Below the pieces are notes generated by a model, which did no database searches, was not told the origin of the DNA, and worked only from the letters and a program-made list of their open reading frames with translations. A DNA stretch of 64,000 nt from Candidatus Hydrogenedentota bacterium (GTDB lineage: Bacteria; Hydrogenedentota; Hydrogenedentia; Hydrogenedentales; JAEUWI01): contig JAEUWI010000012.1 of assembly GCA_016791475.1 (NCBI GenBank), positions 1 through 64,000 on the forward strand, written 5' to 3'. The number at the start of each line of letters is the position of its first letter. Position 1 is the first letter of the stretch. Shown here in pieces: positions 1 to 64,000 of the stretch. Position numbers and translations under genes: made by a program.

Positions 1-117
1 GGGTCTTATGGGTCTTATGGGTCTTATGGGTCTTATGGGTCTTATGGGGCGTATGGGGCGTATGGGGCGTATGGGGCGTATGGGGCGTATGGGGCGTATG
101 GGGCGGAGGGGGCGGAG
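1..117. repeat. 9-bp tandem repeat array
   Basis: Thirteen consecutive 9-bp units: five GGGTCTTAT (1-45), six GGGGCGTAT (46-99) and two GGGGCGGAG (100-117). The array touches the window edge, so it may continue leftward. Units change in blocks rather than at random, as expected from local duplication and slippage. A closely related 10-bp version (ATGGGGTCTT) lies at 39373-39440. No coding function is visible. Confidence 0.95.
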
Positions 118-134
118 GGCTACTGAAAACTTTG

Positions 135-161
135 TTGACAAAACCTTGGCTTTGCTATAGT
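135..161 (+). promoter_or_regulatory. Probable sigma70 promoter of the padR operon
   Basis: A perfect -35 hexamer TTGACA (135-140) is followed after 15 bp by TATAGT (156-161), five of six matches to the -10 consensus. The spacer is short. The element sits 46 bp before the padR start, and a palindrome (168-179) covers the expected transcription start. Prediction from sequence only. Confidence 0.6.
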
Positions 162-167
162 GTAATG

Positions 168-179
168 CAAGGTACCTTG
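168..179. promoter_or_regulatory. Palindromic operator candidate for the PadR regulator
   Basis: CAAGGTACCTTG is a perfect 12-bp palindrome immediately downstream of the -10 hexamer. Autoregulation by binding an inverted repeat overlapping the promoter is common for PadR proteins, so this is the likely operator. Binding is inferred. Confidence 0.5.
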
Positions 180-207
180 TTAAGCACTTATCCGGAGCCT
201 TTGTGGC

Positions 208-579
208 ATGGCGCGTGTGGAAATCGATAGTGGCGAGATGGACCTGGGCAACTGGACGACCCAGTTGCGGAAGGGGCTGCTGGAGCTTTGCATCGTGAAT
301 CTGCTGGCGCAGGGGGAGCTGTATGGTTATGACCTGGTCAAGCGGGTAACGGCGATCCGGGGTGTGGTGGTGACGGAGGGGACGATTTATCCGCTGTTGT
401 CGCGCCTGCGCAAGGCGGGGCTGCTGGAGACCCGGAGCGAGGAGTCGCCGAATGGCCCGGCGCGGAAGTATTATCGTTTGACCCCCGCTGGCGAGCAGAC
501 GCGGCAGTTGATGAATGCCTGCTGGCGGGATATTGAGATTGGCGTGGACGGTTTGATCAATGAGGGGAATGGACGATGA
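208..579 (+). CDS. PadR-family transcriptional regulator
   Basis: A 123-aa winged-helix repressor. The core (about residues 20-105) has the PadR signature: a helix ending LYGYDLVKR, the TEGTIYPLLSRLRKAGLL recognition-helix region, and the wing GPARKYYRLTPAG. Such proteins usually repress an adjacent membrane-protein gene and themselves in response to a ligand or stress. GGAG at 194-197 precedes the ATG at 208; an in-frame ATG at 238 is an alternative but has poorer spacing. The stop overlaps the next start (ATGA at 576-579), so the two genes are probably translationally coupled. PadR next to a HAAS-domain protein is a known pairing, which fits here. Inducer unknown. Confidence 0.9.
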   Translation: MARVEIDSGEMDLGNWTTQLRKGLLELCIVNLLAQGELYGYDLVKRVTAIRGVVVTEGTIYPLLSRLRKAGLLETRSEESPNGPARKYYRLTPAGEQTRQLMNACWRDIEIGVDGLINEGNGR

Positions 580-3305
580 AGCGCTGGACGCCCGAAGCGG
601 AACAACGGCTGGATGATTATCTGGAAGAAATCGTCGACCTGACCCAGAGAAGCGGCGAGGTCGATGACGACTTTGTGGAGGAACTCCGTCAGCACATCCG
701 CAGCGATGCGGAGGAGAGCGCGGGCGGGGTGGTGACGCCACAGCATCTGGAGCGGGCGCTGGCGGCGGCGGGCAAGCCCCGGGATGTGCTGGGGTTGGAG
801 TCGAGCGAGCCGGCGAATGGACACGGACACGGCGCGGCGCGCGAACAAGGTCTGGCTGAGTCCGAAACAGCCGCGCCCACCGTCGCAGTGCGCGGGAAGC
901 CCTTGCTGAAGGTACGTCTGATCTTCGGTGGAATCATCCTGCCCACGCTGGCGCTGTGCATGGAGCTATTTTTACTTTCCGAGAGTGGCGGCGGCGGTGT
1001 GGGGGTGATGCCGACGCTGATGCATGTTTTCATGATCGCGCTGGTGCCGATGTTGGTCTGGTACTTGATTGTGCGCCGTGATCCCGCGGGTGACATGGCG
1101 ACGGCGGGGATGAGAAACCGGATCGCGATGATGCTGGGTTATCTCAGCGCGATCTCGTTGATCTACACCATTTTCCTGCTGCCTATTACGCCCTTTGCGC
1201 TGATTGGTATTCTATATCTGGGCCTTGGTTTGATTGCGCTCGCCCCTGCGAGTGCGTTTCTGTGCAGTCTTCATCTGCTTGTCAAGTTCGGGCAGTACGG
1301 ACTCTTTGACAAGAACGGTGGACGCCGTGCCCGGCTATGGTATTCGACGGGTATTGCGGTGGCGGTTGCACCGCTCGCCGGTCACTGGGGTCTTCAGTCT
1401 GCCCGCCATCACCACGCGATGCAGGTGGTGCATGGCGACGCCGAGGCGCAGTCGCAGTCCTTATGGACCCTGCGCTTGATCGGCACGCCTGATCCTTCGA
1501 CGGCCTGGGGGCGGGACCAGAATCTCTCCTGGATGTGGCGAGGTCTACTCTCGGACAGAAATCGCTGGGATGGTGATTGGCTGAGCGTTGAGGACCTGGA
1601 GCGGGTGCACTTCCGGGCTACCGGCGAGATCGCCGATCCGCAGGCTGCGGGTTCGCGCTGGTACACCACCAATGCCTTATCTCAGCGCTGGCGCTTGCTT
1701 CGCGAGCAGGGCGGTGACAAGGTCGGCGCGATGATACCTGGTTTGTCGCTGGCGAGCAGCAATCTGGATGTGGACATGGTCCGGGACGGTCTGGCGGAGT
1801 CGGGGTTGTCCTACACCGAGTGGGTGCTTGAGTTTTCAAATGACAACCCGGAGGCGAATGAGGCCCGTTGTGTTATTGCGATGCCGCCGGGGAGCGTGGC
1901 GAGCCGTCTGACCCTCTGGATCAATGGTGTGGAGTGCGAGGCGGCCTTCGGCGGCACGAATCAGGTAAAGGCGGCGTACCGGGACGTGGCGGTTGTGCGG
2001 CGTCAGGACCCGGCGCTCCTGAGCAACCCGGCGAAGGGCGAGGTGTTCCTGCAATGCTTCCCCGTGCCGGCCTTCGGGAAGATGAAGGTGAAGATTGGCG
2101 TGACTGCGCCGCTCCAGTCCCTAGGCGGGAAAGCCTACCTGATGCTTCCGCGTATAGTGGATGAGAATTTTACTGTGGCTCCGCGATTTGCACACCAGAT
2201 AAGCGCGGAAGGTTTCAAGGGCCTGTCGTCGCCGATTTCCGGCTTGACCGCGATTCCGGGAAACGGCGGCACATCCAGCATCGCCGGACGGGCGCCGCAC
2301 AAGGCCCTTTCGGGCGAGGTCGCCACACCCTGGCTACTGGTCGAGGGCGCTGTTACCACGGGACTTTTCGAAGGCCAGTTGGGATCTTATAGTGCGACGA
2401 TGGAAATCGCGCCGGCCGCGTCCACCGAATCTCGAAATGTTTGGCTTGTGGTGGATGGGTCGGCGGGCGTGGGTCGGGCGAAGATTGATTGGGCGGCGTT
2501 GGTGCGAGCTTTCCCGGAGGGTGCCGCGCTGCACGCGACCTTTGCCGGATTCAATTCGGAGCACTGGGACGAGTCCGGTGGGCGCGAGGGTCTGATTGCG
2601 TGGCTGTCGGCGCGGGATTTCGCGTACGGGCAGCGGGTGGTTCCGGCGATGGTAGAAGCGAGCCAGCGGGCCCTGGCCACGGCCAATGGGGAGTTGCTGG
2701 TGATCCATGGGCCCCAGCCGTACGAAGATGAAGAGGACGATGCGCTGGCGTCCGCCATCAAGCGGGGGCGGCGCAATGGCGGGGCCTTGCCGGTGCGGAT
2801 GGTCGGTGTTGCGTCGGGTCCGAATGCCGTGGCGCGGTCGCTGGTGAACTTTTCGGAGGTTGAGACCATCGCAACCTTCGATTCTCCGCAGAAGACCTTG
2901 GAGCAGTTGGCGCGGGCGGGCGTGGCTACCGATCTTGTTCGCAAGTACACGCTGCGCGGCGATGGAGCGAGCGCGGTAGACGGCGCGCCGCACGGTACGG
3001 CGTCGCATGTGGTTCGAATGGCCGCGTTGGACCGAATCATGGGGCTGTTGCGATCGGAGTCGCCGCTGGAGACCGAGGAGGCCGTGTCGATTGCCAAGCG
3101 TTGTCGTCTGGTCACGCCGGTGAGCGGTGCGGTGGTGCTGGAGAATCAGGCCCAGTACGCCCGCCACGGTCTGGACGACAAGGAGGCCCTCGATGCCGTG
3201 CCGGCCGTGCCCGAACCGGAGGAGTGGCTGCTGCTTGGTGTGGCGGCGTTGGCGCTGGGGGTAGCGCTGCTTCGCCGGAAGAAGACCTTTGTTGTGGTGC
3301 CCTGA
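576..3305 (+). CDS. HAAS / multi-TM / VIT / VWA-like protein with PEP-CTERM tail
   Basis: A 909-aa membrane protein, apparently a dedicated exosortase substrate. Residues 1-75 resemble the HAAS (permease prefix) domain that accompanies PadR regulators. Several membrane segments follow at about 110-275. Residues about 415-515 look like a VIT domain, with FSNDNPEANEA, an LxLWINGVECEA stretch and PALLSNPAKGEVF. Around 620 a VWA-like strand reads VWLVVDGSAGVG. The C-terminus has PEP at 879-881, a hydrophobic helix and the RRKK cluster typical of PEP-CTERM. The exosortase gene starts 3 bp after this stop. Length and architecture recall the MSEP-CTERM proteins paired with exosortase K, but the exact subfamily cannot be settled by eye. 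Cargo and role unknown. Confidence 0.82.
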   Translation: MKRWTPEAEQRLDDYLEEIVDLTQRSGEVDDDFVEELRQHIRSDAEESAGGVVTPQHLERALAAAGKPRDVLGLESSEPANGHGHGAAREQGLAESETAAPTVAVRGKPLLKVRLIFGGIILPTLALCMELFLLSESGGGGVGVMPTLMHVFMIALVPMLVWYLIVRRDPAGDMATAGMRNRIAMMLGYLSAISLIYTIFLLPITPFALIGILYLGLGLIALAPASAFLCSLHLLVKFGQYGLFDKNGGRRARLWYSTGIAVAVAPLAGHWGLQSARHHHAMQVVHGDAEAQSQSLWTLRLIGTPDPSTAWGRDQNLSWMWRGLLSDRNRWDGDWLSVEDLERVHFRATGEIADPQAAGSRWYTTNALSQRWRLLREQGGDKVGAMIPGLSLASSNLDVDMVRDGLAESGLSYTEWVLEFSNDNPEANEARCVIAMPPGSVASRLTLWINGVECEAAFGGTNQVKAAYRDVAVVRRQDPALLSNPAKGEVFLQCFPVPAFGKMKVKIGVTAPLQSLGGKAYLMLPRIVDENFTVAPRFAHQISAEGFKGLSSPISGLTAIPGNGGTSSIAGRAPHKALSGEVATPWLLVEGAVTTGLFEGQLGSYSATMEIAPAASTESRNVWLVVDGSAGVGRAKIDWAALVRAFPEGAALHATFAGFNSEHWDESGGREGLIAWLSARDFAYGQRVVPAMVEASQRALATANGELLVIHGPQPYEDEEDDALASAIKRGRRNGGALPVRMVGVASGPNAVARSLVNFSEVETIATFDSPQKTLEQLARAGVATDLVRKYTLRGDGASAVDGAPHGTASHVVRMAALDRIMGLLRSESPLETEEAVSIAKRCRLVTPVSGAVVLENQAQYARHGLDDKEALDAVPAVPEPEEWLLLGVAALALGVALLRRKKTFVVVP

Positions 3306-3308
3306 GTC

Positions 3309-4766
3309 ATGTCGGGCACGCTGAGCGAGACGATGGGAGTCGACGGCGCAACCCGCGCCGAGGGGAGGGACGTGTTCAGCTCGAACATGCTGGTTGTCGG
3401 GGTTGCTGTGCTTGGGTGTTGGGGCGCGTGGTGGCGTATGGGCGGGCAATGGTTCGAGCCGGGCTTCAATGCCAGCGGGCTGGCGACGATGGGGGTGGCG
3501 ATTGGGTTTGCGTGCTATCGCGCCTGGGCGACACGGCGGGAGGCCGTTCCGATTGCCTGGCCCTGGCTCTTTGCGTGCGCGGGGCTGCTCACCGCGTATG
3601 GGCTGCTCTACGGCGGCACGCCGAAGCTGGTAACGTCGCTGATCGCGGTGATGCTCGTGTCGGCGATACTCCTTGGCGCTTTGCCCCGCGAAGAGCGGCA
3701 GCGCGCCTGGGGGCTGGCGCCGTGGATGCTGGCTTCGCTTCCGCTGGGCGTTGCGGTGAACCTTTACTTCGGCTATCCCCTGCGTGTCGCGGTCGGATGG
3801 ATAGCGTCGGCAGTGATGATGGGGCAGGTGACGCCTCTGGGCACGGGCTTGAGCGACGGGACGCATACGGTCTTTGTCGACGCCCCCTGCAGCGGCATCC
3901 AGATGCTCCGGGTGGCGGTATTGCTGGCGGGGATATTGGCCGTGTTATTTAGGCTGCGTCTTGCGGGTACCGTGATCCTGTGCTTAAACGCGGTGCTGCT
4001 GGCGCTGGTGGGGAACACGCTCCGGGTTTGTGTGCTCTTTCTGCTAACGCGACGAGGCGACGTTAGCGATGCGCTTCATACGTGGTCGGGCCTGGTCATT
4101 TTTGCCGGCTGTGCGTTGGCGCTGGTTGGCGCGGGGGTGGCCATCGCGCGATGGCAGATTCCGGAGGTGCGGTCGAAGGGGAGTATCCGCGCGCAGTATC
4201 GACCGGTGGCTACCGTGAGCGGGGCCGCGTTTTACCTGGCCGCCTTGCTGGCCTTCGCCGTGCCTTTTGCCGTCGCCGAGCGTCCGCACGAAGGCGGGAA
4301 TTCCGTGCCCTGGCCGACGATGTTAATGGGAGAGCGATTTGTAGCCTCCCCGCCGGATCCGGCGCTGGCTAAGTATCGGGATATCTTTCTTGGGACGATG
4401 GTCCAGGGTGTTCTGGAGGCGAGTGGGCGATTGGTGCTGCTTCGTCAGTGTGTAGAGCCGACTTTGAGTCTGCACACTTCAGAGAATTGCTATGTCGTCG
4501 CGGGTTTCCAATGCGCGGCGCTACCCGCCGAGCGCGACGCGCAGGGCCATTTGTGGAGCCGCTTCAGCGCGGTTCATCCGGACGGGCGGTCGTATGTGGT
4601 GAGGCAGTGCTTTTTCAGTGTGGACTCGGGTTCAGTGAAGGCGTCGAATCGATTGGAAGACTGGACAACGGGGCGTCCGTCGTGGCCGGACTCTTCAAGC
4701 TGGTACTGGGCTGCGGCGCGTCCGGGGTCGGAGGTTGGGCATACTCTGGCGGTGACGATTGCGGAG

Positions 4767-4775
<9 letters not shown>
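3309..4775 (+). CDS. Exosortase/archaeosortase-family transpeptidase with C-terminal ectodomain
   Basis: A 488-aa polytopic membrane protein. The exosortase active-site set is visible: Cys194 in APCSGIQML, Arg239 in GNTLRVCVLF and His257 in DALHTWSG, each within or next to a membrane helix. About eight hydrophobic segments span residues 25-280. After a final helix near 300-318, a non-membrane domain of about 170 residues follows, comparable in position to the EpsI/DUF3485 part of fused exosortases; I cannot confirm homology. The family cleaves PEP-CTERM tails and moves the protein to the cell surface. It lies 3 bp after its presumed single substrate. The last codons and the TGA stop lie in the first unit of a heptamer array, so the C-terminus may vary between strains. 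Confidence 0.85.
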
Positions 4776-4976
<201 letters not shown>

Positions 4977-5053
4977 GACAACGGGGTGAGGGGACGAGGG
5001 GCATCGCGCTGACTTATAGGACGGATAGGATGCTTAGGGGATCAGCTTGGCTT

Positions 5054-5704
5054 TCAGTTTCCCATTTTGTACTGGAAGGCTACGCGGCGGTTCAGGGCGC
5101 GGTTGGCGGGGGTGTTGTTGGGCACGGCGGGTTCGGTTTCGCCTTTGCTCTCGGCTTTCACGCGTTCGGGGGCGATTCCGCTGGCTTTCATGTAGTCCAC
5201 GACGGCCTGGGCCCTGCGGAGACCGAGTTGGAGGTTATAGGCTTCCGAGCCGGTGTCGTCGGTGTGGCCAACGCAGGTTACGGTGTCGCCGGGGAATTTA
5301 TGCATTTCGGCAATCACCTTCTGGGTTTCGGCAATGCCTTCCGGCCGCAGTTCCACGCTGTCGGGGTGGAAGAGGAGGTTGTTGAGTATAACGTGTCCAC
5401 AGACGATTGGGGGCTGCGGTTCGACCGCAGGGGGCGGCACGGGTGTTTCAGCGGCGGTGGGCGCAGGGGCGGGCGCCTGCCTGCTGTAGATCTTCCCCTT
5501 GTTTCCTCCCCCGTCGGATTTTTCCGGCCACCACCAGTGCCCGGCGCGTCCTTTGGAGTCGGGTTGGGGGCTTCGGGCTCCGGTGGCGTTGCCCCAGCCT
5601 TCGGGTTGGCCATCTACGGCGAGGGCCGAAGTGACGCTTGCGAGGACGGTGGCGGACAGCGTCGCCGCGACGCAAATCATATGGTTAAGCTTGTAAGTTT
5701 CCAT
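5054..5704 (-). CDS. OmpA-family peptidoglycan-binding protein
   Basis: A 216-aa exported protein. A signal peptide (ending near SALA) is followed by a low-complexity Pro/Ala linker and a C-terminal OmpA-like domain (about residues 100-216). The domain shows the family pattern: a strand with LLFHPDSVELRPEG, VTCVGHTDDTGS, and NQxLGLRRAQAVVDY-like spacing followed by NRALNRRVAF. The domain binds diaminopimelate in peptidoglycan and tethers envelope structures. Residues 30-70 are rich in Trp, Gly and Lys without a recognised fold. GAGGGAG lies 6 bp before the ATG. It stands alone between the heptamer array and a gene-free region, so nothing suggests a specific partner. Confidence 0.88.
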   Translation of the reverse strand: METYKLNHMICVAATLSATVLASVTSALAVDGQPEGWGNATGARSPQPDSKGRAGHWWWPEKSDGGGNKGKIYSRQAPAPAPTAAETPVPPPAVEPQPPIVCGHVILNNLLFHPDSVELRPEGIAETQKVIAEMHKFPGDTVTCVGHTDDTGSEAYNLQLGLRRAQAVVDYMKASGIAPERVKAESKGETEPAVPNNTPANRALNRRVAFQYKMGN

Positions 5705-6294
5705 GGCGTGCTCCCTCTGGTGTGTAGTGTCATTTTAGCCTTCTGAAGTGATTTCAGCGTTGCAACGCGATCCTGACCCTGCAACGTGATCGTACACGAC
5801 TGGGAGCGTCGAAGATGCGCCGTGGCGGACAGGCGTCTCTCCTGCATCATGCACCGCAGGTGCATGGATGTCTCCAAAGACGCATTACTTCACGGTGATC
5901 GCGATTAATGCAGATAAGCACACTATGCTTTGGACGCACCTTCGGCGCGTGGTGCCGGCAGGGATGCCTGTCCGCCACGGCGCATCTTCGACGCTCCCAG
6001 GCTTGGGCACATTTTTGCAGAATCAGTCGGTGGCGGGAAGTCGGCGACTCGACGCCGTTCCGCTGAAGTGTGACTGCCCCTTTTATACCGGAATGACGTC
6101 AGGAGTTCCATTCCTCCGGGCGTGAAGAGGTAATCCCGGCGGCAGCGGGGGGTTGAATGATCGTCAACCATATGCTACTTTGCAGTGAGGATACTGCAGG
6201 TGCGCCAGGGCCGAAGTCCGAGAGGAGCGCACCGGTGAACGCGCAGACATGAGCTGCCCGGCATCGCGGCCTGGGGCAACGAGGGAGATTATAC
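5705..6294. other. Gene-free stretch containing an inverted repeat
   Basis: About 590 bp without a convincing gene. Frames here lack ribosome-binding sites and recognisable protein features. The main structure is a pair of 35-bp inverted arms at 5800-5834 and 5966-6000. The last part carries the ribosome-binding site (GAGGGAG) of the gene at 6295. Confidence 0.7.
5800..6000. repeat. 35-bp perfect inverted repeat with 131-bp interior
   Basis: Positions 5800-5834 and 5966-6000 are perfect reverse complements over 35 bp, starting CTGGGAGCGTCGAAG. Beyond the perfect arms the match continues imperfectly toward the interior (AGGCGTCTCTCCTGCA against AGGCATCCCTGCCGGCA), so these look like two inverted copies of a longer element. 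The words CTGGGAGCG and CAGGC-TC-C-CCTGCA recur at 54435-54514, suggesting one dispersed family. No transposase or target duplication is visible. Confidence 0.85.
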
Positions 6295-7281
6295 ATGCAG
6301 TGGAATCCGGATGCGTCGCAACTGGCGAACCAATATATGGACGATGTGCGTCGGGCCTGCGAGGCGCGGGGAATGGACCCGGAGCCGGTGGCGAAGCAGG
6401 TGTACAACCGAATACTTGCCCAGGTGATGGCGAGCGGGGTGGAGATTGTCAGCGTGGATCTGGTGCGGGGACTTCTGGCGGCGGCGGGCCCGGCGGAGTC
6501 GCAGGTGCCGGGAAGTGTGCCACCGCCACTGCCGCCTCAGGGGAGTTTTGGGCAACCTTTGGGCCAGTCGCCTGTATACTCCGGCGCCGCCCCCGAAAAA
6601 TGGAAGGGTTCTTCCAGCGCGTTATCCGGTTGTTTTCTTGCCCTGGCGGTGGGTGTCGGTCTTTTTGTCTTCGTCGGAATTCTCGCTGCTATCTTGTTGC
6701 CGGCGCTGGCCCGGGCGCGGGAGGCGGCGCGCCGCGCGAGTTGCCAGAATAATCTGAAGCAAGTGGGCCTTCAATTGATGATTTATGCGAACGAGCACAA
6801 CGGCAAGTTTCCGGCGCTGGTGGATGAGCCGAACTACCTGATTTTCGGTCAGGATGTGTTGAAGTCCATGGATCTCACGCTGCTCCAGTGCCCCGCGGAA
6901 GATACGAACTACTCCGAAACGATGGAGGACGGTACGATCTTTGCGGATTCGGACTATCTCTATCTTGGATTTGCCCTGCGCGATCAGGCGGACGTGGACG
7001 CGGTGGTGGAGGCTTTTGAGGAGGGTGGGTCGGATTTCGAAGCCTTGGCCGCCCGCGAGTCGATTCCGGGGCCCCGAGGGGATATTGTGCCGCTGCGCGA
7101 CGATCTGCCCGACCCCGCCAGTATTCCGGTCATGGTGGAATGGTCAAATGTGCATGTGCCCGGTGGCGCCAACGTGCTGTATCTGGACGGGCATGTGGAG
7201 TATGTGAAGCACGGGACCAAGTTCCCCATGACGGATGAATTTTTTGCCGCCATTCAGGGGATCATTGAGGAAGGTGAGTAA
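6295..7281 (+). CDS. H-X9-DG pseudopilin-like protein with HAAS-like N-terminus
   Basis: A 328-aa protein of unusual build. Residues 1-70 form a helical, HAAS-like cytosolic module ([13 protein letters not shown] through [11 protein letters not shown]), then a Pro/Gly/Gln linker. A membrane helix at about 108-140 runs into the classic pseudopilin stem [17 protein letters not shown] and [22 protein letters not shown]. The C-terminal part ends in an H-X9-DG element ([18 protein letters not shown], near residue 287), which usually accompanies type II-secretion-like pilins of planctomycetes and relatives. The GFTLIE prepilin cleavage site is missing, so it is probably membrane-anchored and not assembled as a pilin. 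GAGGGAG precedes the ATG. Function unknown. Confidence 0.75.
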
Positions 7282-7311
7282 GCCTCCGGGTTGCCCGGTC
7301 GGAGTCACGCC

Positions 7312-7776
7312 ATGCCGCGGATCGAACGCATATCCGCTACAAGCCCCAACTTCGAGGCGATCCGTGAGATCCGTCGGAGGGTTTTCGTGCAAGAGCAGGG
7401 GGTATCCCCGGCCAACGAGTTTGACGATATTGATCGGGATGCGGTTCATTTCCTGGCGTGTCTCGATGGTGCGGCGGTCGGGACGGCGCGGCTCTATGCC
7501 GAGGGCGGTGTGGCGCGCATTGGGCGGGTCGCGGTGCTGGCTTCGGCACGGGGTCGGGGTGTTGGAAGCGCCATCATGGAGCAGGCCCTGCTGGAGGCGC
7601 GCCGGCTCGGCTACGATGAAGTGGTGCTTCATGCGCAAACGCGGGTACGGTCCTTTTATGAGCGCCTGGGCTTTCGGTCGGAAGGTGACGTCTACGAAGA
7701 AGAGGGGATTCCCCACCTATCGATGCGATTGATCGGTCTGTCGCGTTTGGAGCCGATGAAATTGGGAAAAGATTGA
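7312..7776 (+). CDS. GNAT-family N-acetyltransferase (ElaA-like)
   Basis: A 154-aa acyl-CoA-dependent acetyltransferase. The acetyl-CoA binding loop appears as RVAVLASARGRGVGSAIM, in the family R/Q-x-x-G-x-G/A pattern. The N-terminal REIRRRVFVQEQGV and the C-terminal FYERLGFRSEGDVYEEEGIPH match the ElaA-like group of small GNATs. ATG 7312 is chosen because GGAG sits 7 bp upstream; a TTG at 7291 is in frame but lacks a site. It follows the pseudopilin-like gene by 30 bp on the same strand, possibly co-transcribed. Substrate cannot be predicted. Confidence 0.85.
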   Translation: MPRIERISATSPNFEAIREIRRRVFVQEQGVSPANEFDDIDRDAVHFLACLDGAAVGTARLYAEGGVARIGRVAVLASARGRGVGSAIMEQALLEARRLGYDEVVLHAQTRVRSFYERLGFRSEGDVYEEEGIPHLSMRLIGLSRLEPMKLGKD

Positions 7777-7782
7777 TTTGTA

Positions 7783-7829
7783 ATGTAGCTTACATACACG
7801 CTGGGCAAATTGGTGTACATTAAATACAT
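7783..7829. promoter_or_regulatory. Paired TGTA-N7-TACA operator-like motifs
   Basis: Two elements of the form TGTA-N7-TACA lie at 7784-7798 and 7814-7828, with centres 30 bp apart, close to three helical turns. The second, GTGTACATTAAATACAT (7813-7829), matches the consensus I recall for the nitric-oxide sensor NsrR at about 14 of 17 positions. It precedes an operon predicted to act on nitrogen oxides. The motif symmetry is directly visible; NsrR assignment is inference. Confidence 0.4.
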
Positions 7830-7948
7830 GTTTGGGCCGTGTCCAGTGCGGATAGCGGTGAGAGCGTGAGGTGTGAGCGGTTGTGTCTATACTGCACAAG
7901 GCTCCCCCATGGCCTGATCGGGACGTCAGCGAGACAGGGTACGCGGGA

Positions 7949-8605
7949 ATGTTCGGGAACGGAGCATTGGGCAGACGGAAGGCATTGGACCTGCGGGTTC
8001 TATTGGGGGTCCTATGCCTGGCGGGCTGCGCCCCGTCGGTGATTCCCCCGCCGGAATCGCTTTATGCGCGGGAGGTTCAGGGGGAGGTGTTTGATATCAC
8101 GCCGGTGCGGGGCGAAGTGAGGCCGCTACTGCATCGCCGGGGATCCTTCGAGTACAAGTGCACGGAGTGTCACAACGACTTTACGAGCGCGCAGCGGCAG
8201 AATGCCGAGATTCCCGAGCATGCGGAAATCAACGCCCGCTTCAATCACGGTCTGAACACCTTTTGCGTGAACTGCCACCATCCTTCCGATCGCAATTCCT
8301 ATGTGGCCCACGACGGCAGTCCGATCCCTTCGACGGAGCCCGCGCTTCTCTGCTCCAAGTGTCATGGCCCGACCTATCGGGAGTGGCAGGTGGGTATTCA
8401 TGGCCGCCAGAACGGCGGATGGGAGCGGGACAATCCCGAGCGCAAGAAGCTGCTGTGTATTCAATGTCACGATCCGCACTTGCCCGCTTTTGCGCCGATG
8501 GTTCCGGATCCTCCGACGATTCGAAGCCGCTTTGAAGGGAAGCACAAGGACGAGGGCGGCCCGGCGTCGCCTGGGTTGACGCAGCCCGAGGGAGGTCATT
8601 CATGA
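7949..8605 (+). CDS. Tetraheme c-type cytochrome lipoprotein
   Basis: A 218-aa exported electron carrier. The N-terminus has a basic stretch, a hydrophobic core and the lipobox LAGC, so it is probably a lipoprotein. Four CxxCH heme sites follow: CTECH, CVNCH, CSKCH and CIQCH, with further histidines that can serve as distal ligands. ATG 7949 places the signal peptide at the N-terminus; a longer in-frame start at 7883 is unlikely. The stop overlaps the next start (ATGA). It is the first gene of a four-gene operon with ferredoxin, NrfD-like and octaheme genes, and presumably passes electrons between the membrane module and the octaheme enzyme. Confidence 0.85.
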   Translation: MFGNGALGRRKALDLRVLLGVLCLAGCAPSVIPPPESLYAREVQGEVFDITPVRGEVRPLLHRRGSFEYKCTECHNDFTSAQRQNAEIPEHAEINARFNHGLNTFCVNCHHPSDRNSYVAHDGSPIPSTEPALLCSKCHGPTYREWQVGIHGRQNGGWERDNPERKKLLCIQCHDPHLPAFAPMVPDPPTIRSRFEGKHKDEGGPASPGLTQPEGGHS

Positions 8606-9522
8606 GCATGGAGCAGGGCGATGGGGGAATCAAGCGACGCAACTTTCTTCGAATCGGTGCGGGCGCGGCGATTGCGACGGCCGCGGCGGCCACGGTTGCG
8701 CCCTTGCGCAATCTGGCGGCGGGATCGCTGGATGGATTCTTTCAGCAGCATTACAAGCGCTTGTCGGAGGCGGATCTGGCGGCGATCATGGCGCGTCTGG
8801 AGGGCGAGATCGGTCGCGACTATGGCGCGAAGGTGACCATTCGGGATCCGAAACCGAAGCCGGGCGTGCGCTTTGCGTACGCGCTGAATTTAAGCCGCTG
8901 CAATGGTTCGCGGCGCTGTGTGACGGCGTGCGTGCAGGAGAACAACCAGTCCCGGGACCCGGAAATCCAATATATCAAGGTGCTTGAGATGCCGGGCGGG
9001 ACCTTTGATGTGGAGAAGTCCGATCACCACTACGATACGGACCAGGTGCCGCAGAAGGAGAAGTATTACCTTCCGGTGCAGTGCCAGCAATGCGAGAACC
9101 CGCCGTGTACCAAGGTGTGCCCGGTGGAGGCGACGTGGAAAGAGCCGGACGGCATCACGGTGATTGACTACAACTGGTGTATCGGCTGTCGCTATTGCAT
9201 GGCGGCGTGTCCCTACGAGGCGCGTCGCTTCAATTTCAGCAAGCCGGAGATAGGGAAGGAAGAGATCAATCCGAACATGGGCTATCTGAGCAATCGGATT
9301 CGTCCGGCGGGCGTGGTGGAGAAGTGTCATTTCTGCCTGCATCGCACGCGTGAGGGCAAGAACCCGGCCTGCATGGAAGTGTGCCCCACGGGTGCGCGCG
9401 TATTCGGGAATCTGAACGATCCGGACAGTGAGATCCGGTACATCGTATCCAACAAGCGGACGTATATTCTCAAGGAAGAAGCGGGCACGATTCCGGCCTT
9501 CTTCTATTACTTCGATGCGTGA
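8602..9522 (+). CDS. Tat-exported 4x[4Fe-4S] ferredoxin subunit (NrfC/PsrB-like)
   Basis: A 306-aa electron-transfer subunit. A twin-arginine signal (RRNFLRIGAG, RR at 12-13) indicates folded export. Four cysteine groups typical of the NrfC/DmsB/PsrB family are present: CNGSRRCVTAC, CQQCENPPCTKVCPVEA, CIGCRYCMAACPYEA and CHFC with a later CMEVCPTGA. Together they can bind four [4Fe-4S] clusters. It overlaps the preceding cytochrome gene by 4 bp and is followed 12 bp later by an NrfD-type gene, the usual partner that exchanges electrons with quinones. Which terminal enzyme it serves is taken from context: the octaheme cytochrome. Confidence 0.92.
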   Translation: MSMEQGDGGIKRRNFLRIGAGAAIATAAAATVAPLRNLAAGSLDGFFQQHYKRLSEADLAAIMARLEGEIGRDYGAKVTIRDPKPKPGVRFAYALNLSRCNGSRRCVTACVQENNQSRDPEIQYIKVLEMPGGTFDVEKSDHHYDTDQVPQKEKYYLPVQCQQCENPPCTKVCPVEATWKEPDGITVIDYNWCIGCRYCMAACPYEARRFNFSKPEIGKEEINPNMGYLSNRIRPAGVVEKCHFCLHRTREGKNPACMEVCPTGARVFGNLNDPDSEIRYIVSNKRTYILKEEAGTIPAFFYYFDA

Positions 9523-9534
9523 GGGGAGCGGGAA

Positions 9535-10803
9535 ATGCTGAAAGATTATCCGGTATTCCTCTGGCGCGCGGTTAAGCTTGGATTTGCGGGCGGAAGCGCC
9601 TTTTATGCGTGGATGATATTGCTGACGCTCCTTTCGGGGCTTGGCGGCTGGGCGTACACGACCCAGTTTGTGGAGGGGTTGCAGACGACGGGCATGACGG
9701 ATCAGGTGAGCTGGGGCGCTTATATCGCGAACTTCACCTTCCTGGTGGGGGTGGCGGCGGCCTCGGTGATGCTGGTGATACCCGCGTACATCTATCGCAA
9801 TAAGGACATGCACGATATCGTGCTCTATGGCGAGCTCCTGGCGGTGGCGGCGATCATCATGAGCCTGCTTTTCGTGGTGGTGGATCTGGGTCGCCCGGAC
9901 CGGTTCTGGCATTTGATTCCGTGGGTGGGCGTGTTCAATTTTCCCGGATCGCTGCTTTCCTGGGACGTCATCGTGCTGAACGGCTATCTGCTTTTGAACC
10001 TTCACATTTGCGGTTATCTTCTATATGTGAAGTATCTCGGTCGCAAACCGACGGCAACGTTCTACATTCCCTTTGTCTTCCTTTCGATCGCGTGGGCGGT
10101 GAGTATTCACACGGTAACGGCGTTTCTTTACGTCGGTCTTGTGGGCCGTCCCTTCTGGAATGCGGCAATAGTGGCGCCGCGCTTTCTGGGGTCGGCCTTT
10201 ACAGCGGGGCCGGGCATTCTGATTATTGCCTTCCAGATCATGGAGCGCCTCAGCGGGCTTCAGGTGAACGAGCGAGCCTATACGCTGTTGCGGCAGATTA
10301 TCACGGCCTCCCTGCTGATCAATCTTTTCATGCTGTTCTGCGAGGCCTTTAAGGAGTTCTATTCGGCGGCCCTGCACAACGCCTCGGCCAAGTACCTCTT
10401 TTTCGGTCTGGAGCATCACGGCCACACCTACAACCTGCTCGTACCCTGGATCTGGACCGCCATCGTGATGGAAGTTATCGCGGCGGTGATTCTGGTGGTT
10501 CCACCGGTTGCGCGCCGCCGTGCCTTCTTCAACGTCGCGTGCTTGCTTGCTTGCACCGGGATCTGGATCGAGAAGGGTATGGGCCTGATCATTCCGGGCT
10601 TCATTCCCACGCCGCTGGGCAACATCGTCGAGTATCTTCCCAGCTTCAATGAAGTGCTTGTGTGCGTGGGGATCTGGGCATTTGGTTTTCTCCTGTTCTC
10701 CTGGATGGTCCATCTGGCCGTCCCGATCATGAACGGAACATTTTCGAAGGAATCGGGAGAGCACGCAACTCCCGCCGCAGCCATAAAAGGAGAGGTGTCA
10801 TGA
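9535..10803 (+). CDS. NrfD/PsrC-family quinone-interacting membrane subunit
   Basis: A 422-aa integral membrane protein with about nine or ten hydrophobic helices. It fits the NrfD/polysulfide-reductase group, including a conserved acidic/His-rich helix with VVDLGRPDRFWHLIPWVG and the SWDVIVLNGYLLLN helix. The family oxidises or reduces menaquinol and hands electrons to the ferredoxin subunit. GGGAGCGGGAA precedes the start. The last bases overlap the next start (ATGA, 10800-10803), indicating translational coupling to the octaheme cytochrome gene. Confidence 0.92.
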   Translation: MLKDYPVFLWRAVKLGFAGGSAFYAWMILLTLLSGLGGWAYTTQFVEGLQTTGMTDQVSWGAYIANFTFLVGVAAASVMLVIPAYIYRNKDMHDIVLYGELLAVAAIIMSLLFVVVDLGRPDRFWHLIPWVGVFNFPGSLLSWDVIVLNGYLLLNLHICGYLLYVKYLGRKPTATFYIPFVFLSIAWAVSIHTVTAFLYVGLVGRPFWNAAIVAPRFLGSAFTAGPGILIIAFQIMERLSGLQVNERAYTLLRQIITASLLINLFMLFCEAFKEFYSAALHNASAKYLFFGLEHHGHTYNLLVPWIWTAIVMEVIAAVILVVPPVARRRAFFNVACLLACTGIWIEKGMGLIIPGFIPTPLGNIVEYLPSFNEVLVCVGIWAFGFLLFSWMVHLAVPIMNGTFSKESGEHATPAAAIKGEVS

Positions 10804-12248
10804 AGATAATGCAACGTAGCGCAGGAGCGGTTGTCATTGGGCTGGCCGTCCTCGGCGGGCTCCCCGCGATGGCGGCCGGTTATATGCTGCCGGAGCTGTC
10901 CGTTGAATCGAAGGAGTGCATCGAGTGCCACAAGATGCAGAGCAAGGTGATTTACGAGCAGTGGGGGGACAGCAAGCACTTTCGCGGTAATATTGGCTGC
11001 TTTGAGTGCCACAAGGCGGAGCGGGAGGACAAGGATGCCTATGACCACTACGGCAAAGTGATCTCCACCATCGTCAGCCCCAAAGACTGCGCCCGGTGCC
11101 ATGAGAAGGAAGTGGAACAGTTTGTCTCATCTCACCATGCGAAGGCGGCGCGTATCCTGGGTTCGCTGGACAACGTGCTGGCCGAAGTGGTGGAAGGCAA
11201 CAACGACTTTATCACGCCCATGTTCCCCATGGGTATCTCGGCGGCGGCGGTGAACGGCTGCTGGCAGTGTCACGGCTCCGAGGTGAAGGTGATGCCGGAC
11301 GGCAAGCTGGATCCGGCGACCTGGCCGAACTCGGGTATTGGCCGAATCAACCCCGACGGGTCCGAGGGGTCCTGCTCGGCGTGCCACTCGCGCCATGCGT
11401 TCTCGGTGGAGCAGGTGCGCAATCCTGAGAACTGCGGCAAGTGCCACATGGGCCCGGACCATCCCCAGATCGAGATATACAACGAGTCCAAGCATGGCGT
11501 GGCGTTCCGCGCCAATATCGATAAGATGAACATGGACAGTCCGAAGTGGATTGTGGGTGAAGATTACAGCGCCGCACCGACCTGCGCTACCTGCCACATG
11601 AGCGCCACGAAGGATCAGCCGGTGACGCACGATGTGGGCATGCGCATCAGTTGGAACAACCGCCCGGCGGTATCCGTTCGCCCGGAATTGGCGGATGCGA
11701 AGATGGGCCTTCCCGGTAAGGACGTTCCGTGGGAACAGCGTCGGAAGAACATGGAGAATGTGTGTCTCAATTGCCACAACCAGAACTATGTGGACGCCTT
11801 TTACAAGCAGTACGATGGCCTGCTGGATCTGTATCATGAGAAGTTCGCCAATCCCGGTCTGGAGCTGATGGCCCTGGCGAAGCCCCTGCTGAAGCCGGTG
11901 GAATTCGGGAACAAGATCGACTGGACGTGGTATGAGATCTGGCACCATGAGGGGCGGCGCGCGCGCCACGGCGTCTCCATGATGGGTCCTGATATTACGC
12001 ACTGGCACGGCACCTATGAAGTGGCCAAGCACTTTTACACGAAGTTTGTGCCCGAGTTGGAAGAACTGATCGAGGACGGCAAGGCATCTGGAGACGCGAC
12101 GAAGGAAGCGGCGGCGGTGGCGCTGGAGGCGAAGCTGGAGGAGGTGATGAAGAGCAACAATCACCGCTGGTTTAACGGCGAGATGGACGAGAAGGAGAAG
12201 GCGGAGCGCAAGAAGCGCATGGAAGAGTTCCAGGAACGCTACAAGTAA
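10800..12248 (+). CDS. HAO-like octaheme c-type cytochrome
   Basis: A 482-aa periplasmic protein after a signal peptide (ending AMAAG). Eight CxxCH motifs start near residues 40, 67, 97, 154, 192, 212, 262 and 322. The C-terminal part has the hydroxylamine-oxidoreductase-family block HEGRRARHG (383-391) and GPDITHWHG (396-404), followed by a helical tail. In HAO proper, a tyrosine in the latter block cross-links to the active heme, as I recall it; here position 399 is Ile. That fits the reductive HAO-like enzymes acting on nitrite or hydroxylamine rather than oxidative HAO. ATG 10800 has AAGGAG upstream and overlaps the NrfD stop. Substrate and direction are unproven. Confidence 0.82.
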   Translation: MKIMQRSAGAVVIGLAVLGGLPAMAAGYMLPELSVESKECIECHKMQSKVIYEQWGDSKHFRGNIGCFECHKAEREDKDAYDHYGKVISTIVSPKDCARCHEKEVEQFVSSHHAKAARILGSLDNVLAEVVEGNNDFITPMFPMGISAAAVNGCWQCHGSEVKVMPDGKLDPATWPNSGIGRINPDGSEGSCSACHSRHAFSVEQVRNPENCGKCHMGPDHPQIEIYNESKHGVAFRANIDKMNMDSPKWIVGEDYSAAPTCATCHMSATKDQPVTHDVGMRISWNNRPAVSVRPELADAKMGLPGKDVPWEQRRKNMENVCLNCHNQNYVDAFYKQYDGLLDLYHEKFANPGLELMALAKPLLKPVEFGNKIDWTWYEIWHHEGRRARHGVSMMGPDITHWHGTYEVAKHFYTKFVPELEELIEDGKASGDATKEAAAVALEAKLEEVMKSNNHRWFNGEMDEKEKAERKKRMEEFQERYK

Positions 12249-13193
12249 GCGGAGTCAGCAAAGTAATCGGGCTGGTTGCGGTACGAGGCAGCCAGCCCGT
12301 TTTCTATTCTCCTGGGGAGTGAAGGGTTGCCGTTTGTGGTTGGCAGAGGAGGAGCGACTGCGGAGGAGCTTGTGGCGGTATCCGGCTGTAACCCAATGTT
12401 TCACCACAAAGCCCCTGGAGAGGCCTTTGGCCGCAACCAAAAGAACTGAACCGCAAATTTACGCAGATTCTCGCAAATAGTGGGATGAGAGATTTGAACC
12501 GCGAATGAACGCGAGTATATCCAGGTACCCGTGACGTTTACGAGTGGGCCTTTCAGCAGCGCGTTGAGCCTGTTCGTTTCCGTGCCCTTCCGTGTTCAAC
12601 AGAAGCGGATCGCCCGCGGAACTGCACGGAAGTCAACGGAGAATTCTCCTTGGAAACATGTCATCGTAGGTTGCCACTCAGACTATGGTTATGGACTCAT
12701 TGAATCAATTAACTTGCTGAAAAGGCAAAATAATGCCTGATAGTAGTACGAAGAGCACGAAGAAGAAAGAGGGAAGGAAGCGTTCTGCTACGATGGTTCC
12801 TCCCCTGCGACCCCGGCAAGACCTGATTGAACTCGCACCGAAAATAACTTTGCGCCTTCGCGACTTTGCGTGCGATACATCAGGAAGAATGCTTGTCGAG
12901 GGCGACTGAACGACCGCCGAAGCCCCCTGCGACGCGACAGACTCCTGTCTCTTCGTGTTCTTATTGTCTTCGTGGTGAATGTATTTGTGTTTCCATCGAA
13001 GCCAGGCGGGTCTCGTGTCACGCTCCAGCATATACGCACGGAGAAATCAGGTCCCGGTGGCAGTTCCGCCAGATGGTACGTATTGACAGGCGGGGGGCTT
13101 CCGTGTTAGACAAAGTATAGAGAGACCTTCACGGAGAAGGCCCCGCGGTTCAGATTCAAACGAGCCCGATGGCTGTTCGGGCAGGGCAGAGCG
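12249..13193. other. Gene-free region with decayed dispersed repeats
   Basis: About 945 bp without a supportable gene. After the terminator it holds several short repeat-like fossils: CCGCAAATTTACGCAG at about 12452 and CCGCGAATGAACGCGA at about 12498; TTCCGTGCCCTTCCGTG (12579-12595) with an inverted relative at 12621-12641; ACGAAGAGCACGAAGAAG (12748-12765) with an inverted relative at about 12946-12975; and CTTTGCGCCTTCGCGACTTTGCG near 12850. Such words recur as dispersed elements in many environmental genomes. A TTGACA at 13083 may belong to a promoter for the next gene, but no good -10 is seen. Confidence 0.65.
12268..12306 (+). terminator. Rho-independent terminator of the cytochrome operon
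   Basis: An inverted repeat with arms CGGGCTGGTTGC (12268-12279) and GCAGCCAGCCCG (12288-12299), 11 of 12 paired, is followed by TTTTCTATT. It begins 19 bp after the octaheme stop, as expected for the end of the operon. Confidence 0.8.
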
Positions 13194-13637
13194 ATGAGCC
13201 ACGAGAGAGACGAAACACCTCCGCCCCACGAGGTGACCAAATTGTTGTGGGCCCATGCGGATGCGACGGCGGAACGCGTCATTGACCGGCTGGGGGGGCC
13301 ACTCCGGCTGACCAATCTGGAACAGTTCCTTCGAGACAAGCAGTGCCTGCGCTATGTGACCTCGATTCACTTTGACGGGGATGAACTGGAGCCGCACCAG
13401 TTTGCGGAGCCGGTGCTCCACGGGGAGGGTGCGGAGCGCCATTGCTGCCTCTATATTCATCCGCGTTATCAGGGGTATCCCGAGGCGGTTCCCTATCTGG
13501 TTGCGTACATGGCGGCCGCGATCACCTATGGCGACGCCGCCGATCCGGACTTGTGCGAGCATCTGGGATCGATGCTGGTGAAGGAGCCGAAAGATGCGTT
13601 TTACGCGCGCATCTGCCGACTTGCGGATCTGCCCTGA
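13194..13637 (+). CDS. Hypothetical protein, 147 aa
   Basis: No family recognised. The protein is soluble, with no signal peptide or membrane helix. The N-terminal half is helical and charged. The middle has RHCCLYIHPRYQGYPEAVPY, whose Cys, His and aromatic residues could form a binding site. The C-terminus has two Cys (DLCEHLG and ARICRLADLP). Codon use matches neighbouring genes, and it ends 18 bp before the convergent sensor-kinase stop, as a real gene would. The ribosome-binding site is weak (GGGCAGAGCG). The preceding 900 bp is gene-free, so it is likely transcribed alone. Confidence 0.6.
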   Translation: MSHERDETPPPHEVTKLLWAHADATAERVIDRLGGPLRLTNLEQFLRDKQCLRYVTSIHFDGDELEPHQFAEPVLHGEGAERHCCLYIHPRYQGYPEAVPYLVAYMAAAITYGDAADPDLCEHLGSMLVKEPKDAFYARICRLADLP

Positions 13638-13655
13638 CCTTGTTCGCCGTCGAAC

Positions 13656-15707
13656 TTACCCGGCGGTGACTTCCCGCAGGATATCGAGGAGTTGCTTGAG
13701 TCGGTATGGTTTGCGGATGTAGGCGGCCACTTCCTTGAAAATGGCGGGCGAGGAGCTTTCGCTTTCGCTGTAGCCACTGCTGAGGATGATGGGAATGGTC
13801 GGGTTGATCTCCCGCATGCGTATGCAGGCCGTTTCGCCATTCATTCGGGGCATGGTCAGGTCGAGGAGGACGGCGCAGAGGGACGGGTGGTGGGTCTCAA
13901 ACAGCTCCACGCCATCCTGGCCGTCCACGGCGGTAATGACGTCGTATCCGCTGTGCTCCAGAATCCGGCGGGCCGCGTTGCGCACGAGTTCCTCGTCGTC
14001 CACAACGAGGACGCGCATACCCGGGGCGACACCCTCGGGGCGCTCCGGCTCCGCCTTTGAAATTTCGACCGGCGCCTCGGGTTGTGGCGCGGGTTTGAAA
14101 TAGAGCCGGAAGGTGGCTCCTTCGCCGAGGGTGCTCTTGAGGGAGACGAGACCCTGGTGGGCATATACGATGCCGAGCACCGCGGCGAGGCCGAGTCCGG
14201 ACGCGTGGTGCTTGGTCGTGTAGAAGGGGTCGAAAATTCGCGTGATGGCGTCCTCATGGAGGCCGGACCCGGTGTCGGCGACTTCGAGATACACGTGAGG
14301 CCCAGGTTCGGGCGCGTGCTGGTGAAGCAGCCTCGAAAAGTCGGTTTCCGTGAGCAACTCGGTCCCTGTGGCGATGGTGACGGTGCCCGGCGCGCCGACG
14401 AGCGCGTCCGACGCGTTTGCAACGAGGCTCAAGAGCACCTGGCGGAGGTGAGCCGGGTCGGCACTGATGGCGGGTATGCCGGGATTTCCGCGGAGGACCA
14501 GGGTCGCTTTGGGCGCCAGGGTCATGCGGAGGAGCTGCTGGGTGCCCGCCACGAGTTCGTCCAGATTGACGATTTGCTCTTCCCTCGGGGCTTTTCCCGC
14601 GTAGGCGAGGAGCTGGTGGCAAAGGTCGGCGGCTCGCTGGGCGCTTTCCAGGATTTCGAGGCAGGTCTGCTGGTGATTGCTGTCGGCGCCGATGCAGCGT
14701 GAGAGGTGATCGGCATTGGCCATGACGCCGACGAGGAGATTGTTGAAGTCGTGAGCCACACCGCCGGCAAGAATCTCGAGGCTTTCCATTTTCTGTCGGC
14801 GCTGGATCTGTTGCTCGCGGCGGCGGCGTTCCGAAACGTTTTCGAGGACGGCAACGAGAATGGCGGCGTGTCGGTGCTCGGTGGGGACTGGCGTGGCGAC
14901 GATATTGAACTGTATAACGGACTCGTCGCGGCACAAGAGCCGCGCCTCGAAGGCGAGTCGCGCGGCGTCGGAGGCCTGCAATTTCTCCAGCGCGATCCGG
15001 AAGTCGGTCCTGTCGTCATCGTGGACGAGGCTTTCGAGGCCGGTATCATGAAGCTGGCGGACAGAGTAGCCGAGTTCGGCGGCCAGGGCCTGATTGCACT
15101 CGATGAGGCGCCCCTGGGCGGACATGACGAGGATGCTCACGGGGACATTTTCGAAGACGGCCCGGAAGCGCCCTTCGCTCTCTCTGAGCACGGCTTCGGC
15201 GCGATTGCGGTCGTCAATTTCCTTGAGGAGCTGTCGGTGTTGGAGGTTGAGGGTCTCTCGGGTGGTGTCGAGCTCGAAGACCATCCAGAAGAATCCAAAG
15301 ACCCAGGCGGCGATCCCGGCAAGGTCGGTCATGCTCATGATGAAATCGCGAAATGTGCCCTGTGCGCCGAGGAGTGGGTGGGTATTGAGTGCGGGAATTT
15401 CCGCAACGATGCGCAGGATGATGGAAGCGACGAGTGCGCCGCCGGCGAGGAGCATCCAGCCGCGGACGGCCCTGCTGCCGCGGGTTCCGGCGACGAGAGT
15501 GGCGATGGCGGCACAGGCCATGAGCACGGCGGTGATGGAGAGTGCTTCGGCCAGCAGCGAAGGGTCGGCGGCGAGTCCGAGAAGGAATCGGGAGGTCAAC
15601 TCAAGGGAGAATGCGACGGCGAGGGTTGTCAGCAGCCTCCGGCGCAGTGCGGGTGTAAGCGGGGCCTCTTGGGCCATTTCCAGGGAAGGTACTCCAGAAT
15701 TCGACAA
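13656..15707 (-). CDS. Membrane-bound hybrid histidine kinase/response regulator
   Basis: A 683-aa signalling protein. Four or five hydrophobic helices fill residues 20-160. A short coiled region leads to a PAS domain (about 180-300, ENVPVSILVMSAQGRLIECN). The dimerisation domain has phospho-acceptor His319 in GGVAHDFNNLL. The ATPase domain shows an N-box (VLLSLVANASDAL), G1 (VADTGSGLHED) and GLGLAAVLGIV. After a Pro-rich linker comes a receiver domain (about 560-683) with VVDDEE, phospho-acceptor Asp616 in LLDLTMP and a KPY lysine. TTG 15707 has GGAG 7 bp upstream; ATG 15677 is an alternative. No regulator partner is adjacent. The signal sensed is unknown. Confidence 0.93.
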   Translation of the reverse strand: MSNSGVPSLEMAQEAPLTPALRRRLLTTLAVAFSLELTSRFLLGLAADPSLLAEALSITAVLMACAAIATLVAGTRGSRAVRGWMLLAGGALVASIILRIVAEIPALNTHPLLGAQGTFRDFIMSMTDLAGIAAWVFGFFWMVFELDTTRETLNLQHRQLLKEIDDRNRAEAVLRESEGRFRAVFENVPVSILVMSAQGRLIECNQALAAELGYSVRQLHDTGLESLVHDDDRTDFRIALEKLQASDAARLAFEARLLCRDESVIQFNIVATPVPTEHRHAAILVAVLENVSERRRREQQIQRRQKMESLEILAGGVAHDFNNLLVGVMANADHLSRCIGADSNHQQTCLEILESAQRAADLCHQLLAYAGKAPREEQIVNLDELVAGTQQLLRMTLAPKATLVLRGNPGIPAISADPAHLRQVLLSLVANASDALVGAPGTVTIATGTELLTETDFSRLLHQHAPEPGPHVYLEVADTGSGLHEDAITRIFDPFYTTKHHASGLGLAAVLGIVYAHQGLVSLKSTLGEGATFRLYFKPAPQPEAPVEISKAEPERPEGVAPGMRVLVVDDEELVRNAARRILEHSGYDVITAVDGQDGVELFETHHPSLCAVLLDLTMPRMNGETACIRMREINPTIPIILSSGYSESESSSPAIFKEVAAYIRKPYRLKQLLDILREVTAG

Positions 15708-15856
15708 CTTCGCTCTCCATCCGCTATGGTACTGGCGACACCCCGGCTGCGGCTTGCGGCCATTTGATTGTCCTAGTCGATGCAGACAAACGAAACCGTA
15801 TTGGGGTTTTCCTGTTTGTAAATAGTAGCATAGCGCGGAGAAAGAATTAAAAGATC

Positions 15857-16675
15857 ATGGATGGAGTTGCGCTGAAATCGGCCCTGCGCGCGGGCCGCCG
15901 GGTCTATGGGACCTGTGTGTTGTCGCCGTCGCCCCTCTGGCCCGCGATGCTTGCGGGTACGGGGCTGGACTTTGTGTTTATCGACACGGAGCACATTCCG
16001 CTGGATCGCGCGCAGGTTTCCTGGATGTGCCAGGCCTACGCCGCGAAGGGGCTTCCCCCCATCGTCCGCATACCGGCGCCGGATCCCTACGAAGCCTGCA
16101 AAGTGCTTGACGGCGGGGCCGTGGGCGTGGTGGCGCCGTACCTGGAGAGAATCAGCGATATTCAGGCCCTGCGCGGCGCGGTGAAATATCGTCCCCTGAA
16201 GGGTGAACGCCTGGAGAGGGTGTTGTGTGGGGCGGAGGCACTGGACGAAACGCTGGAGAATTACCTGGGCGGTTACGCTTCGGATAAGTTGATGGTGGTG
16301 AACATCGAAAGCACGCCGGCCATCGAGCGGCTGGATGAAATTCTGGATGTTCCCGGTATTGACGCGCTGCTCATCGGCCCCCACGATCTTTCGATCAGCC
16401 TTGGGATCCCGGAGCAGTACCAGCATCCGACCTTTACGAAGGCGATCACGACGATTATCGACAAGGGCCGCTCCCGGGGCGTGGGGGTGGGCTTTCACTA
16501 CTCCTTCGGCATCGAAGACGCCGTGGCCTGGGCTCGTGCGGGGGCCAATCTCATTGTCCACAGTTCCGATTATTTTCTGGTTCGGGACGCGCTCCGCCAC
16601 GACCTGAGGTACCTTCACGAGTCCCTCGGCGACTCGCGCGAGGGCGCGCGGGGCGATGACATGGTGGTCGTCTGA
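15857..16675 (+). CDS. HpcH/HpaI-family class II aldolase
   Basis: A 272-aa TIM-barrel enzyme. The family cleaves or forms 4-hydroxy-2-oxo acids to pyruvate plus an aldehyde with a divalent metal. Visible motifs are VFIDTEH with the catalytic-area His, PPIVRIPAPDPYE, the metal-binding Glu in MVVNIES and the metal-binding Asp in LLIGPHDLSISLG. Length fits the family. It is divergent from the sensor kinase across about 150 bp, and convergent with the VOC gene just downstream with no gap. The acidic C-terminal tail is unusual but short. The exact substrate (heptenedioate, rhamnonate or other) cannot be told. Confidence 0.88.
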   Translation: MDGVALKSALRAGRRVYGTCVLSPSPLWPAMLAGTGLDFVFIDTEHIPLDRAQVSWMCQAYAAKGLPPIVRIPAPDPYEACKVLDGGAVGVVAPYLERISDIQALRGAVKYRPLKGERLERVLCGAEALDETLENYLGGYASDKLMVVNIESTPAIERLDEILDVPGIDALLIGPHDLSISLGIPEQYQHPTFTKAITTIIDKGRSRGVGVGFHYSFGIEDAVAWARAGANLIVHSSDYFLVRDALRHDLRYLHESLGDSREGARGDDMVVV

Positions 16676-17083
16676 TTATTCGCCGTCCTGGAAGCCCCAT
16701 AACTTGCCTACCGTGAGTTCGAGCAGATTGCCCGAGGGGTCGCGGAAGTATACGGAGGGCGCACCGTTTGGCCAGGTCCATTCCTTTTCGATGGGGATGT
16801 TCAGATCGGCGAGGCGGGCGCGCCATTGGTCCAAGTCGTCTTCGGCCACGCGAAAGGCGAGGTGTCCCCGCCCGACGGCTCCATGGGGCGGCAAATCGGC
16901 GTCGGGACTATCGGTGCCGCGCGGGTCAAAGAGCAGCAGCATTCCGTGCCTCAACTTGAAGAAGATGTGGCGATTTTCCCCCGCGGCGAAGGCCGGCGCA
17001 TTGAGCAGGCTTTCGTAGAACTTCTCCGCCGCCGCCAGGTCGGTGACATACAGCGCCGATTCGAAGATGTAATCCAGCTTCAT
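16676..17083 (-). CDS. VOC-superfamily (glyoxalase-like) protein
   Basis: A 135-aa single-module vicinal-oxygen-chelate protein. It has the paired beta-alpha-beta-beta-beta halves: LYVTDLAAAEKFYESLL at the start, and GRGHLAFRVAEDDLDQWRARL followed by VYFRDPSGNLLELTVG at the end. His in GHLAFRV and Glu in NLLELTV are the usual metal ligands. ATG 17083 is chosen because AAGGAA lies about 8 bp upstream; ATG 17104 is in frame but poorly placed. It ends exactly where the aldolase gene ends on the other strand. Substrate unknown; candidates include glyoxalase, dioxygenase or resistance proteins. Confidence 0.88.
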   Translation of the reverse strand: MKLDYIFESALYVTDLAAAEKFYESLLNAPAFAAGENRHIFFKLRHGMLLLFDPRGTDSPDADLPPHGAVGRGHLAFRVAEDDLDQWRARLADLNIPIEKEWTWPNGAPSVYFRDPSGNLLELTVGKLWGFQDGE

Positions 17084-17216
17084 GGGGGTGTTCCTTTCCG
17101 TCATGGTCCTGTGAGTTTGCTCGCTGCTCCGGGGAGAATGATACCATAGGGGCAGGCAGCACGTTGCGCCAGGTGTCGGGCCGGTGCGGTGCATTACGGA
17201 AAGCAGGTCAGCGGGA

Positions 17217-19952
17217 ATGCAAAACGGCCAGACGGAAGAACATGTACGTTTGCGGGAAGATGCCCGCCGGGAGCGCAACTGGAAGCGGTGGGGACCCTAC
17301 CTCGCCGATCGCCAGTGGGGTACGGTGCGCGAAGATTACTCGGCCGACGGTGAAGTGTGGTCGAACTTTGTGCACGAGCATGCGCGGAGTCGGGCCTATC
17401 GGTGGGGGGAGGACGGCCTGTTGGGCATCTGTGATCGCCAGTGCCGGCTGTGTTTTTCCATCGCGCTGTGGAATGGTCGGGACCGCATTTTGAAGGAACG
17501 GCTTTTCGGTCTTTCCAACGGCGAGGGGAATCACGGGGAGGATGTGAAGGAGTGTTACTATTTTCTCGACTCGACTCCGTCGCACTCGTACATGCGGGCG
17601 TTATACAAATACCCCCACAACCCCTTTCCCTACGAGCAGCTTGTTCGGGAAAACGCGGCGCGCAGCCGGGTGCAGCCGGAGTACGAACTGACGGATACGG
17701 GGATTTTCGAGGGTAACAACTATTTCGATGTATATGTGGAGTACGCGAAGGCGGACGACAACGACATCCTGATCCGAATCACGGCGGAGAATCGGAGTAC
17801 GCGCGCGGCCACGCTGCATGTGCTTCCCACGGTCTGGTTTCGCAATACGTGGGGCTGGGGCGCTTTTCACGAGAGCGGGCGTCAGAAGCCCTGGCTGTGG
17901 CTTCACGACGCGTCGGCAATCGGAATCGAGCACGAGACCCTGGGGAAGTATTTTCTCGAAGTCGATCCGCGTGATGGCCTTCCGCAGGTGATCTTCACGG
18001 AGAATGATACAAACCGGGTGCTTCACCTGGGCGGGGTGGACGATGGCGGCCACTACAAGGACGCCTTTCACGAATATGTGGTGCGGGGCAAGAAGGGGGC
18101 CGTCAACAGGGAGGAGGAGGGCACCAAAGCGGCCGCCTGGCTCCAGCGTACGATCCCGGCGCAGGGGAGCTGGGAAATCCGATTGCGCCTGCACGAGGAT
18201 GTTCAGCGCCCGGAGGCGCTTTTTGGGGAGCATTTCGAGTCGATCATCGCGGCGCGCCGGCGGGAGTCGGAAACGTTTCACGCGGCGATAACGCCTGTCG
18301 ATGCGACGGAAGAGATGGTGCGGATATTGAAGCAGGCCCGCGCGGGATTGTTGTGGTCGAAGCAGTTCTATCATTATGTGGTGAGCACGTGGCTCAAAGG
18401 CGATTCCAAGTTTGCCAAGCCGCCGGAGGCGCGCAAGAGCGGCCGCAACCACGACTGGAAGCATTTTCATGCACGGGACATACTCTCGATGCCGGACAAG
18501 TGGGAGTATCCCTGGTTTGCGGCATGGGATACGGCCTTTCATATGATACCCTTTGCGGAGCTGGATCCGGATTTTGCGAAGTCGCAATTGGAGCTGTTGC
18601 TTCGCGAGTGGTATCTCCATCCGAATGGGCAGATTTCGGCCTACGAGTTCAATTTCAGCGATGTGAACCCGCCGGTGCACGCCTGGGCCTGCTGGCGCGT
18701 TTTCAAGATGACCGGTCCGCGGGGCAAGCGGGACCGGGCTTTTCTGGAGCGGGTGTTTCACAAGCTGTTGATGAACTTCACCTGGTGGGTCAACCGCAAG
18801 GATCCCCATGGCAACAATCTGTTTGCCGGGGGCTTCCTTGGCCTGGACAACATCGGGGTATTCGACCGATCCAAACCGCTGCCGATGGGCGGCGAGCTGG
18901 AGCAGGCGGACGGCACGGCGTGGATGGCTTTTTACTGCACCACCATGCTGGCGATTTCACTCGAACTGGCGCAGAAGAATCCAGCTTACGAGGACATCGC
19001 CTCGAAGTTTTTCGAGCATTTTGTGCATATTGCGGACGCCATGAACCACCTTGGCGAATACGGTTTGTGGCATGAGGAAGATGGATTTTACTACGACCAG
19101 ATTTATGCGCAGGGCAAGGCGACCCCGATCCGGGTGCGCTCGCTTGTGGGCCTTATTCCGCTGTTGACGGTGGAGGTGCTGAAGGAGGAGGTGCTGGAGA
19201 AGCTTCCCGGATTCCGCAAGCGTCTGGACTGGTTTCTGGCCCACCGCCGGGATCTTCGGCGCACGACGACCTATCTCGAACGGCGCACGAAGCCGGACGG
19301 GTCGCGGTGGGAGCTGTTGGCCATTCCCACGCGGGCACGGCTCGAACGGGTGCTGGCCTATCTGCTGGATGAAGAGGAGTTTCTGTCTCCCTATGGGATT
19401 CGTTCGCTTTCGAAGGTTCACGAGCGGCAGCCCTTCACCTACAAGGACGCCGCGACGGGCAACATGTGGAGCGTTTCCTATGTGCCGGGCGAGTCGGACA
19501 CGGGCATGTTTGGCGGTAACTCCAACTGGCGGGGGCCCATCTGGTTTCCGCTGAATTACCTGATTATCGAAGCGCTGGAGCGCTACCACTATTTCTACGG
19601 CGACACGCTGCTGGTGGAGTGCCCCACGGGCTCCGGGAACAAAATGAACTTAAAGCAGGCGGCACAGGAGATCGCGCGTCGCCTGTCTGGACTGTTTACA
19701 CTCGACGAGTCGGGCGCGCGTCCTGTGCATGGGGAAGATGGGCGCTACGCGAGCGATCCGCATTGGCGCGATCTGGTATTGTTCTACGAGTATTTTCATG
19801 GCGAAACGGGCAAAGGGCTTGGTGCGAGCCATCAGACGGGCTGGACCGCGCTGATTACGCGCCTCTTAACTCGTTCCGGCGTGGACCAGGCGATTCCCGC
19901 GCAAGGAGAGCGGGCTGGGGGAATGTCGAAACAATCTGAGAGGAATCCATAG
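17217..19952 (+). CDS. GH63/MGH1-like glucosidase
   Basis: A 911-aa cytosolic enzyme without a signal peptide. It belongs to the large bacterial glucosidase group related to GH63 and mannosylglycerate hydrolase, with an N-terminal beta-sandwich (about 1-340) and an (alpha/alpha)6 barrel (about 360-880). Recognisable pieces include YPWFAAWDTAFHMIPFAELD with an acidic catalytic candidate, NPPVHAWACWRVFKMTG, GGELEQADGTAWMAFYC, and GMFGGNSNWRGPIWFPLNYL. Homologues act on alpha-glucosidic bonds, but the substrate here is unknown. ATG 17217 is preferred over an upstream GTG (17184). The ceramidase-like gene starts 2 bp after the stop, so the two are probably one transcript. Confidence 0.85.
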   Translation: MQNGQTEEHVRLREDARRERNWKRWGPYLADRQWGTVREDYSADGEVWSNFVHEHARSRAYRWGEDGLLGICDRQCRLCFSIALWNGRDRILKERLFGLSNGEGNHGEDVKECYYFLDSTPSHSYMRALYKYPHNPFPYEQLVRENAARSRVQPEYELTDTGIFEGNNYFDVYVEYAKADDNDILIRITAENRSTRAATLHVLPTVWFRNTWGWGAFHESGRQKPWLWLHDASAIGIEHETLGKYFLEVDPRDGLPQVIFTENDTNRVLHLGGVDDGGHYKDAFHEYVVRGKKGAVNREEEGTKAAAWLQRTIPAQGSWEIRLRLHEDVQRPEALFGEHFESIIAARRRESETFHAAITPVDATEEMVRILKQARAGLLWSKQFYHYVVSTWLKGDSKFAKPPEARKSGRNHDWKHFHARDILSMPDKWEYPWFAAWDTAFHMIPFAELDPDFAKSQLELLLREWYLHPNGQISAYEFNFSDVNPPVHAWACWRVFKMTGPRGKRDRAFLERVFHKLLMNFTWWVNRKDPHGNNLFAGGFLGLDNIGVFDRSKPLPMGGELEQADGTAWMAFYCTTMLAISLELAQKNPAYEDIASKFFEHFVHIADAMNHLGEYGLWHEEDGFYYDQIYAQGKATPIRVRSLVGLIPLLTVEVLKEEVLEKLPGFRKRLDWFLAHRRDLRRTTTYLERRTKPDGSRWELLAIPTRARLERVLAYLLDEEEFLSPYGIRSLSKVHERQPFTYKDAATGNMWSVSYVPGESDTGMFGGNSNWRGPIWFPLNYLIIEALERYHYFYGDTLLVECPTGSGNKMNLKQAAQEIARRLSGLFTLDESGARPVHGEDGRYASDPHWRDLVLFYEYFHGETGKGLGASHQTGWTALITRLLTRSGVDQAIPAQGERAGGMSKQSERNP

Positions 19953-19953
19953 C

Positions 19954-21225
19954 ATGAGACACATCCTGGGGCATGCATTGCCCACCGTGGCCATTCTCGC
20001 GGGTGCATTGGGCGCTACGGCCGAAAGTTACGCATTGTACGCGGGCGTGGCCTCCGCGACGGTGTCGCCAGAACCCGGCTCCTATATCGCCGGTGATGCG
20101 CGCAATCGCAAGTTTGTTGGCACCCATGACGACCTGTTTGTAAAGGCCGCCGTCATCAGCGATGGGAAGCAGGATATCGCCATCGTCGTGGTGGACTGCA
20201 TCGGATTGGTACGTCGGGAAATTCAGTACATTCGTCAGCGGGGGGCCGACCTGGCCGGGCGAAGTTCGCTGCCGCCGGAGCACATTATCGTGGCGTCGAC
20301 CCACACCCACTGCGGACCGGATGTGGTGGGTATCTGGGGGCCCGACGAGGCCACCAGCGGCAAAGATCCCGCGTATATGGAACGACTGGTCCAAACGGCG
20401 GCGGAACAAGTCGCCGGAGCATGTGCCGGGCTTCAGCCGGCCAGCGCCCGCTATGGCGCGTTGCGTAGTCCGCTGGACTGGGTGGAGAATATCTGTGAGC
20501 CTGGTCTGCTGGATCCGACCATCTCGGTGCTCCAGTTCTTGGATGGGCGCGGCGCATCGATTCTGACACTCACCAATTTTGCGTGTCACCCCACCGTCAT
20601 GGATGGGGTCACGGATCAGGTGTCCTCGGACTATGTGGCGGGGTTTCGTCGTGTGATGGGAGAGGCGATGGGGGGAGAGCATCTGTTTCTTCAGGGCGCC
20701 ATCGGCGGCTGGGTACAGCCCAACAAGTCCGGACGCAGCTTCGCGCTGGCCGACCACTATGGCGCGTCGGTGGCGGGATGTGCGCTGAAGGTTCTGGAAG
20801 GCGCGACGGAGCTTGAACACGGGGAAATAGCATTTGCCCGAAAAGTGATTGAGCTTCCGCTGGAGAATGAGGGCTTTCTTGCGCTTGCCGCGGCGGGGGT
20901 GATCGATTTGCCGGCCACGGGGAAAGTCGAGACTGAAGTTGCCTGGTTCCGCGTGGGGCCGGTTCAATTTGCGACGCATCCGGGAGAAACCTCTCCGGCC
21001 TACTCCCTTCAGACCCGCGCGCTCATGGGTACGGGGACCAGTTTTGTCCTCGGTCTCACGCTGGACGCCCTCGGCTACATTTTGAAGCCCGATTACTTCA
21101 CAGAACCCGGCTATCCGTACGCTGACTACCTCACCGGAATGTCCGTTGGCCCCCAGACCGGGCCCGCCATGATGGAGGCACTTCGGACGATAATACCGGG
21201 CAGCAAACAGGAAGGTGTCCAGTAG
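19954..21225 (+). CDS. Secreted neutral/alkaline ceramidase-like protein
   Basis: A 423-aa exported protein with a signal peptide (residues 1-24). The fold signature of neutral/alkaline non-lysosomal ceramidases is visible: an N-terminal GVASATVSPEPG, DDLFVKAAVISDG, the zinc-site THTHCGPD, and FACHPTVMDG further on. True ceramidases are longer (about 650-700 aa) and have a C-terminal Ig-like domain that is absent here. This shorter version is widespread in PVC-type genomes and its substrate is unproven. GAGAGGAA precedes the ATG. It sits 2 bp after the glucosidase gene. Confidence 0.82.
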   Translation: MRHILGHALPTVAILAGALGATAESYALYAGVASATVSPEPGSYIAGDARNRKFVGTHDDLFVKAAVISDGKQDIAIVVVDCIGLVRREIQYIRQRGADLAGRSSLPPEHIIVASTHTHCGPDVVGIWGPDEATSGKDPAYMERLVQTAAEQVAGACAGLQPASARYGALRSPLDWVENICEPGLLDPTISVLQFLDGRGASILTLTNFACHPTVMDGVTDQVSSDYVAGFRRVMGEAMGGEHLFLQGAIGGWVQPNKSGRSFALADHYGASVAGCALKVLEGATELEHGEIAFARKVIELPLENEGFLALAAAGVIDLPATGKVETEVAWFRVGPVQFATHPGETSPAYSLQTRALMGTGTSFVLGLTLDALGYILKPDYFTEPGYPYADYLTGMSVGPQTGPAMMEALRTIIPGSKQEGVQ

Positions 21226-21243
21226 TCCCTGGATAATCAATCA

Positions 21244-22251
21244 ATGCGTTCTGAAGTCATTTCGAAGTATAGGACCTCGAGCGGTATCGAGGTGTACCGT
21301 TTCCCCGTCTGGGCTTTTGAGAACCACGTGACCAACTGTTATCTGGTGCTTGATACAGCGCTGACGCTGATCGACTGCTCTTCGGGGATCGGCGAGGCGA
21401 ATCCCGAGCTGGAGCGTTGCTTCGAGCGTGCGCGGCAGGAATACGGCCTGCACGCGACGTTGTCGGATGTGGAGCGCCTGATCATCACCCATGGCCACAT
21501 TGATCATTTCGGCGGCGCGAACTACGTGTTGGAGCGTTCCGGTGCGCAGGTGGCGATTCACGCGCTCGACGTGTCTACGATTCGGAATTTCGAGGAGCGC
21601 CGCGTCGTGGCCGCCAAAGATCTGCAGGTGTATCTTGAACGATCCGGGATGACCCCCGCGCGGGTGGAATCGATGCTGGAGATGAATCGCTGGTCGAAAG
21701 GGCTGTTCAACCCGGTCGGCGTGGACACGGTGCTGGAGGAAGGACCTGTGCCCGATAGTTCCTTTCATGCCTGGCATACGCCCGGCCACTGCCCGGGGCA
21801 GGTCTGCCTGATGCTGGACGATGTGCTCTTTACGGCGGACCATGTGTTGGAGCGCATTACGCCGCACCAGTCTCCCGAGTTTATCACGCGTAACATGGGC
21901 CTGGGTCACTATTTTGACGCGTTGAAGAAGATCCGGCACCTCGACGGAATCCGGCTGGGTCTGGGCGGGCATCTGGGGGACATTGGCGATGTGGGGCAGC
22001 GTATCGACGAGACACTCGCCTTTCACGAGCAGCGCCTGGAGAAGACGCTGGCGATTTGTCGTCAACCGAGGAATCTGGAGGAGGTGTCTCGTGAGTTATT
22101 CGGACCGCGGAAGTCTTATCACGTGCTTCTGGCAATCCTGGAGACGGGCGCCCATGTGGAGTATCTCTACGAGCGGGGGCTGTTGCAGGTGGAGAATCAT
22201 GAGACGATAGAAAACGCGGCCAATCCGGTCTTGCAGTACAAGGCGGTGTGA
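21244..22251 (+). CDS. MBL-fold metallo-hydrolase
   Basis: A 335-aa metallo-beta-lactamase-fold enzyme. The two-metal site is given by THGHIDHFGG (HxHxDH), His in HTPGHCPGQVC, Asp in LFTADHVL, and a later His in GLGGHLGD. A C-terminal helical extension (about 240-335, with LFGPRKSYHVLLAILETGAHVEYL) resembles the winged-helix tail of the LACTB2/RNase Z-like group. It starts 19 bp after the ceramidase-like gene, and its TGA overlaps the next ATG by one base, so the run 17217-23636 is probably one operon. Substrate unknown; glyoxylase II-like thioester hydrolase is one possibility. Confidence 0.88.
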   Translation: MRSEVISKYRTSSGIEVYRFPVWAFENHVTNCYLVLDTALTLIDCSSGIGEANPELERCFERARQEYGLHATLSDVERLIITHGHIDHFGGANYVLERSGAQVAIHALDVSTIRNFEERRVVAAKDLQVYLERSGMTPARVESMLEMNRWSKGLFNPVGVDTVLEEGPVPDSSFHAWHTPGHCPGQVCLMLDDVLFTADHVLERITPHQSPEFITRNMGLGHYFDALKKIRHLDGIRLGLGGHLGDIGDVGQRIDETLAFHEQRLEKTLAICRQPRNLEEVSRELFGPRKSYHVLLAILETGAHVEYLYERGLLQVENHETIENAANPVLQYKAV

Positions 22252-23636
22252 TGGTCGCCGAGGAGTGTCGCGACGAGGCTGGTCGCCGGAAAAAGACGCG
22301 AAGCCCCTGGGCGAGGAAACGCCGCAGGTTGATTGTGATCTTGCTTGTCGTGGCGGCCGTCCTGCTTCCGGCCCTGATCTGGCGGATCGGTGTGAGTCGG
22401 GAAGCCCGAATGTTGCTGGCAGCGCGGGAAGCCGCCGGGCAACCCCTCACGATGGCGCAGCTCAATGAGCGTTTTCCAGTTCCGGCCGAAGGCGAGAATG
22501 GGGCAGAACTCTACAGGGAGGCCCTGAAAACCTATCGGGATTTGCCCCCGGACAAAGTGGATTCCCTTCTGTGGATGGGAAAAAGCAGGCCCGTTCCGGG
22601 TGAAGCCCTGGATCCGGTGGTTCGGGAATCGACGCTGGAATGGCTTGGTGTAAACGCGGTCACGCTGGAAAAGGTAAAGGCTGCCGCCGGACGCAAGCAG
22701 AGTCGCTACGTCACGCCCTACCAGCCCGCTGGCTACAACGACCTCTCCGTATTGGATCGACTTGAGGTGCTCGCCGATCTGACCTGCGCGGCCGCGGTGC
22801 TTTTCGCGGATAGCGACGATGGCGGGGCCACTTCCGAGGCGCTGGCGCATGCGCTGGCCCTTGCGCGTTCACCGGAGCAGGATGGCCTGTACAGCACATT
22901 GGCCCGACAGTGGGCTTTCGAAGAGCAATTTCTGGAGGCGCTTCAGTATTGCCTGAGCCGAACCGAAGTCGCAGAATCCGTTCTTCAGTCGGTCGAGACG
23001 CACTTCGAGGCGGGACGCCGTCTTGATCAAGTCCGCCATATGGTGGTTGTGGAGCAGTGCCTGTTTCTCGGGCGCGTTCGGGAAGGGCGGCGCAGGGGAA
23101 TGCCGCGCAATATCCTGATTGCCACGGGCGTGGGTGACTTGAACATTGGCGCGCACACACGATTGATGGGCGAAATTCTGGATTGGACCAACGCGCCGGT
23201 TGCCGATCGCCCGACCATCGAGCGGCGTTTTGATGCGGAGATGAAGAATCTATCGAAACGCGCCATGCTGTTCCTGACCGTAAATGTGTCCAGGCCTCCC
23301 GGTTATTGGAGTTACTACCGGAAATCGTTGGACCAGGCCGCATTGGCCCGGTCGGCGATGGCGGTGCGCCGCTATTACCTGACCCAGGGCCGCTACCCGG
23401 AGTCCCTGGAAGCGTTGGAGCCGGCGTTGCCCGGGGCGGAGCGCCTGCTTCCTTCAACGGGGCGGAGCATCACGTACACGGTTGATGGGGGGGCGGCGGA
23501 ACTGAGCAACGGTGTCGCGGATGTCGGCATGCCCGCGCCTGCGTCACCGGGCCCGGGGGAGAGAAAAGCGCCGACGGTTTCAAACCCGGATTCGTTGCGG
23601 TTCGTGCTGCTTGCGCCTCCCGCCGACGCGCCCTGA
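22251..23636 (+). CDS. Hypothetical single-pass membrane protein (paralogue A)
   Basis: A 461-aa protein without a recognised function. Residues 15-30 are very basic (RSPWARKRRRL), followed by one membrane helix (about 28-48) ending in LIWRI. The rest is predicted outside the cytosol and helical. Near the C-terminus it has ARSAMAVRRYYLTQGRYPESLEALEP, a motif also found in the protein at 24740. Both share the basic start, the helix ending IWR and a similar order of segments, so they are paralogues. ATG 22251 overlaps the previous stop (TGATG). The C-terminal 40 residues are Pro/Ala-rich. Confidence 0.72.
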   Translation: MVAEECRDEAGRRKKTRSPWARKRRRLIVILLVVAAVLLPALIWRIGVSREARMLLAAREAAGQPLTMAQLNERFPVPAEGENGAELYREALKTYRDLPPDKVDSLLWMGKSRPVPGEALDPVVRESTLEWLGVNAVTLEKVKAAAGRKQSRYVTPYQPAGYNDLSVLDRLEVLADLTCAAAVLFADSDDGGATSEALAHALALARSPEQDGLYSTLARQWAFEEQFLEALQYCLSRTEVAESVLQSVETHFEAGRRLDQVRHMVVVEQCLFLGRVREGRRRGMPRNILIATGVGDLNIGAHTRLMGEILDWTNAPVADRPTIERRFDAEMKNLSKRAMLFLTVNVSRPPGYWSYYRKSLDQAALARSAMAVRRYYLTQGRYPESLEALEPALPGAERLLPSTGRSITYTVDGGAAELSNGVADVGMPAPASPGPGERKAPTVSNPDSLRFVLLAPPADAP

Positions 23637-23783
23637 AAACTGAACGGTGCAGCCGGACTCCGGACGCCAGTTGCGCCGGGCGGGAGGACGGCGTACTATG
23701 TCGCCCAAAGCGCTCAACATGACCGGCCCAGGGCTGGGTTCCGTGGCGGGCGCGCCAACCGAGTAAACGGGAGGAAGTCTGGT

Positions 23784-24557
23784 TTGAGATACCTGATCGC
23801 CATTGCCTGTGCGACCCTTGTATTCGCGGCCGGAAAAGTCGCGTCGGAGGGGGCCGTCGCCGAGGGAGATACGTCGAAAATGCCATCGTACACGCTTGAA
23901 CGAGCAAGCGAGAAGCCGAAGCTGGACGGAGACTGGGAAGGGGCGGCGTGGAAGAACGTGCCCGCGCTGGACGTCGTCCATTTTTATCGGACCGACCTTT
24001 CGGATCATCGCCCGAAAACCCAGGCGAAGGCGGTGTTTGATGATTTGGGTATCTACGTCCACTTTCGCGTGGAAGATCGCTACGTTCGGTCGGTTGAGAC
24101 GAAATACCACGGCAAGGTTTGGGAAGACGCCTGCGTGGAGTTTTTTGTCCAACCCCGGCCGGAGCGGGGCTACTTCAATTTTGAGATCAATTGCGGGGGA
24201 ACCATGCTGCTGTCCTATCAGGAAAATCCGGACTGGAAGGGGGATTCCCTCCGCCGCGCGGGCAGCGTGCCCTGGCGGCTGGCGAAGGACGTGACCATAT
24301 TCCACAGCATGCCGGAGAAGGTGGAGCCCGAGCAGGCGGAGGCGGTGGTGTGGCATGTGGAGTATTTCATTCCATTTGACGTTTTTGAGGCCTATTTGGG
24401 CGAACTGGGACCGCCGTCCGGGCAGACGTGGCGGGCCAACTTCTACAAGTGCGCGGAGAACAATTCCCATCCCCATTGGGCGTCCTGGTCGCCCATTCAG
24501 GGTGAATTGAGCTTTCACAAGCCCGAGTTTTTTGCGCCCATCACCTTTGCAAAGTAG
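23784..24557 (+). CDS. Secreted carbohydrate-binding family 9-like protein
   Basis: A 257-aa exported protein. The signal peptide (MRYLIAIACATLVFAAG) begins at a TTG codon with GGGAGGAAG 5-8 bp upstream; no ATG fits as well. The mature part resembles the CBM9-like domain: KLDGDWEGAAWKNVP, a central YVHFRVEDRYVRS, the DACVEFFVQP strand, FNFEINCGG, and a Trp-rich end (WRANFYKCAENNSHPHWASWSP). The family binds reducing ends of sugars or forms part of sugar-degrading proteins. It is bracketed by the two paralogous membrane proteins at 22251 and 24740. Confidence 0.8.
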   Translation: MRYLIAIACATLVFAAGKVASEGAVAEGDTSKMPSYTLERASEKPKLDGDWEGAAWKNVPALDVVHFYRTDLSDHRPKTQAKAVFDDLGIYVHFRVEDRYVRSVETKYHGKVWEDACVEFFVQPRPERGYFNFEINCGGTMLLSYQENPDWKGDSLRRAGSVPWRLAKDVTIFHSMPEKVEPEQAEAVVWHVEYFIPFDVFEAYLGELGPPSGQTWRANFYKCAENNSHPHWASWSPIQGELSFHKPEFFAPITFAK

Positions 24558-24739
24558 TCGCGGTCGGCAACGGGCCGATTGATCGGGCGCGTCGCGGCGC
24601 GTCATAGATCAGTCAGGCGCGGACGCGGTTTCCGAATTTTCTGGACGGTTGCGCTGGAATGTGGTAGCGTAAGCGCGAATCTCCTCGCAGTTGGGGGAGG
24701 GGTATTCAAAATGCGGTACCGCTGGTTATCGAGGGAACC

Positions 24740-25969
24740 ATGCACAAGAAAAAGTCAACGCCCTGGGCGCGTCGCCGCCGCCGCCTGTATATCGCCTGCT
24801 TTGTTGTGATCCTGCTTCTTTCACCCGCCGTCATCTGGCGCTTGCGCGTGAAATCCGAGATGCTCGACGAACTCGCGGCGATCAAGGCGCTGGGGGTTCC
24901 CATGACGGCGGAAGAGCACGAGACCTGGGAGGCCCAGTTTCCTCGTCCGGGTGTGAACGAATCGTATGGGCTCGCGGCCAGCGCCATGGTGCAGTTACCC
25001 ATTGATGTGCTCGAGAAATTTCCGTCATTCAGGCCGCGTCACGACGGCGATGAGATTTTTGCCGTGCCCTACAGCCCCGAGACGTCGGCCGCCATGCGTA
25101 CGTTGGTGGAATTGAACGGTGAAGCCTTGAGGTTGCTCCGTGAAGGGCGATCCAAGGCCAAGCCTGGCCTGGCGAGCGGCCTGGAGCGGTATCGTACGAC
25201 CGAAGATTTCGTGGAACTCTGCTGCGCCCAGGCGTGCGTCGCCGCGGAGTCGGGCGACGGCGCGCTCGCGGCGGATGCTATTCTGGATGGACTGGCTTTT
25301 CTCGCGGCCCATTACACCCGCCCGTGGTCGTCGACACCTTATTCGCGCGGGGGGGAAGCGGGCTGGCTGATGCGCGCGCTGGCCAGCGCGGCGGCTCGAG
25401 TTAGCTTGCCCGATGAAAAGCTGGCCGAGATGCAGGGCTGGTTAGAAGCGCCGAACTGGGAGCAGGATTTGCGCCTGTCCACCATCGACTACTGCGCGAT
25501 CACCTTGCAGCAATACGAAGAGCACCAGGAGCTTGACCCTCCCGCGCGAATCGCATTTACGGTTTTCGGTGTAATGGACCGACAAATGACCTATGTTTTC
25601 CGGGAGCAGCGGCTGTATCTGGAGTCGATTGGCAAGCCTGTTTCGGAGCAGAAGGCGATGTTTGATGTCTTTAGGGCCGAGGGCGGCTGGCGCAGTTTTC
25701 GTTTTTCCGGCCCTCCGATGGAGTCGCGCGTTGCGATGGCGGGGATCGAGCTGATCCGCAATTATCAGAAGACGGGCGCGCTTCCCGAGTCCCTCGATGT
25801 GCTGGCGCGGGAGGGCCTCGACCTGGAAGATTTCTACTCGGAGACGCAACTGGGCTATAAGCGTGACGGGGCCACGGTGCGGATCTACAGTGTGGGCCAG
25901 GACCTGGGAGACAACGGCGGTGACGGTCGGTCGGATGTACTTTTTCAGGCGGTGCTGCCGGCACGGTAA
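24740..25969 (+). CDS. Hypothetical single-pass membrane protein (paralogue B)
   Basis: A 409-aa paralogue of the protein at 22251. It has the same basic N-terminus (STPWARRRRRL), a membrane helix ending VIWRLRV, and a large helical outer region. The C-terminal segment IELIRNYQKTGALPESLDVLAREG matches the RYPESLEAL-type motif of its partner and is similar to segments seen in other secreted proteins of related genomes. GAGGGAACC precedes the ATG. Function unknown. Close duplication around a carbohydrate-binding gene suggests an envelope or sugar-handling role, but this is only context. Confidence 0.7.
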   Translation: MHKKKSTPWARRRRRLYIACFVVILLLSPAVIWRLRVKSEMLDELAAIKALGVPMTAEEHETWEAQFPRPGVNESYGLAASAMVQLPIDVLEKFPSFRPRHDGDEIFAVPYSPETSAAMRTLVELNGEALRLLREGRSKAKPGLASGLERYRTTEDFVELCCAQACVAAESGDGALAADAILDGLAFLAAHYTRPWSSTPYSRGGEAGWLMRALASAAARVSLPDEKLAEMQGWLEAPNWEQDLRLSTIDYCAITLQQYEEHQELDPPARIAFTVFGVMDRQMTYVFREQRLYLESIGKPVSEQKAMFDVFRAEGGWRSFRFSGPPMESRVAMAGIELIRNYQKTGALPESLDVLAREGLDLEDFYSETQLGYKRDGATVRIYSVGQDLGDNGGDGRSDVLFQAVLPAR

Positions 25970-26094
25970 AACGACAACTTCGCGGCTGTAGCTTGAATAG
26001 CGGAGGCCGGGTTCGCTAGGCTCTTGCCCTGCCTGCTGGTCCGTGGGGCAGCCCGCCCCTCCGCCCAGCGTTCCAGTTCCCCAGGAGTTACCTC

Positions 26095-26868
26095 ATGTCC
26101 AGCCTCGGCAAGCGTACCCGCTTGAATCGCATTTTCAGCCATCCCTCGGGCCGCATTCTCAGTGTTGCCGTGGATCACCTCATCAACTATCCCATTGGAT
26201 TGCCGCAGGGCTTGCGCACCATGGGCAAGACCCTGGAGCAGGTGGTTGCCGGTCGCCCGCACGCGATCACCATGAACAAGGGCATCGCCATGCGGTTCAT
26301 GGAGCCCCACGCGGGCAAGGTCCCGCTGATTATTCAGTCGATGGCCTTGCGCCCGGAGTGGCGTGAATTTGCCTTTTCCGCCCATGTGGAGGAGGTGGTG
26401 GCGCTTGGCGCGGATGCGATTGCCGTGGCCATGTTTCTCAAGGGGCCGAGCGAAATTCAGTTTATTAATCACCTGGCACGGGTGGTGCGTGAGTCGGAAC
26501 AGTATGGTTTGCCGGTCATTCCGCACATTTACACCCTGAGCAGCGGGGATGAAAAGTCTTCTACAACGCACGACCCGGAGGATATTTTCTATGCGGTCCG
26601 GATGGGACTGGAGCAGGGGGCGGATGTGGTGAAGGTGCCCTATACGGGCGACGAGGCGTCGTTTGCCGACATTGTGTCGGTAACGCCGGTGCCCGTGGTG
26701 GCGGCGGGCGGACCCAAATGCACGACCCTGGAGGAGGCGGTGGCCATGATGAAGTCCGTGGCGCGGACGGGTGCGGCGGGGGCGACGGTTGGGCGAAATG
26801 TCTGGGAATTCCCCGATATTCCGGGGGCCATTCACGCCCTGACGGAGGCGATGGTCAATCCGAGCTAG
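26095..26868 (+). CDS. DhnA-type class I aldolase
   Basis: A 257-aa TIM-barrel aldolase of the DhnA/FbaB/LsrF group. Motifs include VAVDHLINYPIG at the start, the Schiff-base Lys region GADVVKVPYTGD (about residue 182), VPVVAAGGPKC in the phosphate-binding part, and GRNVWEF near the end. These enzymes split fructose 1,6-bisphosphate, or related sugar phosphates such as phospho-AI-2, through a lysine imine. AGGAG lies 7 bp before the ATG. A second, unrelated class I fructose-bisphosphate aldolase is at 52830, so this one may have a specialised substrate. Confidence 0.87.
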   Translation: MSSLGKRTRLNRIFSHPSGRILSVAVDHLINYPIGLPQGLRTMGKTLEQVVAGRPHAITMNKGIAMRFMEPHAGKVPLIIQSMALRPEWREFAFSAHVEEVVALGADAIAVAMFLKGPSEIQFINHLARVVRESEQYGLPVIPHIYTLSSGDEKSSTTHDPEDIFYAVRMGLEQGADVVKVPYTGDEASFADIVSVTPVPVVAAGGPKCTTLEEAVAMMKSVARTGAAGATVGRNVWEFPDIPGAIHALTEAMVNPS

Positions 26869-27078
26869 GCGCGATTGCGATTCCCTTGTGGAACCGATGG
26901 AAGGCGATTTTGGTCGGTATTTGCGTTGTACGAACGGGCGGGGACTTTCGGGGTCGGAAATCGGCACCCGCTTCGGGTACAATTGTAGTGCCGGATTCGC
27001 GCTCCCGACGCGTTTGGCCGGTCGGCAGGGGCGTGCGCCCAAGCGTTCAGAATGAATTCAACGTCAAGGAGAACGTGG

Positions 27079-28410
27079 ATGCAGGTCAGAAGCGCAATAT
27101 GGGCGTTCCTTCTTCTGATGTCGGTATCATCCTTCGCGGAGAAGGGGGCGCCTTCGCCGTGCGTTACAGTTGGTCACGAGGTTGAGGCGGGCTGCGCGAC
27201 TGACGGCAGCACGGTGGACCTGATTGTCACCCTGGACAGCGCGTGCGCGCCGGCGGTACAGGCGCTTGGTCTGCGCGAGGTTCTTCCAGTGGATTGGACC
27301 TTTCAGGGCGTCTCGGGGACGAATATCCCGGCCGATTATCCAGAACCGGGCGCCACCGGGACGCTGGAGTTTGTCTGGATCGATGTTCCGGAGTTCCCCT
27401 TCTCCTTTGTCATTCAAGTAGGCATTCCCGAAGGCGTATCGGGCACGCTGAACATCGCGGGTACGGTTGAATATCGTCAGACGGCGGGGGCGCTCTTCAG
27501 TGAGACCACGGGTGTCGATGTTTGCGTTGATGGCGGTGCGGAGGGTGAAGGTGAAGGTGAAGGTGAAGGTGAAGGTGAAGGTGAAGGTGAAGGTGAAGGT
27601 GAAGGTGAAGGTGAAGGTGAAGGCGAAGGCGAAGGTGAAGGCGAAGGCGAAGGCGAAGGCGAAGGCGAAGGTGAAGGCGAAGGCGAAGGCGAAGGCGAAG
27701 GCGAAGGCGAAGGTGAGGGTGAGGGTGAAGGTGAGGGTGAGGGGCCTCTAACGGCTTCCTTCAGCGCGACCCCCGTGACGGGCGTGGCCCCGCTGGATGT
27801 ACAGTTTACGGACGAGTCCTTCGGCGGAAGCGCCGCCCTTCAGTCCTGGCTTTGGAATTTTGGAGACGGGACCTTCGGCAATACCCCCAATCCTCTGCAT
27901 ACATTCACCATTCCGGGGACCTATACGGTGACCTTGAGCGTGATCAATCAGGACAGTCAGGGCGACGTAGAGACCAAGCGCGCGTTTATCGTCGTGACCT
28001 CCGCTGGCGAAGGTGAAGGTGAAGGTGAAGGTGAAGGTGAAGGAGAAGGAGAAGGAGAAGGAGAAGGTGAAGGAGAAGGAGAAGGTGAAGGAGAAGGTGA
28101 AGGTGAAGGTGAAGGTGAAGGTGAAGGTGAAGGAGAAGGAGAAGGAGAAGGAGAAGGAGAAGGAGAAGGTGAAGGAGAAGGTGAAGGTGAAGGAGAAGGT
28201 GAGGGCGAAGGTGAGGGTGAGGGCGAAGGTGAGGGTGAGGGTGAGGGTGAAGGCGAAGGTGAAGGCGAGGGCGAGGGTGAGGGTTGCAACATCCAGTTGG
28301 GCAAGCGACTGACTTCGGCCGGCGAGTTCCTGGCTGATTTTCTCGTGCTGGGGATATCATTGCTGGTGCTGACGGGATTCAGCCGGATTGGTCCGGGCGG
28401 GGAGTCATGA
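27079..28410 (+). CDS. Secreted PKD-domain protein with long Glu-Gly repeats
   Basis: A 443-aa exported protein. A signal peptide (1-20) is followed by a beta-rich domain, 34 Glu-Gly dipeptides (155-222), a PKD domain (about 225-310; LDVQFTDESFGGS, WNFGDGTFG, GTYTVTLSVIN), 46 more Glu-Gly dipeptides (311-402), and a 41-residue tail. The tail has Cys403, Lys409-Arg410, a hydrophobic helix (about 416-433) and Arg436, resembling a C-terminal surface-sorting signal. Glu-Gly tracts joined to such tails are typical of Lentisphaerae and Hydrogenedentes proteins, as I recall. ATG 27079 has AAGGAG 9 bp upstream; ATG 27052 lacks one. Role unknown, probably surface-exposed. Confidence 0.85.
   Translation: MQVRSAIWAFLLLMSVSSFAEKGAPSPCVTVGHEVEAGCATDGSTVDLIVTLDSACAPAVQALGLREVLPVDWTFQGVSGTNIPADYPEPGATGTLEFVWIDVPEFPFSFVIQVGIPEGVSGTLNIAGTVEYRQTAGALFSETTGVDVCVDGGAEGEGEGEGEGEGEGEGEGEGEGEGEGEGEGEGEGEGEGEGEGEGEGEGEGEGEGEGEGEGEGEGEGEGPLTASFSATPVTGVAPLDVQFTDESFGGSAALQSWLWNFGDGTFGNTPNPLHTFTIPGTYTVTLSVINQDSQGDVETKRAFIVVTSAGEGEGEGEGEGEGEGEGEGEGEGEGEGEGEGEGEGEGEGEGEGEGEGEGEGEGEGEGEGEGEGEGEGEGEGEGEGEGEGEGEGEGEGEGEGEGCNIQLGKRLTSAGEFLADFLVLGISLLVLTGFSRIGPGGES
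27541..27744. repeat. Hexanucleotide array encoding 34 Glu-Gly
   Basis: Exactly 34 six-base units of the form GAR-GGN. The first part is mostly GAAGGT, the middle mostly GAAGGC, and the end GAGGGT. Sub-blocks of identical units imply slippage or unequal exchange. It is in frame, so length changes would not break the gene. Confidence 0.95.
28009..28284. repeat. Hexanucleotide array encoding 46 Glu-Gly
   Basis: Exactly 46 six-base units. GAAGGA dominates much of the array, mixed with GAAGGT, then GAGGGT/GAAGGC at the end. GAAGGA is absent from the first array, so the two evolved independently at the DNA level while keeping the same dipeptide. Confidence 0.95.
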
Positions 28411-28535
28411 AGAAGGGTTCGAGCCGAAACAGGGAACCGGGATAATCCCCGTGGTTGGTGGCATCGTCCCCCGTGTTTCCGTACTTCGGATGCGAGTTTC
28501 AACTATCGATATAGTCGGGTTTGGAGTTTAGTTTA

Positions 28536-29249
28536 GTGCAGATATTACGAGGTTTGTATCAGGTCGGCGGGGATATGAACGGAATCACCTTCGATGGGCA
28601 GGATGCCGCTTATCGTGACGGTAATACTTACATCCTCCAGGGTGAGGGTGGGCTGATCCTGTTTGATTCCGGGTGCGGCGACACCATGGACCAGATCTTT
28701 GAGAATATGGCTTACTGGGGTCTTTCGCCGGACGACATCAAGTACTGCATTCTGACCCATCCGCATTTTGATCACGCGGCGGGGGCGCATCTGCTTAAGA
28801 AGCGCGGTGTGAGGCTGATTGCCCACACCAACACGGCGGAGGCGGTGGCTTTGGGCGATGAGCGTTGCTGCGGATATCTGTACCATAAGACTTTCACGCC
28901 ATGCGAAGTGGACCAGACGGTTGAAGACGGAGAGCAAATCGAGCTTCTGGGCATCACGATCGATGTGATGCATCTTCCCGGCCACAGCATGGGCTGCACG
29001 GCCTTCCTTTTCAACCACGAGAACCGTCGGCTCTGCGTGAGCGGGGACGTCATCGGAACCCTGCTTGCGGGTCACTTCGGATGGAGCGGTTCCTTCGATT
29101 TCAACAAGGAGGTCTATTTGAAATCGTTGATACGCTTCGCCAAAGTGGACACGGATATGATGCTTCCCGGACATGGGATAATTTATTGTTACAAGCCGCG
29201 CCGCCGCGTGGAAGAGGCGATGAACATTGCGCTGATGGAATGGCGCTGA
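28536..29249 (+). CDS. MBL-fold metallo-hydrolase
   Basis: A 237-aa metallo-beta-lactamase-fold protein. Ligands are visible in THPHFDHAAGA (HxHxDH), HLPGHSMGCTAF, the Asp of RLCVSGDVIG and the final His of LPGHGIIY. An early Asp in LILFDSGCG fits the family. GTG 28536 is preferred because GGAG lies 9 bp upstream; a TTG at 28521 is possible. It is followed 64 bp later by the RraA-family gene on the same strand. Likely a hydrolase of a thioester, lactone or phosphodiester; nothing narrows it further. Confidence 0.85.
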   Translation: MQILRGLYQVGGDMNGITFDGQDAAYRDGNTYILQGEGGLILFDSGCGDTMDQIFENMAYWGLSPDDIKYCILTHPHFDHAAGAHLLKKRGVRLIAHTNTAEAVALGDERCCGYLYHKTFTPCEVDQTVEDGEQIELLGITIDVMHLPGHSMGCTAFLFNHENRRLCVSGDVIGTLLAGHFGWSGSFDFNKEVYLKSLIRFAKVDTDMMLPGHGIIYCYKPRRRVEEAMNIALMEWR

Positions 29250-29313
29250 CGCGATTCAAGCGCTGAACGCGCCCGATGGGGCCGGGCCGAACAGATTCAC
29301 GGAGACTACGACG

Positions 29314-29997
29314 ATGGCCGACGATCTCGATCCGATTTTGCAGGAGAAGCTGCTGTCGGTGGACAGCCCCACGATATCCAACGCGATCGAGCGCTTCAAA
29401 TTGCGTTCCCGGCGCGAGGGCTACATGGGCCCGGGGATTCGGTGCCGCTTTCCGGATCTGGGGCGCGTTGTAGGCTTTGCCACGACCTGCACGATCGTGG
29501 AGTTCGATGAGGCCTTTCCCCCCGATCCGGTGGAACGATTCCGCTGGTTGGAAAGTATCGCCCAGTCCCCCAAGCCGGCGATTTGCGTGGTGGCGGACCA
29601 CTGCCACCGCAAGGGTTGGTCCTCCCACTGGGGCGAGATTGTGGGTACGCAGGTTCAGACTCTGGGCGCATCGGTGATTATCACAGATGGGGCGGTGCGC
29701 GATTTGGAAGCCCTTCACGCCATGAGGATGAAGGTGTGGAGCGAGCACGTGGTGGTTTCCCATGGCTACATCGATGTGGGCCAGGCGAATATACCGGTAC
29801 AGGTGGGCGGGCTGTGGGTTCATCCGGGCGATTTGCTTCACGCGGACTGTAATGGCGTGGTGTCGATCCCGAAGGAAATATTGGCGGATCTTCCGAGTAT
29901 GATCGATGAAGTGCTGTCGAATGAGGCGGAGACGCTTGAGCATCTTCGCTGTCACGGCTACGATCTCGAAGCCCATCGCCGCCGGATCGAGCACTAA
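29314..29997 (+). CDS. RraA-family protein (HMG/CHA aldolase-like)
   Basis: A 227-aa protein of the RraA/4-hydroxy-4-methyl-2-oxoglutarate aldolase fold. Key motifs are SPTISNAIERF near the start, WGEIVGTQVQTLGASVIITDGAVRDLEAL, where Gly, Arg and Asp bind metal and substrate, and GLWVHPGDLLHADCNGVVSIP. The family includes pyruvate-releasing aldolases and the RNase E inhibitor RraA. Aldolase-like activity is more plausible here because the catalytic-type Asp/Arg of DGAVRD is retained. GGAG precedes the ATG. The stop overlaps the end of the convergent sulfatase-like gene by 4 bp. Confidence 0.87.
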   Translation: MADDLDPILQEKLLSVDSPTISNAIERFKLRSRREGYMGPGIRCRFPDLGRVVGFATTCTIVEFDEAFPPDPVERFRWLESIAQSPKPAICVVADHCHRKGWSSHWGEIVGTQVQTLGASVIITDGAVRDLEALHAMRMKVWSEHVVVSHGYIDVGQANIPVQVGGLWVHPGDLLHADCNGVVSIPKEILADLPSMIDEVLSNEAETLEHLRCHGYDLEAHRRRIEH

Positions 29998-31475
29998 AGA
30001 TAACCCAGGGCCTTTAGCGCGTCGTCGTCGCTGTTGCCCTTTCCGAACCAGCCCGGCGCGGCGTGGGCGCTGGCCAATTGCTTCAGATAGTGCCGTTCGG
30101 TGTGGAAGAATTCGACGGCGCTCCGCGTGGCGGCGTCGGGAATTTTCTCCACTTCTTCCAGCGCCACCCACCGCCTGTTGGGAGGCCCCCCGGCGCGGGA
30201 GACCGCGCAGTGCAGGGAACCTTCCCGGCTTTCCACGCGGATATCGCCCGCCGTGAGGCGAAAACGCCACAGATTCGGGTCGGGAAGGTTCAGGTCGAGG
30301 CTTGTCAGTGCGGGGCGTCCGGGCTTGCGTGGAAATTCGCCCGATCGATCCAATATTGCGTTGCCGTAGGTGTTTGTATCCAAGACGCCCGCCAGCGCGA
30401 GAAGCGTCGGGTGGATGTCGTATTGACTTACGGTGTGGGGGTAACGGGTCCCCTTGCGCATTCCGGGAAGCTGTAGAATCAGGGGGACGTGTATCTGGGC
30501 GTCGTGCAGCCCGGAACCGTGATAGAAGAGCCCATCCTCTCCGAAGGCCTCGCCGTGGTCGCTGGTGACGGTCACGACACACCGGTCTCGTAGACCCTGT
30601 TCGTCGAGTGCCGCGAGCACGCGTCCGAACTGTCCGTCCATGCCCCGAATTTCCGCCGTGTACAGGGCTTCCAGATACCGCAGGCTCTCTCGGGAAAAGC
30701 GCGTCAAGACCTCCGGCCCGGGGCGCTGATCGGTTTTGAAGAGCCCGTCCCAGGTCTGGCGGTGATAGCTCTGGAGTCGATCGAATTCTGCCTTTGGCAG
30801 CCGGGCGAGGTGCTCTTCGATGGTGTGGCCGTGGAGCTGTCTGAAGATTTCGGGGTCCGGGCTATAGGGTTCATGGGGGTCAATCAGGTGAATGTAGGCG
30901 TAGAAGGGCTCGCGCGCTTCGGTGCGCAGCCATTCCAGGAAGGCTGTGGTCTGCTCTTCGTAGCCGGCGTTGAGCTGATAGTAATAGTGGTTGAAGCCGG
31001 CGTCGATGCCGTGTTCCCGAGTCGCATTGGGGTTGGCCTGGAAGTGGGCGGTGTCGTAGCCTTTCGCACGCAGGAGCGCCGCTGTGGTCGGAATGGACGG
31101 GGGCAGCACCTGGTGTTTCTTTCCCGCCGCGTGCCCGGCGACGGACCATTCGGGCACCACGGTGCGGTGAATCAGCGGGGGGACGCCGGTGAGCAGGGAA
31201 AGGGTGGCGGGCAGCGTCCAGGTTGCCGCCGCGTAGCACGCGTCAAAAATTGCGGCGCGTTGCGCGAAGGCCGAAATGTTGGGGGCGGTGTCGAGCGGGC
31301 AACCGTAGCATGGGAGCCGGTCGGCCCGGAGGGAGTCCGCGAGCCACACGATAATATTGGGATGCTCGGGCAGCGGGCGGACTAAATTGCTCTGCTCCGG
31401 TTTGCGGCAGCCGGCGGCGAGAACAGTGGACGCGGCGACGACGAATTCGCGTCTGCTGAGGGTGCGGTGGATCAT
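29994..31475 (-). CDS. Sulfatase-like lipoprotein with Thr at the nucleophile site
   Basis: A 493-aa exported alkaline-phosphatase-superfamily hydrolase. The N-terminus combines a twin-arginine-like SRREF with a lipobox (LAAGC), suggesting a Tat-exported lipoprotein. The metal site starts at NIIVWLADSLRADRLPCYG and the second half at VTSDHGEAFGEDGLFYHG. In sulfatases the nucleophile lies in C/S-x-P-x-R; here the aligned stretch is T87-L-P-A-T91, so formylglycine cannot form and the arginine is absent. It may act on phosphate or phosphonate esters. The first ATG reading into SRREF is at 31475; the frame stays open far upstream, but that sequence is the reverse of the ribulokinase gene. Confidence 0.85.
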   Translation of the reverse strand: MIHRTLSRREFVVAASTVLAAGCRKPEQSNLVRPLPEHPNIIVWLADSLRADRLPCYGCPLDTAPNISAFAQRAAIFDACYAAATWTLPATLSLLTGVPPLIHRTVVPEWSVAGHAAGKKHQVLPPSIPTTAALLRAKGYDTAHFQANPNATREHGIDAGFNHYYYQLNAGYEEQTTAFLEWLRTEAREPFYAYIHLIDPHEPYSPDPEIFRQLHGHTIEEHLARLPKAEFDRLQSYHRQTWDGLFKTDQRPGPEVLTRFSRESLRYLEALYTAEIRGMDGQFGRVLAALDEQGLRDRCVVTVTSDHGEAFGEDGLFYHGSGLHDAQIHVPLILQLPGMRKGTRYPHTVSQYDIHPTLLALAGVLDTNTYGNAILDRSGEFPRKPGRPALTSLDLNLPDPNLWRFRLTAGDIRVESREGSLHCAVSRAGGPPNRRWVALEEVEKIPDAATRSAVEFFHTERHYLKQLASAHAAPGWFGKGNSDDDALKALGYL

Positions 31476-31622
31476 GAGGCGGTACGGACTCCTGCGCTGC
31501 AGTGTAGCGGGTGCGCTACGTTCCCGCAAGATTCTGAAGCGCCGTTTGGCTCGTAGGCGCCGTGGGCAATATGCTAAAGTACGTCCCTCTGGGGAATGTG
31601 AAAAACGGAAGAGAGGAATGCC

Positions 31623-33302
31623 ATGAAAGCCTTTACCATCGGTGTGGACTACGGTACCAACTCGGTACGTGCGGTAGTGATTGATTGTGCGAACGGAAAC
31701 GTAGCAGGTTCGTCGGTATTCAACTATCCCTCCGGGCATCAGGGAATCCTGCTGGACCCCAATGACCACAACCTGGCGCGCCAGAATCCCGCGGATTACG
31801 TGCAGGGTCTGGAGGCTACGGTGACGGGCGCGCTCGCGGCCGCAAAGGGCTACGATGGATTCAATTTGGAGCGGGTAATTGGTATCGGTGTGGACACGAC
31901 CGGCTCGACGCCTATCCCGGTGGATGGCCAGTGCCAGCCGCTGGCTTTCAGCCCTGAGTTCAAAGACAATCTGAATGCAAAAGCCTGGCTGTGGAAGGAC
32001 CACACCTCCATTGAGGAGGCTATGAAAATAACGGAGTTGGGCTTCAAGCACCGGCCCAACTACCTGGCCAAATGCGGGGAGACCTATTCCTCCGAGTGGT
32101 TCTGGTCGAAGGTTTGGCATTGCCTGAACGTGGACCCGGCGGTTTTCGCGTCGGCCCAAAGCTGGCTGGAATGCGCCGACTATGTGCCGGCCGTGCTTGC
32201 GGGGATCACAGATCCGGCGAAGGTGGTGCGTGGCGTGTGCGCGGCGGGTCACAAGTGTCTCTACTGCGACGAGTGGGGCGGGCTTCCCGACAAAGAATTT
32301 CTCGCCATGCTTGATCCGAAGCTGGCCGAACTGCGCGACCGTCTTTTTGACCGGGCGTACGACGCCGCGACGCCCGCCGGCAGGTTGTGTGAAGACTGGG
32401 CCGCGAAATTGGGCCTTCCCGAGGGAATACCGATTGCGGTCGGTGCTATAGACGCGCATCTGGGCGCCGTGGGCGCGGGGGTACAGCCGGGCGTGCTGGT
32501 AAAGATCATGGGCACATCGACCTGCGATTGCACGGTGCTGCCCAATACAAAAACGCTCCGGGACATTCCAGGCATCTGCGGCATCGTGGACGGCTCGATT
32601 CTGCCGGGGCACTATGGCCTCGAAGCGGGCCAGTCGGCGGTGGGCGATATTTTCAAATGGTTCGTGGAGGTGATCTGCAAGGGCGATGGCGCGCTGCACG
32701 GGGCACTGACCGATGAAGCGGCTAAACAGAAGCCGGGGCAGTCGGGTCTGCTTGCGCTGGACTGGAACAATGGCAATCGCTGCCTGCTGGTTGACCCGCG
32801 GCTTACGGGCCTTGTCCTGGGGCAGACGCTCTACACGAGCCAGGCCGAGATCTACCGCGCGTTGATCGAGGCGACGGCTTTCGGCGCACGGGCCATCATC
32901 GAGCGCTATAAGGAATACGGCGTGCCGGTGGACCGGATCATCTGCTGCGGCGGTATCGCGGAGAAGAACGCGATGCTGATGCAGATCTATGCCGACATTA
33001 CGGGCTGCACGATGCAGGTGTCTTCTTCCGACCAGACCTGCGCGCTGGGTTCCGCGCTGAGCGCCGCCGTGATCGCGGGCGAGGCGCAGGGGGGCTACGC
33101 GACCTTTGCCGAGGCCCAGGCGAAAATGACGGGCGTGAAGGAAGTGCAGTATACGCCCATCGCGTCGAACAGCGCCGTATACGACGAGTTGTATGCGCTG
33201 TACATGCAGGTGCACGACGCGTTCGGCGGTGTAAACAAGGCCGCCGATCTCTCGGGCGTGATGAAGTCGCTCATCGCGATCAAAGAGCGCTATCGGGGTT
33301 AG
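31623..33302 (+). CDS. araB: Ribulokinase
   Basis: A 559-aa FGGY-family sugar kinase. It phosphorylates L-ribulose (or a related ketopentose) with ATP in the cytosol. The N-terminal ATPase fold begins IGVDYGTNSVRAVVID; VIGIGVDTTGSTPIPVD, WKDHTSIEEAMKI, GAIDAHLGAVGAGV and CCGGIAEKNAMLMQIYADI match AraB-type enzymes in order. Length is right for the family. GAGAGGAA precedes the ATG. Other arabinose genes (isomerase, epimerase) are not adjacent, so it is isolated from a full pathway here. It is divergent from the sulfatase-like gene and followed 43 bp later by the SNF2 gene. Confidence 0.93.
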   Translation: MKAFTIGVDYGTNSVRAVVIDCANGNVAGSSVFNYPSGHQGILLDPNDHNLARQNPADYVQGLEATVTGALAAAKGYDGFNLERVIGIGVDTTGSTPIPVDGQCQPLAFSPEFKDNLNAKAWLWKDHTSIEEAMKITELGFKHRPNYLAKCGETYSSEWFWSKVWHCLNVDPAVFASAQSWLECADYVPAVLAGITDPAKVVRGVCAAGHKCLYCDEWGGLPDKEFLAMLDPKLAELRDRLFDRAYDAATPAGRLCEDWAAKLGLPEGIPIAVGAIDAHLGAVGAGVQPGVLVKIMGTSTCDCTVLPNTKTLRDIPGICGIVDGSILPGHYGLEAGQSAVGDIFKWFVEVICKGDGALHGALTDEAAKQKPGQSGLLALDWNNGNRCLLVDPRLTGLVLGQTLYTSQAEIYRALIEATAFGARAIIERYKEYGVPVDRIICCGGIAEKNAMLMQIYADITGCTMQVSSSDQTCALGSALSAAVIAGEAQGGYATFAEAQAKMTGVKEVQYTPIASNSAVYDELYALYMQVHDAFGGVNKAADLSGVMKSLIAIKERYRG

Positions 33303-33345
33303 TCGGCAACCCAGGGTTTTCACAGAAGAAAGTTGAGTATCACAC

Positions 33346-36300
33346 GTGTCTGGTTTTGTACCCGATGAGAAACGAATGCGGGCGCTCGAAAAGCTCTCCG
33401 CTTTCGAACTTGAAGTGATGGAAGTGTTGTGCCTCTGCTACCGGGCCGTATCGGACAGCGACCTCTTGAGTCTCCTTAAGGCCCGCCTCGTGAATGGGGA
33501 GAACGGAAAGCTCGTGACGGCGGCTGGTCTTCTCCAGACGCTGGAGCGTTTGAAGTCTCGCACGCTGGTGGTGATGAAGGGCAAGCACTGGATGAGCGCC
33601 CGGGATATCACGGAGGTGGTGACCCGCCGTATGGTGCTGACGGACCGATTCGCGGCGGCGCTGCCAAGTGTGCGCAACGAGGTGGCCCCGTCCGCGCGGT
33701 GGGGCTATTCTTCCACCTATGTTTCGGACGACGAGCTCGCCGGCCTGATTCGCATAGCGTTGTATGACCGCGATTTCAAGCGTCTGGACAACCTGCTCAA
33801 CGTGTACTTTGAACGTCCCGTCCACAATCGCACAAGCCTGACGCCGATCTCCCGGATCATCAACAGTCCCTTCGACGCGGAATGGTTCTCAAGCTATCCG
33901 ACGGAGAAGCAGGCCCTATGGCTGAACTGGCTGATTCAGGACCTGAGCAATGCCTGCGAACGCAGCGAATCCGCGCTCAAGTACGCCGAGGTTCTTGCGT
34001 CATCCCTGCCGCGGGACGAACGAATCGATTTGGAGTATGTGGTTTGCGACAGCCTCTTCCTCCAGGGACGTCTGAGCGAGGTGCAGGCGCGTTCCGCCAA
34101 CAATGGACTTCCGGGAGAACTCTTGATCGCGCGGTGCGAGCTTGCGACCGGCGAGATCGCGTCGGCGATCTCGCGTTACGAATCCACGCTTCAGGCGGTC
34201 AAGCAAGGTTCGCGCAAGCGCAAGCCCACTTTCGGGACCAATGACTGGGTCTACTTCATTATCGCGCTGATTGCAGGAGGAGAAGAGCACTGGCCCCGCG
34301 CGGCGGAACTGGCCGACTGGGGCGCGCGGGACAAGAATGCGATGTATCAGGAAGTCTGTGCGGGCTTACTGAAACTTATCCGAATCCAGAGCGGCCAAAT
34401 TGCGGGCGGCCCTTCCGCCATGTGGTACAGCGCCCGATGGTCGTTTGAGCAGAGTTCGGCGATGAAAGTCGTGTCGCTGCTCGTGGATTATTGGAGCGGG
34501 CTCGGGGAGTCCATGCAGAAAGACCATGCGGCCATCGCAAAGCTGAGCAGCGCCGCGGGAAGTCAGGGCTGTTTCTGGATCGAGCACGAGCTGGCGGAAC
34601 TCCTCCAGCGAATGGGCGTCAAGGTAAGACGCCTGGGCAAGCTCGACACCGTCCCGCTGGTTGAGCATTTCCGGTCGTCCGAGCCGTGGGAGCGCACCTT
34701 GAAAGCGCTGGCCAACATTTCGCGGGGCGACGTCGCGGCGAAGGTGGAGGATTCAACACGGCTGGTCTGGATGCTTCATTTTCAGGGGGGACACTGTATG
34801 GTGGAGCCTCTGGAACAGAAGCGATCACCGAAGGGGACGTGGAGCAAAGGGCGGGTTGCGTCGCTCCAGCGTCTTCGGGAGAACGGCCAGAGTCTGGAGT
34901 ATCTTACGGCCCATGACCGGCTCGTGTGCGCCCATATCAAGACCGAATTGGATGGGGGCTACTGGAACCGGCACCGGACCTCCTACTTTCTCGGTTATGG
35001 CGCCCTGCCGGCACTGGCGGGGCACCCGAATGTGTTTCTTTCGGATACGGGGGCGAATGTGGAGGTGGCGACCGCATCGCCCTCCCTGGAGGTGAGCTCT
35101 ACGAAGCAGGGCTTCGTGCTCAAGGTGACGCCGGTGGTTCCCGAAGGCACCCTCGTCCACGTGGAGCGCGAAGGGGACTTGCGCGTCGTTGTGTATGAGT
35201 TTACTCCGGAACTGGCCCGGGTCGCGGAAATGCTGGGGAAAGGGTTGGCGGTCCCGGCCCGCGCAAAGGATCGGGTGCTTCAGGCGGTCCGCAGCGTGGC
35301 CTCGGTCTTAACGGTCCACTCCGATCTCGGCGTGGGAGATGAGTCCATTCCGCGGGTCGAGGCGGACGTGACGCCGGTGCTGCAATTGCTTCCGGCGGGC
35401 GATGGCCTGCTGGTGCAGTTGCGTGTGCGACCCCTGCCAGGCGGTCCGGCCTTTGCCCCGGCTGTTGGGGGCGATGTGGTGATCGCCGACGTCAACGGTA
35501 CGAAGCTTCAGACCGCGCGCGATATGAAGCAGGAGAGCGCCCGCGCCGATGCGCTGGTCGCTTCGTGCAAATCCCTTGTCTCTTCGGATTTCGGGATCTG
35601 TGAGTGGCGCCTGGAGACGCCGGAAGAGGCGCTTGAATTCCTTTCCGAACTGGAGGCGGTCGTAACGGAGGTACGGGTCGAGTGGCCGAAGGGCCAGAAG
35701 TTCGCCCTTCAAGGAACGGTCGGGGCGGGTCAGTTTCGTGCGAAAATAAATGCGGGACACAATTGGTTTGAGCTTTCCGGGGAGATCAAGGTCAACGACG
35801 AACTCGTGCTCGACATGCAGCGTGTGCTGGAGCTCACGGCGGGCACCCGATCGCGCTTCGTGCCATTGGGCGACGGGCAGTTTCTCGCGCTGACGCAGGC
35901 TTTCAAGCGAAAGCTGGACGAACTTCGGGGCGTGGGCGAGGCATCGGACGGCGGGCTGCGCATGCACGCGCTCGCAGCACCGTTGATGGACGGATTTATC
36001 GAGCAGGCGGCGGCCCTCAAGGCAAACAAGCATTGGAAAGAACAGATCACGCGGATGCGTGAGGCGCGGGACCTTGAACCAGAGATTCCGTCCACGCTCC
36101 GCGCGATCCTGCGCGAATACCAGGTTGCCGGCTTTCAATGGCTGGCCCGTCTGGCGGAGTGGGGCGTGGGCGCCTGTCTGGCCGACGACATGGGCCTGGG
36201 AAAGACGGTGCAGTTGCTGGCGGTGATGCTGCGGCGCGCGCCCGGCGGCCCCCAGTTGGTGATCGCGCCGACGTCGGTGTGTGCAAACTGGGAGGAAGAG

Positions 36301-37479
36301 GCCTCCCGCTTCGCGCCAACATTGCGTGTGCATCGGCTGGGTTTAAACAATCGCGCGGACACCGTGGAGACATTGGGCGCGCACGACTTGTTGATTTGCA
36401 GCTACGGCCTGCTCCAGACGGAAACCGCGCTGTTGAAGAGGATATCCTGGGAGACCATCGTGCTGGATGAAGCCCAGGCAATCAAGAATGCGACCACGAA
36501 GCGGTCCAAAGCGGCGATGGACCTGGAGGGACGTTTCAAGGTTGCGGCCACGGGGACCCCCATCGAGAACCATCTGGGTGAGCTCTGGAACCTTTTTCGC
36601 TTCATCAATCCGGGCTTTCTTGGAACGCAGGAGCAGTTCAACGGCCGCTTTGCGCTGCCCATCGAAAAATACGAGAACCGGGACGCGGGCCGGTACTTGA
36701 AACAGCTTATTCAACCCTTCATTCTGCGCAGGCGCAAAGAGGAAGTGCTGAGCGAGCTGCCGGCGCGGACCGACATTGTGCTCCATGTGGAACTGGGCGA
36801 CGAGGAGCGCGCCTTCTACGAAGCCCTGCGCCGTAACGCGCTGAAGGAACTCAGCGCGCTTGAGGGCGGCGCCAGCAAACACCACGTGCGGATACTGGCC
36901 GAGATCATGCGCCTGCGCCGCGCGTGCTGCAACGCGCGCCTGGTGGACGGGGACAGCAATCTGCCCAGCGCGAAGCTGGAGGTTTTTGAGGCGTTGCTGG
37001 AGGAACTGCTGGAGAGCGGGCATAAGGCGCTGGTGTTCAGCCAGTTTGTGGGGCACCTGGATATTCTGCGCGAACTGCTGGACCGGAAGGGCGTGCGCTA
37101 TCAGTATCTCGACGGGAGCACGCCGGCCCCGGCGCGCAAGAAGGCCGTGGACGCCTTCCAGGGGGGCGAGGGCGAGGTGTTTCTTATCAGCCTGAAAGCG
37201 GGCGGACTCGGCCTGAACCTGACGGCTGCGGACTATGTTATTCACATGGACCCCTGGTGGAATCCGGCGGTGGAGGACCAGGCCTCGGATCGCGCCCACC
37301 GAATTGGTCAGCAGCGGCCCGTGACCGTGTATCGGCTGGTGACCAAGAGCACGATCGAGGATCAGATCACGGACTTGCACCATCGCAAGCGCGATCTGGC
37401 GAACAGTCTGCTGGAGGGGACGGACATGGCCGGGAAGATCTCGTCCGAGGAACTGCTGGAATTGTTGCGGATGGGGTGA
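33346..37479 (+). CDS. SNF2-family DEAD-like ATPase with a large novel N-terminus
   Basis: A 1377-aa protein. The C-terminal third (about 915-1377) is a full SNF2/Rad54-type motor: Walker A in DDMGLGKT (946-953), VLDEAQAIKN (motif II near 1041), ATGTPIENHLGELWNLFRF, FSQFVGHLDILRELL, and LKAGGLGLNLTAADYVIHMDPWWNPAVEDQASDRAHRIGQ (motifs V-VI). The preceding 900 residues have no obvious SWIM zinc finger or known domain; parts look helical early and beta-rich later (about 580-850). Bacterial SNF2 proteins remodel RNA polymerase or DNA complexes, and some work in anti-phage systems. The start is GTG 33346 with a weak site. A PIN toxin pair follows about 110 bp downstream. Confidence 0.88.
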   Translation: MSGFVPDEKRMRALEKLSAFELEVMEVLCLCYRAVSDSDLLSLLKARLVNGENGKLVTAAGLLQTLERLKSRTLVVMKGKHWMSARDITEVVTRRMVLTDRFAAALPSVRNEVAPSARWGYSSTYVSDDELAGLIRIALYDRDFKRLDNLLNVYFERPVHNRTSLTPISRIINSPFDAEWFSSYPTEKQALWLNWLIQDLSNACERSESALKYAEVLASSLPRDERIDLEYVVCDSLFLQGRLSEVQARSANNGLPGELLIARCELATGEIASAISRYESTLQAVKQGSRKRKPTFGTNDWVYFIIALIAGGEEHWPRAAELADWGARDKNAMYQEVCAGLLKLIRIQSGQIAGGPSAMWYSARWSFEQSSAMKVVSLLVDYWSGLGESMQKDHAAIAKLSSAAGSQGCFWIEHELAELLQRMGVKVRRLGKLDTVPLVEHFRSSEPWERTLKALANISRGDVAAKVEDSTRLVWMLHFQGGHCMVEPLEQKRSPKGTWSKGRVASLQRLRENGQSLEYLTAHDRLVCAHIKTELDGGYWNRHRTSYFLGYGALPALAGHPNVFLSDTGANVEVATASPSLEVSSTKQGFVLKVTPVVPEGTLVHVEREGDLRVVVYEFTPELARVAEMLGKGLAVPARAKDRVLQAVRSVASVLTVHSDLGVGDESIPRVEADVTPVLQLLPAGDGLLVQLRVRPLPGGPAFAPAVGGDVVIADVNGTKLQTARDMKQESARADALVASCKSLVSSDFGICEWRLETPEEALEFLSELEAVVTEVRVEWPKGQKFALQGTVGAGQFRAKINAGHNWFELSGEIKVNDELVLDMQRVLELTAGTRSRFVPLGDGQFLALTQAFKRKLDELRGVGEASDGGLRMHALAAPLMDGFIEQAAALKANKHWKEQITRMREARDLEPEIPSTLRAILREYQVAGFQWLARLAEWGVGACLADDMGLGKTVQLLAVMLRRAPGGPQLVIAPTSVCANWEEEASRFAPTLRVHRLGLNNRADTVETLGAHDLLICSYGLLQTETALLKRISWETIVLDEAQAIKNATTKRSKAAMDLEGRFKVAATGTPIENHLGELWNLFRFINPGFLGTQEQFNGRFALPIEKYENRDAGRYLKQLIQPFILRRRKEEVLSELPARTDIVLHVELGDEERAFYEALRRNALKELSALEGGASKHHVRILAEIMRLRRACCNARLVDGDSNLPSAKLEVFEALLEELLESGHKALVFSQFVGHLDILRELLDRKGVRYQYLDGSTPAPARKKAVDAFQGGEGEVFLISLKAGGLGLNLTAADYVIHMDPWWNPAVEDQASDRAHRIGQQRPVTVYRLVTKSTIEDQITDLHHRKRDLANSLLEGTDMAGKISSEELLELLRMG

Positions 37480-37592
37480 GGGGGGCGGGTGGCGGTACAA
37501 CTCATTACGAACTTGGTATGTCTATTTTGCATGTCTTCTACAAAGATTCGTGGTAGACTGAAGACGTACAAATTCAGCGCATGGGATTCAAT

Positions 37593-38066
37593 ATGCGGGA
37601 AAGTGTCTACGTTGAAACATCGGTAGTTTCCTATTTGACGGCCCGATCCGCCAGCGATCCGCAAGTGGCTGTGCTGCAATCGATGACCATGGCGTGGTGG
37701 CGACGGCGCGATCAATTTGACGTTTTTACATCTCCCGTCGTTTTGCGCGAAGCAGGGCGAGGTGACCCGGAACAGGCTGTTCGCCGGCTCGACGCACTGA
37801 AGACCCTTAGGGTTTTGGAGTTGACCTTGGACGTCGCAACGGTCGCGGAACGTTTGATGCAAGCGGGGGCGTTGCCGCGCAAGGCCGAGGATGATGCGTT
37901 TCATGTGGCGACCGCCGCCGTGAACGGTATGGATTACTTGTTGACTTGGAACTGTAAGCATATTGACAATGCACAACTGAAGCCCGTCATGCGCAGGGTA
38001 TGTTCCGAATCCGGCTTCAATTGTCCCGAGATATGCACACCTCGGGAACTCATGGGAATTGCCTGA
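37593..38066 (+). CDS. PIN-domain toxin (VapC-like)
   Basis: A 157-aa PIN-fold ribonuclease. The fold's acidic residues are visible: YVETSVVSYL with Glu in place of the usual first Asp, the Glu of LREAG, the Asp pair in KAEDDAFHVATAA, and a downstream NCKHI. This fits a VapC-like subgroup that begins YIET. Such toxins cleave tRNA or rRNA. Its stop is 1 bp before the next small gene, so the toxin comes first, the reverse of usual vapBC order. ATG 37593 is favoured; ATG 37581 is 4 codons upstream. The flanking repeats and SNF2 gene do not indicate mobility. Confidence 0.8.
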   Translation: MRESVYVETSVVSYLTARSASDPQVAVLQSMTMAWWRRRDQFDVFTSPVVLREAGRGDPEQAVRRLDALKTLRVLELTLDVATVAERLMQAGALPRKAEDDAFHVATAAVNGMDYLLTWNCKHIDNAQLKPVMRRVCSESGFNCPEICTPRELMGIA

Positions 38067-38067
38067 C

Positions 38068-38265
38068 ATGGAAGATGAGGTATCGAAAGAGCTTTGGCAG
38101 GTCAAAGAGGAAATCGCCGCCGAGCACAACCATGACATTAAGGCGCTCTTCGCGTTTTTTAAGTCAGCCGAGTTGGCGTACCAGACCGATCCCGCCACCT
38201 TCGCACGGTACGTGGTGCGGGAGGGGGGCGTGAATCCGTTTCCCAGCAAGGATCCGGGGGCGTAG
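38068..38265 (+). CDS. Small PIN-partner protein, candidate antitoxin
   Basis: A 65-aa acidic helical protein, starting 1 bp after the toxin stop. Residues 5-40 (SKELWQVKEEIAAEHNHDIKAL) resemble the small proteins that often follow this PIN subtype in other genomes, with a pattern of W-x-x-K-E-E-I-A-x-E. The C-terminus ends NPFPSKDPGA. No DNA-binding fold is evident. Antitoxin role is inferred from position and size. ATG 38068 is chosen; a TTG at 38059 overlaps the toxin gene. Confidence 0.6.
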   Translation: MEDEVSKELWQVKEEIAAEHNHDIKALFAFFKSAELAYQTDPATFARYVVREGGVNPFPSKDPGA

Positions 38266-38431
38266 CAACGCAGAACCCGGATTCTCGCTGGGCGGGAAAC
38301 ACTGAGCACGTGGCGGGAGCGCCCTCCGGCAAAGCTCGGTTTGGCCTGTCGTGTTAACGGAAAATGGCCCGATATCAATTGCCAGCCGTGACAAATTCGG
38401 GAATGGTTCTTGGATCGGATAGTGCAGCGGG

Positions 38432-39343
38432 TCAACTTGGCACGGGCGCCTCGTACAACTTCCGCATCTCGGTGTCGTACACCTGATTCAGGCCCACGGC
38501 CTTTTCCGTGCGGCGGCGCGTGGCTTCTTCGTTGGTGGCCAGGTACTCAACGACTTCATTGGGTTCGGCTATCCAGACGTCGTCGCTGCCGACTTCCTTG
38601 ACCGCCTCGAAGCGCGCTCGAAGTTCTTCGGCGGTACAGTCTTTCGCCGCATGGATAGGCTTGCCCGGCATGGGGCAGTGGCAGTAGTCCACCACCCAGC
38701 CCTGGGTGGCGCGGGCCTGGTGGAGGCGCTTGTAAGGGTCGAAGAGGGAGTAGAAGGGGCCGGGGTAGGCCGTGTGCAGGGGGCAGCGGCCAAGCCACAG
38801 CAGGTCGGTGTCGAAGGTATTCACCCAATCGTAGATCGTAAGGATGGCCTTGTAGCCAGCCTCGTCTGCGACGGCGATTGCCGGGGGGTGACCGGGATTG
38901 CTTCCGGGCACGGTGAAGATGGGGATCTCGCAGCCCAGTGCGTCCGCGAGCACTTTGCGCGCCTCGGTCACTTCCACTGCGGCGTTCTCATGGGTCACGC
39001 CTACGTGGGTCATGGAGTGGCAGGAGGCTCCCCAACCTTCCGCGATGAGGTCTTTCATCTGTTTGGGGCTCAGGATCATCATGTCGTGGTAACTGCTGCC
39101 GGGCACGTTGCGCTTCACGCCCAGCTGTGAGGAAACGAGGGCGACATGGCCGGGGTAGCCGAACTCGCGGTGGATGGGTACGGCGTATTTCAGGAGGTCC
39201 TCGCAGCCTTCATCGTAGGTGATGGAGTAGACCCATTTTTTGCCGTCTTTCCAGGGGCCGGGGGTGTCGGCGGCTCCGGCGGGGCTTGCGGCGGCGAGAC
39301 CGGCGGCGGCGCCGGTGAGGGAGAGGAAACTACGACGATCCAT
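38432..39343 (-). CDS. Exported polysaccharide-deacetylase-like protein
   Basis: A 303-aa NodB-fold protein with a signal peptide (1-24, RRSFLSLTGAAAG, Tat-like). The catalytic region reads YSITYDEGCED, where polysaccharide deacetylases have TFDDG, and HSMTHVGVTH gives the HxxxH metal site. This altered YDEG suggests a divergent deacetylase or a related metal hydrolase. Around residue 230 it has VVDYCHCPMPG. AAGGAG is 8 bp before the ATG. An ATGGGGTCTT repeat array sits directly upstream, and the isochorismatase-like gene lies beyond it on the same strand. Confidence 0.8.
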   Translation of the reverse strand: MDRRSFLSLTGAAAGLAAASPAGAADTPGPWKDGKKWVYSITYDEGCEDLLKYAVPIHREFGYPGHVALVSSQLGVKRNVPGSSYHDMMILSPKQMKDLIAEGWGASCHSMTHVGVTHENAAVEVTEARKVLADALGCEIPIFTVPGSNPGHPPAIAVADEAGYKAILTIYDWVNTFDTDLLWLGRCPLHTAYPGPFYSLFDPYKRLHQARATQGWVVDYCHCPMPGKPIHAAKDCTAEELRARFEAVKEVGSDDVWIAEPNEVVEYLATNEEATRRRTEKAVGLNQVYDTEMRKLYEAPVPS

Positions 39344-39372
39344 GCTGGGGCTCCTTGGGCGCTTTCGCGCCG

Positions 39373-39440
39373 ATGGGTCTTGTGGGTCTTATGGGGTCTT
39401 ATGGGGTCTTATGGGGTCTTATGGGGTCTTATGGGGTCTT
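39373..39440. repeat. 9/10-bp tandem repeat array
   Basis: Units ATGGGTCTT, GTGGGTCTT and then five ATGGGGTCTT (39391-39440). These are close to GGGTCTTAT in the array at 1-45, with one extra G in the later units. It lies just past the stop of the isochorismatase-like gene and before the deacetylase-like gene, both on the minus strand. Confidence 0.93.
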
Positions 39441-39459
39441 TGCGACCCGGCGGACCCAT

Positions 39460-40554
39460 TTACTTGTTTGCAGGGGCTTCTAGCGGCTTGATCCAGGATA
39501 CTTGCGTGATGAGTTGATTGAGTGAAGCGAAGGAGATCGCCGCGTTGGTCGCGTAGGCGGGGGAGCTGTTGGCCGGGAAGGTGGCCATGGTTGCGTCGCC
39601 CACGAGAAAGACATTGAAGTCCTTTGAGAAGTTTTCATAGCCGCAGGTGGTGCTCTTGTAGCACATGTCGGTGGCGTAACCGGTCAACAGGATGTGACGA
39701 ATGCCGTGCTCCTTGAGAAAGTCTCGGATCTTGTCGTAGCCGTCGGCGTCGTAGTGCACCACGTCGTTGGGGGCGACGTCGATGGTGTCCACGACGGGCA
39801 CGGGGAGTTCCCAGAAGCCGGGACCGTTGTAATGATCGGATGCGTCGAGGCCGGGGAATTGCTGGAAGTAGGCGGCGACTTCACTTTTCTCGGGGAGGGT
39901 TATTTTTTCGGGCAGGCTGCCCGCGTTATAGTTGAAGCCGTTGAGGACCTCGGCGAGTTCCTTCTTGCCTTCGGTTCGCTCCGCGTCGGTGGGTATTTTT
40001 CGGATGGTGCGGTAGATTTTTTCCAGGGGTGTGCGCTCTTCACCGCGCTGGCTGTAGACCACCATACCCACCTGTTCGCGCAGTGACTTCAAGAAGGGGT
40101 TCAATACTTCTTTGATGTGGAGGTGGGAGATGTGGTTTTTTGTGGGCGTGCAGAAATCGGCAACGCCCGCGGGCTGGGGGGTGCGCCAGCCCTGCTGATC
40201 GTCAATGGCCCAGGGATGGACTACGATGATGGCCGTTTCGCTCGCCTTGAGGCGATTGGGCATCTCGATGATGCCCCTGGCATTGTAGGAGAATCGCCAG
40301 GCGCGTACGTCGAGATCGCCATCCGCATCGTTTACGAGGATGGGCGCTTCATAACGTGTTTCTTCGATGACCGGCTGAACATACTGGGGGAAGTCGCCGA
40401 GAATGGGCGCCGGGTTTTCCAGTTTGGTGAGGGTGTTGTGGTAGGTTGTGTGGTGCGGGCTTCCGTCGATCGCAAGGCCTTTTTCTTCCGCGACGACCGA
40501 TGACGCGGCTACGGCGATCAGCGCGATCATCCGAAAGCTGACGAGTATTCTCAT
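39460..40554 (-). CDS. Exported isochorismatase-like cysteine hydrolase
   Basis: A 364-aa secreted protein with a signal peptide (1-22). The isochorismatase fold is seen in TAIIVVHPWAIDDQQ (first Asp), the NDVVHYDADGYDK strand and the nucleophile Cys in LLTGYATDMCYKSTTCG, followed by VFLVGDATMATFP. It is longer than the usual 200 aa because of an N-terminal extension (25-110) and an insert (175-235). AGGAG precedes the ATG. Substrate unknown: family members hydrolyse amides, ureas or nicotinamide. It is separated from the PVC heme gene upstream by 44 bp. Confidence 0.8.
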   Translation of the reverse strand: MRILVSFRMIALIAVAASSVVAEEKGLAIDGSPHHTTYHNTLTKLENPAPILGDFPQYVQPVIEETRYEAPILVNDADGDLDVRAWRFSYNARGIIEMPNRLKASETAIIVVHPWAIDDQQGWRTPQPAGVADFCTPTKNHISHLHIKEVLNPFLKSLREQVGMVVYSQRGEERTPLEKIYRTIRKIPTDAERTEGKKELAEVLNGFNYNAGSLPEKITLPEKSEVAAYFQQFPGLDASDHYNGPGFWELPVPVVDTIDVAPNDVVHYDADGYDKIRDFLKEHGIRHILLTGYATDMCYKSTTCGYENFSKDFNVFLVGDATMATFPANSSPAYATNAAISFASLNQLITQVSWIKPLEAPANK

Positions 40555-40598
40555 GGGACTATGCTCCTGCGTTTCGATTCATTTTGTTGATCCGAGGG

Positions 40599-43500
40599 TC
40601 AGTGCTTCGCCGGTACTTCTTTCAGCTGGAGGTAGGCGAACAAGTCGCGGACATCGTCGGGTGAGAGGGGTGTGAGGACGCCTTCGGGCATCAAAGACAG
40701 CCCGGCCTCTTCAATGGTCTCGATATCGCCCATGGCAATGGTGGTCTTGACGCTGTTCGCGTTCAGAAGGGTCACACTGCCGGGGCTTCGCTCGGATATG
40801 AGCCCGTTGTAGAAGCCGCCGTCTTTCGTTTCCACGGCGAATTGGACATACTCTTTGCGGACCACCATGTTGGGATTGACCATGCTGCCCAGCATGTACT
40901 CCGTGTCCATGCGGTTGGCCTGGGTGAGCTCGGGTCCCACGGCATTGCCTTCGCCGAAGAGCATGTGGCACTGGGCACAGTTCGCGGTGAAGACCTCCTT
41001 GCCCTTGACAGGATCGCCCGGCTTCGCGCGCAGGTCGTTGTTGAGGCGGCGCATCTCGGCCAGGAGGAATTCGGGCGTGCCCCCGCTGACGTTGCCCCAG
41101 TGCTTCTTTACCAGCGCATCAAGTTCTTCGCTCTTATGCTGGGCCACGCGGCGGAGTTCGGAAACCGGGACCTCTTCTGCCTTCAGCGAGCCACTGTCCA
41201 CGAGAAGGAGGAAATCCCGCGTCCAGGCCGCCCGGCTCAGGAGCACCTGCCGCGCGACGGGCTGGAGTTCGGCGGGCAGGGTTGCGTAGCCCGATGTGAG
41301 GGTCGCGCCAATACCTGGATCGTCGAAGCGCCGCAGGGTATCCAGCGCCGAGCCGCGAAGGGCCTGCGATGGATCGGTCATGACAATGTCGAGCAGTTCG
41401 GGAACAATGCTGCTGCCCGCGGCGCGGGACACGGTATCCAAGAGACGCTGGCGGTCGACTTCCGGTGCGGCGGCGTCACGCACGATGCGTGATGCGGCTT
41501 CGAGTGCGGCCGGGTCCTGGAGCTGGGTGGCGAGGGCCAGGCGAACGGACACTTCCGGCGCCTCTTTCCACAGCGCCAGGAGCTTTTCCGCGAGTGAAGA
41601 GGCCAGGGGCGGGGCGGACTTCCCTGAAGTGTTCTCGGACTTCGTTTCGGAGAATTCGTCGTAGATTCCAGCCGCTTTGGTGCTCGCGCGGCCCTCGCGA
41701 TCGGCGAGGCCAAGTTCCACGGCCTCAAGCAGGGCGTTCATCTGGTCGGGGGTGTGCGCGGCCTCCAGCGCGGCGGCGCAGTCGTAATCCCGCATGTCTG
41801 TACCGTCGGCCACATAGCGGCGAATCAATCGCGGCAAGATGAAATCATCGGTGAGGGATCCGCGCGTTGCCAGAAGGTCGTCCAGGTGTTTTCCTGTTTC
41901 GGCGGTGTGGCGTTCGATGGCCCACCAGGTCAGGAGCGGGATAAAGAGGTCTTTCGTCTCCTGACTGTTTTTCAGAATACCGGAAACGATGCCGAGGGCC
42001 GCATCGGGAGAAACGCGCTGTGCGGTGGCGGCGAGCTGGGCCTGCACCCGAACATCCTTCTCCGTGGTGGCGAGGGTGGCGAGGGCCTCTCCTGCTTCGC
42101 GGGATGGCGCGCCGTGATCCGCCAGCAGGCGCACAGCCCAGAGGCGAAAGGCGTGGTCCTCGTGGTCGAGCAAATCAACCAGGCCCTTTTCATCAAGCTG
42201 GCCGCTGGCGTAGAGGGCCCAGAGTGCTTCGAGGGAGAGTTCCCGATTCTCCTTTTGCCATACTTTCTCCGTGATTGCCGGTTCCACGTCTTTTGTGTCG
42301 CGTGTGGAGAGCAACACGCGCGCGCGGCGCGCGAACCAGGCGTTCTTGTGGTCAAGGAGAGCGACGAGGGCGGCATTATCCAGCTCCCGCAGGTCAAAGG
42401 CGGGCTCCACGGCCAACCCTTTTGGCGCAATGCGATAAACGCGGCCATTGGTCTTGTCCCAGGACGCGTCCGGATCGGGGTGGGCCATGCGCGAATCGTT
42501 CCAGTCGCAGACATAGAGCGCGCCATCGGGACCGGTGGTCAGGTCGCTGGGTGCGAACCAAGTGTCGTTGCTCTCCAGCACGATGCCGCCGTGTCGTGAT
42601 TCAAAAGTGGCGCCGAGGGGCTTGACGGTATTCCAGGTCACGTTGTGGGAGAGTAAATTGTTGGTGACGTAGCTTCCCGCGATGGGCGGGCCAAAGGCGC
42701 CGCCGCGGTACATGTGCCCGCCGTCCACCACGTGTCCGCCTACGGGGTCGAGTTGGGTCACGTGCTCGAAATAGCCGTAAGTAAAGGGATTGTGGAGGTC
42801 GCCGTGCTTGCCGAAGCTCTTCCAGTAGTAGGCGCCCTGCATGCCGTGGACCATGATGTAGGGGCCAAAATTGGTGCTGGCGAGGGCCTGACCTTCCGCG
42901 TCGAAGTCGAGGCCCCACATGTTGCCGCCGCCCTCGCAGAAGAGTTCGAAGGCCTTGGTGCGCGGGTGGTATCGCCAGATGCCCTGCTGGAATTCGATGC
43001 CGCGAATGTTGGCGGTCACGGTGCTGCCCTGAAGGCCGTAGAGCCAGCCGTCCGGGCCCCACGTGAGGGAATTGGCCACGGAGTGAGCGTCCTCCATGCC
43101 GAAGCCGGTCAGGCACACTTCCGGGTCGCTATCGGGCACGTCGTCCCGATCTTTGTCGGGATAAAAAAGCAGGTACGGCGTCTGGATGACGAAAACGCCG
43201 TCATAGCCGAAAGCCACACTGGAGGCCAGATTCAGGCCCTCGATAAAGTCCTTCGAAGTTTCGGCGACGCCGTCGAGGTCTTCGTCGATGAGAATGGTGA
43301 CCTTGTCGCCGCCCTTCGGGCCTTTCGGCGGGGCCTCGGGCATGCGGTCGTATTTTGTGCGTGAATAGCGGTCGACCGAAACCCGCTTGAGCCCCTCGGG
43401 GTTGGGGTATTGGAGGTACTGCACCACCCACATGCGGCCCCGGTCGTCAAATTCGATGGCGACAGGCTGGCGCACCATGGGCTCGCTGGCGTAGAGGGCG

Positions 43501-43655
43501 ACCTGGACGTCCTCGGGAACGGTCATTTTTGCGGCGGCCTCTTCGGGGCCATAGCCCTGAGCGGCGGCACCACGGGCCAGCGCGATAGCAGCGAGGAGAC
43601 AGCTTGTGGACAAGGCGGGGGAGAATCGGGAAACAGCGCGGGCGAAATCCAACAT
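40599..43655 (-). CDS. PVC-type heme-binding CxxCH / HEAT-repeat protein
   Basis: A 1018-aa secreted protein. It combines an N-terminal dehydrogenase-like beta-propeller (about 40-440; WVVQYLQYPNPEG, GPDGWLYGLQGSTV, LTTGPDGALYVCDWND), helical HEAT-like repeats (about 440-850), and a C-terminal cytochrome domain with heme site CAQCH (893-897) and GPELTQANR. This architecture matches the PVC-type membrane-bound dehydrogenase and heme-binding families common in planctomycetes and Verrucomicrobia. It probably oxidises a sugar or polyol and passes electrons to the heme. ATG 43655 is preferred, with AAAAAGGA upstream; ATGs at 43667 and 43682 are also in frame. Confidence 0.9.
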   Translation of the reverse strand: MLDFARAVSRFSPALSTSCLLAAIALARGAAAQGYGPEEAAAKMTVPEDVQVALYASEPMVRQPVAIEFDDRGRMWVVQYLQYPNPEGLKRVSVDRYSRTKYDRMPEAPPKGPKGGDKVTILIDEDLDGVAETSKDFIEGLNLASSVAFGYDGVFVIQTPYLLFYPDKDRDDVPDSDPEVCLTGFGMEDAHSVANSLTWGPDGWLYGLQGSTVTANIRGIEFQQGIWRYHPRTKAFELFCEGGGNMWGLDFDAEGQALASTNFGPYIMVHGMQGAYYWKSFGKHGDLHNPFTYGYFEHVTQLDPVGGHVVDGGHMYRGGAFGPPIAGSYVTNNLLSHNVTWNTVKPLGATFESRHGGIVLESNDTWFAPSDLTTGPDGALYVCDWNDSRMAHPDPDASWDKTNGRVYRIAPKGLAVEPAFDLRELDNAALVALLDHKNAWFARRARVLLSTRDTKDVEPAITEKVWQKENRELSLEALWALYASGQLDEKGLVDLLDHEDHAFRLWAVRLLADHGAPSREAGEALATLATTEKDVRVQAQLAATAQRVSPDAALGIVSGILKNSQETKDLFIPLLTWWAIERHTAETGKHLDDLLATRGSLTDDFILPRLIRRYVADGTDMRDYDCAAALEAAHTPDQMNALLEAVELGLADREGRASTKAAGIYDEFSETKSENTSGKSAPPLASSLAEKLLALWKEAPEVSVRLALATQLQDPAALEAASRIVRDAAAPEVDRQRLLDTVSRAAGSSIVPELLDIVMTDPSQALRGSALDTLRRFDDPGIGATLTSGYATLPAELQPVARQVLLSRAAWTRDFLLLVDSGSLKAEEVPVSELRRVAQHKSEELDALVKKHWGNVSGGTPEFLLAEMRRLNNDLRAKPGDPVKGKEVFTANCAQCHMLFGEGNAVGPELTQANRMDTEYMLGSMVNPNMVVRKEYVQFAVETKDGGFYNGLISERSPGSVTLLNANSVKTTIAMGDIETIEEAGLSLMPEGVLTPLSPDDVRDLFAYLQLKEVPAKH

Positions 43656-43947
43656 CAGTAAGCACATCCTTTTTGGAATCATGGTGTTCTGCAACAGCCC
43701 CGACGGCTTGGAGGGTGGCGGAGACGATGCCTGACGCGTGCCAAACCTGCCGCGCCAGTGTAGCGACCGGCCCAGGCGTTTGCAAACCGGAAATTTGTCT
43801 GTTGGGGCGGGGCGCGCACTTATGCAATACTGGAGCGGCATGGGCCCGCCGCACGTGTAGAGCGCGGCCGGGGTTCCGGGTACTTGTGGTAGTCTGCGGG
43901 CTGGTCCGGGGCATTATGCGGGCCGGGCCCCGGGAGGGATTGGGACC

Positions 43948-44553
43948 GTGATTTCCGTAGAATGTCCGGCGTGTCGGCAGGGTTTGAACATACCCGACGA
44001 ATTTGCGGGCCAGTCGGGGCGATGCAATTATTGCGGTAGCATCGTCGTGGTGCCGATTGCGTCTGGTGCGTCCCCATCGACCGCCCTGGCCGATTTGCCC
44101 TTCACGACGCCGAGACGGCCGGCCCGGCCCGGTGCGGGTATGCTCGCGAACGAGGCGGAGCACGGGGGTGGGGCGGGGGCTAGTTTTGGACGCATTGTGC
44201 TGTTCTCGTTTCTCGCGCTGCTTCTGACGGCCTGCCTTCTTCCCGCGCTGGTGATAGGTTTCAGTGCCAGGACGGGTCCGGAAGAGACCTATCGGCCCCG
44301 GAGTGTACCCGTGGCGCGGGGCACAGCGGGCGCCCCGATTGCTCCGCTTCCGGCGGCGGCACCGACGCCCGCCGCGCCCCCCGACGAGGTGAAAGCGCCG
44401 CCCGAGGATGAAAAGCGGATCGTGGTCGTGGGGCCGAACGGGGGGGCCTACCACAAGACGGGGTGCCGCCTGGCGGGTAATGGCGCACAGGCCACGACCC
44501 TGGGCAAAGCACGCGAGCGCGGCATGGTTCCCTGCCCCACCTGCGGCGGTTGA
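43948..44553 (+). CDS. Zinc-ribbon single-pass membrane protein
   Basis: A 201-aa protein. The N-terminus is a zinc ribbon: CPACRQGLNIPDEFAGQSG and CNYCGS. One membrane helix lies at about 88-108, then a Pro/Ala linker. The C-terminus has a second Cys/His group, YHKTGCRLAGN and MVPCPTCGG, similar to the small domain found at the ends of nuclease-type proteins (H-x-x-GC...PC-x-x-C). A cytosolic ribbon and an outer Cys domain in one protein is unusual. The start is GTG with GGGAGGG upstream. RimK follows on the same strand. Function unknown. Confidence 0.72.
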   Translation: MISVECPACRQGLNIPDEFAGQSGRCNYCGSIVVVPIASGASPSTALADLPFTTPRRPARPGAGMLANEAEHGGGAGASFGRIVLFSFLALLLTACLLPALVIGFSARTGPEETYRPRSVPVARGTAGAPIAPLPAAAPTPAAPPDEVKAPPEDEKRIVVVGPNGGAYHKTGCRLAGNGAQATTLGKARERGMVPCPTCGG

Positions 44554-44718
44554 CTCCGCGGGACGGGACCCACGGGACGGAATATCGCCAATTCGTTTGC
44601 GGAATCGCGGGGAAACATGTACCATTCATCCGCCCCGCCCGGGCCGCGTTCACGGAGGCGTAACGCGGTGCAGTTTCCACTTGGCGGCGGGGCGAAGAAA
44701 CACCGTGAAAGGACAACA

Positions 44719-45624
44719 ATGAAGATCGGGATATTGTCCACCAATGCCAGGATATATTCGACATCCAGGCTGGTGGAGGCGGGGCAGCAACGGGGCCACG
44801 AAATGCGTGTAATCAACCACAAGCGCTGCTACATGAGCATCGCCTCGATGAACCCGACGATCCACTACAACGGTGAATCCATCGAAGATCTGGATGCGGT
44901 TATTCCCCGCATTGGCGCATCGGTGACGTTCTACGGCACGGCAGTGCTGCGTCAGTTCGAGATGATGGACGTATATCCCGTGAATGAGAGCGTGGCCATC
45001 AGCCGCTCACGTGACAAGCTGCGGGCGATGCAGCTTCTTGCGCGCAAGGGCATTGGCCTGCCGGTGACGGGATTTGCGCGCGAGCCCGATGATATCGACG
45101 ACTTGATCGACATGGTGGGCGGCGCGCCGCTGGTGGTGAAGCTGCTCGAAGGCACGCAGGGCATGGGTGTGGTGCTGGCTGAGACCAAGCAGGCGGCGAA
45201 GAGCGTGATTCAGGCGTTCTACGGTCTGGAAGCGAACATTCTGGTCCAGGAGTTTATCAAAGAAGCGGGCGGCGCCGATATCCGTTGTTTCGTGGTGGGC
45301 GACAAGGTCGTTGGCGCCATGAAGCGTCAGGCGGCCGCGGGGGAATTCCGCTCCAACCTGCACAGGGGCGGCACGGCTTCCCTGGAGAAGATCACGCCCC
45401 AGGAGCGGGCCGTGGCGCGATCGGCCGCCCGAGCGCTGGGCTTGAACGTGGCCGGCGTGGATATTCTGCGATCGAATCACGGCCCCGTGGTGATGGAGGT
45501 GAATTCTTCGCCGGGTCTGGAAGGAATTGAAGCGGCCACAGGCAAGGATATTGCCGGGGAGATAATCCAGTTTATTGAGGCGAATGCAAAGCCCGGAAAG
45601 ACCGGTACGAAGGGGAAGGGGTAA
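44719..45624 (+). CDS. rimK: RimK-family ATP-grasp ligase
   Basis: A 301-aa cytosolic ligase. It begins [22 protein letters not shown] and has the ATP-grasp series: [72 protein letters not shown] and the metal site [17 protein letters not shown]. RimK adds glutamates to the C-terminus of ribosomal protein S6; relatives make other peptide bonds. Length matches RimK. ATG 44719 has AAAGGA 6 bp upstream. No rpsF is nearby, so the target is not confirmed. It is followed by a tRNA-Cys gene on the opposite strand. Confidence 0.85.
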
Positions 45625-45642
45625 CCCCGGAGAAGAAAAAAT

Positions 45643-45716
45643 TGGAGGCGGCACCCGGATTTGAACCGGGGATAAGGGCTTTGCAGGCCCCTGCCTTACC
45701 ACTTGGCCATGCCGCC
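45643..45716 (-). tRNA. tRNA-Cys (GCA)
   Basis: The minus strand folds as a cloverleaf: acceptor arms GGCGGCA and TGCCGCC, anticodon loop CTGCAAA with GCA, T-arm with GGTTCAAATCC, discriminator U and encoded CCA. Length 74 nt including CCA. Confidence 0.95.
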
Positions 45717-45785
45717 TCACGAGGGGTGCCAAAGTATAATAAACGGCGGCGGAGCATGTCAAATGAATGGCGCACCCGCGCATCG

Positions 45786-45830
45786 GATCGGATTGATCAG
45801 ACCGATCGGACGGATCAGGCCGATCGGTTC
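45786..45830. repeat. Five 9-bp units starting GATC
   Basis: GATCGGATT, GATCAGACC, GATCGGACG, GATCAGGCC and GATCGGTTC occur in tandem with GATC every 9 bp. It lies between tRNA-Cys and the DUF3604 gene. Units share GATCRG and differ after it. Origin unclear; possibly a decaying minisatellite. Confidence 0.8.
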
Positions 45831-45880
45831 GATGAAACCGGGCACACGCCGACTTTAGTGCCGGCGGCGGAATTTATCCA

Positions 45881-47857
45881 TTACTTCGCTATCCACACGG
45901 GTGAGGACCAGGCCATGGCGATCCGCTTGTGCACGAGTTTCTGCTGGCGCAGTCGAGTGTAGTAAATCGCGCCCGGGGAAGACGTTGCATCCTCCCACGT
46001 CGCTTCGAAGTCCAGGGCCTTGGGCTCCCAGCGCTGAACGACCGTGAAGGCCGCTTCGCCGGGCAGCCAGCGTAACACTTCCACCCATTCAATCACGTCT
46101 GTGCCGTGGGCCTTGACGTGGACCTCGCCATTATCCTGGTGGGGCGCCTGCTGTCCCATGGGAGCCCCGTTGACGTCAAAATTGAGGATGATCTTGGCGC
46201 CCGTGGTCGCGTAGGTATGCTTGTCATAGAGTCCCTGGAAAATGGCGTCGCGGTCGAGGCTCGTGGCGCGGACGGCCGCCAGGCCATACATGGCGATGCC
46301 GGGGTGAGCGCGATGATCGTCGGACGAGCCGATCACGGAGACCTGAAGGCCCAGGCGCAGGGCGTCCTGGAGGTTGACGGCGCCTTCCGCACTCTTCGAC
46401 TCCACGGTGAAGTCGCTCTGCTCGAAGGCCAGGGGATGGGCCGGGTCGAAAGCCTCGCTCAAGCCGTGGCCGGAATACATCTCGAAGTTCCGGCGCAATT
46501 CTGGATTGTCCACCGAGAATTCAACACCACGCGGAAACTTGCCGGTGTGGTGCGGAATGGTGAGGGCGTTGCCCTTTTCCAGAACTTCCCATAGCTGGGG
46601 GAGGGTGGACTCTTTGGGGAAGACGAGGGGGCCGGGCTCGTCGCGGAAGTAGACGTTGTGGTGGCCCCAGGGCGGGCCGAAACTGCATTCATAGGCGTGG
46701 AGCGTGACGAAGCTGCCGGGCACGTAGTAGGCCCGGGTCTGGTTGTTGTACTCCTCCCAGTTGGCGTTGTTCAGGCCGCGCATGAGCCCATCTTCCAGCG
46801 ACATGGCGTGGTCGGTCATGGCGTAGAAATCCAGGCTGGACACAAAGCGCGCATAGGTGAAGTTGTCGCGTCCGACGCCGTCCCAACTGTAGCGCGTGTG
46901 GGAGTGGAGGTCGCCCCAGTAGAGCGCCCGCTCGGGGAGGGCCTCCGTAACTTCGGTCGGGTTTCCCAGCAATTCCCGTTTCTCGTCGGCCCACACGCCG
47001 TTAATGCGCACAATTCCCGTCGTGGTTGCCGTTACTTCAAACTCGTTCCAGGCGTGGTCGCGGTAGATGGAAAGGGCTTCGGGGCCGGTGACGCCTTCGG
47101 GGTAGGTCAAGGTGAAGGTGGCCGGGCCGGTGGCGGGGTTGAACTCTTTGTCCAGCATGGCGATGCGGCACAGGAAGGGGGTGCCCGCCTGCGCGTTTGA
47201 CGGTGCATGAATCTGGGCATAGACCGGCTTACCCGGCAGGGCCTCCAGGGTGAGGTCGGAGGCGTGAAGCTCGAAGCGGCTGTCGCCGTCCGGATCGAGG
47301 GCGATGAGAATGGGAAGGGGGAGTGCGGAGACCGCAGCGCCCCAGTAGCCTTTGCTGCCGCCCGAGGTGTCGCCATAGACCACGTTGATGGCATCGCCGG
47401 CTTTCAGTGCTCCCTCAGCCACGACGACCCGCACCACGAACACGAAGCGCTCGCTGCGCCCATCCATGCTTTTCTTGGGGTGCTTGATCAGGGTTTCGTC
47501 GCGCTCATCTTCTACGATGCAAAGGAGTTTGACGCCGCTCGCCGTTGTGTTCGCCGTGATGTAGTTGTCGAGCTTCGGATCTTTGGTCTGGAGGCGATTA
47601 CCCGAATTGCGCGGACCGGAGTGCCACTCGTCGGGCAGTTCCACCCGGATACCGCCGCCCTGCACGATGTCGCTTTCACCGACCGTGTAGGTGACGGTCC
47701 AGGTGCCGTATTCGCCCGAGATGCCTTTGTCGGGGTTAACCGAGGCGGTGCCGAGCGTGGCGTAGGCTTCGGGAATCATGACGGCTTCGGGTACGGTGGT
47801 CTGGGCCGCGACCACCGCGGCAGACAGCAACGAGGCGGCCAATATCAAGAATCGCAT
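45881..47857 (-). CDS. Secreted DUF3604 PHP-like protein
   Basis: A 658-aa exported protein with a signal peptide (MRFLILAASLLSAAVVAAQ). The N-terminal 320 residues are beta-sandwich-like. The C-terminal part carries the DUF3604 signature WGDLHSHTRYSWDG, with FYAMTDHAMSLED, IPHHTGKFP, and SSDDHRAHPG, placing His/Asp residues as in PHP metal-dependent hydrolases. GGGAGAG lies 6 bp before ATG 47857. It runs in tandem with the GH-like gene 20 bp upstream, so they are probably one transcript. Substrate unknown; a phosphoester is possible from the fold. Confidence 0.85.
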   Translation of the reverse strand: MRFLILAASLLSAAVVAAQTTVPEAVMIPEAYATLGTASVNPDKGISGEYGTWTVTYTVGESDIVQGGGIRVELPDEWHSGPRNSGNRLQTKDPKLDNYITANTTASGVKLLCIVEDERDETLIKHPKKSMDGRSERFVFVVRVVVAEGALKAGDAINVVYGDTSGGSKGYWGAAVSALPLPILIALDPDGDSRFELHASDLTLEALPGKPVYAQIHAPSNAQAGTPFLCRIAMLDKEFNPATGPATFTLTYPEGVTGPEALSIYRDHAWNEFEVTATTTGIVRINGVWADEKRELLGNPTEVTEALPERALYWGDLHSHTRYSWDGVGRDNFTYARFVSSLDFYAMTDHAMSLEDGLMRGLNNANWEEYNNQTRAYYVPGSFVTLHAYECSFGPPWGHHNVYFRDEPGPLVFPKESTLPQLWEVLEKGNALTIPHHTGKFPRGVEFSVDNPELRRNFEMYSGHGLSEAFDPAHPLAFEQSDFTVESKSAEGAVNLQDALRLGLQVSVIGSSDDHRAHPGIAMYGLAAVRATSLDRDAIFQGLYDKHTYATTGAKIILNFDVNGAPMGQQAPHQDNGEVHVKAHGTDVIEWVEVLRWLPGEAAFTVVQRWEPKALDFEATWEDATSSPGAIYYTRLRQQKLVHKRIAMAWSSPVWIAK

Positions 47858-47877
47858 TGGATACTCTCCCAAATGTA

Positions 47878-49353
47878 TTACAGGTAGAAGGCGTAAATGT
47901 CGCCGGTGATTAGCTCAAATTCCAAGCGGAGGGGCTTGCCTTTCAACTCGGACAGCGGGCGTTGCCATTTCACGGGCGCTTCGAGGTGATCGCCCCGAAT
48001 GGGCGTCATATCCGCAAAATCGAAACCCGGTACAGGCATCCCCGCCTCGTCCAGCACACGAATCTTCAGGGAGCCGTCTACCTTGACGTTTACGCGTAGA
48101 TCGGTGGCCTCCAACGAGAGCAGGGGTGTCAACACGTTGCCATACTTCGCATCCGACCCCCGCGAGACGTAGCGATCTTTCTTGATCGTTACCAGTCCGA
48201 TCTGGCGCTCTTCGAAGCGATTTACCTTGTGGCCGTGCGCGTAGCCGCCGTAGTACAGGTAGACGTCGTCCTTCACGGGCACCTGCTCATCAATCCAGGC
48301 GTGGGAATGGTCCCAGGCCTTCGGGTCCATGTCGCGCTCGAAGTACGGATCCAGATCGCGGACCCAGTGCTCGCCGTCGCGGCTCCAGGCCAGGGCGGTG
48401 TAGCCCGTGCCGTAGGCATCCGGCGGGTTCGGGGGATCGTCGGCTTTCAAGTCATCGCGAAGGACCTTGACCATGCCGATGGTGAGGTCACCGCGCTGGA
48501 GGAATCCGTCCATCGCATAGAACTGCACTTCACCTTCTTCGCGTGCCGTGTCGGGGAGCACGACATGGTGCGCCGGGCTCCAGTGGACGAGGTCGTCACT
48601 GGTGGCCTGCATGGTGATGCGCCGTTTGCCTTCCCAGAACTCGCTTTCACGGTAGACCGAGGCAATGGCTACGTAGCGGTTGCGGATTGCGTCGCGGTAG
48701 ATGCCGCTGATGTCGTGATTGTGACGGAGCACGGTGCCTTCGGCGAGGGCTGTCCAGTTCAGGCCATCCGGGGAGGCCGCTACGCGCAGCCCGTCGCCAA
48801 AGTACCAGCCATACTTGAATCGTTGCGCGGGATCGGCGGTTTTCGGGCCTTCGTCGATGACGCTGACGCCAAACTGAACTTCGCCCGGCACGTCCAGGGT
48901 GCGCGCGGGCCGATCCCAGCGGATGCCATCGGCGGATTCCATGTAGCCCAGTCTGGAGCGCACACCGTTCTTGTCTTCGGTTCTATGTCCGTACCAGATG
49001 CGGAAGCGGCCAGAGGTCTCGTCGCGGTGTACCGACAGGTAGGGCTGGAAGCAGCCGTCTTCGATTCCCGTGACGACCGGATTTGGAATCTTGATGCTGC
49101 GATCCGGCTTATGCACGCCGCGCACGGCGGTGGACGACGGATCCACGAGGTAATCGTCGATGAAGAGGTGGGGGCCCGCGCCCAGCGCGATGGGTGCGGA
49201 GGATTGGGGCGCCTGGCCCGGCGAGTAAAGGGTGGCGTGCTCGTAGCTTACTGGTAGGTCTTCACACGGGGGCAGTTCATCTGCCGGAGCGATCCCGGGG
49301 AGCGCCAGCGCCAGACTCAGCAGAAGGCGGTAGAAGCGATGGTTAGAGTTCAT
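47878..49353 (-). CDS. Secreted glycoside-hydrolase-like beta-propeller protein
   Basis: A 491-aa exported protein with a signal peptide (about 1-24). The repeats GRFRIWYGHRT, RLGYMESADGIRWDRPA, RVAASPDGLNWTAL, MQATSDDLVHWSP and ALAWSRDGEHWVRD form a propeller with Asp-box-like 'S-x-D-G-x-x-W' elements, as in sialidases and GH32/GH43-type proteins. Catalytic residues cannot be assigned by eye. A C-terminal beta-sandwich-like part follows (about 400-491). GAGGAAA precedes the ATG. It is probably co-transcribed with the DUF3604 gene. Confidence 0.72.
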   Translation of the reverse strand: MNSNHRFYRLLLSLALALPGIAPADELPPCEDLPVSYEHATLYSPGQAPQSSAPIALGAGPHLFIDDYLVDPSSTAVRGVHKPDRSIKIPNPVVTGIEDGCFQPYLSVHRDETSGRFRIWYGHRTEDKNGVRSRLGYMESADGIRWDRPARTLDVPGEVQFGVSVIDEGPKTADPAQRFKYGWYFGDGLRVAASPDGLNWTALAEGTVLRHNHDISGIYRDAIRNRYVAIASVYRESEFWEGKRRITMQATSDDLVHWSPAHHVVLPDTAREEGEVQFYAMDGFLQRGDLTIGMVKVLRDDLKADDPPNPPDAYGTGYTALAWSRDGEHWVRDLDPYFERDMDPKAWDHSHAWIDEQVPVKDDVYLYYGGYAHGHKVNRFEERQIGLVTIKKDRYVSRGSDAKYGNVLTPLLSLEATDLRVNVKVDGSLKIRVLDEAGMPVPGFDFADMTPIRGDHLEAPVKWQRPLSELKGKPLRLEFELITGDIYAFYL

Positions 49354-49519
49354 GAACAGGTTTCCTCAGTGGAGGCCAGTAGGGTACGCTCTTTCAGTCG
49401 ACTGCGCCGCTCGTGCGATGGGAGACAGGATAACATACGGGCCTCGGGGTGGGAAGTGTCACCCGCCGGGCCATTCCATCGTGTATCGCGGTCACGACGC
49501 GCCAAGGGAGACGTAGAAC

Positions 49520-50353
49520 ATGAGCACCCCAAGTCCCGCCCGACTGCATGTACTGATAGCGCGCGACGCTCCGACCGCGCTGGTGATCCGTCGCGGACCG
49601 GCGAAGAGCGTCTGCACCTTCTCCTGGGACCTAAAGAACGATATAGTTGCTTTGGCGCAGTGGATGTCGGGTCGCATCTATGAACGACGCTGCGATCTGT
49701 CGCCCGATGGCAGGCACTGGATCTACTTCGCCATGAACGGGCAATGGGGGAGCAAATCGAAGGGTTCCTGGACGGCCGTGGCCTGCGCGCCGTGGCTCAA
49801 GGCGAAGATCTTCATGCCCAAGGGCGACTGCTGGCAGGGGGGCGGGCTATTCCTGGACAATACGCGGTACTGGGTTAATGGCGGCGCGTGCCACCAGGAA
49901 CCCGAATGCCAGACGCGAGGGCTTGCAGAGGAGCGCAGTTACAGGCCGCCGGAGTGGTACGGTGGCGAATGCCTTACCGTGTACTACAATCGACTTCAAC
50001 GGGATGGCTGGCTCCTGACCTCTCTTCAGAGCCAACGAAATCCCCATTTGCTTACCGTGTTCGAGAAAGGGTTGCCCAAAGGCTGGACGCTGCAGAAGAT
50101 CTGCCGGATTCGGACGGGGCGGGTGCAGGGAAAGGCGGTCTACTTCGATGAACACGCCATGGTCAATGAGGACGGGGAGCTGCTGTCCTTTCCAACCTGG
50201 GAGTGGGCGGAGTGGGTGGATGGTCATGTGGTGTATGCGGAGGGGGGAAAGCTGTTGCGCCGTTCTGTCCTGTCTTCCCGGAAGCCGGGCCCGCCGAAGC
50301 TTATTCATGATTTCAATCGTTATACCTTTTCTGCGATCGCGGCGCCCTATTGA
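49520..50353 (+). CDS. Hypothetical protein, 277 aa
   Basis: No named family, but the opening RLHVLIARDAPTALVIRRGPAK and FSWDLKNDI resemble a conserved hypothetical type found in other Gram-negative bacteria. There is no signal peptide or membrane helix. Repeated short strands (RHWIYFAMNGQWG, GWLLTSLQSQRNPH, VVYAEGGKLLRRS) suggest a beta-propeller. Several Trp and Tyr residues are spaced regularly. GGGAG is 9 bp before the ATG. It is convergent with the FAS1 gene, with a hairpin between them. Confidence 0.7.
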   Translation: MSTPSPARLHVLIARDAPTALVIRRGPAKSVCTFSWDLKNDIVALAQWMSGRIYERRCDLSPDGRHWIYFAMNGQWGSKSKGSWTAVACAPWLKAKIFMPKGDCWQGGGLFLDNTRYWVNGGACHQEPECQTRGLAEERSYRPPEWYGGECLTVYYNRLQRDGWLLTSLQSQRNPHLLTVFEKGLPKGWTLQKICRIRTGRVQGKAVYFDEHAMVNEDGELLSFPTWEWAEWVDGHVVYAEGGKLLRRSVLSSRKPGPPKLIHDFNRYTFSAIAAPY

Positions 50354-50391
50354 CTCACCGGTCCAGCATTTCGGTTCCCCGGGAAAAAACG

Positions 50392-50424
50392 AAGGCCGGG
50401 CAGGGGGGAGATCTGGCCGGCCTT
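50392..50424. terminator. Hairpin between convergent genes
   Basis: Arms AAGGCCGG (50392-50399) and CCGGCCTT (50417-50424) are perfect, with a 17-nt loop. There is no strong T-run, so it is a weak candidate for a two-way terminator between the genes ending at 50353 and 50472. Confidence 0.4.
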
Positions 50425-50471
50425 GCACCGGGAGCGCAGGGGATTGGACTTCACCCTGCGTGAGGAGGCTA

Positions 50472-51362
50472 TCAGCCGGGCAGGATTACGGTGTCGATGA
50501 CGTGTATGACGCCATTCGTGCCGACGATATCGGTCGCCGTTACTTTGGCGCCATTGATAGTGACCGTATCCCGTTTCGACTTGATGGAGACATCGCCGCC
50601 CTGTACCGTGGTGGCCTTGCTCAACCCTGCGACATCCGCCGCCATGACTTTGCCGGGTACCACGTGATAGGTCAGAATGGCCGCCAGTTTGGCTTTGTTC
50701 TCAGGCTTCAGCAGGTCTTCCACCGTGCCTGCGGGGAGCTTGGCGAAGGCTTCGTTCGTCGGCGCGAAAATGGTGAAGGGACCCTCCCCGGAGAGCGTTT
50801 CCGCCAGACCAGCCGCGGTAACCGCCGCCACGAGGGTACTGAAATCTTCATTGCCTGCAGCAATCTCCACGACATTCTTCGGAAGGAGCACGGTGTCGAT
50901 CACGTGTATCACGCCGTTCGAGCAAATGATATCGGCAGCGGTTACGGTTGCTCCATTGATTTTCACACCGTCCGACGCATCCACGGCGAGATCCTGCCCG
51001 AAGACGGTGGGAGCGCTTTTCAGCCCCGTTACATCCTTGGCCATCACTTTACCCGACACGACGTGGAAGAGAAGGATGGACTTTAGTTTTTCCGGATTCG
51101 CCAGCAGGGCCTCCACGGTGCCCGCCGGCAGTTTGGCAAAGGCCGCGTCGGTGGGCGCGAAGACTGTGAACGGTCCCGCACCCGAGAGGGTTTCCGCGAG
51201 TCCCGCGGCCTTTACAGCGGCCACGAGGGTGCCGAAGTCACCCGCGGCTACCGCAGTTTCAACAATGGTCTTTTCTTCAGCAGCTTGCGCGACATTGAGC
51301 GGCGCTGAGACTGCGGCAACCGCCACGGCGGCCCCTGTTATCCATTTGCTTACCTTGGTCAT
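50472..51362 (-). CDS. Secreted protein with two FAS1 (fasciclin) domains
   Basis: A 296-aa exported adhesion-type protein. After a signal peptide (ending NVAQA) come two FAS1 domains (about 32-163 and 164-296). Each has the H1 box ([21 protein letters not shown] and the near-identical second copy), a central YH motif with [12 protein letters not shown] or [12 protein letters not shown], and the H2 box [13 protein letters not shown] or its copy. The close match between the domains suggests recent internal duplication. AAGGAG precedes the ATG. FAS1 domains mediate cell-surface or matrix contacts. Confidence 0.93.
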
Positions 51363-51613
51363 CGAAACAGTCTCCTTGGTTGGGTGGATGTGTTGTCTAA
51401 GTTTTGTATATTTTATTCGCTAAGATCTTGGCGCTGTCGAAGTAATTCCGAGGGGATTTGATCGTATGTCAAAATATTCGTCTAACTTTAGTTTGACAAG
51501 ATATCCGCAGGTCAACGTACTTCCGGAGGGGCCCCAGGCTCCTGTAGACTGGCGGGGCCGGTGACGTGGCGACGCGGGTAGCTTTGGAAACCTTGCGATG
51601 AGGAGGAAATTAC

Positions 51614-52660
51614 ATGATCAGAATCCCCGTGTTGAGTCCTGGGCTGTTGCTGTTGCTGTCGATAATCGCCTTCGGGGTGCCGGCGCTGGAGCCCGCTCCC
51701 GAAGGTACGTTCAGCGTGGTCGTTTTGCCGGACACACAGGGCTATGTGATTGGAGGAAAGAGAATCGAGGCGGGGGATACCGGCCCCGTATCCAACCCGG
51801 TGTTTGAGGCGCATACCCGCTGGATCGTTGACAACCTGGCGTCGCAGCGCATTGTTTTCGTGAGTCACGTGGGGGATATTGTCGACAAGAACGTGGACGC
51901 CCAATGGGTCGTGGCGAAGGAACAGATGGACCGTCTCCACGGCAACGTGCCCTATGCGATCGTCGTGGGGAACCACGACATGAAGTCGGACGGCGATTCA
52001 TCACTTTTCCAGCAGTACTTTCCAGCGAGTCGCTTCGAGGGGTTGGCGTGGTATGGTGGTTACTACGCGGGCGATCCTGAGCGGCCGGGGCACTCCGGGA
52101 ACAATGCGAACAGTTTCCAGCTCTTTTCGGCGGGCGGTCTCGATTTCGTGATTCTCCATTTGGAATGCAACGCGCCGGACGGCGTATTGACCTGGGCCGA
52201 GGGCGTGCTGGCGGCGCACCGGGAACGGATCGCCCTGATCACCACCCATATGGACCTGGGGCCCTTGCAGGAACCCGCGAGCAGTGAGGGATTCATCAAG
52301 GACCCCAAGGGGCGGATGCGGTGGAGCAAGTGTCACGGCGCGCGAGGGAATACACCGCAGCAACTCTGGGAAAAGTTTTACCGGAGGCAGCCGAATCTAT
52401 TGATGGTTTTCTCGGGCGATCAGAGCCGCACGAGCGCGCTCTATCTGCCGCTGGCGGGGGAGCATGGGAACACGGTGCACGCCTTGTTGAGCGACTACAC
52501 CTCCAGCGGCCCGCTGCGCATCTACCGCTTCAACCCGGCGGCGGGGGAGATCGCGGTGATTACCTACGACACGAGTACGGACGAGGTAATCTCGGATTCG
52601 ACCTACGTGAAGGGGCGGGAGAACCATCAGTTTATTATCAAGCACGATTTTGGAAAATGA
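51614..52660 (+). CDS. Secreted calcineurin-like metallophosphoesterase
   Basis: A 348-aa exported enzyme with a signal peptide (1-24). Metal-binding motifs appear in order: FSVVVLPDTQGY, VSHVGDIVDKN (GD), VVGNHDMKSD (GNHD) and LITTHMDLG. A later FSGDQS replaces the usual GHxH, which may alter the second metal site. GAGGAGGAAA gives a strong ribosome-binding site. The Cys and Trp of MRWSKCHGARGN may shape the active site. Substrate unknown. Confidence 0.88.
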   Translation: MIRIPVLSPGLLLLLSIIAFGVPALEPAPEGTFSVVVLPDTQGYVIGGKRIEAGDTGPVSNPVFEAHTRWIVDNLASQRIVFVSHVGDIVDKNVDAQWVVAKEQMDRLHGNVPYAIVVGNHDMKSDGDSSLFQQYFPASRFEGLAWYGGYYAGDPERPGHSGNNANSFQLFSAGGLDFVILHLECNAPDGVLTWAEGVLAAHRERIALITTHMDLGPLQEPASSEGFIKDPKGRMRWSKCHGARGNTPQQLWEKFYRRQPNLLMVFSGDQSRTSALYLPLAGEHGNTVHALLSDYTSSGPLRIYRFNPAAGEIAVITYDTSTDEVISDSTYVKGRENHQFIIKHDFGK

Positions 52661-52829
52661 GATTGGGGGATCGCGCGACTTTTTCGCCCCATTTCGGAGA
52701 AACTCGTGTACAATAGTTTCAGGAAGGACGAAACGGCGGGGCCCGCCCGAACGAGTTGACCCCTCCCGCCGCAGGTTTGGCGCAATGCCGCCCGCGGAGT
52801 CCATGAGCACCGAAAGAAGGAGCTTTGAG

Positions 52830-53852
52830 ATGGACGTGAAGGCCCTGATGGCTACGGCGGCCGCCATGGTTGCCGGGGACCGCGGCATCCTGGCGATGGA
52901 CGAAAGCACTCCGACCTGCGACAAGCGCTTTGCCCAGTACCAAATTCCCATGACGGTGGAATACCGTCAGGCCTACCGCGAGATGATCGTCACCACACCC
53001 AACTTGGGGGAGTGCATCAGCGGCGCGATACTTTTCGACGAGACCATCCGCCAGTCCACTCGGGGCGGTATGCCCTTCGTCGAAGTGTTGAAGCTGGCGA
53101 ACATCATTCCCGGTATCAAGGTGGATGGCGGTACGAAAGATCACCCGGGCTTTCCCGGCGAGAAGATCACCGAGGGCCTGGACGGCCTCGGCGCACGCCT
53201 CAGGGAGTATTACGGCATGGGCGCGCGCTTTGCCAAATGGCGAGCGGTCATCACCATCGGAGAAGGCCTGCCCACTCGGGGCAATGTGGAGGCCCATGCT
53301 CTTGCGTTGGCGCGCTACGCGGCCCTCTGCCAGGAAGGGGGACTTGTGCCGATCGTGGAACCGGAAATTCTGATGGACGGTGCGCACGATCTTGATCGGA
53401 GTTTCGTCGTTTCGCGCGACGTGTGGCGAACGGTCTTCGATCAGCTTTTGCTGCAGCGCGTTGATTTACGATGCATGATCCTGAAGCCCGGCATGGTGCT
53501 TCCCGGAAAGGATTGCCCCGATCAATCCAGCGTGGAGGCCGTGGCCGAGGCGACTGTGCGCGCCCTGCTCGATACGGTGCCCGCATCCGTACCGGGCATT
53601 GCGTTTCTATCCGGCGGACAGAGCGACGAACTGGCGTCCGCACGGCTCAGCGCCATGAACGCCAAGTATCGCGGCCAGGTTCCCTGGGCGCTGGCTTTTT
53701 CCTATGCCCGCGCGATTCAGGCCCCCGCGCTGAAGATTTGGTCGGGCCAGGAGGCCAATGTCGAAGCTGCACAGAAGGCGCTCTATCATCGCGCAAACTG
53801 CAACAAAGCCGCGCGGCGCGGTGAATATTCTTCCGCCATGGAAGGTAAGTAA
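52830..53852 (+). CDS. Class I fructose-bisphosphate aldolase
   Basis: A 340-aa aldolase of the eukaryote-like class I type. It splits fructose 1,6-bisphosphate into two triose phosphates through a lysine imine. Motifs: ILAMDESTPTCDKRF at the start, PGIKVDGGTKDHPG, AKWRAVITIGEGLPT, VEPEILMDGAHD, the Schiff-base Lys in CMILKPGMVLPG and FLSGGQSDELAS. The ATG at 52830 has AAGGAG 7 bp before it; earlier in-frame codons overlap the phosphoesterase gene. An unrelated DhnA-type aldolase sits at 26095. It probably serves glycolysis and gluconeogenesis. Confidence 0.95.
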   Translation: MDVKALMATAAAMVAGDRGILAMDESTPTCDKRFAQYQIPMTVEYRQAYREMIVTTPNLGECISGAILFDETIRQSTRGGMPFVEVLKLANIIPGIKVDGGTKDHPGFPGEKITEGLDGLGARLREYYGMGARFAKWRAVITIGEGLPTRGNVEAHALALARYAALCQEGGLVPIVEPEILMDGAHDLDRSFVVSRDVWRTVFDQLLLQRVDLRCMILKPGMVLPGKDCPDQSSVEAVAEATVRALLDTVPASVPGIAFLSGGQSDELASARLSAMNAKYRGQVPWALAFSYARAIQAPALKIWSGQEANVEAAQKALYHRANCNKAARRGEYSSAMEGK

Positions 53853-54003
53853 TACGAACAGCCCGGACGCCAGGCCCTGCACCGGAGGGTGCCTTGGAAT
53901 TGGCGACGGGCTGAATATATTAAGGTAGTGAATTTCGCTTCGTCGGCCCTGGCCGGCTCCCTGGCAGGGCCTCGAAGCGCGCGAACGAAGAAGGAGCATC
54001 GGT

Positions 54004-54318
54004 ATGCAAGTTAATGTACGCACCGACAACCACATCGCGGGCCGCGAACGACTCGCCAGCTACATCACCTCGGTCGTGGAAGACACTCTTTCCCACTTCC
54101 GCCAGCGCATTACGCGCGTCGAGGTGCACCTGAGCGACGCAAACGGGCATAAGCCCGGCGCGGACGACAAACGTTGCGTGATGGAAGTTCGCCTCGAAGG
54201 GCAGCGCCCAATCGCCGTGAGCCATTCCAGTGGCAGCGTGGACGAAGCGATCAGCGGGACGGCCAGCAAGCTGAGGCGACTGGTCAACGATACGCTGCGA
54301 CGGAAACGCGATAACTGA
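54004..54318 (+). CDS. HPF/RaiA-like ribosome-associated protein
   Basis: A 104-aa protein of the short hibernation-promoting-factor type. The N-terminal MQVNVRTDNHIAGRERLASYI and middle RITRVEVHLSDANGHK match the sigma-54-modulation/HPF fold. The end SKLRRLVNDTLRRKRDN gives the basic patch that contacts rRNA. It lacks the long C-terminal dimerisation domain, so it is an HPF-short or YfiA-like form. It may stabilise idle ribosomes in stationary phase. AAGGAG lies 8 bp before the ATG. A strong terminator follows. Confidence 0.87.
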   Translation: MQVNVRTDNHIAGRERLASYITSVVEDTLSHFRQRITRVEVHLSDANGHKPGADDKRCVMEVRLEGQRPIAVSHSSGSVDEAISGTASKLRRLVNDTLRRKRDN

Positions 54319-54341
54319 GATTGCGGTGCATGAGTATTTTG

Positions 54342-54380
54342 CGCGCGGGCCGGGATTCCGGCCCGCGCGGTTTTTCTTTC
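54342..54380 (+). terminator. Strong rho-independent terminator
   Basis: Perfect 12-bp stem CGCGCGGGCCGG / CCGGCCCGCGCG (54342-54353, 54358-54369) with loop GATT, then G and TTTTTCTTTC. It ends the HPF-like transcript 24 bp after its stop. Confidence 0.93.
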
Positions 54381-54434
54381 TGGACTTCCCAGGCTCATGC
54401 GAACATGCTGGTCCTCCAACAGGAATACGCAAGG

Positions 54435-54514
54435 CTGGGAGCGCAGGCGGCTCGCCCGCATTCGGTGCCGCGGCCACCGCTGGGAGCGCAGGCGTCCCGC
54501 CTGCATTCGGTGCT
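54435..54514. repeat. Two direct copies of a CTGGGAGCGCAGGC element
   Basis: Units at 54435-54468 and 54480-54514 both read CTGGGAGCGCAGGCG, then a short variable part, then GCATTCGGTGC. The second has an internal GCAGGC / GCCTGC hairpin; the first is slightly altered. Copies are 45 bp apart. The words match those at the 35-bp inverted repeat near 5800, pointing to a dispersed repeat family. No protein is inferred here. Confidence 0.85.
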
Positions 54515-54566
54515 GTAGTGACCGGCGATATGTCGTTACGGTGAGGGCGTCAGCCTCCAGCAGTTT

Positions 54567-55916
54567 TCAAGGTTCGGCGATGCAATACAAAAAGTTGTTT
54601 CCCTTCAGCAGCAATTCATCACCCACCACCAAGGGCGAGGCGTCGAAACCATCTTCCAGCTCATTGACGGCGAGCACTTCGAAATGGTCGCCGTGGGCGA
54701 TGACCGCTATCTTTCCGCCGCGATCAGGCAGATAGATATGGCCGCCCGCGCCGACCGGGGACGCGAAGATCTGGCGCAGTCCGTTCAAGCGCTCGCCGGT
54801 ATATATAACTTCGCCGGTTTTCGCATTGACGCAGGTGAGGAGAGGCTTGATGTCCTCAACAAAGTAGAGTCGTTCACCATAGAGCAGGGGGGTGGAAATG
54901 TAGGGCGTGGCTTTGTCGAGCGACCACGCGATCCCATCGGTTCCGTCCAGATTTCCCATTCGGTCGAGGGCAATGGCCTTGAGGGAAAACTGCTTGAAGT
55001 TGCTCGAGCAATAGACCAGGCCGTTTCCGACAAGGGGCGATGGGATGGTGTTGTTGGTAAGCCCCGCGCACTCCCAGACAATATCGCCGGTCTGTTCATC
55101 GTAGGCGCGAATCTTGTTCGTAGCCGTGGTTATGATTTGCCACGATCCGTTTACCTCTACGGCGACGGGTGTCGACCACGCCGAACCCTCTTCCCGCTCC
55201 TTTACCCAGCGCGGTTCACCGGATTGCTTGTCGAAGGCCCATATCTTTGATCCGTCCTCATGGTCCTGAACCACGGCAACCGTGTTTCCCGCGAGCACCG
55301 GCGAACTGCCTTCGCCGAAATTGAACTTCATCTTCATTGGATCCAGATCCCTGCTCCAGCGGGGATTTCCATCCATGTCGAAGCAGTGCAGGCCCCGCGA
55401 ACCAAATCCGGCCCACACGAGTGTTCCATCCGTCACGGCGGACTGGGGCGCGAAGCTGCCCGCGGGGTGGTGTCCTTTGTGGGGCACCGTCGAGCGCGCG
55501 GTTCGCGTCCACACTACGTCGCCCGAGTCCCGGCTTAGACAGACTACATCGAAGTTGATATCCACCTTTGGATGGGGCTGGGGAGGCGGGTCCACGCCGC
55601 GCGGCTGCTCCCGGCTGTCCGGCCTGCGCGTGGCGAAACTCTTTTCGTCGGAAGAGTTTGCCGCAAGGATAAAGATTCGGTCGCCCCACACCACCGGCGT
55701 AGATTGCCCCGTGCCGATCAGGGGCACTTTCCACTTCACATTCTGCGTTTCGCTCCACGTGGTCGGCGGGTTGCCTGTGGCATATCCCGTGCCATCGGAA
55801 CCACGCCACGCGGACCAGTGCGGTTGGGCCGTCGCTTTGGGAGCCAGAAGGGTGAAAATGTGGCAGGACAGTAGAAGAAGTGTCCGGGTTGCAGCGGTTT
55901 TGCGATTCTGGGTCAC
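54567..55916 (-). CDS. Secreted PQQ-like beta-propeller protein
   Basis: A 449-aa exported protein with a signal peptide (TLLLLSCHIFTLLAPKATA). The Trp-docking propeller repeats of PQQ-type quinoproteins are visible: WSAWRGSDGTGYATG, LIGTGQSTPVVWGDRIFIL, TGDIVWECAGLTNNTIPSPLVGNGLVY and ISTPLLYGERLYFV. The catalytic Asp and heme of dehydrogenases are not seen, so this is likely a non-enzymatic propeller of the PVC/planctomycete type. The start is set at GTG 55916, with GGAG about 10 bp upstream; codons at 55943 and 55922 are also possible. Confidence 0.82.
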   Translation of the reverse strand: MTQNRKTAATRTLLLLSCHIFTLLAPKATAQPHWSAWRGSDGTGYATGNPPTTWSETQNVKWKVPLIGTGQSTPVVWGDRIFILAANSSDEKSFATRRPDSREQPRGVDPPPQPHPKVDINFDVVCLSRDSGDVVWTRTARSTVPHKGHHPAGSFAPQSAVTDGTLVWAGFGSRGLHCFDMDGNPRWSRDLDPMKMKFNFGEGSSPVLAGNTVAVVQDHEDGSKIWAFDKQSGEPRWVKEREEGSAWSTPVAVEVNGSWQIITTATNKIRAYDEQTGDIVWECAGLTNNTIPSPLVGNGLVYCSSNFKQFSLKAIALDRMGNLDGTDGIAWSLDKATPYISTPLLYGERLYFVEDIKPLLTCVNAKTGEVIYTGERLNGLRQIFASPVGAGGHIYLPDRGGKIAVIAHGDHFEVLAVNELEDGFDASPLVVGDELLLKGNNFLYCIAEP

Positions 55917-56059
55917 CGGCAAGGCTCCTGTGGTTGTTTGCACTAATCAAAATAGCACAAACAACGCCGGGTAACGTATGGGGGAAGCGCTTCGGGATTG
56001 GAGAATCGCGGCGTGAAAACGATGTGCGGCGAAGAAAGGAAGGGTGCCGGAGCTAAGAA

Positions 56060-56146
56060 TGGTGGGCGAGGCGGGAATCGAACCCGCACGGGATTGCTCC
56101 CAACAGATTTTAAGTCTGTCGTGTCTGCCGATTTCACCACTCGCCC
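56060..56146 (-). tRNA. tRNA-Leu (UAA)
   Basis: A type II tRNA on the minus strand, 87 nt with encoded CCA. Acceptor arms GGGCGAG and CTCGCCC, D-arm with GGCAGACAC, anticodon loop CTTAAAA (TAA), long variable arm with GGGAGCAATCCC and T-arm GGTTCGATTCC are all present. Discriminator is A, as expected for Leu. Confidence 0.95.
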
Positions 56147-56422
56147 ACGGGGTGTTTCTGGTCGGGGAGCCGACGCTGGAGGCCGGACTATACCTCAGGT
56201 ACTTCCCATGTCGCAAGTTTTGGTGGTGTGAAACCCTTGGATTACGTGAATTTTTGACGGGCGGGCGGGTAATTGTTCATTGACGTGACCGATAACCGGA
56301 CACTCAATGTGTTCGGGTGTTTGTGTTCCATATTTCTCCGGCATGTGTGGAACTTTTGTGACAGAATGGGGATGAACGAAGTAGCGGGAATGGGACGGGC
56401 ATAACGCCGGAGGGCTTTTCTG

Positions 56423-56782
56423 ATGCATGAGAAGTTTCGCGAAGCGTGGAAGGCGGCGGGGTACATCGCCAGCGGTTTGAGCAGCGATTTTCCGGGCCAG
56501 AAGATGGAAGTGACTTTTCACAATCGGGGGGCGGTGCAGAAGACCGTGTGTTCGGTGAAGGAAATCGGCCACGTGATTGAAACCTATTGCCGAAAGTTTC
56601 CCATGGCAACGGTGTACTATCATGGTGAGAACGCTTGCGGGTTTGCGGCGGAGCTTCGCTGCCACTGCGGCCATGAGAAGTCTCGGGGCTGTTGCAAGGA
56701 CGGCGGTCATCATCGGGCCAAGGTCCTGGTGAGTCTTGTATCATCGGACGAGAAGGCGGGTGTGCCGGGTTCGGGAGGCTGA
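56423..56782 (+). CDS. Cysteine-rich hypothetical protein, 119 aa
   Basis: No family recognised. The N-terminal half is soluble and mixed. The C-terminal half has a Cys/His cluster: ETYCRKFPMA, ENACGFAAELRCHCGHEKSRGCCKDGGHH, which could bind zinc or iron-sulfur. GGAGG lies 9 bp before the ATG, supporting a real gene. There is a gap of about 140 bp to the msrB start. The sequence from 56147 to 56422 contains no gene. Confidence 0.6.
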   Translation: MHEKFREAWKAAGYIASGLSSDFPGQKMEVTFHNRGAVQKTVCSVKEIGHVIETYCRKFPMATVYYHGENACGFAAELRCHCGHEKSRGCCKDGGHHRAKVLVSLVSSDEKAGVPGSGG

Positions 56783-56921
56783 CCCGCTATTGTCCTTACG
56801 CCGTAGGAGTTGCATCGCGTTCGCGCGACGGCTAAGCTGTCCATCTCTTTGGGTCGGGCAGCGGCCCTGGCGGGTGAGGTCCCGGTTTACGGGGCGTGCG
56901 CAACAGCGAGGAATATCGGCC

Positions 56922-57317
56922 ATGACGGACAAGATCATTAAGTCGGATGAGGAGTGGCAGGCGGAGTTGACGCAGGAAGAATATCGGGTCGCGCGCTTGA
57001 AGGGTACCGAGCGGGCCTTTACCGGGGTCTATGTGGACGAGAAGCGCAAGGGCGTCTATTGCTGTGTCGGCTGCGGACAGCCGCTCTTCCTCTCGGATCA
57101 CAAGTTTGATTCCGGCACGGGCTGGCCGAGCTACTCTCAACCCGCGAGCCCCGACAGTGTGGAGATGGAAGACGACACCACCTTTGGCATGCGGCGCACC
57201 GAGGTGCATTGCAGCCGGTGCGATAGCCACCTGGGGCATGTCTTTCCCGATGGCCCCGCGCCGACGGGGCAGCGCTATTGCATCAATTCCGTATCGCTGG
57301 TGCTCAAGGAAGGCTGA
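56922..57317 (+). CDS. msrB: Peptide-methionine (R)-S-oxide reductase
   Basis: A 131-aa cytosolic MsrB that repairs methionine-R-sulfoxide with thioredoxin. The zinc site is given by CVGCGQPLF and CSRCDSHLGHVF, the fold by HKFDSGTGWPSY, and the catalytic Cys by QRYCINSVSL. The first recycling Cys position cannot be fixed by eye. GAGGAA lies 8 bp before ATG 56922; the frame continues upstream without support. Cysteine, not selenocysteine, is at the active site. It is convergent with the flavin monooxygenase gene, 7 bp away. Confidence 0.95.
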   Translation: MTDKIIKSDEEWQAELTQEEYRVARLKGTERAFTGVYVDEKRKGVYCCVGCGQPLFLSDHKFDSGTGWPSYSQPASPDSVEMEDDTTFGMRRTEVHCSRCDSHLGHVFPDGPAPTGQRYCINSVSLVLKEG

Positions 57318-57324
57318 AGGTCCG

Positions 57325-58665
57325 TCAGCAAATCACCACGTCGTTGTCAACGTCTTGCGGCAGTGGTAGTGGCTGGTGCCATTGGGAAGGGCTCTGCGTT
57401 TTGAGTTGGGCGGCATGGCTTCGTACCCGTTCGGGCAGGGTCTGTCGGGCCGCCTTCATCTTGGCAATGGCCAGGTGCGGGTCGAGGAGATGGGTTGAGG
57501 GGGGCCGGTCTCCCATGGCGCGGAGCACGGTGCCGAGGGGCGGCGTGATGCTCTCCTGGATCTCCATGAGCATGCGAACGTGCTCGACATAGGGCGCGAT
57601 CACGGCCCCGACGCCACTGCGGACCTGGGCCGTGGCCATGATGTAGAGATGGCGGTAGCCCTCGGGCACCGCGCCGCCGTAAAGCTGCGCGACGGGGCCC
57701 CGGGTGCTGAAGATGCCGGGGGCGAGAAAGGGCACACTGACTTCAAAGCCGGTCGCGCAGACCACGAGGTCGTACTCCGCTGAAGCGCCATCGGCAAAGT
57801 GCGCGGTCTTGCCCTCGAAGAGTAGCACGTCACGTCTTGGTGTAATTTTTCCTCGGCGCATGAGGGGCAACACGGTGGAATTGATGGTGGGGTGCCGCTC
57901 GAATACATCGTGATCCGGGTGTTTAAGTCCATAGCGCTCATAGGGCCCCCAGTAGAGTCGCAGGAGCCGTCGCAAAATGGCGCGTTGCGCCCTAACGCTC
58001 AACCAGGGGGTAATGTACTCCACGGCCGGTATGCCGAAGAGGTTTTTGGGCATGAACCAGTATCCACGCCGCAGGCTCATGTCGGCGCTTATGCCGTGCT
58101 CCGCGGCGGCGGTGGCGATATCGCAGGCGGAGTTCCCGCCGCCTATGGCGAGTACGCGCCTGCCCGCGACCTGTGCGGGTGTCTTGTAGTCCTTGGAATG
58201 GATGTATTCTCCGTCGAAGCGGCCTGGGATATCCGGCCATCGCCGCGCCCAGTGATGACCATTGCAGACGAAGAGACCCTTGTAGACTGCCTGGCGACCG
58301 TCATCGAGGCATACGGACCAGCGGCAGTTTTCGGCGGGAGCGGCGTACACGACTTTGGTGGAGAACTGAATAGAATTCACCAGATCGAAGTGCGCCGCGT
58401 AGTCCTCCAGGTACTGGAGCATTTGGGCACCACTTGGAAATTGCGGGTAGCGACGCCCCATGGGAAATTCGGGAAAGCCGGTAATCTTGCGGGATGTGAC
58501 GAGTTGAATCCGGTCGTGCACGCCATGGGCCCAGTTTCCACCGAGGCGGTGATCGGCCTCGACATGGTCGAAGGGTTGTCCGGCCAGCTTAAGTTGTCGT
58601 GCCATGGCCAGGCCCGTCGGGCCCGCGCCTATGACGAGGAATTTGTCTTCGGTGGGAATGCTCAC
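57325..58665 (-). CDS. Flavin-containing monooxygenase-like protein
   Basis: A 446-aa FAD/NADPH enzyme. The FAD site is VIGAGPTGLAMARQL (residues 11-25), the NADPH site is LAIGGGNSACDIA (about 172-184), and the FMO fingerprint is FDGEYIHSKDYK (FxGxxxHxxxY). These enzymes oxygenate soft nucleophiles or ketones. ATGF (VVCATGFEVSVPF) supports the class. The start at GTG 58665 has no clear ribosome-binding site, so it may be off by a few codons. Substrate unknown. The next gene is divergent, across a 333-bp gap. Confidence 0.9.
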   Translation of the reverse strand: MSIPTEDKFLVIGAGPTGLAMARQLKLAGQPFDHVEADHRLGGNWAHGVHDRIQLVTSRKITGFPEFPMGRRYPQFPSGAQMLQYLEDYAAHFDLVNSIQFSTKVVYAAPAENCRWSVCLDDGRQAVYKGLFVCNGHHWARRWPDIPGRFDGEYIHSKDYKTPAQVAGRRVLAIGGGNSACDIATAAAEHGISADMSLRRGYWFMPKNLFGIPAVEYITPWLSVRAQRAILRRLLRLYWGPYERYGLKHPDHDVFERHPTINSTVLPLMRRGKITPRRDVLLFEGKTAHFADGASAEYDLVVCATGFEVSVPFLAPGIFSTRGPVAQLYGGAVPEGYRHLYIMATAQVRSGVGAVIAPYVEHVRMLMEIQESITPPLGTVLRAMGDRPPSTHLLDPHLAIAKMKAARQTLPERVRSHAAQLKTQSPSQWHQPLPLPQDVDNDVVIC

Positions 58666-58998
58666 AAATGTACCGCGCCTGTTACTTCAAGAAATGGCGT
58701 GAATGCCCGGGCCCCGCGAATGGAAGGACAGTATAGCGCGTCGTGCGCCCGCGCCGCCAGATTTAGACGGTTTGACTCGTTGTGAAGTCGTCGTGCGACG
58801 CAGGTGTCGCTGCTTTGGCTGTGCGGCAGTTTTGTTCGGTGCGGGGGGTGAAAGGTCCCCGACCCGTGGGCGCGGAGTTTGTGACTATTCATTTGATCGT
58901 CCTTGACGCGAGTTGCCAATGTCCATCAACGATGCCTATGATGGGGCATGGCGTATCCCGGCGAGCGCGCAACAGGAGTACTGCAATGGAGAAAGCCC
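58666..58998. other. Divergent intergenic region
   Basis: About 333 bp between the flavin monooxygenase and glutamate dehydrogenase starts. No gene, repeat or clear promoter was recognised. GGAGAAA near its right end is the ribosome-binding site of the dehydrogenase. Confidence 0.6.
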
Positions 58999-60405
58999 GT
59001 GAGTGAGCTGAGTTTTCTGGAAGGTGTCAACCGGTACTATGAGATGGCGGAGAAGACCCTGGATCTGCCGCCGGGACTCGGTGCGAAGATCAAGGCGTGC
59101 AACTCTGTATTTATGGTGCGCTTTCCGATTGGATTCAGGGATGGTTTTAAGGTGTTCACCGGCTGGCGCGTGGTCCACAGCGAGCACTATCTTCCCGTGA
59201 AGGGGGGGATCCGCTATTCGCCGGAGGTGGACCAGGAAGAAGTGGAAGCCCTCGCGGCTCTCATGTCGTACAAGTGCGCCATCGTCGATGTGCCCTTCGG
59301 CGGCTCGAAGGGGGCGCTTCGCATCAATCCGAAAGAATACGATGAGAGCTCGATGGAGCGGATTACGCGGCGCTTCGCGCGCGAGCTGGCGATGAAGGGC
59401 TATATCAGCCCGAGTCTCAACGTGCCCGCGCCCGATATCGGTACAGGCGAGCGGGAGATGGCGTGGATGGCGGACGAGTATCGCCGTATCGATCCCACCG
59501 ATATCAACGCCCTGGCCTGTGTCACCGGGAAGCCGGTGAGCCAGGGGGGGATTCTGGGCCGCAACGAAGCCACGGGGCGTGGTGTGCAATTGGGGCTTCG
59601 GGAGTTCTTTCGCCATCCGGAAGATGTGCGCAGCGCGGGACTCACGGGCGGCCTCGGCGGCAAGCGGGTGATTATTCAAGGCCTGGGTAAGGTGGGCTAT
59701 CCGGCGGCGAAATTTCTTCAGGAGGAGGATGACTGTCGCGTGGTGGCTATCATCGAGCATCACGGTTCGCTTGTCAATCCCGAGGGGATCAGCGTGGAGA
59801 AGGCCCATCGCTGGTTTCAGGAGCACAAGACCTTCGAAGGTTTCGAGGGCGGCGCTTTTGTTAAAGAGGGCGCCGTGCTGCTGGAGGCGGACTGCGATAT
59901 TCTGATTCCGGCGGCGATGGAGGGCCAGATTACGGAGGAGAACGCGGGACGCATCAAGGCGCCGTTGATCGCCGAAGCGGCGAACGGTCCGGTTACGTAC
60001 AACGCGCACCAGATTCTCACGCGGGACGGAAAGGTGATCATTCCGGACATCTATTTGAACGCCGGCGGTGTGGTTGTTTCGTACTTCGAGTGGATCAAGA
60101 ACCTTTCCCACATCCGCCTTGGTCGTTTGGGCCGTCGGGCCGACGAGGCCCGTGGCGGGCTTGTGGTCCAGGCGCTGGAGCAGATGAGCGGGAAGGAAGT
60201 GCCGCCCGAACTGGCTTCGCGCATACGCCACGGCGCGGACGAGCTGGATCTGGTCCGTTCCGGTCTGGACGACACCATGCGCGACGCTTACCAGCGGGTG
60301 CGCGAGATCATGCTTACCCGTGATACCATTCCCGATCTCCGGACCGCGGCCTTTGCCATGGCCATCGAGAAGATCTCCCGCAGTAACATGGAAATGGGTG
60401 TATAG
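58999..60405 (+). CDS. Glu/Leu/Phe/Val-family dehydrogenase, probable glutamate dehydrogenase
   Basis: A 468-aa NAD(P)-dependent amino-acid dehydrogenase. The start GTG 58999 gives SELSFLEGVNRYYEMAEKTL, typical of the family, with GGAGAAA 7 bp upstream; an ATG at 58948 is in frame but unlikely. The substrate site includes PVKGGIRYSPEV and VDVPFGGSKGAL with catalytic Lys, and PAPDIGTGEREM. The nucleotide fold has VIIQGLGKVGYPAAKFL, and AEAANGPVT closes the site. It most probably interconverts glutamate and 2-oxoglutarate plus ammonium. An operon with the CinA gene (31 bp apart) is possible. Confidence 0.93.
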   Translation: MSELSFLEGVNRYYEMAEKTLDLPPGLGAKIKACNSVFMVRFPIGFRDGFKVFTGWRVVHSEHYLPVKGGIRYSPEVDQEEVEALAALMSYKCAIVDVPFGGSKGALRINPKEYDESSMERITRRFARELAMKGYISPSLNVPAPDIGTGEREMAWMADEYRRIDPTDINALACVTGKPVSQGGILGRNEATGRGVQLGLREFFRHPEDVRSAGLTGGLGGKRVIIQGLGKVGYPAAKFLQEEDDCRVVAIIEHHGSLVNPEGISVEKAHRWFQEHKTFEGFEGGAFVKEGAVLLEADCDILIPAAMEGQITEENAGRIKAPLIAEAANGPVTYNAHQILTRDGKVIIPDIYLNAGGVVVSYFEWIKNLSHIRLGRLGRRADEARGGLVVQALEQMSGKEVPPELASRIRHGADELDLVRSGLDDTMRDAYQRVREIMLTRDTIPDLRTAAFAMAIEKISRSNMEMGV

Positions 60406-60435
60406 CATTTCCTCCACGGTATGAAGAATGGCGCT

Positions 60436-61599
60436 ATGAAGACTGAATTACTCATGATTGGAACCGAGCTGTTGCTCGGCCAGATACAAGACACCAACTC
60501 CACGTGGATATCTCAGACACTGGCCGAGCACGGAATCGACTGTTATCAGAAGACGACGGTCGGCGACAACCGCGCCCGTATCATGGGAGCGCTGGATGCG
60601 GGACTCCAGCGCAGCGACGTCATACTCTGCAGCGGGGGACTGGGACCGACGGAAGACGATATTACCCGGGAGTCCATTGGCGAATTGCTGGGCCGTCCAC
60701 TCGTGTTTCGTCCCGAGGTGTATGACGAGGTGCTGGAGCGATTCGCCGCACTGCGCCGGGTGCCGACCGACAACAACAAGAAGCAGGCGACACTCCCGGA
60801 GGGCGCCATTGCCATTACCAACCCCAATGGCACTGCGCCGGGCGTGATCGTGGAGGACGAGCGGGGCATCATTATCTGCATGCCCGGCGTACCCCATGAA
60901 TTGAAATCCATGCTGCTGGACAGCGTGCTCCCGTATCTGAAAGCGAAGTTCCGGATTGAGGGCGTCGTGCATTCGCGCGTGTTGAAGGTCTGCGGGCTTG
61001 GCGAGTCGCGCGTGGACGATGCGATTGGGGATTTGATGAACGCGTATTCGAATCCCACGATTGGCCTGCTGGCGTCGCCCGAGTTTGTGCGCATCCGGAT
61101 TACGGCGAAAGCGGAGAGCGAAGCGGCGGCCGAGTCCCTAATCGAGCCCGTAGCGCGCCGCGTGTACGAGCGCCTGCCCGATCAGATCATGGGTGAAGGC
61201 GAAGACACGCTGGAGTCGAAGGTTGCCTCGCTGTTGCATGCGCGGGGCTACACCATAGCCGTGACGGAAATCGGGACGGGCGGCCTGATCGCTCAGCGAC
61301 TGGCCCAGGCGGGCAACGGAATTCTGGTCGAGGGGCGCATTCTCGGGGGTGGGAATGTTATTGCGGCGGGGGAGGGGGGGGTTGACATCGGGCGAAAACA
61401 CATGTTAGACTGCGGGTCCACTTGCGCTCTGGTTTGTTTATACCCGCAAGAGGGGGAAAGCGCCAAGGCGCTTTTTCTTACTCCAGAAGATAGTAGTACC
61501 TGGGACATAGATATCGTTGGCAGCGGTCATCGCGCCCAGGTCAGGTTAACCGTGAACATTCTGGAGCAAATGCGCCGCTACTTGTCAAGAGCGGATTAG
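60436..61599 (+). CDS. cinA: CinA-family protein with degenerate PncC-like domain
   Basis: A 387-aa CinA-type protein. The N-terminal molybdopterin-binding-like domain has MIGTELLLGQIQDTNS, LCSGGLGPTEDDITRES and CMPGVPHELKSML, matching the COG1058 nucleotide-handling part. The C-terminal domain (about 250-387) corresponds to the PncC nicotinamide-nucleotide amidase, but its nucleophile motif, normally ESCTGG, reads E278-I-G-T-G-G283. The Ser is gone, so deamidase activity is doubtful while the ADP-ribose pyrophosphatase part may remain. ATG 60436 aligns with typical starts; ATG 60421 is also in frame. Confidence 0.87.
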   Translation: MKTELLMIGTELLLGQIQDTNSTWISQTLAEHGIDCYQKTTVGDNRARIMGALDAGLQRSDVILCSGGLGPTEDDITRESIGELLGRPLVFRPEVYDEVLERFAALRRVPTDNNKKQATLPEGAIAITNPNGTAPGVIVEDERGIIICMPGVPHELKSMLLDSVLPYLKAKFRIEGVVHSRVLKVCGLGESRVDDAIGDLMNAYSNPTIGLLASPEFVRIRITAKAESEAAAESLIEPVARRVYERLPDQIMGEGEDTLESKVASLLHARGYTIAVTEIGTGGLIAQRLAQAGNGILVEGRILGGGNVIAAGEGGVDIGRKHMLDCGSTCALVCLYPQEGESAKALFLTPEDSSTWDIDIVGSGHRAQVRLTVNILEQMRRYLSRAD

Positions 61600-61799
61600 A
61601 CGCATTTCACGGACAATTTAAAACGCCATTCGGCACGACGCGCACCGCGCAATATTTCCCTTTTTACTGGTACCGCTGCACCATATCCCATCACATATTT
61701 GCGAACAATGATTGCAAATCAGTAGACGTTGGCACCTGAACGGTTTTGTTTCAGGTTAACAGGACTCTAATGAGCCGTGTATACGGAGCATAGCAACAC

Positions 61800-62165
61800 A
61801 TGTTTGAATTAATCGCGTTGATGATTCTCTCGCAGCAGCCGCTGCAACCCATTGCCCAGGGCACCGCGTCGTATTACACGGTGGCCAGCAGCAGCGCCAG
61901 AACAGCCTCTGGCGAACTCCTTCGGGACGAAGTCCCCACGTGTGCCCTCCCCGATGGGGAATTCGGCGACTACTATCTCTTTCTCGCGGAAAACGGCAAG
62001 TCCGTTGTCTGCCGCCTGAACGACCGCGGCCCCTTCGTAAAAGAGCGGGTTGCCGACCTCTCCCTCGCCGGTATCCGCGCCCTCGACGAGAATGCGGGTC
62101 TGGTCAAAGTCCAGGTGTACCACCTCGGTCCCAATCCACCGCCGATAACGCCCAAGTTGCGCTAG
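61800..62165 (+). CDS. RlpA-like double-psi beta-barrel protein
   Basis: A 121-aa short RlpA-type protein. The DPBB domain is nearly all of it: GTASYYTVASSSARTASGE, then VVCRLNDRGPFVKERVADLSLAGIRALDENAGLVKVQV. The Asp of NDRGPF and Asp of ADLS are retained. The early His in the usual TaAH position is replaced (PTCALPDG). RlpA cleaves naked glycan strands at septa; this short form lacks a SPOR domain. The first 20 residues could be a signal peptide. The GGAG is 12 bp before the ATG. A hairpin (ACCTGAA / TTCAGGT) lies at about 61735. Confidence 0.8.
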   Translation: MFELIALMILSQQPLQPIAQGTASYYTVASSSARTASGELLRDEVPTCALPDGEFGDYYLFLAENGKSVVCRLNDRGPFVKERVADLSLAGIRALDENAGLVKVQVYHLGPNPPPITPKLR

Positions 62166-62232
62166 TTCACTGTCAGCAGGTGGGGTGGGTCCACGCGCAT
62201 GGCGCTCCTGTCCCAAAACGAAAGGGATACGC

Positions 62233-62925
62233 GTGAAGCGATTCGTCCTTTTGTCCTTGACTATTATTACCGCGTCCGCCCTTAGTGGCGGACGTTGTTT
62301 TGCGGAAGCGCCCGCGACCGCGCCCACACTACCGGAGTTGTTCACTTCCGATTTCTCAGGCGGACTCGACGCATGGGTGATGACGGATCCGGCCGCCTGG
62401 AAGATCGAGGACGAATCGGGCGACGCGAAGTTTTCCCTTTTCGGAAAGAGCGACTACGAAGCGCCTGTGCGATCACCGCACAACATGGCCCGGATCAAAG
62501 AACTGGTCGTCACGGATTTCGAACTCGAAGTCGACGCGAAACAGACGGGGAAAGAATACGGCCATCGCGATCTGTGTTTCTTTTTCGGCTACCAGGACCC
62601 ATCTCATTTTTACTATGTGCACCTGGCGACCGTGGCCGATCCCCATGCGAATTCCATTTTTCTGGTGAATGGCGCCCCCCGCGTGAGCATCGCGCAGAAG
62701 CGGACGAATGGCACCGACTGGAAGACGGGGTATCACCGAGTTCGCATCGAGCGCAATACCGAATCGGGCACCATCAAAGTGTACTTTAACGATATGAAGA
62801 CGCCTGTGATGGAGACGGTGGACAAGACTTTTCTCTACGGCGAAGTGGGTCTTGGATCCTTTGACGATACCGGCAACTTTGACAATCTGATCGTGCGCGG
62901 GGTACTCCACAAGCCAGCCGAATAA
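62233..62925 (+). CDS. Secreted LamG/DUF1080-like beta-sandwich protein
   Basis: A 230-aa exported protein. It starts at GTG 62233 with AAAGGGA about 5 bp upstream; the signal peptide runs FVLLSLTIITASALSGGRCFA. The mature part resembles the concanavalin-like fold seen in 3-keto-disaccharide hydrolase and DUF1080 proteins: FTSDFSGGLDAWVMTD, FELEVDAKQTGKEYGHRDLCFFFG, GYHRVRIERNTESGTIKVYFND and GEVGLGSFDDTGNFDNLIVRG. Catalytic residues not evident, so it may bind rather than cleave sugars. It follows the RlpA-like gene by 67 bp. Confidence 0.75.
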   Translation: MKRFVLLSLTIITASALSGGRCFAEAPATAPTLPELFTSDFSGGLDAWVMTDPAAWKIEDESGDAKFSLFGKSDYEAPVRSPHNMARIKELVVTDFELEVDAKQTGKEYGHRDLCFFFGYQDPSHFYYVHLATVADPHANSIFLVNGAPRVSIAQKRTNGTDWKTGYHRVRIERNTESGTIKVYFNDMKTPVMETVDKTFLYGEVGLGSFDDTGNFDNLIVRGVLHKPAE

Positions 62926-62960
62926 ATCGCCCGCGACCTGTTCACGTCGCGTTGCATTTG

Positions 62961-63004
62961 GAAAAAGAAAGAGCGCAGAGAAGAATAGCGTCTTCTCCGC
63001 GCTC
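62961..63004 (-). terminator. Rho-independent terminator of the right-edge gene
   Basis: Arms GAGCGCAGAGAAG (62971-62983) and CTTCTCCGCGCTC (62992-63004), 12 of 13 paired with a 8-nt loop. On the minus strand the stem is followed by TTTCTTTTTC (62961-62970). It terminates the gene that ends at 63032. Confidence 0.85.
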
Positions 63005-63031
63005 GCCGCATTTGCTGGTGTGGCAATGTTT

Positions 63032-64000
63032 CTACTTCACGCTGGACAGCATCCAGTCGAAGTCGAATCGGGTACCTTCGGCGGCCTCCACGAGGACGCC
63101 GGTATTTTCCACGGCGCCGGCGAGGCGATCCCAGTTGGGGGTGGCCTGCTTCGATTCCGCGGCGGCGATGAAGAGTTGCAGGGCGGCGGTCATGGAGAGC
63201 ATCCGCTCCCGGTTCAGCCAGCGCGTACCCTGCCAGGTATTGACGCCGAGGTAGAACAGTACATCCGTATCGCGGAAGATGGTGTCCAGCACTGGTCCCC
63301 AGATCTCGGTCTGGAGATCGTCGAGGTGATGGGTGTGGGTGATGCCGATACGGGCGAGGCTCGCGTCCAGTGCGGCCTCGTAACCGTCTTCGCCGAGCCC
63401 GAGGAAGGCCTGGGCGATGTGTTTGCGCAGGAACCATTCCCGGATCCACGCGCCGCTGGTCACCGCGATTTCGGTTTCGCTCAGGGGCGGGTGGTCGCTG
63501 CGGTCGTTGAGCACGCCGCCGAGGTGGCGGAGCAATGCCCAGACGATAAGGACGCGATAGACGCGCAGGGTTTTTCCGGGGGCCTCCGGCAGTGCCGCAA
63601 GCACGGCCTCGCGGACGCTCTCGATCATGTTGGCGGCTCGAAGGGTCTCGGGTAGCCCATAGATGGCGTTCAGGTCGGCCTGAATGGATGGAACCAGCGT
63701 GGCCGGGTTCACGGGAACGCCGACGCGCGTGCCGAGGGCGTGGAGGAACTTCGTAAGGGTTGGGAGGAAGTCGCTGACCTTCTTCAGGTCGCCTTTGTGC
63801 TCATGGATGCCGCGCAGCAGTGCGGCGGTGAGGAACTCGCTGAAAGGGCCCAGGAGTGGCGCGAGATGAAGTTCCTGATAGGCCTCGTCTATGGAGGGAA
63901 CGCCCTGTCCACCCAGATTGGCATGGAGCCAGGCCCAGGTGAGGTCCATATCGTAGACCGCGCGCCAGTCCATCAAGACGACATAGTGATACGCTCCGAG
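63032..64000 (-). CDS. Hypothetical protein, truncated by the window edge
   Basis: The C-terminal 322 residues or so of a larger protein; the frame stays open to the right edge (reading LGAYHYVVLMDWRAVYDMDLTWAW at the far end, split here only for context), so the true start lies outside. No domain is recognised. The sequence is soluble and mainly helical, with conserved-looking aromatic stretches such as AWIREWFLRKHIAQAF and GVNTWQGTRWLNRERML. It has a good terminator 28 bp downstream. An ATG at 63973 could serve as a start but is probably internal. Confidence 0.6.
   Translation of the reverse strand, partial: LGAYHYVVLMDWRAVYDMDLTWAWLHANLGGQGVPSIDEAYQELHLAPLLGPFSEFLTAALLRGIHEHKGDLKKVSDFLPTLTKFLHALGTRVGVPVNPATLVPSIQADLNAIYGLPETLRAANMIESVREAVLAALPEAPGKTLRVYRVLIVWALLRHLGGVLNDRSDHPPLSETEIAVTSGAWIREWFLRKHIAQAFLGLGEDGYEAALDASLARIGITHTHHLDDLQTEIWGPVLDTIFRDTDVLFYLGVNTWQGTRWLNRERMLSMTAALQLFIAAAESKQATPNWDRLAGAVENTGVLVEAAEGTRFDFDWMLSSVK

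Follow-up and report, generated by a model that had tools for sequence, protein, structure and literature searches.

A Hydrogenedentota operon joining PadR-HAAS regulation to a VIT-VWA protein and an adjacent exosortase, a candidate envelope receptor system

A three-gene operon in a Hydrogenedentota genome, read forward, encodes a PadR-family regulator (positions 208–579), a large HAAS / membrane / VIT-VWA protein with a PEP-CTERM tail (576–3305) and an exosortase (3309–4775). Judging from comparisons of sequence and modelled structure, we propose with moderate confidence that this operon specifies a HAAS-PadR-type receptor of the envelope. The co-transcribed exosortase would have the outer domain of this receptor as its single substrate, and PadR autorepression would hold receptor production in check.

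Operon layout and protein domains

The window (the whole stretch of DNA analysed, 64,000 nucleotides) is the start of contig C12, beginning at the contig end, in a genome of 7.7 Mb assembled in 529 contigs and 96% complete. A first, sequence-only reading had described the three genes as coupled by a 4-bp overlap and a 3-bp gap, and this layout is confirmed, with an ATGA shared between PadR and the middle gene and 3 bp separating the middle gene from the exosortase. The gene order is kept in nine other Hydrogenedentota genomes, so the arrangement is not a product of chance, and gene overlap or near-contact is maintained across the Hydrogenedentota loci. The locus starts at position 135 with the −35 box of a predicted sigma-70-type promoter (135–161, forward strand, read from sequence), consisting of TTGACA (135–140), a 15-bp spacer and TATAGT (156–161); a matching −35/−10 layout is found upstream of PadR in two congeners (L054, L063). 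The nearest genes 3′ of the exosortase encode OmpA-like, HAAS-DUF1559, acetyltransferase-like and redox proteins (the last two read by eye); these are not polysaccharide genes, and on this ground an exopolysaccharide-type locus is rejected. The HAAS-DUF1559 protein, 1.5 kb downstream (6295–7281), combines a second HAAS-like N-terminus (family-profile score 39 bits) with a DUF1559/prepilin-like segment (PF07596) in one fusion; it has no PadR of its own.

The first gene encodes a winged-helix regulator of 123 residues that matches PF03551 with 74.8 bits (cut-off 27) and TIGR03433 with 55.6 bits, below the cut-off of 101.8. Profile searches and an AlphaFold model (mean pLDDT 73) were used to delimit the domains of the 909-residue middle protein. 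At its start lies a HAAS-like domain (residues 14–71, 615–788), modelled as helical with pLDDT mostly 73–93; its PF22564 match of 17.4 bits is below the Pfam cut-off of 27, and seven of nine Hydrogenedentota homologues match at E≤0.01. Hydropathy and the model place a multi-helix membrane region at residues ~109–286 (900–1433), probably with five transmembrane helices, modelled with low confidence at residues 109–136, 148–166, 177–215, 219–240 and 249–286. A VIT domain follows (residues 410–507, 1803–2096; PF08487, E 2.4e-5), which at 24.9 bits falls below the Pfam cut-off of 26.5 in this protein and is matched at E≤0.01 in 9/9 Hydrogenedentota homologues.

The VWA-like domain (residues ~621–794, 2436–2957) gave no match in the Pfam sequence search of this protein, and a sequence search against the PDB returned no credible relative. 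Foldseek, by contrast with these sequence searches, aligns the AlphaFold model with human inter-alpha-inhibitor heavy chain 1 (ITIH1 6fpy, VIT+VWA) over 584 columns (E 3.6e-19), in which the VIT-VWA part of the model has pLDDT mostly 70–93. The MIDAS is degenerate, reading D627-G-S-A-G (DGSAG) and not DxSxS; DGSAS or DGSSS occurs in L055, L056 and L059 only. A VIT-VWA ectodomain, as first proposed, is thus supported by PF08487 together with the structural match to ITIH1, despite the degenerate MIDAS.

The protein ends in a PEP-CTERM tail (3207–3287, forward strand) composed of VPEPEEW, a hydrophobic stretch and RRKK, matching TIGR02595 with 17.4 bits on the protein (cut-off 16) and with 24 bits in the genome search. 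PEP-CTERM proteins have been described as always carrying some form of N-terminal signal peptide (PMC3237569); this one opens with the soluble HAAS domain in place of the typical signal peptide, and its first membrane helix comes at about residue 109. The VIT protein is PEP-CTERM-like in its tail, and not a typical exported PEP-CTERM protein.

The third gene encodes an XrtQ/XrtT-like exosortase of 488 residues, which matches PF09721 (62.2 bits, cut-off 25.7) and TIGR04178 (40.2 bits, cut-off 23). Alignment locates the predicted active-site residues Cys194 (3888–3890), Arg239 (4023–4025) and His257 (4077–4079) in membrane segments; Cys194 and Arg239 are invariant and His257 nearly invariant in A2, and exosortases adjoining the VIT gene at other loci show the motifs as well. 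These features, with profile scores above curated cut-offs, place the enzyme in the exosortase/archaeosortase superfamily. Fused to its C-terminus is an EpsI/DUF3485-like domain (4278–4772, from the XrtT alignment, positions to 422), a region encoded by its own gene in several relatives from the Proteobacteria. At locus L122 the equivalent is a separate 182-residue gene with a weak DUF3485 match (E 3.5e-4), aligning with XrtT 293–430.

One enzyme and one substrate

Full VIT homologues are present in 10 of 68 Hydrogenedentota genomes, and the exosortase in 10 of the 60 genomes searched for it, the two sets being identical and the genes adjacent in every case. The sole extra trace is a 40-codon remnant of an exosortase C-terminus (62% identity; L064, 5730–5849) in G034, which belongs to another genus of the same family; it is a decayed copy in a genome otherwise without the locus. 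A PEP-CTERM tail is present at all ten Hydrogenedentota loci and PadR is retained at nine, so that the loss of PadR and the tail from homologous loci in close relatives, which would have spoken against the first reading, is not the pattern seen.

A search of 12 genomes with a profile of the PEPxEW tail returned exactly one full-length match in 10 of them, and each time this match was the VIT protein (E 1e-12 or better). The exceptions are G035, which has no locus, and G015, whose tail reads PEPRDI and is off-pattern though an exosortase is adjacent. These hits are circular, since the profile was built from several of the same tails; the absence of others is not. For the window's own genome, tail profile A3 matches only the tail at this locus (E 8.5e-14). 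The same genome contains 11 other PEP-CTERM proteins above the cut-off and, on other contigs, two canonical exosortases (176 and 167 bits). Many other PEP-CTERM proteins in the genome had been named as a result that would count against a dedicated pair; such proteins do exist, but all of their tails are of the PEP[ATSR] type. In six of the ten genomes with a single PEPxEW tail (G006, G093, G094, G099, G100 and G101) no exosortase was found besides the adjacent one, and a search at E≤0.05 revealed no other PEP-CTERM protein; these are mostly MAGs, from any one of which a gene may be missing.

In a comparison drawn from 80 relatives of many phyla, a PEPx[ED]W tail was found at 19 of the 26 loci where an exosortase adjoins the VIT gene as opposed to 0 of the 44 where none does, and Trp at +3 after PEP at 25/26 as opposed to 13/44, a contrast whose Fisher test, like that for PadR and HAAS below, ignores kinship. 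Among 18 aligned tails from exosortase-adjacent loci, P-E-P and Trp are invariant. On a tree of the VIT core, exosortase adjacency changes at least seven times and tail type at least five times, with only two well-supported independent pairs to compare, and this number puts kinship-corrected significance for adjacency against tail type out of reach.

Taken together, co-occurrence in ten genomes, the PEPxEW tail type and the single-exosortase genomes make the pairing of one enzyme with one substrate, as first suggested, well supported at the level of gene content. The tail type and the single-enzyme genomes lead us to reject an ordinary PEP-CTERM protein served by a genome-wide exosortase. How exosortases act and select their substrates is difficult to investigate, in part because in many genomes a single enzyme serves numerous substrates. 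This locus offers a minimal pair of a single enzyme and a single substrate, whose distinctive PEPxEW code covaries with the private enzyme, and some genomes with the pair yielded no second exosortase. It is thus a very simple system for testing how exosortases choose their targets.

PadR-HAAS coupling and relation to known systems

The N-terminal HAAS-like domain had been read as fitting control by PadR, and the wider comparison supports this coupling: HAAS is present at 53 of 56 loci with PadR and at 2 of 20 loci without it (Fisher p 1.8e-12, kinship ignored). The two HAAS-bearing cases without PadR are L061/L074 of G021 and L115, and three loci have PadR with no HAAS match. The sole PadR-less Hydrogenedentota locus (L061 of G021, position 6868) is also the sole one in the phylum in which the HAAS GxP motif is changed, to GAA.

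Further support for the coupling comes from a recurrent putative operator. Just 3′ of the −10 box, the window contains a perfect palindrome, CAAGGTACCTTG (168–179), which we predict to be the PadR operator; it is the sole exact copy in the 7.7-Mb genome, and an exact copy precedes PadR in congener L063. A search of the genome for the exact operator thus revealed this single site and no wider regulon. The inverted repeat TACCTTG-N5-CAAGGTA, in full or as a single half, lies upstream of PadR at 33 of 57 loci and at none of 24 PadR-less loci, against a mean of 1.4 and a maximum of 5 for the half-site CAAGGTA/TACCTTG in shuffled controls. In three congeners the CAAGGTA half stands directly 3′ of the −10 box, a placement that would be expected of a repressor operator.

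The half-site also precedes PadR-HAAS loci with other outer parts. The Hydrogenedentota loci L029–L040 include 11 more HAAS proteins whose outer parts vary, being membrane-type or prepilin-like; 10 of the 11 adjoin a close PadR relative, and most have a TACCTTG/CAAGGTA half-site upstream. In congener G035, a PadR with 87% identity to that of the window stands directly ahead of a protein of the HAAS-DUF1559 type. This type of PadR and its half-site precede other HAAS proteins in the phylum, several of which have DUF1559/prepilin-like outer parts, and the dyad is therefore a reusable front end.

HAAS-PadR has been proposed, from gene context, as an alternative two-component system (PMC11237479, mSystems 2024), in a paper whose main text names no VIT domain, VWA, exosortase or PEP-CTERM. 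The operon described here resembles such dyads in having a standalone PadR gene immediately 5′ of a membrane protein with an N-terminal HAAS domain, and it shows their GxP motif (GKP, residues 66–68) and the PadR gene in the neighbourhood, here with the 4-bp overlap. It differs in that a single operon encodes both the HAAS protein, here a substrate of the exosortase type, and its enzyme.

Several known systems resemble the second half of the operon. XrtN (TIGR04476/TIGR04477) likewise comprises a VIT protein and a dedicated exosortase, and of the NCBIfam models TIGR04477 fits the middle protein best (E 1.9e-37); membership is rejected by the scores of 128.9 bits against 250 for the middle protein (TIGR04477) and 35.9 against 200 for the exosortase (TIGR04476). 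The nearest proteobacterial relatives have exosortases of the XrtQ class (NF012182, up to 177 bits), to which the window enzyme does not belong (58.2 bits, cut-off 270); its EpsI-like domain is fused, whereas this domain is mostly separate in XrtQ systems, and XrtQ tails read PEPGVW or PEPAAW where the window tail reads PEPEEW. No PadR or HAAS match was obtained near XrtQ genes. The best exosortase model is XrtT (NF033770), which aligns over the full length including the C-terminal domain (E 1.3e-16), again below the cut-off for membership (60.3 bits against 250). XrtN, XrtQ and XrtT are nonetheless relatives of the system described here.

In the XrtK/MSEP-CTERM system (TIGR04287/TIGR04286), a multi-helix VIT protein has its own exosortase. 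The sequence-only reading had likened the locus to this pairing; the scores (11.8 against 55 for TIGR04287, 29.9 against 150 for TIGR04286) reject membership, the window tail is PEP and not MSEP, and the XrtN-associated VIT protein (128.9 bits) and the XrtQ/XrtT-type exosortases turn out to be closer. A more distant likeness is the TIGR03784 sortase with its VIT-VWA-LPXTG target (TIGR03788), where a dedicated enzyme also adjoins a VIT-VWA protein (PMC3237569), differing in that enzyme and tail are unrelated to those described here.

Curated XrtQ enzymes adjoin a PEP-CTERM protein, the neighbour being a VIT-VWA protein in L190 (2734–6572, a genuine XrtQ) and a VWA protein in L188, which suggests that XrtQ is itself a VIT-dedicated exosortase. 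Given the XrtQ neighbours, the XrtN partner and a 2011 paper noting VIT-family proteins with dedicated sorting enzymes (PMC3237569), VIT proteins with private processing enzymes are a recurrent and known theme. We found no relevant paper in the open library searched that joins exosortase with a VIT domain, XrtQ, PadR or Hydrogenedentes. The suggestion that a PadR-coupled, multi-helix VIT-VWA system might be new needs dividing, as HAAS-PadR dyads and VIT/exosortase pairs (XrtN, XrtQ, XrtK) are each known, and it is the joining of both that appears to be new.

The two halves are also found apart. PadR-HAAS-VIT-PEP-CTERM loci without an adjacent exosortase are common in Verrucomicrobiota, Lentisphaerae and others, and VIT-PEP-CTERM proteins with an exosortase, without PadR or HAAS, occur in Proteobacteria, Acidobacteria and Synergistaceae. 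Both are joined in Hydrogenedentota, one Omnitrophota bin, a few Planctomycetota, Sumerlaeaceae and unassigned bins. On the distribution of its genes, the operon is a composite of two separable modules, and its first description as a self-contained locus does not extend to a single evolutionary unit.

Proposed mechanism and alternatives

In the receptor model that we favour, PadR would repress its own operon through the inverted repeat beside the −10 box, and the HAAS domain, at the N-terminus of a polytopic protein of the inner membrane, would be cytoplasmic. The ITIH-like VIT-VWA ectodomain may sense the envelope, and HAAS may relay its state to PadR, presumably by contact, thereby relieving or setting repression. 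The exosortase would recognise the PEP-x-E-W tail and remove or replace the C-terminal helix, such that the ectodomain would pass from a double-anchored state to one held by the N-terminal helices only, or by a new C-terminal moiety. Processing of the tail could be a step in receptor maturation or could itself constitute the signal. A built-in transcriptional read-out would come from the PadR-HAAS front end together with the recurrent operator.

In the boldest version of this model, the exosortase acts as a signalling protease, with clipping at PEPxEW altering the conformation of the receptor and HAAS passing the change to PadR, for regulation and not for sorting. We regard this version as unlikely; if true, it would represent a new signalling class. 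To our knowledge, a functional link between PadR and an exosortase would be the first sign that an exosortase takes part in signal transduction.

A further reading is that the exosortase serves only to mature the protein, by quality control or tail trimming, and that signalling would be carried by PadR, HAAS and VIT alone, as in Verrucomicrobiota; we take this to be a serious possibility, though not a probable one. The tail is kept at 37 PadR loci without an adjoining exosortase. Of 25 sampled genomes whose VIT gene has no exosortase beside it (PadR being present in most and missing from a few), 24 encode one at another site, so a generic enzyme apparently suffices for the receptor. Maturation alone, however, leaves unexplained the private enzyme and private tail code in ten Hydrogenedentota, as well as the persistence of the pair in genomes without another exosortase.

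It is doubtful that the operon is a surface-sorting cassette, in which the exosortase would cut the tail, the VIT-VWA protein would become anchored at the outer surface and PadR would merely switch production on. Substrates of the exosortase/PEP-CTERM, sortase/LPXTG and rhombosortase/GlyGly-CTERM systems are described as remaining at the surface (PMC11980579), VIT-VWA proteins bear all three tail types (PMC3237569), and XrtQ-associated VIT-VWA proteins are likewise PEP-CTERM-tailed. Against this, the cytoplasmic-type HAAS domain and several membrane helices, conserved in the family, would hold the substrate in the inner membrane unless there were a second cut, whereas the other PEP-CTERM proteins of the same genome mostly begin with a signal-peptide-like stretch. 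Cutting of the tail should thus neither export nor free the VIT protein, given its cytoplasmic-type HAAS start and polytopic membrane region, and the first interpretation of the locus, as sorting one large surface protein, is not sustained.

Similarly improbable is that PadR-HAAS, as an expression module in general use in these genomes, was by chance captured ahead of a VIT gene and its exosortase, leaving regulation and processing mechanistically unlinked. The separate existence of the two halves fits such a capture, as does the closely related PadR of G035, from the same genus and with the same operator, ahead of a HAAS protein with a DUF1559/prepilin-like outer part. Against it, the HAAS domain forms an in-frame fusion with the VIT protein and stays with PadR across phyla, and the genes remain in overlap or near-contact throughout Hydrogenedentota.

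The window also contains arrays of short repeats. A 7-bp repeat (GACAGTT) is present in about 30 copies at 4767–4980. This array starts within the final exosortase codons and its first copy contains the stop codon, so a change in copy number should leave the reading frame intact. The contig end carries a 10-bp unit, GGGTCTTATG (1–48), followed by a 9-bp array, the repeat region spanning 1–114. The same 10-bp unit recurs as an array at 39375–39440, and further hexamer arrays are found in the window at 27544–27740 and 28009–28284.
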